From Tomocerus qinae (taxonomy: Eukaryota > Arthropoda > Collembola > Entomobryomorpha > Tomoceridae), in contig CM034546.1 of assembly GCA_020055645.1 (NCBI GenBank), positions 126,315,875 to 126,379,874 on the forward strand: DNA of 64,000 bases. The letters are read 5' to 3'. Below the pieces are notes generated by a model. It ran no database searches. It was given only the letters and a program-made list of their open reading frames with translations, and was not told where the DNA came from. The position numbers were made by a program, and so were the translations under genes. Below, piece after piece: positions 1 to 64,000 of the stretch; the first letter of the stretch is position 1, and the number at the start of each line of letters is the position of its first letter.

Positions 1-980
1 AATGAAATGTTTACAGTGATTGATGATTCTGAAAAATATATTTCTGGAGCTTCTGAAAAATAAATTCCTTGGTCAGCCATCGGCTTTTTGGGAATTTCAA
101 CGCCATATGCGTTTGATGTAAAGATTGCGAGTAATAGATTTGTCAGGCAGACCATCTACAAAAAAGTAAACGTTTTTTAGCACGTCTATCAAAATTTTTC
201 TAAATGAATTCGCGCTAGCAGAAAGTAAAAAAAGGTGTCTGGTAGTTGCAAATTTTAAATTTAAATTTTTTTTCCATTTAAACTAAAAATTAGATGGTTG
301 AAATTCCTTGACTCTACCTAAAGTCGCCGCTATAGCTTACCTTCTCCAATTTTGATGATTGTATTGATAATGTTGTATAAAATAGTTAGTTTACACAGAA
401 AGGTGGCCTCTAAGGGTACCCAAAATACTATTGTCAAATAATTCAAGCCCGAATATTTCTCCAAATACTTTTAAGATATAAAATTGAAAGTGTTTTGGAG
501 CATTGCTAATGTCAAATAGAGTTAAGAAGTTCCTACTTGCAATTAATACGCATATTATAAGCAATCAAATGCCATTTTAGAAGGGTTTCAAAATAAATTT
601 CATATTTGTATACCTACGCATTTATTTACATTTTACATATCAGATGCAAATATACACGCACACATGGAAATGTGTGCATGTGTAAATAATTGTATGCTAG
701 CTTTCAGTGGCAAAAATTTATTTTCGATAAAATTCAATGTGCGACAATGGGCATTTTAAATTTTATTTTAAATTTTTGTATTCCTTTTCTTTACTAATTG
801 AGCAACGCAGGATCAATATCACTACTGTGCTGTATATAGTAATAAAAATAAATATTATGCCACTAATTAAGCATATTATATGGACCTTTTTTAATATTGC
901 ATTGGTTTGGTTTGGCAATTTCTGTTATATTTATTTGACTATCTTACCTAAGTTAAAATCGAAACATGAAACCCTAGTTT
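1..980. other. AT-rich sequence without a recognised gene
   Basis: No exon, RNA gene or repeat that I can support was seen here. The right end may hold further decayed polyketide synthase sequence, because the reading frame open from 737 runs into the fragment annotated next. Confidence 0.4.
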
Positions 981-2602
981 CAGTTGAAGAACATTTTTTA
1001 TTACCCTGTAAAATATACAAACGAGAAGCCATAAAATCTGAAGGTTTGCAATTTCCGTTTGTACAAGTTAGGTATAGTAGCACTCAACACAAATCAAATT
1101 TGCCTGTCATTTTATATACACAACCATGGCAAGTGACTTCTAGTATGGAAATGGTGTGTACAGAGAAAGTAATTAAACCAATAATTTACTCTATGTTTCC
1201 TATAAGGAACATAAGAGAAGCATTAGATTTTTTTAAAAGGCAAATCATATCGAAAAAATAGTGTTGGTGATGCCTGAAATGAATCAAAACAGGCATTTAA
1301 CTAAAGCAATTATTTTGAACAGAAATACAACATATTCGATAACGGGAGGACTCGGAGGCATAGGACTAGAGGTTGCTAAATGGATGCCCAATTCTGGAGC
1401 AGATTGTTTAGTTTTAATTGGAAGGTCACCCCCAAATCAAAATTCATTGCATGAGATAGCAAAAATGCGATCATTGGGAATCCGAGTAATAACATTTGAA
1501 GTAGACGTGAGAAATGTGACGCACTGTAAACATTTGGTGGAGAACAAAAACTCTCAACTTCCGCCACTAAAAGGCTTAATTCATTCGGCCGGTGTTTCGT
1601 CAGATGCAACTTTTTCAAATCAAAGTTGGGAAAAGTATCAAGCTGTTTTTAATTAAAAAGTGCGGAATCTACACAATTTGACTAAGGATTTGGAGTTGAA
1701 ATACTTTGTTTTAATTTCGTCCATGGTAGCTAACATAACTCAAATTGGACAAAGTAACCACTCGGCTGCTAATTGGTTTCTGGATGCATTTGCTAATTAT
1801 CGTTATTCTATTGGGCTACCTTGTCAGACCGTGAATTGGTGAGCGTGGTCTGACGTGGGTTCAGCTGTAAACTCGACATTTTTTACTAATGCAAATACAG
1901 GAGTGCAAACATTTACTTCTGATCAAGGGCTTTCTGCTTTGGAATTTATATTCTCAAGACCTCCTGATATCATACAAATAGGCGTGCCAATTTAAAATTG
2001 AATAAGCTTAAGCAATTTGCGAGACCTTTGGGAAATTACGTTCAAGAGCTACAATCGGAAAATCTAATTCCATTACGGTTCTCTGATTAGTCATATTTTT
2101 TTGGCAAAATTTGCTATCACACTGTAGTAAAGACAGATTTGCTGTAATTAAAACGATGTTAACTAATTTGGTCGTGAAAGAATTGAAAATACTAAAAGGA
2201 AAAGAAGTAAATGAAAATAAAACGTTTTCTGAAATGGGATTTGACGGATGAAAATTGAGTTAAGGAACAAAATTTCAAGTATATTTGTCAATTAACTACT
2301 TATCACTTACGATACGTTGTTGTATTATCCAACACTTAAAACGTTAAGTGAATATTTAGTAGAATCTTTAGTCCCAGCAAAATTATATGATGAAAATGAA
2401 ACTAATACTCAAATTGTCTTGGAACCTCACAATTTAGAAAAACGGAAGGATTTGTAGACCTAGGATTCTATTATTCTATTTTGCCTATTGCTCTTTAGGA
2501 GATAAACAAATGTGTTGCAAATTGCAAATGAAAATAGTAGAAACGTATTTTTAACCGAAGGAACGGGATACATAGGCAAGGACGTTTGGAAAACACACTA
2601 GA
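980..2602 (+). pseudogene. Decayed modular polyketide synthase fragment (ER end, KR, carrier protein, terminal reductase)
   Basis: Pieces of a type I polyketide or fatty acid synthase lie in the usual order. Around 1190-1250 is a typical end of an enoylreductase (FPIRNIREAL). From about 1330 a ketoreductase starts with the NADPH motif ITGGLGGIGLEVA and continues through GRSPPN and LIHSAGVSSDA to the SS...N motif near 1710-1780. A carrier-protein-like stretch lies at 2157-2260 (FSEMGFDG), and 2533-2600 encodes VFLTEGTGYIG, like the NAD(P)-binding start of a thioester reductase. The copy is broken. The frame shifts near 1245-1260, there are in-frame stops at 1654 and about 1840 (after VNW), and another follows the carrier motif. 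The KR tyrosine appears as histidine (QSNHSAAN), and the carrier serine is missing. No neighbouring biosynthetic gene is present. I am confident it is a KR-containing PKS/FAS relic and less sure of the terminal reductase. Confidence 0.8.
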
Positions 2603-4853
2603 TATTATCGATTTATTTAATTTATTTAATATTTAATTGTTTAATTCCAAGCTGGAAAGAGGAACATCTTTTTTTCAGATGACACAATTGCATTGACTTA
2701 TTTTCGAGCATTTTCGAATTTGTTTGAGCATTTTTAATCTGTAATCTATTTGAGAATTTTCGAATTCTTTTTATCCCATATTGAAGTTTTAGTGTCTGAA
2801 ATTATCTTAGGTATATTATATGGTTACAAAATGGAAATGTATCTAGCAATGGGTAACTTTTAAAATGAGGTTCTCTGTTTAAATCACCTAAAATTAAATG
2901 CGCCAAACTAAGCGGGTGATGACAGATAAATCACGTATTTAGAAGGGGTGCTGAATCCTACCGAACCCCACCGCACTAAATCTCAATACAAAGGGGATTT
3001 TTTGAAAAAGTAGAATAAAAATCGCAAATTTTTTCGCGCTTCGCCCGAAATGCCTTATTTTTACCAATATTCTGTGACGTTCCAATTTGTTTCATTTATG
3101 CAGTACTCATTTTTAGAAATTAGCACCCCCTACATCCAATTTCTAGATACGCCCTTGTACATAGGAGCACATCTATCGCATCCAAGGCTGTATTGAGGGG
3201 GGCATGACCCCGCCCCCCCGGAAATCCAAGAAAAGAAAAAATTTTTTTCGCAAAATACCAAAAATTTCGCTTTAAGCTATTTTTCCCTCATTTTAGACAA
3301 AATTAGCCAAAATTTTTCGCGCTTCTGTTCAAAATTTCGTTTCTGTTCACGGGACAAAATCATGACGAAGACAGGAAATTTCCAAACAAATATTTATGTT
3401 ATCATGGGAATTAAATTTAGTGGATTGCGAGAAATGGTTTAGCAGATATTCATACTAATTTCTTTCAGCAAACTGGTATATTTTCAGGGTGTAAGATTAC
3501 AATACGATGAACTTACAAGCTGAGAAAATAATATCTATACAAGATTCATATGAGAAATAATGAACATGACAAGTCGTACAACAATCTTATAAGATCTATT
3601 GTAGAACGTATAAGATTTTTGCGTAAGGGCTGTTTTTACCATTTCTAAATATATTAAATATATTGTATTTAATGTTGTATGGTGCTTTGCTTGAGTGTAT
3701 GTAACAAGGACTATTATAATTGTCCCCGGAGAAGATCGAATTAAAGTGATAATAATACAAGTAAATTTATTTATTTCCAGATGTTGTTGTAACACATGTC
3801 TACAATGTCTGTAATACAAAGTTAAAAAATTCTCTTTGAAAGATATTAAAAGTAAATTAATCACACACTAAGTACTCTTGCATTTATGTTGGCAGTTATT
3901 TATTCATAAAACCTAAATAAAAATTTAAATAGTAATAAATGAAGTTTGTAAAATTGGATTGGGAGCAGACGTTATAGATTAAGTGTGCCGTGTTGGAAAG
4001 AAGTGACATATTTGTGCTGTGTCTAAAGTCCAAAGCCAACTAGAACTAACAGATTTAACTTTTTACGTCTTACGTAAAAAAAATTTGCAGAATACATAGG
4101 TAATACAGGGTATAAAATCTCTATTCAGGCTCCTGTACCGGAAGAACCGGAAGTAGTACAGCAAAAAGGCTAATATCAGTCGAATGCGGTCCAAAGTACA
4201 CCAATGAAGATACTTTGATAAATGTCAATTGCCCTTAAGGGGTTCAAAAAAATCACTAAAAATAAAATCTCCCCGTTCTTCATGCTACCGGATTTTTTCT
4301 GGCCAACAAACTTTTTATTTCTAAATGGAGGCTTCACATTCACAGCCTTTCTTAGAATTGCATTAGTGATCTTTCCAACCAATCAGAGCTGGTCAATTTT
4401 TCAACTTCTTTGCGGGTTTTATTAAAATTTCTAAAAGCAAAAAAGTCTACCTCCGATTTCGATGAAGACGAGCGAAAAATCATTAATGAAATTCTATGAT
4501 CTGTGAAATCTCCATTTGGAAATAAAAAGGTCTGTCAGGAAAAATCCCAAAACTTGGAAAACGGGCAGATTTTTCCGCTTTTTAATTTTTTTAAAAACCC
4601 TTAATGGCGAGTGACATTTGTCAATTTTAAAGTACCCTCCTTAGTGTGACTTTATGTAGCCTTCCCATTGGTATTAACAGTTAGTGATGAAACTACACTA
4701 CATGGTAAAGGAGGCCTGAATATAAATTTAAAAACCCAGTACAATTACTGATCTACATTCAACAACTCCATCCACAAATACAATTCCTAATAATAAGTAT
4801 ACATTATTTGCTGATTTCTATTCATGACGAAGTAGTGTCGTCTTTCTACTAAC
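2603..4853. other. Intergenic, with dispersed repeat fragments
   Basis: No convincing exon was found. The stretch near 2930-3010 (GGGGTGCTGAATCC) and the one at 3168-3345 look like degraded repeats. Overlapping open frames on both strands at 4176-4425 have no recognisable domain and are treated as chance. Confidence 0.4.
3168..3345. repeat. Dispersed repeat fragment, related to the one at 16450-16700
   Basis: The text CCCGCCCC...AAATCCAAGAAAA followed by AT-rich runs recurs in similar form near 16500-16560 (CCCGCCCTTAAATCCAAGAA). Both copies follow a CAAGG...GTATT-like start. The ends are not defined, so the family is unknown. Confidence 0.4.
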
Positions 4854-7023
4854 CTATTCGAACATGATAAGCGTAGACACAATCCAATTAGCCAAGCAAT
4901 CATAGAACTCTATGGCTTTCTCATGTCTAACGTTTCTTAACGGGCCGAGACTCATTCCTATCGGGTGCAGAGACCTTAGAACTCTTCTATAAAAGAGGCA
5001 ATTCTTTTCCCCCTGTAACAAAGTGGTAGTTTCCATACGCAGAGCTCTCAATACTGTATATGAACTTTGCCATAAGTTTCCAAAAAATGACAGCACAAAC
5101 AACAATACCACAAAAGTTATCAGCCCAAAGATGGGGAACATCGCATAGGTTGTAAAATCCAATACGGCGAAAAGTTTTATTGTCGCTGAAGCAGAAAAAA
5201 TTACTGAAAATGCCAACAGTGTCAAAGCGATAGGATATTCAACGAATAGAAGGCTGTCCTGAAACAGTATGAGGAGAATACGCATCCAGTTGTACACTTT
5301 TAATTTAAATTGTAGATTCTCTTCCGTGACCCTATTTGATTAGCCAACTGATATGGTCAGTATAATGTACAATGAATATAGTAAAAATAATTTTGATTTA
5401 CAAGAGATATTTGTTAATAACCTTATTTCTTGTAGCCAGTAGAAAATTCGGACAAACAGTATTAGAGTGTAAATCCAAATTAAATATGTCACAAAAATTG
5501 AATCAAATAACACCACGGCATGGATTACACGGAGTACCCATAATCCAATCCCTCCGGAGGATAATATTCTAGACAAGAAATAGTTGTTTTCTTGCATCAA
5601 TATTACACCAATGGTTCCTACTGACATAGGGAACATCATCAGTGGAATAATGATCTGCATCATCCAGGACTCCACTTTCTGATGATTTATTCCTTTAGTA
5701 CGGGGTCTGATAATACATCCATCTAAAACAGAATAAAATATGTTAATAAACAGAATTAAATTTATTTCGTTGGCAGAATACATTCCCAATGGAAGTACAA
5801 CGTTTCATTTGAAAATATTTTTAACATGTGTTTCGAGTTTATTTCATTAGTAAGACCTTATTTAATGTGTAACGTACTCTTCACTTTCTCTCATCCCGTC
5901 ATCTCAATGTACTCTTCATTTCAACCAGTATCATTTATAGTACAAATGATTTTTTTCCTTTTAATTTCCTTATCGTTTCCTTTTATGCGCATTGCATTTA
6001 CACTTTGCTGTCTTTGCAACGCTTTTATAGTGGGGATTTCAAATTCCCTGTTTGAAAGAATTTGAATCAATCACGCAAATAAAGATATTGAGAAATATTT
6101 TTTAATATCGAAAAATGAATTCTGATATGCTACGAAAAATGGTAATGTACGTTATAATATACAAAGGAAGGGCTCGAAAAATGAGTGCCTACATCAGACC
6201 TTTATTTGCCAAACGTGAACAGCTTGGGGGACATACCGTGTTAAAGGACCTTGAAAATGATCCGTATTACAGATAGATTGCGTACATATTATAGATACTT
6301 TCGGTAAGTGTTTCGAGCATAAATTATTATTCAATTGACATAACGTTTATTCATTCTTTATTAGAACATATAATTAAAACTGTTTTCAATCTTACAAAAG
6401 AATCGACAAGAAGACATTCGACAAGTTGTTCATGAAAATAAAGCCGCTGATTAGTAAAAATCCTAATCATCGATTTCCAATTTCCCTTATTGAAAGACTG
6501 GCAGTCACACTTACTGAGACAGGCTCCTCCGAATAGTGGATCTAGTTATTTTAACTACAAAATTTTACAAAGATATTTACTGGACTGAAATTTTAAACTT
6601 ACCTTTGTGATATTCTATTTCTTCAGATATTAAACAGTTTAAAACCATTTGGATCATTTTTCCTCTCTGCGACGTTCCATAGACCAAAACTCCACAAAGT
6701 ATTTGAACATTTAACACCACAAACGTTTGAGTGAGTGAGGCAACATAAGATATCTGTATTATATCATCTTTACTAATAGAAGAAATCAACTGTAGGGCAG
6801 TTAGGAAAGCCAATGCTCCATTTGCGATTAGTTTTGCATTTTGGAACCCATATTTAGGCTGGAGATAGACGAATTCCTCTTTTTCATGGCTCCAAAAGAA
6901 TGGAAGACATCCAATCTTGCTAGCGATGTTTATATAATTGCCGAACCAGAAGAAATGAAGTCGTTTTGATTTCGAACTCATTGCTGCGGCTTTTCTTTTG
7001 AGAAGTGTTATATGACAAACCAT
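4854..7023 (-). CDS. Gustatory-receptor-like seven-transmembrane chemoreceptor, complete, 3 exons
   Basis: Exons read on the minus strand are 7023-6603, 5722-5402 and 5296-4854. Donors are AAAG|GTAAGT and TCTT|GTAAAT, acceptors TTTTAG|AT and AAAAG|TG. The phases close to give 394 residues, the usual size of an arthropod gustatory receptor. The first exon holds a soluble start with CLPFFW and the first membrane helices. The second and third are rich in hydrophobic segments, about seven in all. The C-terminal exon carries LRSLHPIGMSLGPL ahead of a last hydrophobic stretch, which is the part of these receptors that is best conserved and which reappears in altered form in the 32.9 kb gene. The probable role is a ligand-gated cation channel in sensory neurons. 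The ligand cannot be read from sequence. The start ATG at 7021-7023 is the first in the frame. Family assignment rests on topology, length and the C-terminal motif. Confidence 0.72.
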
Positions 7024-8629
7024 CTTAATACTTGGCTACGAAACTTTTGTCAGAAAGCTCCTGCTGACGAGATATGTAGTAAGAGTAAGGACAAAAAGTA
7101 ACTGTATATAATACACTTTCCAACAATCAGATGAAGACTCTTTCAGTCTCACCTTTCTCCTATCCACCTTTAGTCAGGAAACATTACAGATCGTTAAGTG
7201 TGAAATTGATGCCCGTCATTTCCCAAGCTGTCTTAGTACACTTTAATTAACAGTGGCAGCAAACTTAATTACCCTAAAGCAATATTGGTGAATTATTAAT
7301 AAGAATTCCAAGTTCATAATGTGCACTAATGCTACCTGAGTATACTATCCCAGCATGAGATTACATTGTCCTTCAGATAGAACTGTACGTCTAGCAATTC
7401 TGATTGTTTGTTTAGGCATTTCGGATAAAATTATTCAGCACGTGTACATTTTTACTTGTGTAATTGTACATGTGTAATTGTCAATAGTTGTTTTCTCTGT
7501 ATATGTTACTGCGTTTTGCTCTTGTGTAAACATAGGCAGGTAAGCTCTTAAATAGTAGTATACCTAAATAGTTCAAAGGATAATTCATTACTTTGAATGG
7601 ACGAAACTGTATCTTATTAGTCGGATAAAATAGTATTACGCACTATGTACTCCACCAAATATTTGAAATCGTCAATTTGTTTTATTCTCTTTTACTGTTT
7701 GCACTATAATTTATAACAATGTAATGACAAAGATTGCAAACAATCCGTTTGTGACCATTAAACTGTACATTTATTATACCTGTCCACCGTGGTATTCGGA
7801 AATTTCGTCAATAAAATTTTGACAATTGACAATAGTGATTCCGACAATAGGTAAAAGGTGATTCCGACAATGTTAAAGGAGATATCGACAATGGTAATGA
7901 GGAATTCGACAATGAATGAGAATATACTAATATTGTAGTCTGTAATTCTATAATATTGTCTGTAGTTTATTGTTTGCTACTAGATAAGACGGTAGTTAGT
8001 ACTCCCCAGTAGACCTAGATGTTGAAATAGGAGTTAAAAACGCTTTGAATTTTGTTTTACCAAGCACTCACGTATATAGTTCTCTTTTTCATTTAGATCA
8101 GTGTTTTTATCGTAAAATACAAGAGTTAGGTCTGCAAAAACAATATATTGACCGAAACACAAGTTCTAGCTTCCATGACAGGTTCATTATAGCATTAGTA
8201 TTTATACCACAGAATGAAAGGATTCGTTTTTTTTGAAGAAGCGTCTGGCACAGAAGTGGATGAGATTGCCGCATTAGAAGTTATGGCTATTATTTCAATA
8301 AATAGAAATGTAAATAGATATAATAAATAGACTACAGGATATTAACATTGACTACGGAATTTTAGTAGTAAGCAGAGTTGGGCGATTAATGGCATTTTGG
8401 TGTTCCTAATGTATCATTTTTTTCCTATAATTCATGTTTTTTGATGACCTTGTTAATGATTCACTTTATGCAATCTCATTGCGAACAAAATTAGATGGTG
8501 CTAAAACTAAATCAATCTGAGACTATTTTATTTTTGACACAAAATTAAAATAATGTTTTTTAATATCCTCTCAACATACGATTCAGTTGCCTATAAACTA
8601 TATTTTATCATTTATATCCTTTTAGCGTA
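7024..8629. other. Intergenic; short GACAAT repeats at about 7815-7915
   Basis: No gene was seen. Between 7815 and 7915 the phrase (T/C)CGACAATR recurs about five times at spacings of roughly 20-30 bases, a small degenerate tandem array. Confidence 0.4.
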
Positions 8630-8639
8630 GTGACCCGAT

Positions 8640-9695
8640 TGTAGTTATAATACAATGAACTAGGAAGTGATAGGAATGTTTATTTAAGGAGGGCGTTTGA
8701 CTTTTATATTATAGTAATTGAACCTTGTTATTTTTATCTTGTATGCATCACCTTAGACAAAACGTACCTATATGGAAAATTCCATATCCACGTAATAAAT
8801 TTTTTGTTTCGTATGTTTTGATACGCATGGCATTTTATTTTGGGTGAAGGGAGGAACTTAGGCTTTTACCGAATGGTGACGAAGCCACTATACCCAATGG
8901 AATTGTCTCTGTGCATCTTAAGCTGAAAAAACAATGTTTTTTCTTGCTTGTGATAGCTTAATCTAATATGTGTTAACCCTTTTAATTCACCTTAGTATCA
9001 TCTAGTATCAATTTGCTTATCATTACCTTCTTTGAAGGCATCAATTCTAAAATTCTTAGTGTGTAGGAGATTAGAAGATAAATAATGTCCCCTGTCAACC
9101 ATTGATCCACTTGAGAATTTTAGGATACTTAATACCAATCATAATGTTTTGGCGTTTAACTCAAGGGATATTTTTCGCGCCTTTGAATTTAAACAAAATT
9201 TCATTTTAAAATGGTTTTACTTGTCTTGTGTTTGGTACAATATTGTTGCATCTGGCTAGTCTTAGAAAAAAATATAGCCAAAATATGGATACAACAGACA
9301 TACGGTGGTCCTTGTATCTATAAAATGTATTAAGAAAACTCCCTAGCAGAGAACAAAAGGACCTTTTTTGCCTTTTACCTTTTTTTTAAAAAAAAGGTAG
9401 GAGTACGGTTTTTAAAAATCAGTCCTTTTTTGTCTTTTTTAATGTAGTAGCTTGCCCCATTTACTTCCACTTTACATGTAGGTAAACAAGGTAAAAAAGG
9501 TATAAAGGTAAAAAGGACTGTTATTTTAGAAAAAGTAGTACTTTTTACCTTTTTTGTAAAAAAGGAATACCTTTTTTGTTCTCTGCTCCTGAGTAATGCA
9601 TAAAAATCGTCAAAAATAACAAACTTGCATTATTACAATACAAAAGTCAATAGCCCTCTTTAAATAAACATTCCTCTCACTTCCTAGTTCATGGT
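8640..9695. mobile_element. Non-autonomous element with inverted terminal repeats
   Basis: The left end (8652 on, AATGAACTAGGAAGTGATAG) is repeated inverted at about 9647-9692. Similarity continues inwards for about 85 bases (TTGACTTTT..., then TTGTTATTTTT). The interior has no coding frame and is interrupted by the younger MITE at 9347-9585. The right terminal repeat also forms the left end of the palindrome that follows. Confidence 0.6.
9347..9585. mobile_element. hAT-like MITE, copy 1 of the GGAACAAAAAAGG family
   Basis: The ends are CAGAGAACAAAAGGACC and, inverted, CTTTTTTGTTCTCTG. Flanking octamers CTCCCTAG and CTCCTGAG match at 6 of 8 positions, consistent with an aged 8-bp target duplication. 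The interior has the family core, paired poly-A and poly-T rich arms around GCCCCATTTACTTCCA. Confidence 0.75.
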
Positions 9696-10946
9696 ATAAA
9701 AGGTAGAACCAATTGGACATATAACTTTGTCCGCAATGGAATTACAAATGAACATAGACGACATTAAGTGAAGCATCATCAGAGTAATCAAAAAAAACCC
9801 GAGTTATACGCGAAAACGGACAGATTACAGCACAAGATAAATACCACTCAAAACTCAGTTATAAAAGTAAACGGCAGCTCTTCTGGTTTGGAACAAGAGA
9901 GTCGAGGAATACGAAGACACCTAACAACTAATACGGTACAAGTTTTCTCAGAGTGGATTATACAACTTTTTACTTAGGCACAGTGGAAACAAAGTTAAAC
10001 TTATTTAAGATCTAATGACACGTTTAATTAAATTATTATTATTCAAACCACGTAACTAACATTTATGTTATCTTGTCTAATTAAATGACTACCTCAACGG
10101 AGTGGTCTTCGTTCCGGATACTCCGAACAAGAAATCGATTTGTAATTATAATTCCCGTGTGAACATATTAATTCATGGTTATAGAGATACAGTACCGAAA
10201 GGCCGTACTATTTTCAGTTCTACTACGTCCTTTAGTCTCTATAACCATGAATTAATATCTAAACTTCAAATATTTCATTTTTCAAGAAAATTACTTGAAA
10301 TATGAAATAAATGTCAAATGGCTATGGAGATACAGTAGCAAAAAAGGACGTACTTATAGAGTTGAAAGTAGTCCGTCCTTTTGGTACTGAATCTCTGTAA
10401 CCATGAATTAAGATATTTACACGGGCTTTATATTTTCAAGTCGATTTCTTATTCGGAGGATCCGAAACAAAGACTCTCCTTTTAAGACTGTCCTTTAATT
10501 GGACAAGATGATATAAATGTTGGTTTTGGATGCGTGGTTGAGTAATTATTATTTTATTTAAACGTGTCATTAGGTTGTAAATAAGTTTAACTTGGTTTTC
10601 AATGCGATTAAGTTAGTTGCATAATCCATTCGAAGGAAATTGTATCGTATACGTTATTAGGTGTCCTTAGTATTCCTCGACTCTGTTGTTCCCAACCAAA
10701 ATAGTTGTCGTTTACTTTTATAATCGAGTCTTGCGTGGAATTTATCTTGTTCTATAATCTGTCCTTTTTCTCGTATAACTCGGGTTTTTTTTGGTGACTC
10801 TGATGATGATTCCCTTTACGTCGTCCCTGTCCATTTGAAATTAAAAATTATATGTCCACCTATTTATAGCTCTTAAACAATGAACTAGGAAGTGATAGGA
10901 ATGTTTATTTAAGGAGGGCCATTGACTTTTATATTGTAAATAGAAC
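9634..10946. mobile_element. Giant hairpin (foldback) element, arms of about 650 bp
   Basis: The sequence reads as its own reverse complement around a centre near 10290, where TTCAAGAAAATTACTTGAA sits. Matching pairs include CGAAC...AGAAATCGATTT near 10130 with AAGTCGATTTCTTATTCGG near 10440, the AACTCGGGTTTTTTTTGG box near 10780 with its complement near 9790, and terminal AATGAACTAGGAAGTGATAG at 10880 with its complement near 9690. The arms differ by scattered substitutions. The open frames at 9768 and 10102 fall in the arms and are not genes. Confidence 0.85.
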
Positions 10947-11832
10947 AGAGTATAAAGTTGGCATGCCGGAAACTATTTTTCAATGCCGTAAATGCCTTAT
11001 GGCAGAATGCATAATGGCGAGTCAGAGGTTACTCCTAACCCGGAGTCACAAAATAGTCTAAAACTTGACCGTAGTACAACCTAGGGTTAATTTTTTTGTA
11101 TTGCAATAGCAAAGTAACTATTGGCAACTGACCATGGTCGTCCACCGGGGTCACATTTTGGACTCCGGGTAAAGGGTTACGTTACTCTTACCTGTCATTA
11201 TGCATACTGCCCTTAAACGCCGATTCTACCAAAAATGTGCACACGGTCCCTTTTGCTCAGGCGAGCTTTTGTTACGACTTACGGTAGGTTTTTAGGTTAC
11301 TCTTCACTAAAAATTAATCGGCGCATAAAATTAAAGTATATAATATAATACTTAAATTCGTAGCATTTTGCAGTATTTTGCAGTGTTTTGTGCATTTTCC
11401 TGATTCAATTTCGGGTCAGCAATTAGCTTCAGGTATAATGTTATCATAACCGGCCTATCACAACGTAGGTTACAAATTAAGTAATGCAGTAATGTTCAAT
11501 TTTTAGTGCTATATAGGGCTATTCCAGACTCGGGAAATTCCCTCATTTCCCGGGACTGGCCACACCTACCTAAGACTGGATCGCATATTTTTATTGTCAA
11601 TTAGATCAACGCCTGCATATATGTTAAAAATAAAAATAGATTTATTCACCATTTCAGGTCTATTTCAACAAGTACAAAAATGCTTATATTTTAAAGAATA
11701 CTTACAATACTTTTATCGTACGGATCAGCTTGTTACATTAGATTTACGTCAATTACTCTAGATCTCACTTTCGTCACAATAATATTAACATTGAATGGTT
11801 TGGATTAATTAGGTTAAAATTATTTCCAAGGA
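10947..11832. other. Intergenic, 3' side of laccase A
   Basis: No gene was seen. From about 11600 the sequence resembles the 3' flank of laccase B (from about 18930) and marks the left edge of the tandem duplication. A minus-strand AATAAA at 11640-11646 may end the laccase A transcript. Confidence 0.45.
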
Positions 11833-14202
11833 CTATTTATTATCTAAATAGCCACAAACATTAATAACTTCATCAGGAATTTTTGCCCTCTCCCTTTCCC
11901 TAAAGATTTCAGGAGCTTCTACAAAAGTCAATGCCATTCCAGAGAGATTGTGCCAATCGATATGACAATGGAATGTCCACAATCCTGGATTGTCAGCAAT
12001 AAACCGAATAACAGCCCATGACCCTTCCTGTACAAAGACAGTGTCTCTCTTTGCCCCGGTCAGGGTTAAATTATGGACTGCTGGATTGTAGTTGCCATCA
12101 TTCCATGCGCCAGTACCCAAGATCCAGAAATTGTGTCCATGCAAATGAAATGGGTGGGGTCCCAGCATGTGATTGTTAATTATGATCTGAATAGAATGCA
12201 TATATGTCAGGTGCAAGGGGAAGGCACTAGCTGGGAGGGGCTCGTTTGCCATCAGAGATACCGCGAGGGGTTTGTCTGAAGGTAGGGAAAAAGGTGTTTG
12301 GTTGAAAGAACCCCGACGAATTTTATCTTTGTCTTCCTTAAAATCAACATAAAGGAGAAACTCTTGGTTGACATAATCAGGGGCCGTTATTCCGTCGTGG
12401 GGAGTGAGACTGTCTTCATCAAGATACAAGGGGTCAGTCCAATAGGGAGAGGGAACATGATCTAGGAATGTATGTGGTTCAGTACTAAATACTGGGACAG
12501 AGGAATTCATTGCAGAATTATATTCCAAAACTGCAGTGACGTTCCCCATCAGAGATTGAGGAAACTTGTTGATATTAATACCCTTCATGAACATAAGATT
12601 CTCTATTCTCAAATCAGCACGTATTAAATACCGATTTGTCGGTTTATCTGTCTGAAATAGAAATGAGTATCGTTGACCAGCTGCTATTGTCGCTACTTCG
12701 CAGGGAACCGGATGAGCCACGTCCACGCCGTCGGCTTCGATCGCCTTTAGAAGATGACCCTCAATGGAGAAATTAAACGCCGCCACGGCGCTAGTGTTGA
12801 TTACTCGAACTCGATACTTTTTCCCGGGTTTTACTTGTACCACGGAGCGAACTTGTTTTTCCCTCTCGCAGTAACGGTCTTGAAGCCATGCGTAATTGCA
12901 CGGGTATCTGCCATGACCATTAATCATGCCTGAATTAGGGTAAGGGGGTACTCCTCGACTACCTGGGGAAAGATGCCATTCTTCATTCTCGTGGGCAGTC
13001 TGATGGTACCAGTCATTCATCGTTATCAAGAATTCATCGTCGTATTCGTACACCTCTTTTTTATTGTGAACTATCAGGGCGCCCCAAAGTCCTTCTGTGT
13101 ACTGGCTGTTCACGTGAGAATGATACCTGTCAAAAAAATTAAATTATTCATAAAATGGGAATTTGCAACAAATAAAATTAATACTCAAGTAACTATTGTG
13201 TCCGAATAAATATACTCAGCAATGTTCAAGGTTAAAAGTCAAATCATTAGGTAACTATAAATACAGGAAGAAATTCCAAGTCTCGGCATTTACTTATTGC
13301 TTTGCTACACTTGTACTATTATAATAGTTGCATAATGAATGTGAAGTTTTAATGTTGATGGCGACGTAGAATGAAATACCAAGCTAAAGAATGCTGAACA
13401 ATTTGATGATGTAGCCAATAATGCTTAAAAGTCTGAGATGCAAAATGAACTGCTTGTATTTAATTTAGGTATCATTTCAGGGAACTAGAAACGTACTCCT
13501 TTTTTGCAATAAGTAAGTAAAAAAGCAATAAGTAAAAAAGTACTGCTGTTTTAAAAAGCAGTAATTTTTGCCTTTTTTGCTTATTTACATGTAAACTGGA
13601 AGTAAATGGGGCACGCCGCTACATCAAAAAAGGTAAAAAGGCAAAAAATAAATGCTTTTTTGAAATCTTTTTCCTTTACCTTTTTTATATAAAATGAAAA
13701 AATGTCCTTTTTTGTTCCCTGTACTATTTGTACTAGATAAAACCCAACTAAGATTTATTGCATCAAATACTATTTAGTAACTAGCATGTATAAAAATAAA
13801 AACTATCTGGAATAAACTGTCCACTTACCAAAATGTTCCAGCCTGATGTACATAAAATCGGTAGAGTTGTGTTTTTCCATGTCTGAGGGGGCATTGTGTG
13901 ATTTGACCGGCCCCATCTTCGAAACAGGTGCCACTCTGATGGATTCCGTGACAATGGATGGACGTATTCTGCCCGTCTTGGAGACTGTTGACTAGTTGAA
14001 TGTCTATTCGGTCTCCCACCTCTGCTTCGATTGTTGGGCCAGGGACTTGTCCGTTGATCTTCAGAACTTTGTCTTTGTAAACGCCGTCTGGGGAGTCTTG
14101 AAAATATTTCACCTCGAAGTTGTACCTGACGACTTTCCCTTCGACATCACAACCCCAAAGTACTAGCAGTAGTCTTGCTAAAACTCTGAATGCGAATCTC
14201 AT
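11833..14202 (-). CDS. Laccase (multicopper oxidase), copy A, 2 exons
   Basis: Exon 1 is 14202-13829 and exon 2 is 13126-11833, joined within a Trp codon (TTTTG|GTAAGT ... TGACAG|GTATCAT). They give 555 residues. The first about 22 residues form a signal peptide, so this is a secreted blue copper oxidase that takes electrons from phenols or metals and reduces oxygen to water. The copper motifs are, in order, HCHGIHQ (exon 1), YHSHV (exon 2 start), HPFHLHGH and HCHIDWHNLSGM, with Met as the axial type 1 residue. The length and the HCHIDWH block are closer to fungal laccases and ferroxidases than to the insect cuticle laccase (about 700 residues, with extra N-terminal domains). The first motif has Cys where nearly all family members, copy B included, have Trp. 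All ten copper-binding His and Cys remain, so activity is plausible. A MITE lies in the intron. Confidence 0.9.
13478..13721. mobile_element. hAT-like MITE, copy 2, in the laccase A intron
   Basis: It begins CAGGGAACTAG and ends TTTTTTGTTCCCTG, with flanking octamers TATCATTT and TACTATTT. The sister copy in laccase B starts at the matching place with TACTACTT, so the insertion predates the gene duplication. The interior core AAATGGGGCACGCCGCTACAT is shared with the copies at 20846 and 40285. Confidence 0.8.
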
Positions 14203-14290
14203 GATGCCACCAAGGAGTGTAGACAGATTAAGTTTATTTGGTGTAGCGAAATATGTAGATGACTGTGGTTTCGTTCCATGTTTGCATCGT

Positions 14291-14300
14291 ATTTATATAC
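14291..14300 (-). promoter_or_regulatory. TATA-like box upstream of laccase A
   Basis: On the minus strand GAGTATATAAATAC lies about 90 bases before the ATG, and the whole upstream 150 bases are conserved with laccase B. Confidence 0.5.
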
Positions 14301-14759
14301 TCTCATCAAACGTCATGCTTTCTTTGATTCAGGATAATTACATCAAATAATTATCACATCCGCCGTACAACCATGAGCTAATTTTTTAACTCATAGCATA
14401 GGAACATTGATACACGATAAGTTATGACGTGATTCCTCAAATGGCTACGTCAGTTAATGAATGACCCAATTTATCTCTGAGAACATGATGTCCGAAAATA
14501 AATTGGGGCAGATTTTAATGTGCTCAAAGATATATTTTGTGCAGTTCCGTGAGGAATCGGTAATTTTAAATACCGGTTCAAAATTCGGTTTGGCAAAAAA
14601 CCTTTCATTTGATCAGGTGCGAGCTTAAGAATTAAAAATCTCTGGGACGATGTTGAAATCTTCACGTTGAAAAACAAACAAAAATCTATGCTTTATATTT
14701 TAAGGTTTTGGTATTTTGCAAACTTTCAATTACGTTTCCTAGTTTTCTCTACTTAAAGT

Positions 14760-15120
14760 CCAATATTCACATACAAATAGACTCAATTAGTGTTGATTTG
14801 ACTCAATTAGGCTTAATTAGTGCTAATTTGACTCGTTTTGTCTCAATTTGTCTCAGTTTGACTCATTTTGCTCAATTTATGTTAATTTGACTAGACTCAT
14901 TTTGTCTCAGTTAGACTCATTTTGCTCAATTTGTCTCAGTTTGACCCATTTTGTCTTAATTTGACTAATTTTATCTCATTTTGCTCATTTTTTTTCAGTT
15001 TTACCCATTTTGTGTTAATTTGACTCATTTTGTCTCATTTTGTCTCATTTTGCTCAATTTGTTTGGAATTGACTAATTTTCTTATTTTGTCTCACGTAGA
15101 CTCATTTTGTCTCATTTATA
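14760..15120. repeat. Minisatellite TTGACTCATTTTGTCTCA, unit A
   Basis: Variants of TTGACTCATTTTGTCTCAA recur through this stretch and resume at 15756-15800 after an insertion. It sits about 0.6 kb upstream of laccase A, the same relative place as the array at 22380 in unit B. Confidence 0.75.
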
Positions 15121-15755
15121 AAAAAAAAAAAGGGTGGGGATGGTTTAAAGTCTTACTTGGTCGAGCACATAGGCCCATAAGTCCGACTATCGCTGTAGAT
15201 TATACTCTTTCGGCATCTTTGCATGGCTAGGCCAACTCGAATGTCTTCCACTGTATGCCGACCAACTGACAACTTGGTGAGAAACTCATACAGACACACA
15301 TACTTGAGTATATCCATACTCCTCTCCCATTACTACCCGTGTAACGAAGGCTAAACCTTCACCTAATATAGGTACCCGGTGGGTCAGGGCTTATCCAACA
15401 TGTGAATAAGAAACAATTACGCTCCGCACATACAGCCTACGAGAGCATTGAGCCGCCTACACCATGCAAATGTACCCGAAGATAAGGATACTGATAGGAA
15501 AGGTGATAGAGATTAGGCAGAAGGAGCGGGGGAGGATAGCCGTGAAGCGGCTATAATGTTAAGGTACTGCTCATTCAAGTAACATAGGAATAGGAAAACC
15601 AATTGCACTATGGTAATTAATTTACACATCGAGCGTTTGGAAAGAAAACCTATTCCCAATACCAATGTCAGCCGAGCAACTCCGGGGTGGAATTGATCTA
15701 CTAGCCTTGCAGTCTAAAGATTGAAGCCTTAGCCGGCCGGCTAGCTGTGCTCGGA
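15121..15755. mobile_element. Insertion inside the minisatellite, unknown class, flanked by a 15-bp direct repeat
   Basis: A 635-base block of ordinary GC content splits the array. TTTGTCTCATTTATA occurs immediately left (15106-15120) and right (15756-15770), as expected of a target duplication. The block opens with 11 A residues on the plus strand and ends AGCCGGCCGGCTAGCTG. A poly-A at the left end does not fit a plus-strand retroposon 3' end, so orientation and class are open. No coding frame is evident. Confidence 0.6.
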
Positions 15756-15800
15756 TTTGTCTCATTTATAATTGGACTCATTTTCTCATTTTGCTCAATT

Positions 15801-17152
15801 TCATTCAATTCGAAAAATGAAAAACATTAATATTCCATCATTATTATACCACCCATTTGAAAAATTCAACGTAAAATTGTCATTGAAACAAATTCGAAAG
15901 TTTTGAGTATTTTCGTTTTTAAATTAAAAGAAGAGTACAAAGTATAGAGTTATAACCAGGAGAAGTTATATAATAAATATTGTAGATGCAGTGAAGTGTA
16001 CATTTTCGAGTTATGTCAGTGTTTCTTATGCATGAAACAGATCGGTGAGGTCCTCTGAACTCCGGAAGTGACCCAAATGTGGTCTTGGAGAAACAAATTT
16101 GGTAATCGGTAATGTCAATTTTATACGGGGAGAATCTGCAAGCAGTGCATGGTCCGAAGTTCATCTGTATTTAGTCTAAGTAGAGGAAGATTTAAATAAG
16201 TTATAGGTATGATTTACTCTGGGAGCAGGGCGTAGGAAAATGTTTGGATCGTTGTTACAAAATTTAAAAAGGGGGCATTTCGAAGTATTATATACATGGG
16301 TTGGTAATGTTATAGGTATTCATTTACTACTACCATTTATTTGTGAAAATAACTTATTATAATTTAATAAGCTTTGATTAATCCATTAATGAGCGACAAA
16401 AGTAGCAAAGGCATTTTTAATATTATAATAAAGCATTGTAATCGAATATAACAGGTAGCCAAGGACGTATTAAAGGATGGGCTTTACGGGCTGAAGCCGT
16501 GATACCCGCCCTTAAATCCAAGAAAAAGGGAATTTATCAAAATAGCAAAAAATTTGCCAACTCATTTCCGTCAAAAAATGCTAAAAACTAAATATTTATG
16601 TCTTGCAAGTAGCTTGCAAATTAGTAAGATAATTTAATATTTGGAACTGGAAATTTTTTCTAAAACTTTACGTTGGGTTTCGACGACAGACGGACAGACT
16701 ATAGGGGCGATCACAATATTTAGCATAAGTTGTGAAGTACCGCATTCTTTTTCAAGGGGCTTATCACTTTCGCCCATAATAATCTAACAATATATAGGTA
16801 CATACGCATCTTCTTATGGATAGTATTAACTACTGATTTGTGTACCTACAATCTGCACCTGTTTGTTATCTCAACTGCATTGCATGTACATCCATATTGA
16901 TACATACATTACATTACACTATCATAAATATAAATATATAATCTATATAACTTTAACTGTGCCAATTTATTCGTTATATAGACGACTCTGCACTGTTTAC
17001 TATTAATAGCTAAGAAAAATAAATATCAGGAAAGATATGACGGATATGTTAAGAAAGTTTGACAGCCTTTGAGAATTTATTGGCTTGTTAAGGAAATTAT
17101 TCTTACCAACTGACTTCAACATTATAGATGTTAAAACTTTATTAGTCAATGC
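15801..17152. other. Intergenic part of duplication unit A
   Basis: No gene was seen. 16450-16700 holds the dispersed repeat fragment also seen near 3.2 kb. From about 16830 (CACCTGTTTGTTATCT) the sequence matches unit B from about 24700. Confidence 0.45.
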
Positions 17153-17564
17153 CAGTGTTGTACTGTTGACCACTTTTTTGCATTTTGACCGGGCCACTGG
17201 TCAAAATGGTCAAAATGGTCAAAATGGCTAAAATGGTCAAAATATCAGTATACAGTTACTTAGGCTAGCAAATGAAATTTAAAATATTTAGATAATGAAA
17301 TATGGCCTAAAACCAATGAAACACTATTCTACTAACATCAGACTACAGAATGACACTCTCTAATCATTTTTAACTGCAATCTTTAGAAAGTTGTATTTGT
17401 TGTTTACTGTTGCAGTAAAAGCTACCTTGGGGTCTCAATTAACCCCAAACAGGCATTTTGTCCATTTTGACCATTTTGACCACTTTTTAATTTTTTTTGA
17501 CCGGGCCATTTTGACCATTATGACCATTATGACCACTAGTGGTTTTAACCACTGCACAACACTG
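17153..17564. mobile_element. hAT-type MITE, 412 bp, with perfect 8-bp target duplication
   Basis: The ends are CAGTGTTGTACTG and, inverted, CAGTGTTGTGCAG. GTCAATGC flanks both sides (17145-17152 and 17565-17572). The interior is made of GACCATTTTGACCATTT and its complement, giving a hairpin. Unit B has the empty site TTCAATGCTTTT at about 25068-25079. Confidence 0.9.
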
Positions 17565-18035
17565 GTCAATGCTTTTCCCCACATTTGTTATATTATATTG
17601 GTAATTCGGTATTTTCTGAGTACTCTGAGCACACTGGTTTACAATACGAGAGAAATGTTTTTGTTTAATCAAAGTCCAAAGCATAGAATTTTTAAACAGC
17701 GATATCTGCTGAATCATCTAATTTATCAGTAGCCATTGAAATTATTGTAGATTCACTTAGATATGCTAATAATAGCAATTATATATTAGGATTAACGATT
17801 TTGTATTTTGTATTTTGTATCGCTTAGAAATAAAAACCCATTTATCCTGAAACTTAGTGAACACCAAACATTAAAAATGTTAGTAACGCTTGCATAGAAA
17901 GTAGTACTGAATTAGTGAAGAATCCCCACATTTCAAAGTTACGACTTACTATGCTTTCCTTTTCGTGTAAGGATATCATCCCTGCCTCAACAAAGTGAAA
18001 TAGAATGTCGTAGAGACGTTTTCCGTTAGATGCAG
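17565..18035 (-). pseudogene. CARD-only gene, copy A, frameshifted
   Basis: This is the counterpart of the intact gene at 25117-25679. The second exon starts after the acceptor at 17718-17719 and encodes NSMLWTLIKQKHFSRI, aligned without gaps to copy B. The first exon ends at 17950 with the same donor (AGCATA|GTAAGT) and encodes DILFHFVEAGMISLHEKESI. The preceding residues (LVHELLHLTENV) are in another frame, so a small deletion near 18010 breaks the exon. The C-terminus differs from copy B, and the 412-bp MITE interrupts the end. A different upstream exon could rescue the frame, so pseudogene status is probable rather than certain. Confidence 0.55.
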
Positions 18036-18249
18036 TAATTCGTGTACTAGGGATAAGGTAATTTTTACAGGCCCCATCATATATTGCTCAAAATTCCTGG
18101 CAGTTTCACTTGATTCAAGTGTGGTGTTAATTTATAAAGTTCTAAACTATGGGGAATTGCGGATGACAGGATGGCCCACATATCATCTTTAACATTGTAG
18201 CATTATGATATCTACAGGCGGAACAGTACCATTTTGACTTTACATGTAA

Positions 18250-19154
18250 TGATACAAAATGAATTTGAACTAAGGGATTGTAGAATGTAAATGAATCACG
18301 TACGACTGTGGCACTGGCCGTAGTCCCTTCAGCAATTTTATACGAAGCAATGTGAAAAAGGACCAAGCGCAAGCTACCAAACTATTCTCAAGGGAAAAGA
18401 ATGGCAATTCTAAAGAAGTGGAGAACTCTTTAAATGATGTAGATTTTGCAAACAGAAAGATACAGTTGATTTTGGTTTTTAACATTATGTGTGAAATATA
18501 TTAGTTATGATAGGTACTTAGCGTTTCTAGGTAAATTGAACAATTGTCGCATCCCCTCAAGGCTATATAGTGTTAGAACTATGACATTGATCACTCCGTC
18601 CCTTTAGCTCGGGAACATGGAATATTCCGGTGCGGTAGGTTTCGGACTATCCCGGCCTTTAGATCTAACCCTATTACACTTTATACCATATTATGATTGT
18701 GTCACTATCTAAGGTAAAACTATTCGAAAGGTTTGGAGAATTATATAATATTTTAATAGATGCCTCTGTCATTTTATACTGTTCACTAAATATTAATCCG
18801 AGAATACAGTTAAATTACAATGTCTACCCATATAAGTAAGTCGTTGGGCTATGGAGAAGAATATAAATGTTTTATTATAATTAACTCCACGGCTACAAAA
18901 ATATATAAAATAATGAAATAGAAACACAAGCGAAAAATACTATATCATTTATTCTTCATTTTAGGTCTAGATCAACAATAATTAGGAATATCTGTACAAA
19001 TGAACGATAAAAATACTTAGTAAATGCTTAAAGAATACTCATACAGACCACTTATCATTGATCTGCTTGTTTAGAGTCTTGCTTGAGTCGAAATTGCTTT
19101 AGATCTCATTTTTGTCATAATAATATTGAATGGTTTGGATTAATTGGGTTAAAA
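18250..19154. other. Junction between duplication units and 3' flank of laccase B
   Basis: No gene was seen. Similarity to the laccase A flank starts near 18930 (TTTATTCTTCATTTTAGGTC). Confidence 0.4.
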
Positions 19155-21610
19155 TTATTTCCAAGGATTATTATCTGAGGAATAGCCACAAACATTAATA
19201 ACTTCTTCAGGTAATTTTCCGCCTGCCCTTTCTCTAAATATTTCAGGAGCTTCTACAAACGTCAATGCCATTCCAGAGAGATTGTGCCAATCGATATGAC
19301 AATGGAATGTCCACAATCCTGGATTGTCAGCAATAAACCGAATAACAGCCCATGACCCTTCCTGTACAAAGACAGTGTCTCTCTTTGCCCCGGTGAGAGT
19401 TAAATTATGAACTGCGGGGTTGTAATTGCCCTCATTCCATGCGCCAGTACCCAAGATCCAGAAATTGTGTCCATGCAAATGAAATGGGTGGGGTCCCAGC
19501 ATGTGATTGTTAATTATGATCTGAATAGAATTCATATATGTCAGGTGCAAGGGAAAGGCACTAGCTGGGAGGGGCTCGTTTGCCATCAGAGATACCGCGA
19601 GGGGTTTGCCTGCAGGTAGGGAGAAAGGTGTTTCGTTAAAAGACCCCCGACGAATATCTTCGTGGTCTTCTTTAAAATCAACATAAAGGAGAAACTCTTG
19701 GTTGACATAGTCCGGAGCCGTTATACCGTCGTAGGGGGTTAAGCTGTCTTCATCAAGATACAAGGGGTCAGTCCAATAAGGAGGGGGAACATAGTCTAGG
19801 AATGTATGTGGCTCAGTACTAAATACTGGGACAGAGGAATTCATTTCAGAATTGTATTCCAAAACCGCAGTGACGTTTCCCATCAGAGATTGAGGATACT
19901 TGTTGATATTAATGCCTTCTAAGAGCATCAGACTCTCTATTCTTAAATCCGCACGCATCAAATACCTTTTTGGCTGTAGATCTGTCTGAAATAGAAATGA
20001 GTATCGTTGACCAGCTGCTATTGTCGCTACTTCGCAGGGAACCGGATGTGCCACGTCCACGCCGTCGGCTTCGATTGCCTTTAGAAGATGACCTTCAATG
20101 GAGAAATTAAATGCCGCTACGGCGCTAGTGTTGATTACTCGAACTCGATACTTTTTCCCGGGTTTTACTTGCACGACGGAGCGAACTTGTTTTTCCCTCT
20201 CGCAGTAACGGTCTTGCAGCCATGCGTAGTTGCACGGGTATCTGCCATGACCATTAATCATGCCTGAATTAGGGTAAGGGGGTACTCCTCGACTACCTGG
20301 GGAAAGATGCCATTCTTCATTCTCATGGGCAGTCTGATGGTACCAATCATTCATGGTTATCAAGAATTCATCGTCGTATTCATAAACTTCTTGTTTATTG
20401 TGAACTATCAGGGCACCCCAAAGTCCCTCTGTGTACTGGCTGTTCACGTGAGAATGATACCTGCCAAAATTTAAATTGTTCATTAAATGGGAATTTGCAA
20501 CAAATAAAATTAATACGCAAGTAACTATTGTGTCCGAATGAATATACTCAGCAATGTTTCGAAATAATCACTCTTTATCAAAGAACCTTGTCTCTTCAAA
20601 AGTCAAAACATGAGGTACCTATAAATACAGGAAGAAATTCTAAGTCTCATCATTTACTTGTTTTGTTATCCTTGAACTATTAAAATAGTTATGTGTAACG
20701 AATGTGAAATTTTAATGTTGATGGCGACGTAGAATGAAATACCAAGCTAAAGAATGCTGAACAATTTGATGATGAGGCAAATAATGCTTAAAGATCTGAG
20801 ATGCAAAATGGACTGTTTGTATTTAATTTAATTTAGGTACTACTTCAGGGAACAAAAAAGGTACTCTTTTTTACAGAAAAGTAAAAAGGTACTCTTTTTT
20901 ACAGAAAAGTAAAAAGGTACTCTTTTTTACAGAAAAGTAAAAAGGTACTCTTTTTTACAGAAAAGTAAGAAGAGTACTTCTTTTTATAAAAAAGCAGTAA
21001 TTTTTGCCTTTTTGCTTATTTACATGTAAACTGGAAGTAAATGGGGCACTCCGCTACAATAAAAAATAATTGCTTTAAAAAATCTTATTTCTACCTTTTT
21101 TATGAAAAAGGCAAAAAAGGTCCTTATTTGTTCCCTATTTGTACTACACTAAAACCCAACTAAGATTTATTGCATCAAATACTATTTAATAACTATAGCA
21201 TGTAAAAGAAATATCTGAAATAAACTGTCCACTTACCAAAATGTTCCAGCCTGATGTACATAAAATCGGTAGAGTTGTGTTTTTCCATGTCGGAGGGGGC
21301 ATTGTGTGATTTGACCGGCCCCATCTTCAAAACAGGTGCCACTCTGATGGATCCCGTGCCAATGGATGGACGTATTCTGCCCGTCTTGGAGACTATTGAC
21401 TAGTTGAATGTCTATTCGGTCTCCCACCTCTGCTTCGATTGTTGGGCCAGGGAATTGTCCGTTGATCTTCAGAACTTTGTCTTTGTAAACGCCGTCTGGG
21501 GAGTCTTGAAAATATTTCACCTCGAAGTTGTAGCTGACGATTTTCGCCTCGACATCACAACCCCAAAGTACTAGCAGTAGTCCTGCTAAAACTCTGAATG
21601 CAAATCTCAT
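19155..21610 (-). CDS. Laccase (multicopper oxidase), copy B, 2 exons
   Basis: Exon 1 is 21610-21237 and exon 2 is 20460-19155, joined in a Trp codon with the same phase as copy A. They give 559 residues. A signal peptide covers about the first 22 residues. The three cupredoxin domains carry HWHGIHQ (His 83 and 85), YHSH (127 and 129), HPFHLHGH (from 449) and HCHIDWHNLSGM (Cys about 512, axial Met 522). Every copper ligand is present. Several NxS/T sites fit an extracellular glycoprotein. The 3' third resembles fungal laccases and ferroxidases more than insect laccase-2; a gene acquired from fungi is possible but needs a tree. The two copies differ mainly by conservative changes and in the C-terminal tail (SSDNNPWK here). 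The intron holds a MITE that has expanded internally. Confidence 0.92.
20846..21136. mobile_element. hAT-like MITE, copy 3, in the laccase B intron, internally expanded
   Basis: It starts CAGGGAACAAAAAAGG after TACTACTT and ends TTTGTTCCCT. Within it a 28-base unit (GTACTCTTTTTTACAGAAAA then GTAAAAAG) is repeated four times in tandem at about 20864-20970, absent from copy 2. Confidence 0.8.
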
Positions 21611-21710
21611 GTTGCCACCAAGGAGTGTAGACAGATTAAGGTTATTTGGTGTAGCAACGATTGCGGCGAAATATCTAGATGATTGTAGTTTCGTTTCATG
21701 TTTGCATCAT

Positions 21711-21720
21711 AATTATATAC
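21711..21720 (-). promoter_or_regulatory. TATA-like box upstream of laccase B
   Basis: Minus-strand GAGTATATAATTATG lies about 100 bases before the ATG, in a flank conserved with laccase A. Confidence 0.5.
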
Positions 21721-22379
21721 TCTCATAAAATGTCAAGCTTTCTTCGATTCAAGATAATTACATCAAATAATTATCAGAACCGTCGCAAAGTCAATCCTGT
21801 GCTAATATTTTAAGTTTCAGCATACGAACATTGATCCACGATAAGACTCCCACTTGAACTTCATTGCTGCGTACGTGAAATTCGTAAGAACTGTCATGTC
21901 AAGTACATTATGGGGAAGAACGGCATCGACATGACGTAAATCCTCAAATAGGCGTACGATATTGAATGACACCTACCGCATGACCTGACAGATGAAGTTA
22001 TCTTTGAGTGCACGATGCTTAAAAAAATGGACATTTTAGTGTTGAAAGATACATTATTCTCTCAGATATTTTCAATTAATTTCAATTGGGGTAGGTACCA
22101 AGAAAAAAGTCATATTTTTTGAAATTATTTTATTAATATCTTATCATTTTGTGATTCATTGGCATTGGGTATTCATACATTTTTCCCGATTTCGGAGGAA
22201 GGGGAGGGAATGTACTCGGTAAATCCTTGGCTGTGGCCATGTAATAGAAACCTTAGAGTCCTGTACTCTGTACCAATAGAAAACAGAATAAATCTGTAGT
22301 ACAGTACTATAAAATTATTTGTACGCGCAAGTGCTTATGTATTGCATTTTTAAAACCCAATTTGCAACTGCACTGCAGC

Positions 22380-22960
22380 CTCAATTTGACTCAATCTGTC
22401 CCAATTTGAATCAATCTGTCTCAATTTGACTCAATCTGTCTCAATTTGACTCAATCTGTCTCAATTTGACTCAATCTGTCTCAATTTGACTCAATCTGTC
22501 TCAATTTGACTCAATCTGTCTCAATTTGACTCAATCTGTCTCAATTTGACTCAATCTGTCTCAATTTGACTCAATCTGTCTCAATTTGACTCAATCTGTC
22601 AATCTGTCTCAATTTGAATCAATCTGTCTCAATTTGACTCAATCTGTCTCAATTTGACTCAATCTGTTTCAATTTAGCTCAATCTGTCTCAATTTGACCC
22701 GATCTCTTTCAAAAAATTGACCCGATCTCTTTCATAAAATTGACCCGATCTCTCTCAATTTGACTCGATCTGTCACAATTTGGCTCAGATTATCTCAATT
22801 TGACCCGACCTCTCTCTAATTGTCTCGATATATATCAATTTAACTCGATTCCCCACAATTTGGCTCAAATTGGCTCAATTTGACCCAATATCTCTCAAAT
22901 TGTCATGATATGTCTCAATTTGACTCGATCTGTCACAATTTAACTCAGTTTGTTTCATTT
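22380..22960. repeat. 20-bp minisatellite TCAATTTGACTCAATCTGTC, unit B
   Basis: At least eight perfect and many variant copies run in tandem, most regular between 22421 and 22600 and decaying to the right. It is the homologue of the 14760 array. Confidence 0.95.
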
Positions 22961-24270
22961 TGACCCAAGGTCCCAAATGGTCATAACATGTTCCATTTGT
23001 TCCTATTAGGGCTAAGTTTTGCATGAATTCCCTGTCCGAAAAGTTGACTTACAGAAGAACGTAAGCATATAGTACTGAATGGTTTCATGAGAAATTCTTT
23101 ATTTCAGACTGATTATCGTTCTACATTTTACTACATCCATCTCCAGTAGTATTTTAGAGATATAAGAATTTTTATATGCCTGGCTCTTGCATTGGGAAGA
23201 ATACGGTATGCAGTGTGTCATTTTTTACATAAGCTGAGTTTAGGCAATGCAATGTAATTCAGCACGTGATAACTATTTATTTATGAATGATGAAACCCAA
23301 ACAGAGATTTATTGCTTTCTTTGTGTGCAAACAGCCATAATTGATAATTAAATATTACAGGTTGGGTAACCTACTGAAATATCTTTACTACGACTATATA
23401 GGTATATAGGTACATTTAAATATTTATAGCATGACATATTCTCTTCGCATCTTCCATTTCTCTATCTGCAGATCAAGATTAAGTCACAAATGCAAGATAG
23501 CTAAATAAGCTAACTGTACCTACTTAGATATTTACACTAATACTCAAATTAAATGACACAACTTATTGCATGCATAGATATGTACACCAAATTATTTATT
23601 ATTAGCGATCGCGACCTTTTTAAAACTTGGGCTCTAGAAAATTAGATTGTTATATTTTATTTTTTTACAATTACTTATTGCAAACATTTTTAGTAAATAG
23701 ATTAATTTATATTAATCAAGTTTCAAACATTTTTGAGTGATAAGGATGCTGATGCTATTAATAAGTAAATACAGTAAAGACATGTTCTGATCACGAGCTC
23801 CAAATGTTGACAGTCAATGAAATCTTTGGACTTTTATGTAAATATTAGTACTCGTGATTAGCATGCACGACTAATAATCCCGGATTAGTGTTGAAACCAT
23901 AATTTGAAACATTTCAATCATTAAATGACATTTACGATGGCCATTAATTCATTCTTCAATCTAAAAGATACCAGAGCTTACGTAAATTCTTCATGTAATA
24001 AGTTATCTTCATGAAACTAAAGATAAATGTAACTGACATCATTATCATAACTTAAATTTTACCATGTACCTATGCGCAGTAATTATATGTGAGATTAGCT
24101 TTAACTTAATCTGACTGTTTGAGCGTCAAAAGTTGCCTAGCCATTCTTTAAAAAAATCACGTGAATTTAATTATAATAATACCTCATAAATTATGAAAGT
24201 GAAAACAGAATTGAGTAATAGTAGGTAAGATACGAACAGTGGCGGCCGTAGCAGTAGTAATTAGTAACCC
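22961..24270. other. Intergenic part of unit B
   Basis: AT-rich sequence; no gene or defined repeat was seen. Confidence 0.4.
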
Positions 24271-24289
24271 TATTTGCAGGACCAACATT

Positions 24290-24466
24290 TTTAAATGGGC
24301 TTTTAAAAAATCTTACTCCTACCTTTTTTATAAAAAAGGCAAAACAGGACTGCTTTATTAAAATCTTACTCCTACCTTTTTTATAAAAAAGGAAAGGACT
24401 ATTTTTTAAAAAATCTTGCTTCTACCTTTTTTATAAAAAAGGCAAAAAATGTACACTTTTTTTCCC
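24290..24466. mobile_element. Rearranged fragment of the GGAACAAAAAAGG MITE family
   Basis: Three tandem copies of about 60 bases (CTTACTCCTACCTTTTTTAT, then AAAAAAGGCAAAA) end in TTTTTTTCCCTG. These are multiplied right arms of the family; no intact left end is visible. Confidence 0.6.
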
Positions 24467-24489
24467 TGGTAATACCATTTAATAGTGAC

Positions 24490-24690
24490 AGTCTTGAAGT
24501 TGCACTTGTATTGATAAGATCCAATAACTTTTGTCCACTTCTCAGCCAAAATTTTAAGAATGACGTACATGGAAATCCCTAAATTTGCTAATGTATTACA
24601 ATTATAAAGGGAAATTCTGGCTTGTGATTTTTCGTCGGGACTTATCATTTCACCACCAATGATGTTCCTCCCTTTTGTTACAAACATAGA
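24490..24690 (-). other. Possible conserved coding remnant, unidentified
   Basis: A minus-strand frame contains GGEMISPDEKSQARIS and LAEKWTKVIGSYQYKC. Part of it seems matched in unit A near 16735-16780. No family was recognised and no splice sites were assigned. Confidence 0.25.
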
Positions 24691-25116
24691 AATACTGATC
24701 TGTATACCTACATTTAACACCTGTTTGTTATCTTTACTACATTGTGTGTGCATATTTGTATCAATACTGCACTACTATAGCTGGGTGTCAGCCTCAGGAA
24801 AAAATGGCAATTGTCGGAAACATTTCACAGAGAAACTCATTTGACTTAGGTGAATTTAAATATCGATACCTACATTAATTGAATTCCTATAGAGCCATAC
24901 AAATTAAGGAATTTGTATTAATTACTATAATTGCAATTACAAATTACAATAACGTATTTTATATTTCAGCCTTTATTCAAGACGATTATTTAACAAAAGT
25001 TGAAACTTGAGAATTTGTTGGCTTGTTAGCAGAATTATTTGTATCTCAATATATTATTCAGTTGATATTCAATGCTTTTCATTATGAGCCAACTGTCCGG
25101 GAATCTGGTTGCGGGT

Positions 25117-25679
25117 TTATCCCTCCGTATTTTCAATAACATCAGCACAGTGTCCATTCAAGGTATCTCTAAGTATTTGGAGTACACTTGTTTGGAGTTC
25201 AATTCGAGAAAAATCTTTTTGCTGAATCACAGTCCAAAGCAAAGAATTTCTTTCCAACGACGTCGGCTGATTTGCCTAAAAAATATTGCACTTAAAATGT
25301 TTGTAGATTCACTTCCTAATTTATATTCTAATAGAAACTAGAGATTCGGGTTGAATATGTTGAATTTATTTTCGCTTAGGAATAAAAAGAAAACCTATTC
25401 CGGTTTATCCCGAATAAGATAAGCGCTTTTAGTAAAGCGAGTTTAAAAAGTTTTATTGACTCGCTCACAAATAAATAATATTATCAAATATAAATTTTTA
25501 TACAAGCGATTGTAAACAAAATAAAAAAATGACAAAAAATTGTCAAAAAGACAACTTACTATGCTTTCCTTTTCGTGAGATGATATTATTTCTGCTTGGA
25601 CAAGATGAATTAGAATATTATTAAGACTTGTTAAATTTTCCGTCAGGTACACTAAATTACTTCGTATTTTATTCGACAT
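25117..25679 (-). CDS. CARD-only protein, 92 residues, 2 exons
   Basis: Exon 1 (25679-25560) encodes 40 residues from an ATG and ends at AGCATA|GTAAGT. Exon 2 (25275-25117) starts after TTTTTTAG, continues in phase and stops after 52 residues. The joined protein looks like one caspase recruitment domain: a first helix region with NLVYLTENL, then ILIHLVQAEIISSHEKESI (the usual second and third helices), and NSLLWTVIQQKDFSRI followed by LQILRDTLNG (later helices). Almost nothing lies outside the domain. CARD-only proteins act as dominant regulators of caspase or inflammasome-type assemblies through CARD-CARD contact, so a cytoplasmic regulator of apoptosis or immune signalling is the likely role. 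It is duplicated with the laccase, and the sister copy is broken. The domain call is by pattern only and needs a profile search. Confidence 0.6.
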
Positions 25680-25900
25680 TGTATTTGGGTAATTATTAAT
25701 TACAATAATTTACCTTAAATATTAAATAAATGATATTATTATATTGTGGGGAGTTGCAGATGACGGGATGGTTCACAAAACATCAACTCGTTTGATAAAG
25801 AAAAATGTATTTATCTGTAGGTATGTGTTCATTCGTTTATAGTAACATTATAATACGAGTGTAGACTCGTATATGCGTATGTATAACATGTATTACTGTT

Positions 25901-26183
25901 TTATAGAGTATGAGAATCCACAGACATTTGATTTTGGCATAATATATGTCAGTGGTATAACATTATCTGTAAAAGTATTAGAGACAAACGTTTAGTTTGC
26001 TAAAAACGAGCACAGTAGATAAAATGTCATACATAAACAAGACAAGACACAAATATAGAGCGATAATAAAATACTATGTTTATAGTTACAAAGATATCGC
26101 CCTGACCAATATTATATTATTAATATACCTACGAACGTATTTGAGTGCTAGGACCGTGCATGGGCTCCTTCGTGTTCGTGTGC
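25901..26183. other. Short intergenic gap left of the LTR element
   Basis: No feature was seen. Confidence 0.4.
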
Positions 26184-26586
26184 TGTAAGGTGTGTCCTAC
26201 ACACACGTTAGTCCACCCCTTACCAGCCATTCCGCACCCCAAATACACCACATTTACCTAACCAATTCCATTCCCTTCTATCCAAATGACCCGAACCTTT
26301 ATAAGTCCTGACACCAGAACATAACTCCAGTTCCCTCAGACTCGCGACACGATTCACTTCTCTTTCCTAAATACTCTCTTTCCCAACAACCATTCAGTCT
26401 AATACTCAATAAAGTCGTACAGTCCACTAAACCTACTCTGACTTGTACACTCTAACCTTTATTCACCGAATCGGCATATCCATCTCTTACCTCATCTCTT
26501 CATCTCGTCATATCCTGTAGCTTGGATCCCGAACCTAGCAGGTTTGCTCTCCCTTTGTCCTAACATTGGGAGCCAAACCCTTTACA
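26184..26586 (+). repeat. 5' LTR
   Basis: It contains a TATA-like CTTTATAAG near 26300 and a polyadenylation signal AATAAA near 26407. It ends TTTACA before interior sequence AATGCTGCC. Confidence 0.9.
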
Positions 26587-27164
26587 AATGCTGCCAAAAC
26601 CCAGGATTTAATTAAACCTCGAAGTGAAAAATACATAGTTTCGTACGAGTACAAAATTTTACAAATGCTACCGAAACCGAGTGAAAAAGACAAAATTTTT
26701 TTACCAGTACAAAGCCTGTACAATTCAGAAGAACTCAAGGATTGACCAAGCCTGACGAGAGAGCCTTAATTTTCTGAAGAACTACGGATTGACCTAGCTT
26801 GACCAGAAGAGGAAATGAAGACTTTACAATTCTGACTTCGGGATAGACTGAAACCTGAAAACCCAGTTACAATGCTACCGTTACTCCAGAATTGACACTG
26901 TCTCCAACCCAGTATTGTTTCACCGTTTTGTGAAAGAACAGGTGTGCAAACTAGGACGAGATGATTCCAAGAAGACAAGCAGATAAAAAGCGTAATATTT
27001 TAGTATCGTTCAATTTATTGATAATCTATAATTTACAATAATATTTTAAGAATTGATTTAACAAAACCTTCTTATATCTATATTACAGTACTCAACGGTA
27101 AACAACAATCCTCATTACGTATTGCGAAATTTACGAGACAAGGATTTGTTAAAAAGGTATCAAA

Positions 27165-27313
27165 TATTTCAGTGCAGAACGTGTTGAAAGCGTGATCCTG
27201 AAATATGAGTAATTAAAAATTTCAGTGCAGAACGTGTTGAAAGCGTGATCCTGAAATATGAGAGTAGTTAAAAATTTCAGTGCAGAACGTGTTGAAAGCG
27301 TGATCCTGAAATC
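27165..27313 (+). repeat. Three tandem hairpin-forming units in the LTR element interior
   Basis: ATTTCAGTGCAGAACGTG...GATCCTGAAAT occurs three times in tandem with short AT-rich spacers. Each unit begins ATTTCAG and ends CTGAAAT, so each can fold. Confidence 0.85.
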
Positions 27314-28743
27314 ATAATTTAAGAGTAACTAAATATAAGATAATATTAAAGTAAGATAAAATGAACGTCAAAATATCTACTGTATCCTACGCAAAAGTGG
27401 TGAACGTAGATCTCAGAGATTAGTTTGAGTTAAGCAACCCCATGCTTCTGAAACAAAATCATTTGAGTGTTCGAGGTAACTAATTAATTACTAATTAATA
27501 TTAGCGATAATTATATTTGAAACAGTATTTCATAAATTGCAGCTAAAGATAGTCTAGCAATAATTATTATTGAAGTATAAAAGAGTAATATTGATTTAAA
27601 TTTTAGTTTCTCAAACAGCAATTAAGAATTTCTGAAAGCAATGTCTAGAAATCGAAAAGTATAGTAAAATTAAAAGCGACGGGAGAGACTAGAGAATAGG
27701 AATTGAGATTTGAATGCGTGGAGTTGAGGGACTCAGGAAGCGTAGACAGAGAGATAACAGATAATTTACATAGACGACGCATAGAATTTTTACAAAAGAT
27801 TTAAGCAAACAGCATGATAATTTTAACAGGAACTATAGAGAATATAGAAATACAAGCATTTAGTACAGATTTTGTAGCTAAAGTTGTAAGTTGTATTACT
27901 TTATAGCAGATATGTATCTATGCTTGACTAAATGTAAATGTTAACTTGTTTTAAAATGCTTTTAAAATTCTAATAATTTGTTGAAACGTCCAGTAATCTC
28001 TTCTACAATTCTTTATATTGGCTTTTTCTTGGAAATTAAGATCGTATACATGTACTAATTGATAATTGATATAATTGATATACATAGATCAGTACATAGA
28101 AAGAGAATAGTAAGATATAGAAATTATTCTATAGTGCATGAAGTTTGCGGATGTGTTAAAATCCGGCAAACCAGAGAATGGATGATCTTTGGAATTATTC
28201 TCTAAAATAATGTTATCTAGAAATGAAAGTTTGCGGGTGCGAAGATAGCCCAGCAGACAGGTAAATAAAATTGATGTTAATTCGATAGTAAGTCTGTAGG
28301 TGTGTGAAAGCTTAGCAGACATTAAAATTAAGAAATTAATTAATGTTAAATAGAAAACGATGTCAGGAGATGTTGATACATTAAAATGTTAAGAAAGTCC
28401 TAAAATTATTGTTGTATAGAACAGAAGTTTGCTGATGCTTGAAAGTCATGCAGACATTAAAATTAATGTATTAGCAATAAGGACATTGAGATTGAGAGAG
28501 AGCTAGAACAAGAATCTATAGATGCATATGTAGAGTTCTTGGAAGTGTACAATGGTACGCATGAAAGCTCAGGAAGGTGTATATGGTAATAAAAGAAGCA
28601 ACCTATCGTGAAAGGTATGGTTCACTTATAAGAATTTGAATGATTTGAAATTAAACAAAAATTGTTACTAGATACAGCCAAGAAGACCCAAGTTTAAGTT
28701 TGTTAGTAAGGACGAGCAATGGGTATATATGAAGAAGTAATAC

Positions 28744-29070
28744 ATGTTTACAGTAGCCGGCAGTGATAGAGAAATTACTGTGGGAAGCTTAAACAGTTCG
28801 TTCGAAGCAACGATCACTGGAAAAGATATAAGCTGTGCTTTACGAGAAAGTATTGCTAAGCTAAGGTATCCATACATTGCGATGTCTGGAGCTGATACAG
28901 AAAAGGTTACCAATGATGAAAATGTTTGTACATGCAGGTATGTTTTTGAAAATTGGGGAAACAACATAGATAAGCTACAGTTTAATTCTCATTGGGATGG
29001 CCACTCTTTGATTAGTACAACTGGTAGGCAAGGTAAAAATCTATTCCCAGGACACAAAAATACAGCATGA
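28744..29070 (+). CDS. Small open frame of 108 codons inside the LTR element, uncertain
   Basis: This is the longest frame with an ordinary amino acid mix in the element interior (MFTVAGSDREITVGSLN...). It has no zinc knuckle, protease or capsid signature that I can see and could be chance or a gag remnant. Confidence 0.2.
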   Translation: MFTVAGSDREITVGSLNSSFEATITGKDISCALRESIAKLRYPYIAMSGADTEKVTNDENVCTCRYVFENWGNNIDKLQFNSHWDGHSLISTTGRQGKNLFPGHKNTA

Positions 29071-29421
29071 GTACAAATAGTTTGTAATGTTAAAATTTAA
29101 GATTTCGTGTTTGCAGTATGGAGCAACAAATGTAATTATAAAATTATAGCTCATATAGGAGGTTAAATAAGCAGTATTATAAAGAGATACACAGCTGAAC
29201 TTTACCTATACATTAAGAAATAGAGCTTATTATGAATAAGAAATGTGAAATTCTAAAAATTACGATTTTATGAAAAATAATGTTAATTAACTTAATATGC
29301 ATTATCTCAAATTCAACAGAATTCCAGAAAATATAGGACCTTGACGTGCAACGTCAATTTATTACGTCAGGGATACTAAACAATAAACAATAAGTCAGGG
29401 ACAGAATTTCCTGCCTAAGGC

Positions 29422-29620
29422 ATGCAGATGACCATTTCCCTATGCTTTACTGCAGGTGGCCACTTTTCGTATACCAGCCTGCAGGTGGCCACAATTTGTA
29501 TCTTCACTTGCAGATGGCCACCATTCTTTATCTTCACATGCAGATGGCCACAATTCTTTATCTTCCCATGCAGATGGCCACTTTTTGTATCTCTACCTGC
29601 AGATGGCCACTTTTTGGAAA
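29422..29620. repeat. 30-bp tandem repeat with core TGCAGATGGCCAC
   Basis: Seven copies of GCAG(A/G)TGRCCA occur about 30 bases apart in the LTR element interior. Three overlapping open frames here are products of the repeat, not genes. Confidence 0.9.
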
Positions 29621-30698
29621 TTACGACAGAATGAAGAAATAAGGCGGCGGGATGATAGAATTACGACCTAATAACAACGGATACATGACTACCAGACAGA
29701 ATACAAAGTAGCACCACCAATCCATGAAAAATAATTCGTCGAGACGTCGATGAAACGGCAAACAGATCATGACAGAAAAAAACTTTGGCAATTCTAATAA
29801 AGCGTAAGATTGTGATAAAAATTTATGAAATCTAATTTTATTGATATTTTCCATGACGTACAGAGCGACTTCAGGAACAACGATATCATCAAAACCCAAA
29901 CCAAGGATGACTTAAAAACAGTATTCTCCGACGACTAAGCAACTCTTTGATTTCGGAGATCAGACTACGATGTCATTATACGATTCCAGCGAAACGATTT
30001 CCTTTTTATTGAATCTACTGTTCGAGACCATAGAGACCAACAACTGACCAAGATGATGTGATTTTCGGTTCTTCAACACCATTTCTACTCGACACCAATT
30101 CTTCACGACTCTAATACCTGGAATTCGATAATTTTCAGCTAGAAGTAAGCCAATACTAGCACATCACATTTGCGAAGGACCAGTTACCAGAGCTCACTTC
30201 AATCTTCATCAAAGTTAGTGTTACAACACTCATTAAGAACAATTTTAAACAGAGGAAGTGATAAGACAATTACTAAAAATTGATAAATTTCGTTTCATAG
30301 CATATAAGTTCAGTTCTATAGTTGAAATAGAATTAAGTAATGTTAGTTATAACAATAATGATATACTATTATATATATAATGATTTAATTGGATATAGAA
30401 TAATGAAATGGCTTGAAATTATAAGTATATGAGTATGACTGTACATGAATATTTAATGATAAGGAAATAATTTAATTATTATATAATATCAAATGTATGA
30501 AATTAACAGATTCAGTTTTCGATATTATTATTTTAATTATGTATTGGGATAGGAAGTGCAATAAGAATGTTAGTATAAATAATCTAAAAATAACTTGATT
30601 TTTGTCAGAATGAAAACATTTGTTATGAAGGTATGTTAAATGATTATGTAATGATGTACAAATTTTTAATTCTTGTCAAAAAGATTGCGACGGGAGGT

Positions 30699-31101
30699 TG
30701 TAAGGTGTGTCCTACACACACGTTAGTCCACCCCTTACCAGCCATTCCGCACCCCAAATACACCACATTTACCTAACCAATTCCATTCCCTTCTATCCAA
30801 ATGACCCGAACCTTTATAAGTCCTGACACCAGAACATAACTCCAGTTCCCTCAGACTCGCGACACGATTCACTTCTCTTTCCTAAATACTCTCTTTCCCA
30901 ACAACCATTCAGTCTAATACTCAATAAAGTCGTACAGTCCACTAAACCTACTCTGACTTGTACACTCTAACCTTTATTCACCGAATCGGCATATCCATCT
31001 CTTACCTCATCTCTTCATCTCGTCATATCCTGTAGCTTGGATCCCGAACCTAGCAGGTTTGCTCTCCCTTTGTCCTAACATTGGGAGCCAAACCCTTTAC
31101 A
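30699..31101 (+). repeat. 3' LTR
   Basis: It reads the same as the 5' LTR throughout, beginning TGTAAGGTGTGTCC and ending CCCTTTACA. Confidence 0.9.
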
Positions 31102-32910
31102 TTGCAGATATATAATCTAGATTTTCCTAAAACGGCTGTAAAACGAAAACATTCTCATTAAGCCTAATTATATTTCCATCAAATATAGCTGAAACTAACA
31201 AAGTTTCTCTTGCCAAATCTTATGAATTTGGAATTATAATTCATTGTACCCCTTGATCAAATTTCTGGATACGTGCCTGCCGGTAAATTAACATGCGTAA
31301 AGTATTACCACTGTAAAGTTATTTACTTTTTCTCTGATAAAGTATTATTTTGTTTTATACGGCTTATTCATAGAAATAAGTTGTTCATCATATAACGCAT
31401 TATTATTATGTATCATTATAGTTGACAACTGATAACTATCTCTATATTATAACCACAGACTTGTAAAATCTTTTAATCTATGTGTACTTCTACCTATATT
31501 ATGTGGTTGGTAAAGCCAAAATGCACAAGTGCTTACTTATATGATGTATTATTTATTATTATTATACATACACGGTCAAAACCCTCCCACGGAGGTAATT
31601 ACAATTGCCGGGATTCGACATCCGACAAAACATTACTGATTAATATTACAAAATGGGGTGATGATCAAAATACTTATAAACATTTACAAGGTATAATAGA
31701 GATTGTTCATTAATGTAACAGATCAACATCGCTATTGTGTATTATAGTTCCAAGCGCACCTTACACCCATTGTATTCGAAAGACAATGGATCATATGTTG
31801 CATTACAATAGACCAACCACGTTCATTTGCTCGACTCGAAGTTTGAGCTGAAGTTAAGCCTTTTGTATTGCAACATATGATCCATTATCTTTCAAATACA
31901 ATGGATGTAAGGTGAGCTTGGAACTGTAATAACTTGGATACTACAGAGTCAATACAAGAAAGGTTGCAGAAATTAGTGTCTGTGTATATTGCATAAAACA
32001 ATGAACTACACTACACTCTGGGATTTTAGAATGTATCGAGTAGACGACGTAAAAAAAAGATTCGCCAACCAGACGTATTTTTTGAAATTCAAGATTTTTT
32101 ATTTAACAGAACTCAGAAGCAGACTGATTTTTCGGATGATATCTACAAATAATGGTAATTGTAATTCCTATTTAAATTCGAAGACGTTAACATATTGGCT
32201 CCAAACAGTAAATCTAGCATACCAAATGTATTAACATTTTTCACAACATTCATATACATTAATACATAGTATTATATTAACTTCGGATTGGCATGCCAAA
32301 CTCAGGGACCTTTGACTTTGCTATTGCGTGTTGTTATACGTACCAAAATTAAAACTTGAACTATTATAGAACTTATCCTTCAACATAAATATCACTGTAC
32401 TATCACTATATTACAATATAAGTATTTAGTAGCTATATAGTAATGCTAAAACTTGTAGTCATCATACTGCTCTAGGTAGTAGTTCTATATTATACACTTT
32501 TAGCCTAAAAGAGTATTTGAAACTATTATATTTACTAAGTGCACATTTGTGTATAAATGTAAAAATGTACACTAAACATCAGTATTGTAATACAGCAAAT
32601 AAAACAGTAAAACATTAAATGGGCAGAAACCAATTTTACTTTTAGAGTTAGAAGAACGAGAGAAGAAACAATATTATTAACTTAGGTATACATACACAGA
32701 CATATAGGTCAAACTAAGTCAAACACTAGATAATACAACCAAAAGCCATGTCATCCGAGCAATTCCTGTATTCAAGAGAAAATTATATATTCATAAATAA
32801 TTCTTCTTCCAATCTTCCATAATAAAGCGTTGACTTATTGATCTAAAAATGACGTATAGTACTTACAGCTTATTAGTCACCCCCAAATAGGGTTTTCGTT
32901 AAATCCACTA
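31102..32910. other. Intergenic; contains one mariner-type MITE
   Basis: No gene was seen apart from the MITE at 31745-31926. The frames at 31480 and 31989 show no domain. Confidence 0.4.
31745..31926. mobile_element. Tc1/mariner-like MITE, 182 bp hairpin
   Basis: The ends TAGTTCCAAGCGCACC and, inverted, CAGTTCCAAGCTCACC are flanked by TA on both sides. The arms pair for about 70 bases (through ACAATGGATCATATGTTGCA). A TA target duplication is typical of mariner relatives. Confidence 0.75.
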
Positions 32911-33699
32911 TTAAACTGATATTGAAAGCAGTGCACTGATGCTGTAATCTGTGACAATATAAAGGAAAATGAAAGGAGTAGATTTTGAAACAAAGAAAAA
33001 TGGACCTACAGTTATTACGATAGGAGGAAAGGCCTTAATCCATTTCCTTGTTTGACCATCTCCGTGCAAATTCCAGTTTCGAATAAATGCTATAGATTCC
33101 TCATGACAAGTGCTTGCTCCTTTGAGAAGCATAGCTGAAAAAACTATAGAAACAACTAGTGCAGAAGGAAACATGAGATAGTATGGCATCCCGATTGCGG
33201 AATACAATTTCACCGTCCCAAATACGGATACTATACATAAGTAAAGAGATTGAGCAAGTGCCAGGGGAGTTAGCCAGTAGAGACATTCTATAGCGTCTCG
33301 GGTGAAGGTTCTCAAAGCTGTCATGCAATACTGAATAGAACTGACCATGATATTAGCCTTGTTTTTAAAATTATTTACAATTCTGGTTTCGCCAAAGAAA
33401 TGGAGCCAGAAATTTAGAAATCGGACAAAAATAAGGAAACAAATTAGACCTAATATTATCAAAAATACGCAATGCATAAAGACCCAGAATAAGGATATGA
33501 AAGATACAGTTAAGAAAAGCCAATGAGATGAGATAGTAGAAGGAAGAGTTTCTTTAAAAAGACGAAGAATCGGACTGTCTGGATGTAAAATGCAGAAAGC
33601 AGCCGCAAATAATAGAACATTTAATAGAACTCCTATAACCTGGTTTCTAGCAATTCTAACTCTATGTTGTATATTATAATAAACATTGTTAAAGAATGG
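32911..33699 (-). CDS. Gustatory-receptor-like chemoreceptor, 3' part
   Basis: A minus-strand frame of about 260 residues runs from a plausible acceptor (TTTCCTAAG|CC near 33700) to a stop at 32911. It has five or six strongly hydrophobic segments. The end (FPPIVITVGPFFFV, then a final hydrophobic stretch) matches the C-terminal pattern of the receptor at 4.9 kb (LHPIGMSLGPL). No ATG lies in the frame, so an upstream N-terminal exon must exist. I could not find one before 35 kb, where the next gene starts on the other strand, so the gene may be truncated. The hairpin repeat at 33854-33964 sits just upstream. Confidence 0.55.
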   Translation of the reverse strand, partial: PFFNNVYYNIQHRVRIARNQVIGVLLNVLLFAAAFCILHPDSPILRLFKETLPSTISSHWLFLTVSFISLFWVFMHCVFLIILGLICFLIFVRFLNFWLHFFGETRIVNNFKNKANIMVSSIQYCMTALRTFTRDAIECLYWLTPLALAQSLYLCIVSVFGTVKLYSAIGMPYYLMFPSALVVSIVFSAMLLKGASTCHEESIAFIRNWNLHGDGQTRKWIKAFPPIVITVGPFFFVSKSTPFIFLYIVTDYSISALLSISV

Positions 33700-33853
33700 G
33701 CTTAGGAAAGACAAAGTTTAAACAGGTTAACTAAACTATTGGCAAACGTTGAATATTAAATTGATGTTTAATTCAAAATATTCAATGCCAAAGTGCAGAC
33801 ATTATTCGTATAGTTTGAGAAAATAATAATGTGAAAACAGTAATACACTCCAT

Positions 33854-33964
33854 CACTTTCAATTAATGTTTTCGATAATGTACCCCAACGCATACCTCTA
33901 TGTACTAAATTTACCACATGAAGGTGTGCGTTGGGGTACATTATTGAAAACATTAATTAAAGTG
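33854..33964. mobile_element. Miniature hairpin element, about 110 bp
   Basis: CACTTTCAATTAATGTTTTC ... ACCCCAACGCA pairs with TGCGTTGGGGT ... CATTAATTAAAGTG over about 45 bases. The centre is near 33909. Confidence 0.8.
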
Positions 33965-35037
33965 CACAAATCACTTTAACTGTACTTATTTGTTTTCCTT
34001 AAGCTATATTATTATAATTTATAATTATTGACTTGGAATTGCAAATCTACACTCGGAGACCTTTTACATTTTACTTTAATTGTCCGTGTTGCCTTACTTC
34101 AATGAAAAGAAACCATTATTACCAAAATTAAAAACTTATTTTGCAACAAAACCAAAACGAGGTATTCACTTAAGGGTCTGGTATTCCTAAAAGTGAATAT
34201 GAAACTACTACTTTTACTAAGAATACGTGCTGTACAGTCAACAGTCATACTTTTCTCATAAATGGCCATTTAATTCACACACAATTGCGCAATCCATGAA
34301 ATGTTTACTTTTTGTTGAAAATAGTCAATAATAGCCTACTTACACTTTACAAATAATCGTGCGGAGCGTGAACAATTTTGTTATTTTCACTCAAAAGTTA
34401 CTCTTTTCCGTTTGGTCACATTAGATTTGATTATTACACAATTTATTTCCAAAAAACGGGACGCGTTTCTGAAAACGGGACGCCGGGACTGGTCACCAAA
34501 ATCTTCGGAACGCCGGAAAATTTTCCTTCTGCAAGTTAAAAAAATCCTTTCATGGTTATTCATACGAGAAAACTTTTTCTATTTACCTGCATAAAAACTC
34601 AGAAATTACCATGCATTTCTGTAGAATGCATAAAGTAATTAAAGATTTTAATAAGCCAGAATGACTGTTTATTTCAACTATTTTATTTATTGTTTGCTGT
34701 TTGTTTCTGTGATTTATATACCTACATGAATAGCATGAATACATCTGTGCTGAAGTATAAAGAGAGTGTTCCTTGTCATATTATTGTCATTTATTTACTG
34801 TAAATTGCATCGTAAAATTAATGACCCTAAATGAAGAACACTTGACAACTAAAATATAATTACTTGGTAATCTTTTGCTTTTAAGTGTAAAACCACAGTA
34901 AGGCTTTTGAACTGCTAGTAGTTGTGTCAGACCCAAATGTATGGACGAACTTCAAAATTTGGGCATCTTTTTGGAAATAAATCTTTATTCTTTGTTTAAA
35001 CCTTTAAAAAGTTTATTAAAATTAGAAACTAATAAAA
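33965..35037. other. Intergenic region upstream of the CUB gene
   Basis: No gene was seen. The frame at 34412-34594 covers a GC-richer patch (GGGACGCCGGGACTGG) that looks like repeat sequence. Confidence 0.4.
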
Positions 35038-37665
35038 ATGCGAAGTAATTTCATACCTTCAGTGTTGCTAGCTTCTAGCATTGTTGGATATACCATTGGT
35101 AAAACTTGGAAGAGGGAAGTTGAACAGTCCAGTAAGAAAAATATGCTTTATTCAAATTACTAAATCCGTTAAATAAATAAACCTCAGTTGAAATTATTTT
35201 CTAATCCTTATAGGAGAAAAAGAATTGGCAGAAATCCAAAATGGGCAGTGTGGTGGTACAATCGAATTGGATTCGGGGACTCTGATCTATCCTGGAGAAG
35301 GTGGACCCAATCCGGACGAGTTATGCATCTGGACTTTACATCTTAGAACATTAGATGGGTTTAGAATGAATTTTACAAAGTTGGAATTGTCTGGAGGCAA
35401 TGCCGATTGTGTGGATTCCGCTGTTAGCATCTACGGACTCACAAATCTCATTCCCACTGACAATCTGGAAAAATACAGGTAGATTTATCTGTATTAGGTA
35501 GTAAAATATTTAACTTGATTTGTTCAAAGGTCAAGGGAACCAATAAATTATTTCATTGATCTACGATTGTAGAAAACAGGCCATAATTTCCTTTTACGAT
35601 TAAATGCACCTGTTTTTTGTAAATGTAAACAACAAGTGTGCAAGAAGGAATAATTACAGCTATGGAATATAATAAATGCTTATGGTTGGTGTGGTTGTAA
35701 TAATTGGCAAGGTCTAATGTTTTAATTGTAATGCGATGTAAAAAATATTTTTACATCGTATCGTTAATAAATCATAAACGTAAATCTGAAATTATTGTCA
35801 CCAAAAATAGATGTAAAAGTGAAAACAATCAGGAGAATTTAAGAATTTCGAATTTTTTGAACTATTACAGATTTTGTAATGAAAATGATAATGGCGGGTA
35901 TCACTTCTTGACTGGAAATATTGCCACAGTTATTTTCTATACGAGTTCCAATTTTCCAGTCAATAGTTCCTCATCTGGATTTTCTCTTCATTGGGAAGGG
36001 TCCCGATTTGAGCCAGTGGCCACTTTGCACAGCTCCACTTACACAAGTTCACCTTCTGGTGTCATTTGGTATCCTGTGGAGGGAGAATACCCGGGAAATG
36101 CTGCAATGACATGGCTAGTCAGTGGAGGAGGACAAAATAACGCATCGTCATTAGTTGTTGAAATTTTGAATGTCGATTTCGAAAGCTGTACTTTTTCTGA
36201 CAAATGTTTGTGTGAAGCTCTGATCATTTATCACATTTCCCAAATTGGAGATCTTCACGAAGTAGACAGGTAACTTATCAGACTTGTTGTTTATCCTTAG
36301 TTGCAATTCTCTTAGTTCAAAACACAAAAGATATTTATGTTATTACTATTTAATGATTGAACTTTTGAAAATGGTTTAGATTCTGCGGAGAAAGAAAAAT
36401 TGCAGAATTAGTAAATATCAGCAGTGATTTTATCGTTGCTTTTTACTCAGACAGCAACGATATTCCAGGAGAAGGAATAGGATTTCAAATGAACTGGCGA
36501 CAACAGAATATAACATCATCAACACCAGCATCAGAGATAACAACCACAGAACTGGAGTCAACAACTATTACCGAAACTCCAAAAACAAATGTTTCCTCTC
36601 CAAGACCAATTAGTACCAAGTTGATTTACTTATTGTAAATTCAGATTTATTCTAATTTTAATTACGATTTTTAATACCTTTGTATTTAGTACGAACATGC
36701 GGTGGCATAATTGAAGGAGAGTCGGGGACAATTGAATATGCAATGGATGAACCTTACGCTATTTATGAACGTTGTCTATGGACAATTCGAACTTGGCCAC
36801 CAAGCAGGGAAATTGAATTAACTAAACTCACCAGCGGCTTCGAAAATGATTTTGACTACCTAGTTGCTTTTAGTTTTGTGGCGGGGCAAGGATTAGATGA
36901 GACAATATTGCTGTAATTTTTTAAATTGTACTTAAAATTATTCGCAAAAGTATTACCTATTATTGCAAATTTTGGGAGTTAAATTCAGTTTGTCAATTTA
37001 CCGAATTCATTTAAAATTCAAGATAACCTCTCAGAATTTTTACTTTGAACCTTTATTTTTAAATTCGCGGTTTTATTTACAGAGGAAGGACAACCGAAGA
37101 AGAGCAAGTGGTAATGAAGGGGTCAGTTGTAGTCCTACAGTTTACATCTGACAGTGAAGTTAATGGAATGGGATTCCGTCTCCATTTTAGAGCTGTGGGA
37201 GGAGAGGAGCCACTAATTCACAATGCTTACGATTTTAACACGGGATCTCCTTCAGGACTAATTGATTTTCCTCCCGGCAGCAATACATATTATGAAAACT
37301 ATCATCTGTCGACATTTGTCATTACCCCACATTATAAATGGGGTTGGCATAACGTAGTTCTCAATCTCGAGTTTTACTCCTTGGAAAATTCTCCTGGGTG
37401 TAATTACGATGGACTGTTAATTTACAGCGTTCAAAGAAACGCCCTTCAACCACTGGCTAGGTAAACTTCCAAAATTCAGTTCAAAAATGCATTCGTTTTG
37501 AAAACTTTTATTTTTATACAATTTGAAACTTTCAGGATTTGTGGGACGTACACAGAGCCACCTTCTTACACAGCTTCAGCCTTTGTTCTACTATTTTATA
37601 GCGATAGTACTGAATCTGGCAGAGGATTTAATATTTCCTGGACAGAAGTACCTCTTCTTCGCTAA
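35038..37665 (+). CDS. Secreted protein with four CUB domains, 7 exons
   Basis: The exons are 35038-35131, 35214-35478, 35871-36269, 36380-36612, 36690-36912, 37083-37460 and 37536-37665. Phases close to 573 residues. An N-terminal hydrophobic stretch (MRSNFIPSVLLASSIVGYTI) serves as signal peptide. CUB1 starts CGGTIELDSGTL and ends near SLHWEG. CUB2 runs through FCGERKIAELV to GFQMNW. A Thr/Ser-rich linker follows, then CUB3 (CGGIIEGESGTIEY to GFRLHF) and CUB4 (to GFNISW). Each domain ends in the typical GF-x-(L/I)-x-(W/F) strand. CUB domains are extracellular binding modules, often calcium dependent. There is no protease or membrane segment, so this is a binding or matrix protein. The donor of exon 4 (A|GTACCA) is weak. 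The gene lies tail to tail with the lectin gene, 200 bases away. Confidence 0.85.
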
Positions 37666-37689
37666 CATTCACATTTTTAATAGTTAAGT

Positions 37690-37695
37690 AATAAA
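37690..37695 (+). terminator. Poly-A signal of the CUB gene
   Basis: AATAAA lies 25 bases after the stop codon. Confidence 0.6.
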
Positions 37696-37757
37696 TGTTT
37701 GGTGAATTGAACCTTGGAAATATTATAAATGTTTTCTAAACCCAGAAATAATTGTCA

Positions 37758-37763
37758 TTTTAT
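37758..37763 (-). terminator. Possible poly-A signal of the lectin-repeat gene
   Basis: Minus-strand AATAAA lies about 100 bases past the stop codon. Confidence 0.4.
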
Positions 37764-37866
37764 TTTCCCGCGGTGTTAATATGAATTTGAATTTATATTA
37801 TGACTTAGCCAAAAATAAACAGTAAATATGTATCAAATTTTTCTATAACAAACAATTGTAATAATT

Positions 37867-40800
37867 TTATTTCACAGAGTTTTTCCCACAAGGTACATAA
37901 AATCTATCATTAGGATCTAAAGCTGATAGTTCAGGATCACAGTTTTCTTGTTCTTGAGTAGGGTCAGCTTCATCTGGAGCAAATTCAGCTTGAATCTCAT
38001 ATGTTGTCATGTAGGAAGGCTTTACTTTCGGCGGTTTCTTATCATCTGTTTGTTCAGTTTCTTCTGGGTTGGGTGATGTTGGTTTCGGTAGGGTAGGTTT
38101 TTGCGGAGTTGGAGTGGGATTTTCAAAAGTATAGAAAACGTAATAAGTGGGCAAGGCATTGTCTTTAGAAGGGGACAGAGTTCCACGAACAGGAGTTTTA
38201 AACCATCCAGGTTGTAAACGATCTGGTCTGAAAATTCCTGGCATTTCAAATTCAATCACAGTATCGTAATTATCCGGTTTAAATACTGGACGATTTCCTA
38301 CTTGTGGTTTGGTAAGTGTTCCGGGTATTACATTATTTGGTTGGTTATCAGGTACAAATATTCCAGCAGTATTAAAATCAGGCACAAAAAATATTTGTTT
38401 CCCAGAAGAATCGTCAGGTGGAAAGATAACGAAATGGGTATAATACATTGGGTCATCGGGAATATATGTCTCCACAGGTTTCCAGGTTCCACTAGTTGGT
38501 TGTGTAACAGAGTTCGAAGGACCATCTGGTAAGAATTTGGTAGGATTGCTCTGAGTGGCTTGACCATTAAGGGGTTTTGAGTTTGGATCATCAGGTGTAA
38601 AAATTCCTCTAATTTTTTCGAATGGGACAAAAATGTAGTAAGTTCCGCCGAAAGGATCAGGAGTTGGTGTCATTGTCCCAGCAACTATTTTATGGGGGAA
38701 ATTTCCAGATGTACCAACTACGGGTCGCCACACTCCAGGGATAGGTTCAGTAATATCATATGGATCGTCTGGTGTGAAGATAGTAGGATTTCCTTGATTT
38801 ATATTTCCGGGAACAGGTGTTCCCCCTTGTGGAATAAAATCTCCCTCAACAGTTAAATCCGGATAGAAATGTCCGCTCCCAGGATCAATTGGGCTCGGCT
38901 TCATTTGAAAGTACACATTTATTTAAAAAATAAAGGTTTAAAAGTAATTTTGCAATAAAAAAGAAAGAACTAACTTTTAATGTGCCCCTCAAGGTTGAGA
39001 ATGGATAAAATGGAGAGCCGGCACTTGGATGCCATGTACCTGTATCATTAAAATTTTGATGATTGCTAGATTATCAATCATCGTCAACAAAATAATAAAA
39101 ATGCTACGAACCAAGGCTGGGTAAAATTTCCGTCACTGCTGTCGATGGAGTGAACAATTTTGGATTATTGTCCATATTCATAGTTCCATCAATGAAGTTG
39201 GGGCTTGAATCCGGAATGAATTGTCCGTCAACTAAGACATCCTGGATGAATACCGGACCATCAACTCCTAGAATTAGTTATAAAATGTATTTAAATTATT
39301 TTTGAAAAATTATTGTCAAAAATAAATGGTTAAAAAATTTTCACAAGTTTAAACCTTTGTAAGAAGATTAGCTGAATGAAAGCGATTAACATAATTAACA
39401 AAAAACTACCTTGATCCATAACTCCGTGCATTGTTCCTGAGAATGGGTCATTAGGATCTGTGGTATTGTCAGGTGCCCAAATCCCTGGAGGTGCATCACT
39501 CAAATCTATAGCTGGATTTTCCGGAGTAAATTTATACGGTGGATCTTTAGTTATAGCGCCATCAATCGGAGTTTTTGGAACATCGTCTCTGTAAAAATTT
39601 CCTGGTATGAAGTTGGGGTCCCCTTTGGGTTTCGGTACGGGACCAGGTTCAAATTTTGCATAATTAATAGGAAGATTTGCATCTGGTTTTAATGTTCCTT
39701 GTTGAGTAGGGCCTTTGTTGTCTGGAATAAATTTACCAGGATTTGGTTTACTTAAATCTTTTTCATCATTTGGAGTAAATACTTGCGGAGGATTCTTTGT
39801 CATATGTCCATCCATCGGATTAGTTGGATCATCGTCTGGAACGAATTTACCAGGTATAACCTCATCGGGTACAAAATCGAGACCATTTGGTGTAGGTTTC
39901 ATAGTACCGTGCGATTCTGATAATTTACTAAACATCGGCTTTGGTTTCCAAGTTCCTAGATAAATAATAACACATTGGTATCTATTACCATTTTTGTAAT
40001 GTATCAATAATTATGAAGAGTCATTTATCGCTCATAATCAGACAAAAAAGCAATTGCTGTTCCAAAATATTAAAAACTTGAACTTACCACTTGTAGGCTT
40101 TGGAAATTTAGCATTTATTGAATCAGGAGTGAAGCGTGGAGGGACACTTTGAGTAAGTGTTCCTCGAACAGGTTTCTTTGGATTGTTATCAGGTCTGTAT
40201 AAAATATTCGCAATTTATGCTTCAGCACATCATACATATTTCAATTTACTTCAGCGGTACTTGTATTATATAGTTTATCGGACACAAGGAACAAAAAAGG
40301 TTTTCCTTTTTTACAAGAAAGTAAAAAAAGTACTACTTTTTCAAAAAAGCAGTATTTTTAACCTGGTTTACCTTTTCCGCCTTAATGTAAATTGGAAGTA
40401 AATGGGGTACGCTGCTACATCAAAAAAGGTAAAAACGCAAAAAAGACTGCTTTTTAAAATTATTCATACCTTTTTTATAAAAAAGGTAAAAGGCAAAAAA
40501 TATCCTTTTTGGTTCCCTGATCGGACATGACAGGATGGGAAACGGACTTACGTGAACGTCCCATGGCGACTTGGATCTGGCGTAAATACAAAATTTGAAG
40601 TATCGTTAGGGTCCGGCGTTATCTTACCATAAAGAGTGTTACACGGATGATTTGGAACAACACCTACAAGAAACATAATTATTACTAATTTAATGATTGC
40701 ACTGACCTAGGGTTAAATCGTTTGTGATATAAAATAAAAATTAGGCACATTGATTTTTACCAAAAAATAAATGCCATTCCCCTGTAGTAGGTTTGGCAAT

Positions 40801-42780
40801 GTTAGGCGGGAAGTCCGGGGTGAAAATAGATGGAGGGTCCTGTGTCATGGTCCCTGGTATAGGTTGAGCTCCTTTGTCAGGAATAAATTCGCCAACGACT
40901 GCAGCATCCGGTAAAAAGCTGGAAGTGTCTTTAATTGCTGGATAGGGTCGAATTGTTCCATGGTAAACATACTGAAAGGGAAATTCTGGATTATCACATT
41001 TGTCTGGTTTGAACGTGCCTGAAATTGGTCGAGTCACTGGCTGACCAGGCGTGAACAATGGAGTTTCATCTGGTTTTTTCATGGAACCAGGAATTGGCTT
41101 CAACTTATCTGAATCGGGAATGAAATGTCCTGGAATAGGCTGTTCTGGATAAGATGGTTGTTTACTTCCACCTTGAGAAGGTTTCGTCGGTTCTGGTACT
41201 CCCGGTTTCGGCTTGGGGATTGTTGGTGATTGCGGTTTAGTTCCACCAGGTTGTTTGGGGTCAGGTACTCCCGGTTTCGGTCGTGGTCGCGGTTTGGTCA
41301 CCCCTGGCGGGGGTTCGGCACCTTCTGGTTCCGGTGTTTCTACGAATCCCGGTTTCGGTCGGGTGACTGTTGGAGGTCGCGGTTTGGTTACCCCTGGAGG
41401 AGGTTCAGTACCTTCTGGCTCTGGTGTTTCTACAAAACTCGGTTTCGGTCTAGGGACTTTCGGAGGTTGAGGTTTGACATTATTAGGTGGGGGTGATTTC
41501 TCACCTTCCGGTTCCTGAGCTTCATCTGGTTCGAACAAAGAAGATTCTGGAGGGACATTTGGATTCGGTCTTAAGACTCCGCGATTTCCTTCCGGATTTC
41601 CAGAAACTGGTTTCCACAAACCTGGGATAGGGTCGCTAAAGTCTGTAGGATCAAATGGAGTGAATATTTGAGGTCTGTTTTTGGTCATGGAACCTTGAAT
41701 TGGTGCATCAGGATTGTTGTCAGGAACAAAAATTCCAGTTTCTTCTTCCTCTGGAACAAATATACTAGTTCCAGATGGTCCAGGGCGGAAAGCTCCGTAT
41801 GAAACTGATGTTGGGTCGGCCGGCTTCGGTTTCCAAATTCCAGTTATCGGTTTTTTCAATTTACTGTTTGGTAGAGTAGGGATAAATTCCGGTGGATTCT
41901 TTTGGATTAGAGTTCCATAGATCGGATTCTTTTCACCATCTGGGGTAAACGAACCGGGCGTGCTTGGATCCGGGACAAAATGGGAATCTGTTTTGGAAGC
42001 TCCTGGCCAAACTGTACCATGTATCGTTTTACATGGGTGATTAGGCAAAACACCGCTGATTGGCTTCCAGACACCTAGATTATATAAATTTTTTTGCAAA
42101 TACTGATTTTTTAAAAAATTTCACATGTTTTGTGCACACCCTGTATGTTAATGTTATAATTTGGAAATTATTTATAGAGCAGTCATGCATTGTTCGGTGA
42201 CCTTTGTTAGCCAGTGGCTAAAATGGCCAAATATAGTGAAATGGGACTATGCTAACTAAGAAAATCGTTCATGATTTGGCGGGAAATTTAAAAAATAACA
42301 TAATTTTCAATCAATCCAGAAAATTTTTCCAGCCACTTACCTGGAGTTGGTTTGGTAATATACGGGGGAGCATCTGGAGTGAAGAATCCTTCAGGAGTCA
42401 TCGATCCTGGGGTTGGCACTCCGCTATCGGGTTTGAATTCTCCAGGAGTTTGTGTATCTGGAACGAATTCAGAAGCTCCCTTTTTCTGTGGATATGGCCG
42501 CATGTTTCCATGAATTGCTCCAAATGGAAATTCTTGTAGTTCCGGAGTTTCCACTGGTATAAAAGTTCCCGGTGTCATCCTCTTTATTGCTTCTGAAGGA
42601 TTATCAGGAATGAACAATTGCGGTTTTCCTGGTTGCATAGTTCCCTTGATTGGCTTCTTTGATCTCATATCTGGATAAAACGTGCCTATTAATGGAGCTT
42701 GTAGTTCCTTTTCTTTCTCCTCTGCATCAGGATCAAATATCGTCACTGGTTTCTTTGGTTTATCATTACGTTGGGGGCTG
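37867..42780 (-). repeat. Coding repeat region built of GxFxPD / GTMT / GTWKP modules
   Basis: Across about eight exons (42780-42342, 42074-40761, 40667-40548, 40197-40089, 39958-39413, 39266-39114, 39045-38973, 38899-37867) the same modules recur. The order is GxWxP, about 15 residues, GT(M/L)xP, then FxPD, PGxFxPD, P(I/M)xGxMT, PPxxFTPD and back to PGxWxP. One round takes about 75-85 residues and about ten rounds are present. Short hydrophobic positions every 8-10 residues suggest repeated beta strands. The exon at 42074-40761 also carries a tandem of KPRPPTVTRPKPG-type proline-rich copies. Confidence 0.85.
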
Positions 42781-45700
42781 AATGTTAAAAATAATTTCTA
42801 AAATTTATTTCGACAAAAATCCAAGAAAATGCTTTTTGTCTTTAAATAAAACTTAAATTTTTTTTACAATTTTTTAAATATTTTTGTATTTTTGAGAAAT
42901 GATTTACATTGGTCGAACACAGATGTAATATTTGCTCTCCGTGCAATCAGAAGCCGACCAGATGGGAGGAGACTTTCCTGGGAATTGCATTGAAACACAA
43001 AGATCATTGCCCACACCGCTATCGTCATATGGTTCTCCAGGCATCCACCATTTCTTTATTCCGTTCGCATGACCATCCCTGAAATTGGGGAATTCCTTTT
43101 TCGTTGGATCCCACATCATTTTTGTATATTCGATAGAAGTGAATTTTCCACCGCTCCAAAAATCAGTCGATGCGCTTAAAGCTGTCATAAATGTAAAATC
43201 GCAAATTAAAATTAATTCAGTGATGTAAATATCTACCGATATCTCAAAAGATTAAAATTTGTATTAATTTACGTTTCTGTTTTAATTTCTTGTTAAAATT
43301 TAATATTTTATTATCATCTTCCGAATCAATTGTTAATAGAACCAAACCGCTGGCTTGACATTTCTTTTTCGCTTCCTCCCACGGTAGCTAATTTAACAAA
43401 TAAAATCAACAGATCAAGTAAAATTTCTTTATGATAAACTTAAAGACTAAAATTCCCAAACAGAATCAAAGCAAATAAATTTGTTTGGTCACCATTGATT
43501 TGCTTGAAGCCACGTCGTCTTCTTTTATTGGTTTGACAGGTCCTTCAGGTTCATCCGGTATTTCGTTTCCTTCCTCCAAGGGTTTCGGTGGTGGAGCATT
43601 GGGCTTAGTGATACGGTCCTTCCTAATTTAATTCATGAGGTAATTTTTCGATATTTATGATAATGATAGTATTTTAAGATATTCTTACAAGGGTCTCATG
43701 CAAATAAAATGTTTTCTTTCGTCACAATCTGCCGCAGACCAAATTGGAAGTCCTCGATTGGTAAATTTAATGTCCACACTAAATTTAGTACACGATAAAG
43801 TTGAGACTGATCAACAAATAATGTAAATTGGTACATTGTATGGTATAGAATATTAAAAATAGTACCAGACTTCCTTCCCACTTCCAGAGTCATCTGAGGG
43901 TTCTCCTTTTGCCCATTGTTTTCTTACTCCATTGGCAGTATTAGAACGGAAATTTGGGAATTCTTTTTTCGAAGGCTCCCACAACAATTTTGTATACTCA
44001 GTGGACGTGAATCTTCCTCCACTCCAAAATGGCGTTGACGCGGTCAAGGCTGTTATTTATCAAAAATTAATAAAAGAAAAAAATTTGGATTAAAGAGAAT
44101 AAATGGCTAGAAACCTTACACCCTTTTTTGAGACGTTCCGCTGATTCCAAAATTTGATTGTCTTCTTGCGTTTCAATAGCCACAAGTACCATATTGGATT
44201 TTTGACACACTGCTTGGGCAAGTTTCCATGGTTGCTAAATACACAAAACGTATTTAGATCGATTTAGTTCGATTTAGTCCAATTTAGTTCGATTTAGATC
44301 AATTTAGTTCGATTTAGTCCAATTTAGTTCGATTTAGTTCGATTTAGTTCGATTCAGTCCAATTTAGTTCAATTTAGTTCAATTTAGTCCAACTTAGTTA
44401 GGCAGATGGTTAAATACTTTTTATAATATTATTTCTTCATAAAAATTATCTGAAAAGTCTAACTTTTGCTTTGCTGGGAGTCCAATCATTCGGATTTAAT
44501 TGAGGGACCTCCTCAGTCTCTTCATTATCAACTATTTGTGCAGGTGCAGGTTTCTTTCCTGGCAGTCGGTCTCTCCTAAAACCAATACAGCCATTAAAAT
44601 TGATTAATTATCAAAACTTTGGGGGGGGGGGCTTGAAAGAAGTAGTTAATGTCTAAATAAATATAAATAAATAAAAATACATAAATTAATAGTAAGCATA
44701 AAATGGATTTTGTTGATGTTTACTTACGCTGGTCTCATGCAAATGTAATATTTCCTCTCAGAGCACTCGGCCACACGCCAAACGGAGGTGGAAGACTGAC
44801 CTTTTGGAAAACTTATGTCGACGCAAACTTTCTCAGTTTCAGTACCAATAGTCATATCGTCCCATTGATGACTAACCCCATTGGAGTTTTTCCCAAACGG
44901 ATCCTTGAATTCCTTATGCATAGGTTCCCAGTACATCGGATGGCTTTGCTTAGCGTCATCATATTCTGAAAACTTTCCTGAACTCCAAAATCTCGTTTTT
45001 TCATCAAAGGCTAATCCAAAATCAAAAAATTTTAAACACTGCTAATTAAAAACTCAAAGTAAATAAATTAGTCACATAATGCAAAATAACTAAAATGGGT
45101 TGTAATACTAAAAATTGCAATAGCATTCAAATCTTGAAATCTTTTATAATAATCTCTTCTTATAACAAAAAGGAATTTAATTCTAAAAAGTAAGGAAATA
45201 TTTATTTACGCTTGGATTTAAGCCGTTTTGAATTGGCTAAAAACAAATTGTCTTCTTCATTTTCAATCATCATCAAAACCAAGTTGGATTTTTGACATTT
45301 CTTTATAGCTTCATTCCAACTGGCCTTAACATCATATAAAAATAATAATTGTATAACAATTCGTAAAGATGGAAGAGTATGATGAATTAATTAATGTACA
45401 TTTACCTTTCCTAAGCTAAAATCAACAGCAGCTGGTTCCAAAGGCTGTACACCTAAAATATAATTACATTTTAATAATACTGAGTGTTGCTTCCAGTGTA
45501 CAAAATACCATTTACCACTTACCAGTGGTAAGTGGTTTTTAATGGTATTTAACGTTAAATACCACTACCTAAAAAGTAGTGGTAAGTGGTATAAATGGTA
45601 AAAAATAGTTTCATTTAAATTTCGTGTTTAAATTTTGAACAAAATTCGGGGGCAAAGTACGAAATAGCTTAGCAGATGATCATTGTTGTCACAAATTGAT

Positions 45701-48700
45701 AAGTGTTCATCAATCAGCGTAGGATTCAACCAATGAGGGCGCTAACAACCCTTGCCGATTGAGAAATTAATTGCAATTAAATTAGCATCAATTTTAAATG
45801 GACGATACCAAATACAATCTTTCTTTCTTCATTTTTTTATAACTTTTGGTGTACAATCAAATAAATATGATTAATTTAATTGATATTGGAAATATTTCAT
45901 AGAAAACAGTTCTAAAACTTATATTTTAGGAAGTCTAGTGTATCTGTACTCAGCTGTCTAATCAATCGCTAAAATTTACCATTTTTACCATTAAATGCAT
46001 TTTTACCATTAAGTGCATTTTTACCACTGTGATGGTAAAAAAGGCTAAAAAGTGGTAAATTTTGTACACTGGTTGCTTCAGAGATCTTTAAGCATTTACA
46101 TTATGCTAGAAAAATGGCATACCTCCAGGTTTTACAGGTTCATTAGAGTTCCCATCGTCGATAGTTGCCTGCTCATCTGTTTTCGTTCTCTCTGCTCTAT
46201 TTTAAAATGCTACGGTTATTTTCATAATTTATTAAATTATCTATGTTTATAGGATTAAGATATTTTTCATTTAATCAGTATACAATTTATATTATAAGTT
46301 TACTTTTTAAGAATGGTCACTCTATATTCTGGTGATTATTATAGTATAATAGAACAATTTACATAAATATGCTACTAGATACTTACGCAGGTCGTATGCA
46401 AATGTAGTATTTCCTTTTGGAGCAATCTGAGGCTGCCCATACGGGAGGAGATACACCTGGGAATCTCATATCCACACAGAGATCTTTCCCTTCTCCCCCA
46501 TCGTCCAGAGGTTCTGCCGTCTCCCAGACTTTGTTGATTCCATTGGCATCGTCCTCCATAAAATTCGGAAACGTCTTTTTAGTGGGATCCCATTTCAATA
46601 ATGTATAATCCGTTGAAGCAAATCGGCCTCCACTCCAGAAGAATTCATTCTTGGAATACGCTATGAGACGAAGACATTTTCAGTTTCATTTTTACTGCTT
46701 CACAATAAAATACTTAGTGAAATAATTGTATGAAAATAAATAAATTTACGTGGCTGTTTGAATTTTTTGTTATTATTCAAAAAGTCATTATCTTCTTGTG
46801 TCTCGAGTACCAGTAACATCAAACCGGCAGCCTCGCAGCGAGTTTTGGCTTCCCTCCAGGGTAACTAGTAAAACAAAAAAGTGATAATTAGAATTTATTT
46901 ACTAAAATGTTAAGGACAGTAGAAATTAAAATTCATAAGTGTAAAAATCTACATTATTATAATATTTAAAAATCCCAACTTGTAAGAATTTTATTTCTAA
47001 ATCTTAATTAAGATTTGGAATTATTATTTATCTTTTTCTCTACCTTTCCTTTGCTCATTGCTAGATCAGAATTTCTTATGTCGGATTCAGTCGTAGGTTT
47101 TGGTTTTGGATAGGTTCTGTTGGTACACAATTAAACCCTCAATATTGTAGTTAATAATAGTTAATATTATCTACTGTCCAATTATTTTGGATTAAATGAA
47201 AATTAGAAAATTAAATTACGGTTTTGGTTTAGGCACTTCAGCATCTAAAATGTTAACAATCTAAATCAGATTCTTTTAAGTAAAGGAAGTAAATTGTTTT
47301 AAAAAATAGTTCATTTACCTGGTAGACCTTTACACGGCGGTTTGCCAGACAAAGCTGCTTCCCACTGCCATTTAACATACCATTTACCAGTAAATGTGCA
47401 ACCATCTATAATTAGTCCATTTTACATCAATATTACAATTAATGGCAAGATGTTTAAAAATAAAATTATAATTTATTCTTACAATCCACTGGCATATCTT
47501 TAGGATCACCTGAAAATAATGAAAAAGTGAAGCAGTTAGTAATCATTGCATTTGTATGAGCCAGTGTTGATTGATTTGCGTAGAGTTTTTACCTTTTAAA
47601 AGAATTAATTTTAGAATATAATTTTTAGCCCGTTTTATTTTTCTGCTACAATTATATTAATTAATTAATTTTAAATACTTTCTTACTTTCTTCGCAATAA
47701 ATAACATCCGTTCGATCTTCAGTGCATGGATGGTCTTTAACAAACAAAGGTCCTGCATCCCCTGAACCCCCTTTCGCATCCCCGTATTCCATTAGCTTGC
47801 ACATCCCTTTTGTAACTTCGGAAGGATTTGGTTCCCAGAAAAAGTTCGGTAAGCTGTTACTGATGAATCTCCCTTTTAGATTCCTCCATTGTTTCCCAAA
47901 GCCTTGAATATCAGACCAAGCCTTCGTTTTTCGACTAATCGATCCCAATAATTTTTTGTAACTGTCAAGATCCTTTTTTTGCTCGGGACTAGCTAGATGA
48001 AGACCTTGAGACATACAGCAACTTGCAGCTTCGAACCAATTAAACTAAAAAACAATTATAATACATTTGTATTACCCTGGCGTACTTATTAATTGTTCCA
48101 GCGACAAAAATGTATTTAAAACATTTTCAACCACATCCAATAGTATTGAATTTTAGTTGAACCTTAGAATACATGACATGTCCCAATTTGGACTTTTCTT
48201 TATTTGATTTCCCCTGGCTCAAAAAAGATTAGCCATATAACCTCTTGGGTTTTTTATTTGTCACAAATGCATTTCTCTGCGTTTATTTTTAAATAAACGT
48301 TATTGGGTGCATATTTAAAATATGAAAAAATTATGAAATATGAAAATAGTATATCTAAATCCTACCCTAATACATGACTAGTCCCAGCTGGGACTAAGTC
48401 AAGTAGTAACGTGACATGCACAGTCAGCAAGTAGGGATCAATAAAATAGTCTGTATCTCTAAATGGACACGCCTATTAGTCATTAGTTAGGATAGTCATG
48501 TATTCTAGGGTTAAACGGAATTTCAATAAATGCCACATATACATAACGGTGACGTATATTCTAATAAAAAAGTCGCAAAATGTTTAGCAACTTACCAAAA
48601 CAGGCCCGGATGAGTATTTGAGTTTAACCGAAGATCCAGTGGATTTGGATATAATATCCTCATTCCAGATGATATCACTACATGTCTCCTCTGTAATAAA

Positions 48701-48908
48701 ATAAGGTACAAATTAATAATTTGGGTTTTAATAATCAGAAATGTGTTCACATTGGCATTTATATTAAAATGCAGATTTGCTAAATGCTAAACCTAATTTT
48801 TCAGTTACCTGCTTCTGACGCAATTGCTGCTCCTGAGCTGAGCTTAATACTATAATAAATGAAAAAATATAGAACTGGCAATACTAATAATGGGACTTGG
48901 TGGTCCAT
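37867..48908 (-). CDS. Giant secreted mosaic: five C-type-lectin-like domains plus proline-rich FxPD repeats, about 28 exons
   Basis: The start is ATG at 48908-48906, giving a signal peptide (MDHQVPLLVLPVLYFF). First exons are 48908-48809, 48690-48596, 48044-47687 and 47509-47483, in phase. Lectin-like domains lie at 48044-47687, then 46865-46380, 45330-44727, 44235-43689 and 43388-42905. The last four share one pattern: (L/Q)PW..A...C first, then FWSGG(R/K)F, GEP.DDSG..LCV and a terminal YYIC(V/I/M)RP. The EPN/QPD and WND sugar-binding triplets are altered (EPYDD, WSASD), so carbohydrate binding is uncertain. Short Pro/Lys/Glu-rich exons separate them. From 42780 to 37867 the protein is a Pro/Gly repeat region (separate entry). 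Exon joins in the repeat part are consistently G|GT, phase 1 (for example 42074, 40667, 39958). The last exon ends CGKNSVK. An adhesive, mucus-like or immune surface protein is possible; function is unknown. Confidence 0.8.
40285..40519. mobile_element. hAT-like MITE, copy 4, in an intron of the lectin-repeat gene
   Basis: A perfect 8-bp duplication ATCGGACA flanks it (40277-40284 and 40520-40527). The ends are CAAGGAACAAAAAAGG and, inverted, CAGGGAACCAAAAAGG. It is 235 bp long and shares the core GGAAGTAAATGGGGTACGC with the laccase-intron copies. Confidence 0.92.
44240..44398. repeat. 10-bp repeat GATTTAGTTC in a lectin gene intron
   Basis: About 15 units of (G/A)ATTTAGT(T/C)C run in tandem. 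A run of 11 G lies separately at about 44622. Confidence 0.9.
45494..46071. mobile_element. hAT-type MITE, 578 bp, in a lectin gene intron
   Basis: It is flanked by a perfect 8-bp duplication GTTGCTTC (45486-45493 and 46072-46079). The ends are CAGTGTACAAAATACCA and, inverted, CAGTGTACAAAATTTACC. Subterminal regions consist of repeated ACCATT/ACCACTT blocks and their complements. It has no coding frame. Confidence 0.92.
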
Positions 48909-49590
48909 TTTACCACCAACACAGGCAGTGCTGCTGAAATCTACATATGTCACTGATCACGATTATATAAAAGACTCAATTAATATAGACCAAAATGAAG
49001 TAAATACAATGGTTAACATACGATAGCAGTGAAAGAGTAAAAACATAAGTAACAAAAAACCATAAATATGAAAGAGCAACTCTAATTCTGAGTAAAAGCA
49101 TAAATTATGCCAATGTTACCAAAATTATTACCGGTTCAATGAACTAAAAGTTAGGATCTTTGAACTAGCTGTAGTTAAATGTGTGGAAGTATTTCCTGGT
49201 TTATGGCTCGGGTTGTTGTTAATATTTTCCGTTCGTAAGTATAATTTATATGTTCATTTATGTTACAGTATCACCATCACCTTATAAATTATTTTGTCTT
49301 GATCAAATTTAATGTAAGCAGGACTGCAACCAAAAACATTTCAGGAAAGGCCTGATAAATAAAATTTTTATGCTGAGAAGAGTTTTTTTTCTTTGATTTT
49401 ATACCTCTTCCCCTTCGCTAAGGTCCTGATTGTAAGAATCCTGCATAAAATTAGACTGACGCAAAAAGATGAAATTCACAATTCTTTAATTTCTTTGAAT
49501 ATGCGCAATTAGTATCATGTGGGGTATTATGGAACTAGATTTTTCCTGTTGCAATTGATAGGAAAACAAGATTCTATTGAAGATGTTCCT
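48909..49590. other. Upstream region of the lectin-repeat gene
   Basis: No gene was seen; the promoter should lie here but no clear box is visible. Confidence 0.4.
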
Positions 49591-49599
49591 GCAGTGGGA

Positions 49600-51290
49600 G
49601 TGGATGCTAAAGATGATTTCAAAGTTCAAGTATCTCTAGTTTTTGACTCGATTGTATTTTTAAATACAATTTGTACACAATAATTTGTGCATTATGTACA
49701 TTTTGACAATTGTAGATAAATAATATTGGGTGGCATGTTTTCTAATTGAAAAAAGATTTCAACAAATTGTAATGACTATGAAGGAAGAAAATTTTTTTTA
49801 ATTAAAAAATTGTGACTTAATGAAATTTTAGTATTATATGTCATTGGCGTCCTCCTCAGAATTGCATTAAAACTTCCAAAGAAGATCAAATTTTAATGAT
49901 AGTGAAGATGCAGAATGATTTAGAGTGGAACATTCAAATGAAAATCTTAAATAAATATTTTAGTACAAGAAAAGAGTATTTAGAAAATGTTTTTGGGGTA
50001 AAGTCAGACTCGAATTTTAAACTTTGGCCTAGAAGGTTCTAATGACCACCAACAGAACTGCGAAGATGCTAAATGGTTTCTATAAAAGTACCGATTCGGT
50101 TCCGCAAAATTAACCATTATTTTATAACAAATGTATTTTTACATACAGTGTGTATACAATTAATAGTTGGCATTTTGACAAACGACAATTGTAGCCATTA
50201 AATTTTGGCTCAAATGTTTTCATATTTTTTGAAAAAGATTTCAACAAACTGTGATGGCTAGGAAAGATTATGTTTTAATGAAAGTTTAGTATTATCTCAT
50301 TGGCGTCCTCCTCAGAATAACATGAAAACGTTCAAAGAAGATCAACTTTTAATGCTAATGTAGACGTAGAACGATTTAGAGTGGAACATTCAAACGAAAA
50401 GTTTTAATGAATATTTGTAAATATTTGAAAATGTTTTGTGGTAAATAAGACTCAAAAATTATACTTTCATCTATAGCGTTTTAGAGACCACCAACAGAAC
50501 CGTTAAGGTGACCATAAATTTCCATAAAGTACCCCAACTCTAACCATTATTTTTATAACAAATGTATATTATATACTAATTTTATGTAATTAATAGTTGG
50601 CATTTTCACAAAGGACAATTGTAGCCACAAAATTTTGGCTCACTTGTTTACATATTTTTAGAAAAAGGTTTCAGCAAATTGTGATGGCTAGGAAAGAAGA
50701 AAGGCAAGAAAAGAAAATTTAGAAACATTTTAGGGTGACGTGAGACTCGAAACTTAAATCTTGTCGTAAAGGGTTCTAGTGACCGCAAACATTGCTGGTA
50801 AGGTGCCATTAAATTTCTAATAAAGTGCCAATTCGGTACCCCAATGATAACCATTATTTTTATAACAAATGTATTTTCACGTACTTTGTGTATACAAATT
50901 AATAGTTGATATTTTGACAAAAACAATTGTTGATAGAAGATGTTGGCTCTTCCAATTTTATGAACAAGTTTTGAACAAATTGTAATGGCTAAAATGGAAG
51001 AAAATCAAGAAATGAAAATTTAAAATTGTGTCTTAATGAAAGTTTAGTATTATCTCATTGGCGTCCTCCTCAGAATTGCATGAAAACTTTCAAAGAAGAT
51101 CGACTTTTAATGCTAGTGTAGACGTAGAATGATTTAGAGTGGAACATTCAAACGAAAAGTTTTAATGAATATTTTAGTTCAAGAAACGAATATTTTGAAA
51201 ATGTTTTGGGGTACTATGAGACTCGAAACTTAAACTTGCATCTATAACGTTCTAGTGACTACCAACAGAACCGGTGAGGTGCACATTTTT
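49600..51290. repeat. Degenerate long tandem repeat, period about 440 bp
   Basis: Landmarks recur in order. ATTGGCGTCCTCCTCAGAAT occurs near 49852, 50302 and 51058. ACCAACAGAAC or a variant occurs near 50048, 50490, 50785 and 51257. TAATAGTTGGCATTTT(G/C)AC occurs near 50160, 50590 and, altered, 50900. Spacings are about 440, 300 and 470, so one unit carries a deletion. No coding frame spans it. Confidence 0.8.
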
Positions 51291-51567
51291 TGATGCCTGA
51301 CATACATACATTTGGAATTATTCAATGCGCATGTGTCAGTTCACGTTTATACTATAGTCATGATGATGGAATGAACATTTTCCAAAAGCTTTCAACTAAA
51401 TATTATTACAAGTAAATATTTACATTCATGAATCATCGTTTCCGCAGTCCGCACCTCCAATATCTTCTTGTCAAAAATCATGAACAATCAACAATATTCC
51501 AATTTGGTTATATAATTCAAGTCAGAGCTGTGCATTGCAATGTCTTTTGAACCTCGATAACAATTCA

Positions 51568-53455
51568 GACAGAAATTATTTGAAATAGGAAAATTAAAAA
51601 AAGTAGGTCTTCAGTGGACATTTTTAGTTCTGTTTTTCTGTGCACTTTTTTATTGTTAACTGACATCTTTGGTGAAAAAAATTCATTTTTCAGTATTTCA
51701 GGGCCTATGTGAAATAACACCAAAAAATCGGAATATGAAATAGCTCCGAAACTACCGGTCTGATTTGGATGAAACTTGGAACAGAAGTCAACAATCGCGG
51801 TATCTCGGGGTGTTTTTTGAATTTGTGAAAAATTCGAATTTCTTCCCTTTCAAAATTACGAAAAAAATTTCGAAATAGGCAGTTTTTCATATACGGAATT
51901 GTTTCATCAAAATTCTGCCCGATTAAAAATAAAGCCCTAATAAAGTTATGGTTTATAGAGGAAAAAAATATTTCAAAATTGTTGACCTCTACAAGATGTC
52001 AGAGGTCAAATTTTATTTTTCGTCAAAATATGCTTATGTAAGGTGTCGTTTGCCAGCTAAAGTTATAGTAAAGACTAAATAAGTTACTATTTTGGCAACC
52101 TAGGGCTCCATACAGAGGTCAAAGGTCATAACTATAAAAATGGAAATGTCTGATGCACAAGCTATACTGCGGTAGTGCATCTGGCATTTTAGTACTTACT
52201 AGCCATATAACCCATTTTTAACATAGGCTTGTGTCTGCTTCAGTGCCTACATAATACATGGCAAAGTTTATTTTGCCTTCCTGCCAATTAAACACTTATG
52301 ACATCTAATGCAATCTAATGTAATTGACGTATTACATCGTAATGATATGTCTATTGCTAATAGAAAGGTGAGGATAAGAACATTTAGTACATCGAAGTGA
52401 AGAAGATGAGATGAATAATTGTCAAATATCATAATAAAAATCATAGAACTTTCTCTTAATACTTACCCACAATGCGACTTGTGAATGCGAATAGTACTTT
52501 TGTCACTAGCACTTTAACACTTTGTTTTCCAAAAGGAACTTTTTGGGCTTTAAAACATTTCAAGTTTCACTTATTAGAGCCGCAGCGAGAGAAATATTTC
52601 AGGAGGGGCACCGAGACATTTTTTTAGCGATTTGGGCACGGGCCCCGGTGCTCCCCCCCCCCCTCGCTGCGGCCCTGCCCTGATTCATAAATTATGTTGA
52701 CAGAGAAGCCAACTAATATGGATATGGACTAACAAATTAGCAGGAAGGCAAAATAAACTTTGCCATGTATTATGTAGGCACTGAAGCAGACACAAGCCTA
52801 TGTTAAAAATGGGTTATATGGCTAGTAAGTACTAAAATGCCAGATGCACTACCGCCGTATAGCTTGTGCATCAGACATTTCCATTTTTATAGTTATGACC
52901 TTTGACCTCTGTATGGAGCCTAGGTTGCCAAAATAGTTACTTATTTAGTCTTTACTATAACTTTAGCTGACAAACGACACCTTACATAAGCATATTTTGA
53001 CGAAAAATAAAATTTGACGTCTGACATCTTGTAGAGGTCAACAATTTTGAAATATTATTTTCCTCTATAAACCATAACTTTATTAGGGCTTTATTTTTAA
53101 TCGGGCAGAATTTTAATGAAACAATTCCTTATATGAAAAACTGCCTATTTCGAAATTTTTTTAGTAATTTTGAAAGGGAAGAAATTCGAATTTTTCACAA
53201 ATTCAAAAAACACCCCGAGATACCGCGATTGTTGACTTCTGTTCCAAGTTTCATCCAAATCAGACCGGTAGTTTCGGAGCTATTTCATATTCCGATTTTT
53301 TGGTGTTATTTCACATAGGCCCTGAAATACTGAAAAATGAATTTTTTTCACCAAAGATGTCAGTTAACAATAAAAAAGTGCACAGAAAAACAGAACTAAA
53401 AATGTCCACTGAAGACCTACTTTTTTTAATTTTCCTATTTCAAATAATTTCTGTC
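51568..53455. mobile_element. Foldback-type element, 1888 bp, with 720-bp inverted arms
   Basis: The left arm (51568-52290) and right arm (52733-53455) are reverse complements with only a few differences. They enclose a spacer of about 440 bp holding a C-rich, GC-rich patch. TTCA occurs on both sides (51564-51567 and 53456-53459), a likely 4-bp target duplication. Two nearly identical 61-codon frames, one in each arm, are consequences of the inverted repeat. No transposase was seen. Confidence 0.9.
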
Positions 53456-53459
53456 TTCA

Positions 53460-54141
53460 ATGGATAAGAATGTAATGTAAAAAAGTGATTTTTCCCTGCG
53501 TTCACAAATGCTGTACTTTTCAAATGAAAAATTATTTAATCATTTGAGATGCATCAGATATGATGACAGAATACTACAATCTACAAAATCGTACTGCTAT
53601 AAAACATTTTTTTATTTCACTAGATTGACAATTCATGACAAAAAAGCATTTACTTCTGTTGTGCTTGTGCTACACTTCGCTACCCGTAATCTTTGTTTAT
53701 TTGTAAGGAATTGTAAGACTCAAGTTTATAAGTTGTGCCTGATTGAGCGGTAATATTAAAAAGCAGAAAGAAGAGTTACACAACAATTTTGTAGGAAACT
53801 GCAAAAATGGTTAAAAGATTTTAAATAGAATGTCAGTCAAGAATAAATAAAAATAACGAATTAAAACATTTTTCTAAATGTTAACTATAGGAAAATAGTA
53901 CCTAGTTAACTCCAGAGAGATGTTTTGACCCATTTGACATTTGAGGGAACTTATAGTTTTGATTTGAATGTTGAATAACAGATTAACATTTTTACAATGC
54001 TCATCCTTTGCGAATATTGCGATATTAGATGCATTTGTTATGATGATTGGATGGAACATCTGGTAATTTTTGACAAACATTAGTACAAGTAATTTATAAA
54101 AACGGCCATCGTTTATAATTAATATTTTGACTAAATTACAG
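53460..54141. other. Region 5' of the TUT1-like gene; first exon not found
   Basis: The missing start exon of the next gene should be here or further left. The frame at 53508-53753 has no domain and no fitting donor that I could assign. Confidence 0.35.
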
Positions 54142-57100
54142 CTTAGCAGTCGTCACCAGGAAGTTGTCAGCGACGCGATAAATTCTTGGGATTCCTCATT
54201 AAATCAGCGATCTCTTTTGGTCACAGTAAGTGGAACAAAACCTGACAAAGTTGACCTATGCTGGTATTTTGCTAACTATGGACTGGTGGCTGACGCATTT
54301 TTTGAAGCCGACTTGGAGTTCTGCGTTATTCAGTTGGATAAGAAGTAATAATTTTTTACCTGCCAATCAGAAATGTATTGTGTCAAATAAATTCTCTTGA
54401 TAAGTTTTAATGACACTTTGACATTGATTTGACTGATTGTATTATTTGTAGAGACTATGCCCAAACAGCTGTATCTGGTAAACACAACATGGAAGGGGTC
54501 AACCTTTCTGTTCGCCTGAGAGAAGACGTTTCAGATAATGAATGTGAGTAATGTAAGAATTTGATTGACTTACAGGTAAACTAACCAATATTTGATATTT
54601 TTTCGTAATCTGCAATTAATTATTATTTTATAGGGCTTCTACTAAATTCTATGGTCCGACGAAATGCTACAAAAGATATGGTTCAGAGAAAATCGGAATC
54701 TTTTGAAGAGAGACACTTGAAACTTGCGGATACTTTGAAATCCTTTCCGCTTGACTATCAAATTGAGCGTTTCGAACGAGAAATTAAAATGAACTCTGTT
54801 GAAATGAACATACGAGAAAAATTAGTGCAGGATATGAACAAACTCTTTGGTAGAATGATTAAGTTCCCGAACTGCGTTCTGTGTCCTTTCGGATCTCTTG
54901 TAACTGGCCTCGGAAATAACTCATCTGTTCTGAATATATATTTTGATGCAATCGGTAAAAAGTTAAAAAAAATATTTTACATATTAAAATAATTTAGATT
55001 ATTTAATTTTGGAATATTAGATTTTTCATTTAACTCGTCAATTTTCTATGTAGGTGAATGCGTTGGGAAAAAAAGGGATAAAGATGATAATGCAAATCCT
55101 TATTGGAGACAAACACTAGAAGTAGTTCAACAATATATTCATAGTTGCAATCGGAAAGATAATTTGTTTTGCTATGATTTGATCTCTCTTCCTCGTGACC
55201 CAATTCCATGTGTAAAATTTATTCACTACGTTACTGGAGTTAAATGCAGATTTACTTTTGACAGTTTACTTCCTGTACGCACATCGAAGCTGATAGCATT
55301 AGTGATAAAACTAGATCCAAGACTGCCTGCTTTATTTCAGTTTGTCAAGTATTGGGGAGAGTACCATAAATTGACTGGTCCGCAGAAACTGACGACATAT
55401 TCGCTGTATCTTCTTCTGGTGGTTTATCTAACGTTGCAAAAGATAATTCCTTCTGTGTCCGTTCTCCAGTCGATGAGTACAAGCAGCGAAAAAGTCAGCG
55501 AGTGGGAAACTACATTTAGCGACGATATTGAGAAAATAACCACTTTGATGTCATTTTTTGGAACAAAGGGCAATTGCGATAAGAATGATACAACGGGAAA
55601 GCCAACGGCTCGCTCAGTTCTTCAGTTGGTAGTGGATTTTTGCAAACTTTACGCCCATTCAGATTTACAGTCTCTGGTCATTTGTCCTTGCATTGGAGAA
55701 TTATTACCAAAAATTGCCTTTGAACCTGGAAAAGAAGATATGCTCCCTAAAGGACTAGAAGCGTATAAATTGTGGGCCTCTGGGAAAAAGCACAGACTGA
55801 ATACGAAAACTTTGCTATGCATTCAAGACCCGTTTTATTTGAAGCGGAATATCTCTTCGGAAACTCCAGAAGACATCGTATGGAAATTTCAGTTCGTTTG
55901 TGCAGACACAGTAGACAATATTGAAGCAGTTCTAAATTCTCCTAGTCCGAATCTGATGGAAATTTTCAATCCTAAGAATTCTAAGAAGGAAGTTTCAAGT
56001 GAAACCCCAGGAAGTAGTAACGAGGTTGTGAATCCCGTTGGTGATAGATTAATCACTGCCAATAGTACTACAAGTTTGGATTCAATTTCTGATGATTCTC
56101 CAATATTAGGTGCACCTCACCACGTTCAAGATGATTTGATCCATGTGAAACCTAATCCAGTAGGTTTATGTCCTATTAATGTTAATTTGCCTCCACCTAA
56201 TTGGAATCCAGGATATTCCATGCCTCCAGCAGTAGCTCCTTTCCCTCAATTTAATCGCCAACCTACCAATGATGCCTTCCAACAGCCTCAATATTTAAAT
56301 CAGTATGCAAATTCTTGCACTGTCGTCGAACGTATTTCATCTCCTGAGTTATTCCCACAAGAATTCCCATCTGCACACGTGGAACCTCCAGATAGAAAAC
56401 CCAGTCATAGAACTTTAGTTCATGTTTCGTCTTCAAGGACGTCTAAATCTATTTCCTCTCCGAAAGAAAAACCAGTCCTGGAATTCTCCAAGTATGAGCA
56501 AATATTTACATACGCTCCTACGAATGAATTCGTTCGGATGTTCAAGAAATACTTTGGAAATCTTGTCTTAGAGTCTGCAATGAAAATCCGTCTCAAAGTT
56601 CTGTGGTGTTTGTTCCTGGAAGAATTCTTTGAAGAAGTATATACCAAGGCATTTCCATTCAAGGTCGAAGATGTCGACCCAGACTGTGTAGTTCTAAACA
56701 CGCTCAAACCAACCAGGGAAGAAGATGGAACTACCAGCACTTCTCTCATTCATACACTGGACAAACCTCCCGATCCTAAAAAGCGAAAAAGAGAGGAGGA
56801 GGAGAGATATAAATATCCACCGCAATCAAATCCCTTTAAACCCAAGTTTTTTGAGCTCCAGATCAATTTTACATATTCCAAGGCATTTATCTGTAGGGTT
56901 AATACCAACTGTCTGATTAATAGAGCAAAAATACGGAGCAGAGCAAAAGAAGATTCCCATCTCGTCAGACAATTTCCAAATCCTATGGAGTGGGAAGGTA
57001 AAATTAATTTTATTACTTCTTAATTATTTAATTTTATTACTTTTAAATAAATCTTATTTAATTTTTAATCTTTAATTTTAATTTAATTTTTAATCTTTAA

Positions 57101-57411
57101 TTTTAATTTAATTTTTTAATTTAATTTAAATTTAATTCTGATTTTTTATTCTAAAAATAGGCGAGATAAGCAGAAGAACTTTCGTGGCCGACAAAGGAAG
57201 AAGAACGCCTCTGATATGCAAATTTGTCTGCAGAGTCACAATGGATGTGGCTGACGACAAATGCGTGACTGTCGTCTGGAAGATCATCAAAGGGGACTCC
57301 AAGGAAATGAATTCCATTGAAAATATAACCGACCACATCATCTCCGTTTTTAGAGACTTGGTTCCCAAATACCAAATTTTTCGGCTGTCCAAATGGCTTG
57401 AAGCTCGCTAA
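54142..57411 (+). CDS. TUT1/Star-PAP-like RNA nucleotidyltransferase, probably catalytically dead, 5' end missing
   Basis: The exons are 54142-54344, 54452-54543, 54634-54954, 55054-56997 and 57161-57411, all in phase, with a first exon still needed. The first two encode an RRM-like fold (SLLVTVSGTKPDKVDLCWYF ... GVNLSVRL). The polymerase-beta-type core follows with FGSLVTGLGNNSSVLNIYFD, then the PAP central domain (FVKYWGEYHKLTGPQKLTTY). A disordered Pro/Ser stretch and a basic nuclear signal (PKKRKREEEER) come next, and a C-terminal domain ends the protein. This order matches terminal uridylyl/poly(A) polymerases of U6 snRNA and mRNA. The catalytic pattern S-D-x-D reads S-V-L-N, and the third aspartate position (VKCRFTFD) is Arg. 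All three metal ligands thus seem absent, so I infer a pseudoenzyme that may still bind RNA. The frame is open and splice sites are good, so it is not a decayed gene. Confidence 0.75.
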
Positions 57412-57545
57412 ACGCCGCCATCCTAGTCAGCAAAGCTGTAATACTTGTATCATGTATAAATACTTGTGAACTGACCTTTTAACTTGTTTTAATTAATTCT
57501 TTAACCATGATTTGTAATTCCTATGCAGTAACTATCAATTATATT

Positions 57546-57551
57546 AATAAA
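57546..57551 (+). terminator. Poly-A signal of the TUT1-like gene
   Basis: AATAAA lies 135 bases after the stop codon. Confidence 0.55.
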
Positions 57552-59454
57552 GGTAAGTCTGCAGAAAAATTTACTTTGTTGTTCAAATGGATAGTAAATA
57601 TTTTTTAGATGTTAGTCATGTTTATTTTTAATGCTAGTTTCAAAAGGACCTAATTTGTATTTATTTTGGAAAGAAAATTGTTCTACCTTAGATAATTAGA
57701 TAATAAAATATAGAGGTATATGGTATATTATATTTTCTGGTATTAATTTGGATGGGTATTTAAAAATATGACTTTATTTAAAATCAGTGAGGTGGAAAAA
57801 TGTGGTATTGGTACAATTTGATATATATTACAAATAGGTATGTATTTATTTCGCATTTAAAATTTGAAACGATGAAAGATATTTAAAAATGATCTAGATA
57901 CAGTTAACAAGAGTAATTTTCACAAAAGCTTAAAAAACGAAAGAAAATATCAACACCATTCCAATACAAAATATTACAGATATTATAAGAAACTGAATTA
58001 TATTTAAGGTGATTAATATGGCAGCATGCCTTTTGGTTCTTTTCAGCTGAATAATTAGGTTCATTCAGTTACGTATCACACTAATTTATTGACTATCTGA
58101 TTTTAATTATGGTATGCTATTTGATGGCGTCTCATGAAAGCTACATTTTACAGGTATCGATGGTCAACAAAGCGAAAGGCCTTTATTTTACATATTATTA
58201 GGCAGATTTTTATTACGTAATATCAGGTTCTTATTGTTTATTGAGGGGAGATGGAGAAAATTCTCCAGTAGATTTAGTCCGTTTATTTGGAGCACAATTT
58301 AAAGGAATTATTAAGCCAAAAGTCCCGTTCACACATTTAGTAGTAGTAACAACAAAGATATTTTGATATTAATTGTGTGATGATAATGAATAACGTACTC
58401 CTTGATGTTTCCCATTTTTTGAATGATTGTTTGCACTTGTACGTTTAGTAGTATTCGCAATCAGTAAACCATTTTTTTGATATTACACAAGATTATTTGA
58501 ATCAACGTTTCGATTTGATAACTTTCCCCCCATTTCGAAAGTAGTAATTATAATTATTATATTTATATATTAATAAATACCAATTTAGTATGCCGGAAGA
58601 ATGAAAAAGCCGGATATTTGGAATTCGGGTAGACTCATTGTATATTCATTGTACTACAGTGAGAGCTAGCCGTTAAATATTGATAGCACGGGCTGGACTC
58701 ACTTATTATTTATGTTGATGAAATGGACGTAGGTACAGGAAGGTTAGTGATATATTATGTTTGCATGTTTTTGTGGGTAAAGTATAAAATGTTTAGCATC
58801 TCATCTCTCAATCCTGGAAATCCTTTTTTTAAACCTCCGAGGGAAAATACAATTAGCATATTAAATTGGTATTGGCCACTGGCAAGTACAATTTATATAA
58901 TATTGATATTAATAATATGCATTAGGTTTGAAGATATTTGTCTGTGCACAGGTTCTCTCTATATCATCAACAGTTAATTATAATTTTAATAATATATAAC
59001 AGTATACTCTAATTAATATTGTAATCATATAGGCCATAAGGTTTTACACACCATTCGATGTGCAGGTTTTAGGTCGTAACAATATTTAATGATTGCGAAT
59101 ACTAATCTTTAAAAACAGCAAGATTAGTATATAAAAATTATTATGTTAGTAAGCTCATACATAACACGCAGGATATTTAATTATTATTGTAGTTAGAGTA
59201 ATAATATGTGCCAAGTTTGGTGCTAACGGATTCCCCGTGATTTGTTCCGTAAGTAGTATAGTACTTGTCTTTTCTGGAATTATGCGCTTTTCAGGAGGAC
59301 ACTGACTGACTAGAAGTAAGCGAGATTTGAAGGCAGCGGAATGATATATTTCAATTTCATAGTATTTTGAAGGCATTGTGATTTCTTAGTAGGAAAAGTT
59401 TGAGCGGATGATTAAAACTTAAATTTTCTTTCCCCCCATTCACTCCATTTTCTA
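57552..59454. other. Intergenic, between two convergent genes
   Basis: AT-rich; no gene was seen. The frames at 58723 and 59155 show no domain. Confidence 0.4.
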
Positions 59455-62400
59455 TTAGTCCTCCACTTTTAGGTTTTCAACGCCTTCTGCAGCAGCTTCA
59501 CCTTCACCCCCTTCGTCTTCCACTGTGGGTACTAAACAGTCCATACACTTTAATTAACATCCACTGTTCGTTTTTGGCTAACGATAACTAATTCGATGTG
59601 ATGAATACTGTATACTTAAAGTTTCCCGCAAGGATTGGGTTCAGAATTGTGAAAACGGATTTAAATAAATATTCCCGCGGGCGATTTGCATCGGAGAGAA
59701 AATGAAAATGAACTTACAGGGATCTCTAGAAGGTCTCCTTTGGGATAACTGCGAGTGAGACAAAGACGATGGGACAGAAGCACCAGAAACGGTTCTCGTG
59801 GGAAATGTCAAAGATGTCGAGCGGGCCAGGTTTTCTTCGTCTTCATGCTGTAAATCTTCATGATGTCTTTCTCTGTGGCTGGTAGTGCCGATGGTCACTG
59901 GCATGTCTGATTTCAATTCTGGATTTCCGCTGTTATTCGTATACACTTCCACCTATACAATTTATTATTTGAGGTAAAATGAATCCCCTAGAGAATTTGT
60001 ATTCTCCTCGGGGTGATTACAATAATCTATCGCTATAGAAAATAGATTTTCTAGCTTACCACGATGAAATAGTGATGTTGAATGATTCCCGTGATAGAAG
60101 GATAAGCATCCTTGGGAATATCAAGAGCGTCTTCCCACGTACTTTTCGGTTGAGCCAAATTAGGGTTTAAATTGTCTCTGGAACTGAGAATGACTTTGCT
60201 GGATTTTGATGTCAAATCGCTCCTCCACGTCAGCTTTTTGAGTAGCGAAACAGACACTTTGGTCACCTTTTTCTTGGAAGGGTTGAGTAACACCAAATTG
60301 AACGGGACTTGGTCATCAGGGAGGAACCCAGTACGAGACAAATGCAACGAAAACTTGATACCAGTGCTACTGGAGAAGATCGACGTATTCTGCTGCTTTT
60401 CCAAACACGCGGGCTTTAGCAAGGACGGATTTGATCTCAAATTCAGATAGCTGGAAATCTTGATTGTCTGTTTCGAGACGCGGGTATTGATTACAGATCC
60501 CGTGTTGACGTAGCCCACCACCTTGTACACTATTTCCCCTGAACTCCCCTTGAACGTCCCTGGAAAAGGATTCAGCTTCCGGATAGGAATCGCAAACTTA
60601 TAAACGTAGTTCCCTTTATCCACACTATGGACCCTCGGGGGCTGATAATTTGGATCCGAAGGAGGATAATCACCTGCATAATAACAATAACAATTTCAGA
60701 CTGAGTCTCTCCTATTCCAAACTCCTATTCTATTTTCATCCAAACTCCAATCCCTCTAAAAGTGCTAAAACTACATTTTACGAGAATTGTAAGCACGCGA
60801 CTTGGTGACATTTCTTTCTATTGCGTGCATTTTTTCACATGCAAATTTTACATTTAACACTATTTCCAAGTGCTAATTGCTAATTCTATTGATGGATTAA
60901 TTCTACTAAAATATTGTGTTTAAAGTGTCAATTTTAATTAGTACATAAGATAATTGTTGGTTGCATGTAGTGTACTTAAAATGTAACTAATTAAAATTCC
61001 CTCCGTCTTAATTGCAGTTATCAACTTACCCTATGTAACTGATAACGAGACCACCGAAGTAGAACCAAAAGCAAACACACCAAGGAATATACCTACATTT
61101 ATTGACCCCTCCCTTCAGGAAGAAAGAGGCCGACTTTGTCACAGCCAGGTAAACCACGCCCATTTGGACCATGATTTCCCTGACCATTTCGCCAAAATTA
61201 CCCCAATTTAGAAGAATAATGGAACTAGATCGGATAAAATGGCAAAATAAATCAATTTTCTTCTCCGATTTCTAACAGGGCAATACTATACTAAATATAT
61301 CGGAGAATTTCAGGCCCGATATTAGCTACAAATCACAAAATGGGCTACAAACCGTGCGAAGCGCGGAAATGTCCACACTTTTTTGCTAGTGACTGACGGG
61401 TCCACCATAATCAGGTGCCAAACCATGCCAAACAGAATTATGGGGACCCAGACGCATTATCCAGTCATATAAGAGCCATGCCGCCGTAATTGTTTTTAGT
61501 TTCCAGTCAAAAAAAGAAGAATCGGTTGCTATTTGCTAGTTTTTGCAAAAAATAGAAAATATGCCCTTGGCATAAAAATCAGGATAAAAAATGATAAAAA
61601 ATAGCGTTTGAAAAGGAAATGGGTGCCCTTCGGGCTGTACCACCTCCATCTCGAACCGACCCCGTCCCTGCGTCGGGATGAAAATCCCCTGCGTCCCGTC
61701 CCGAATTTAGACCCCAATCTTCCACCTTGAACAAACAATACCTATTTCGCGGTACGCCTATAATGAAAATCAAGCCACAAATTGTAATATGGGGCGATTC
61801 TTTGTAAAGTTAAACTTCTCCCTTAACATTTTACAATCTTTTACATCCCTAGCATTGGAGAATATCAATGGAGCCCATAAAAACACTCACCGCAAAAAAA
61901 ATGAATCTTTCGGACCTAATGGGCCCGCTTTCGTGACAACACGAGATCGCACCTTTACATTTTAGGTTGGGTTAGATGAGATTTTATGACATATCACGAA
62001 AGCGCGCCTTTTAGCTCTTTGGATGCGCTAACATGAAATAAACTGCCAAATGCCGATGTAATTTGACCTAAAGGATCTATACATTAAAATATTTAATGTT
62101 TGGACCGCGCATTGAATGATTATATTAAATTTAAAAGGGTTGACAGATTATCCTAATGAGTTTGAATGCGAGCTGGGATGTTCTAATATATCCCGAATCC
62201 CAATAGCCATTGCTGTAGATTAGTAAGTAGATTATAAAGAGTGCTGATGATGCCTATAGATGTTTAGTACGTTGTAGACATTTTTTATCAAGGTAAAATC
62301 ATGTCTCCTCCTTTTGTCCTAATTAATTTGCCTTTCTCCTTTCGTTAGCATTGGCAGGGTTTTAATTTGGCCTTTTGGCTAACAAGGAAATGATTAGGTA

Positions 62401-63040
62401 GGAAAATGTCTGCGTATTTTTAGTTGAACATGTACATACGTGTCTGACACGGTTTTAGTGTTTTATGGTTCTGTGTATCGTAGACGTATACGTATGTATG
62501 TAAGGATTTATGACTTAGATGTAATTTAGACATGCAGGGAGTGCAGTCCATAATATTTGCATACCAGACGAGGCATAATACTTACATTTGAGACTGGGAA
62601 TTCTTCCATGTGTATTTAAGGTAAGTATTAAATGCATATTTGCAGGATATTTTAGCACTCTGCAGGAAATTCGTATCCTTTCTCGGGTTATTAAACATGA
62701 AAGTTTCAAGGCATAAAACTTGTCTATTACATCAGCGGAAATTGTGAACATTTATCTCGCTTACCTGCTATAAGCTACTGTCCTAAGTTATTAGTTATGA
62801 TGCGAGAGCTTACTATTTGTTTTTTTGAATAAATTGTAAGGGGAAGGGTAGCAACTAATTAAACATTCTCCCCCTCGTAATATAATAATAATAATATTTT
62901 TATTTATTTATTATTGCCTTTGTATCCGACGAAGTAAATCGCTGTCCATTCGTAAGGCAAAAGGTCTTCTGTTTTCGTTCGCACAGTTTGTCCAGATCGA
63001 TAGTTGACTATTGCATGTCCCTCCAGTACAACACGAACAT
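59455..63040 (-). CDS. Arrestin-domain (alpha-arrestin) protein, 3' part, 4 exons in window
   Basis: The exons are 63040-62918, 60673-60060, 59952-59718 and 59531-59455, in phase. The first visible exon gives VRVVLEGHAIVNYRSGQ ... IYFVGYK from the arrestin N-domain. The second continues GDYPPSDPNYQPP and VYKFAIPIRKLNPFPGTFKG, then GEIVYKVVGYV and the C-domain (SRTGFLPDDQVPFNLVLLN). The third ends the fold (FIVVEVYT ... MPVTIGT) and enters a polar tail (SQLSQRRPSRDP); the last adds an acidic tail (TVEDEGGEGEAAAEG). Alpha-arrestins are cytosolic adaptors that bring E3 ubiquitin ligases to membrane proteins; PPxY motifs were not seen in this part. The 62.9-60.7 kb intron appears to use a GC donor (ACAAAG|GCAATA). 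The start exon is beyond the right edge or was missed. Confidence 0.82.
60674..62917. other. Intron of the arrestin gene with dispersed repeat sequence
   Basis: This 2.2 kb stretch contains GC-richer patches near 61100-61750 (for example CGTCCCTGCGTCGGG then CCTGCGTCCCGTCCCG) that look like old repeats. No exon was seen. Confidence 0.4.
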
Positions 63041-64000
63041 CTAAAACGCAAAAAAATCATCACGGGTGAGTAGGTATATTAACTGGGGTAGAAAATGAAA
63101 TAATGTTGCCTCTAATTCCGTGTGCACGAATCCCTACTGCATACACAGAAAGGAAAAGTACTATTTTAAACCGAAAAAAATCAGAATGTTAGTACCATGT
63201 CCGTCTTTGGTGCAGAATTACTTTAGAAATGCATTAATGGCCTAAATACAAGATATAAAATGTAGAAAATGCAATGGAAGTGCTTTTATAGCTTGAGAAT
63301 TCACATTAGAAAATATAACGACAGAATAATCAGATAAATACTCTCTTCAAACACATCGAGTATGTACTCAGATGGTCATAAATAATAATTTAGCCAAAGG
63401 AATGCCCGTATTAAATAAAAAAAGAAATCGGACACCGAATTACACCGAATTCCGAATACGTGTATGAATGTGAATGTTATTTTTCATGTAGCTACGGAGA
63501 TTATCGTCAAATGCAGGTCTATACCAGCAGAAAAGAACAATTAAGGAAAAAAACTAGCTGCAAGTGAAACCTGAGAGCCCGCCTGCCATTTCATATTTCT
63601 TATGAATTGAGATACTTGATGAAACAATCGACGGAACTTTAAGCGTAAGTGTCAGACTTGAGTGTGCTTTATTGAGTTGAGAATTTTGTTCGTATTAAGT
63701 GCAGTAGTAGTTTCATTACAACGACAAGATCTTAGAAATTCTATAAATACAGATATCTACTTAATATAAAATGGCCTAGAGAAAATGAGAAACTTTTTGC
63801 CACATCCCTACAATATTAAAACACTTTTGTTTTGTCATGACTCTTCATATTTGGCAACATTTTATTTTGCTACAGGGTCACATTAAACAAGTTATTTTAC
63901 ACATCCCAGCTTCCTCAAGTTTTTCTAAATACAGTACTGCTGCTGTCTTATTGATTGGATGAGTGTGATAGTTAAATATGACAGCCTTCCACAGAACTTG
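63041..64000. other. Upstream of the visible arrestin exons
   Basis: Probably intron; no exon with the expected arrestin N-terminus was recognised. Confidence 0.35.

Follow-up and report, generated by a model that had tools for sequence, protein, structure and literature searches.

The minus-strand gene described here raises the question of what kind of protein results when a long run of FxPD- and GTW-like motifs follows a series of lectin-like domains, and of how such a repeat could have grown. The gene lies in a stretch of 64,000 nucleotides from Tomocerus qinae, which is called the window below. The first-pass annotation had joined the repeat exons to five lectin-like domains and had read the product as a large secreted protein, and both points were supported. 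From the ATG at 48908 to the stop at 37867, the gene comprises 28 exons encoding 2153 amino acids in a frame that is open throughout (Table 1). Positions 37867-42780 are its 3′ part, and the repeat exons (42777..37867, minus strand) chain with the lectin exons into this single frame. Exon ends were picked by hand at GT and AG and chained without a stop; a full gene model was built for the window gene only. The most hydrophobic 19-residue stretch of the protein lies at residue 5, and no strongly hydrophobic 19-mer was found past residue 60 (maximum 0.79, Kyte-Doolittle). As the N-terminus is signal-like and no hydrophobic segment follows it, the product is probably secreted. The C-terminal repeat half, put at about 900 residues in the first-pass annotation, is actually 1256 residues long and consists of 13 units, each about 77 residues in length, together with an insert rich in Pro and a tail.

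Table 1. Exons and domains of the window gene (positions in the window).
Feature	Position	Strand	Basis
Exon 1: ATG and signal-like peptide	48809..48908	-	hydrophobicity, donor, open frame
Exons 2-3: lectin-like domain 1 (exon 3 = residues 66-184)	47687..48690	-	Lectin_C 21.7 bits, below 22.6 cut-off, E 3.5e-4
Exons 4-7 (residues 185-255): short segment containing Cys, and Pro/Lys linker	47044..47509	-	exon chain
Exons 8-9: lectin-like domain 2	46387..46864	-	Lectin_C 34.2 bits
Exons 10-11: linker	46196..45406	-	exon chain
Exons 12-13: lectin-like domain 3	44728..45324	-	Lectin_C 31.5 bits
Exon 14: linker	44575..44464	-	exon chain
Exons 15-17: lectin-like domain 4	43689..44234	-	Lectin_C 39.2 bits
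Exon 18: linker	43622..43493	-	exon chain
Exons 19-20: lectin-like domain 5	42908..43387	-	Lectin_C 37.8 bits
Exon 21: lead-in, unit 1 (residues 927-1007), part of unit 2	42341..42777	-	exon chain, unit profile
Exon 22: remainder of unit 2, units 3-4, Pro-rich insert, unit 5, part of unit 6	40761..42074	-	exon chain, unit profile
Pro-rich insert separating units 4 and 5 (residues 1229-1356)	41137..41520	-	unit profile; holds 90-bp tandem repeat at 41285-41476
Exons 23-27: remainder of unit 6 to part of unit 10	38975..40663	-	exon chain, unit profile
Exon 23	40663-40552	-	exon chain
Exon 24	40194-40088	-	exon chain
Exon 25	39955-39410	-	exon chain
Exon 26	39267-39112	-	exon chain
Exon 27	39039-38975	-	exon chain
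Exon 28: last part of unit 10, units 11-13 (ending at residue 2070), C-terminal tail, stop	37867..38898	-	exon chain, unit profile

The likeness of the N-terminal half to the C-type-lectin-like domain (PF00059, Lectin_C) lies in its profile scores. A score above the curated Pfam cut-off of 22.6 bits was taken as the criterion for membership; domains 2-5, each scanned singly, scored above it and domain 1 just below it (Table 1), and the five domains jointly reached 126 bits. C-type lectins that bind sugars in a Ca2+-dependent manner carry EPN or QPD and WND motifs, the latter usually in the form WND-x-x-C. The difference from such domains lies at these sites. The WND motif was absent from all four of domains 2-5 and from 10/10 aligned paralogue exons; at its usual place domains 2, 4, and 5 have W-x-A-x-D-C and domain 3 has W-R-V-A-E-C, and near the EPN site domains 2-5 show EPxDD or a gap. 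Since WND is absent, classical calcium-dependent sugar binding by domains 2-5 is doubtful, judging from their residues. Domain 1 keeps EPN and aligns poorly at its WND place.

The repeat half lies outside any Pfam model. Its periodicity was evident from two counts: the motif [FWY]-x-P-D was counted 34 times, whereas 2000 shuffled sequences of equal composition had 1.6 on average and never more than 7, and successive G-x-W motifs are 73-82 residues apart in 6/8 distances, the other two (157 and 280) spanning places where F replaces W in a unit or the Pro-rich insert. The unit is about 77 residues long, against 75-85 in the first-pass annotation, whose count of about ten rounds was too low. Searches with the repeat half gave no match in Pfam at E ≤ 10 (pieces of 340 and 799 aa) or in NCBIfam (pieces of 331 and 799 aa), and 11 paralogue segments and the Pro-rich insert gave none in Pfam at E ≤ 1. 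Among PDB sequences there was no convincing match, the best being E 0.098 to an intradiol dioxygenase (4ilt) over one stretch of the repeat half; the unit profile gave no match and the paralogue profile gave E 1.3. In a set of 5.8 billion proteins no match came up among 4106 candidates for the repeat half (E ≤ 0.01), 7092 for an 11-row paralogue alignment (E ≤ 1), or 6527 for lectin domains 2-5 (E ≤ 0.001); as even the lectin domains were without a match, this set says little about arthropods and absence from it was not taken as novelty. Among the papers listed in searches for springtail lectins, repeats, and cuticle and for motif strings, nothing was recognisable as the window repeat, and the accessible portion of PMC5490193 contained no word beginning with 'lectin'. 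The earlier statement that no named domain has this pattern thus held in the libraries, and the profile match that would have contradicted it did not appear. By these searches, the repeat is a putative domain absent from the domain libraries examined, adjoining lectin-like domains in a multigene family.

This family was found in the springtail's own genome. A search with 331 residues of the repeat half produced 54 matches, which visual grouping reduced to about 27 places, one of them the window (about 26 besides), a lower bound for the family. Many of these places are clustered at C1:128.7-131.2 Mb and 33.4-33.8 Mb. Eighteen of the 26 other places were fetched for a closer look, and lectin exons were sought there with a profile of window domains 2-5. 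They were found on the strand of the repeat in 15/18 loci and on the opposite strand in none; L038, L041, and L045 gave no lectin match (3/18), which counts against a protein built from lectin head and rod. Frames resembling lectin-like domain 1 were present in at least 13/18 loci (phmmer, E below 1e-7). In the window and in L029, L031, L032, and L033 the lectin exons come before the repeat, and in 11 loci they come after it. At L040, according to the splice-site reading, the repeat exon starts in phase 2, ends in phase 0, and terminates in DISKAK before a phase-0 lectin exon. Linker exons 14 and 18 of the window gene match this repeat exon in their phases, exon 14 ends in PSKAK, and an SKxK ending was seen in 9/13 short paralogue frames. 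These shared exon phases and SKxK-type endings make it probable that the repeat lies, or expanded, inside a linker exon. Near-identical copies of repeat genes were also observed in opposite orientation at C1 128.7-128.9 Mb (+) and 130.9-131.2 Mb (-), with pS of 0.021 for L037/L042 and 0.060 for L038/L041; such pairs could come from a large inverted duplication or from the assembly itself.

The paralogues were also used to place the unit boundaries. When cut W-first, 11 units could be aligned with invariant G, F, and P columns, and the array then starts in mid-unit. When cut GxFxPD-first, window residues 927-2070 are tiled by 13 units interrupted by the Pro-rich insert, a tiling that follows by construction because the profile was built from the window; the real test is therefore the paralogue frames. 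The scan covered 15 frames from 15/18 fetched loci (L033/L034, L045, and L047 were left out), several of them near-copies of one another. With the GxFxPD-first profile, the first unit begins at position 1-3 in 14/15 frames (position 17 in L036); with the W-first profile, it begins at position 25-43 in 12/15. The last unit was matched to position 74 or more in just 9/15 frames, which counts against folded units. Each of the 12 short frames contains 4 unit matches, some of them partial, and L032, L031, and L029 contain 9, 12, and 13, respectively; L036 gave three with the W-first profile. In the favoured register the unit reads GxFxPD / GTMT / FTPD / GxWxP / GTMxP / FVPD, that is, six motifs in two similar halves. 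The consensus of 68 units, assembled after near-copy frames of L036-L039, L043, L044, and L048 had been dropped, is i.G.FiPDs.p..pI.G.ltq..P..FtP..P..i..pt.GtWkP.....P..Pf..ihGtlkP....p.sa.F.PD. Comparison of columns 1-36 (68 rows) with columns 38-78 (60 rows, half-gap rows removed) using hhalign gave a probability of 86% and a score of 21.9; 200 column shuffles of half 2 scored at most 13.5 (0/200 as high), and reversed half 2 scored 9.9. The aligned region is 24 columns long and takes in motifs one and two of each half; correspondence of the third motif (F-x-P) was read from the consensus by eye. The two halves are thus similar beyond the shuffled controls, in agreement with the earlier suggestion that a small motif had been multiplied, and the doubling of a half-unit of about 38 residues probably came before the multiplication of the whole unit.

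Exon shuffling had been favoured on the grounds that all joins were of phase 1 after Gly. This is true of five of the seven joins within the repeat; join 23/24 is of phase 2 and join 27/28 of phase 0. None of the seven falls on a unit boundary in the favoured register, the nearest being 23/24, about 5 residues off. Sequence of the closest paralogue, at C1:127.17 Mb, aligns through some of the places where the window has joins and breaks elsewhere with in-frame stops, which are probably introns at other places. In L032, L029, and L031, 9-13 units follow one another uninterrupted, and introns in the repeat look as though they were gained or lost. Exon shuffling as the main route of repeat growth was rejected because the 15 paralogue frames hold their 4, 9, 12, or 13 unit matches unbroken, and exon-wise growth was likewise set aside given the apparently different introns of the closest paralogue and the window joins lying off the unit boundaries. 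A more shuffle-ready piece is the linker exon (phases 2-0, exons 14 and 18) together with two lectin-domain exons (0-1 and 1-2; domains 2, 3, and 5).

The repeat and lectin halves are under similar purifying selection. Against the closest paralogue, dN/dS was about 0.19 for repeat block 928-1230 (dN 0.223, dS 1.19, 290 codons), about 0.22 for repeat block 1357-2070 (dN 0.275, dS 1.23, 596 codons), and 0.20 for the lectin half (dN 0.283, dS 1.43, 725 codons). Many of the 24 pairs of paralogous repeat frames compared are related, and in three of them dS approaches or exceeds 1.9; across the 24 pairs dN/dS ranged from 0.11 to 0.47. The residues best kept between L029 and L031 were W, C, P, G, and F (0.75-0.88 versus 0.62 overall). 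Because of this selection and of these best-kept residues, the repeat appears to be a functional part of the protein and not drifting filler.

The best supported reading, to which we assign a probability of about 0.5, is a secreted multidomain protein of extracellular recognition or matrix, with a lectin-like head and a folded beta-rod. The five N-terminal domains would attach the protein to a surface or partner, and the 13 units of the C-terminal half would each fold into a small six-strand beta domain of two related halves, together making an extended rod that spaces the head or links it into a matrix. Small six-strand beta barrels (the PilZ domain, halves of trypsin-like proteases) may offer a structural parallel. 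The folded state of the units is suggested by the moderate-confidence structural model, and we infer that they form a rod and that the protein serves in adhesion or in a matrix. The main rival, which we judge somewhat unlikely, is an intrinsically disordered or polyproline-like repeat half, an elastic or hydrogel-forming tail like those of sea urchin spicule matrix proteins, in which F and W are stickers and the rest are spacers. The composition would suit such a tail (18-20% Pro and 8% Gly in the repeat half, 18% Pro in the window units), and the Pro-rich insert and the C-terminal tail were clearly on the disordered side in charge-hydropathy. The repeat and lectin halves alike scored at the order/disorder border, so that this score does not discriminate, whereas paralogue frames L032, L040, and L046, with 11-13% Pro, scored on the order side. 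The single-sequence AlphaFold2 model of exon 25 had no strands (pLDDT 52), but strands appeared when an alignment was supplied: 10 overlapping aligned window rows gave an all-beta model of moderate confidence at most (pTM 0.52, best pLDDT 65.6, above 54 in just two of five models). Foldseek searches gave no match at E ≤ 0.001. A disordered tail is also at odds with the equal constraint on the two halves, the similarity of the half-units, and the agreement of first-unit boundaries among paralogues.

Published proteins with a lectin domain and a repeat half lend the disordered tail further support. According to the accessible portion of PMC6771980, the sea urchin spicule matrix proteins SM50 and SM30 have one lectin-like domain and a disordered MAQPG region; the likeness, a lectin-like domain with a repetitive Pro/Gly-containing half, is one of layout only, and the window protein differs in its five lectin-like domains and in its regular, possibly folded units of about 77 residues, in which aromatic residues are conserved. 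In the accessible portion of PMC4912638, the Atrina pectinata foot protein apfp-1, a proposed interfacial linker, likewise combines Pro-containing degenerate tandem repeats with a C-type lectin domain, but its repeats are of 4-8 residues and DOPA-bearing, while the window units are of about 77 residues and Tyr makes up 2%. Another possibility, which we consider unlikely, is a soluble defence lectin whose lectin domains recognise microbes in gut or haemolymph, with the rod multimerising or spacing them and gene duplication providing diversity. The many clustered places and the several lectin domains in each gene would fit this, yet canonical sugar-site residues are missing from domains 2-5 and dN/dS of the repeat exons is below 0.5 in 24/24 pairs, a value still compatible with selection for change at single sites. 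That a lectin gene and a neighbouring repeat gene were wrongly joined is very improbable. Hand-picked exon ends leave room for such an error, but splice sites and phases chain free of stops, the paralogue at C1:127.17 Mb has lectin and repeat in the same order as the window, and 15/18 loci pair the two on one strand; even at L040, the one short paralogue read at base level, where the order is reversed, a phase-0 repeat donor faces a phase-0 lectin acceptor.

For the origin of the beta-rod, we tentatively propose, at somewhat below even odds, an undescribed pseudo-twofold six-strand beta domain that would have arisen in this arthropod lineage inside an inter-lectin linker exon by duplication of a half-unit of about 38 residues, then expanded inside single exons into tandem arrays of 4-13 copies and, accompanied by the lectin domains, spread over about 27 loci. 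A lectin domain with a repeat tail is a known extracellular design; the repeat here stands out by its absence from the domain libraries searched, its two-half pattern, and its multiplication within one genome. If the unit folds, it adds a repeat domain whose likely growth path, from half-unit to unit, array, and gene family, can still be read. If it is disordered, it represents an arthropod structural protein family with regular aromatic spacing, useful for biomaterials work.

Several other features were observed in the window and beyond it. The intron between exons 14 and 15 contains a 10/20-bp tandem repeat of the ATTTAGTTCG type (window 44252-44399). A convergent neighbour gene at 35020-37670 (+) has a CUB-like look; one exon scored 20.9 against the Pfam CUB cut-off of 21.4, and a second exon had no match. 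A 676-aa open frame at 54993-57020 (+) matched PAP_assoc (Cid1 poly(A) polymerase) with 25 bits against a cut-off of 22.6. The large palindrome at 51567-53456, whose arms (51567-52104/52919-53456 and 52104-52289/52735-52920) are 99% complementary, resembles a foldback mobile element. Elsewhere in the genome, 6/12 matches to NRPS condensation domains lie in five open frames of 1602-2456 aa, at C1:108415927-108418740 and at places within C1:39.0-60.1 Mb. These frames would fit horizontally acquired NRPS genes; horizontally acquired beta-lactam genes are reported for Folsomia candida in the accessible part of PMC5200902.
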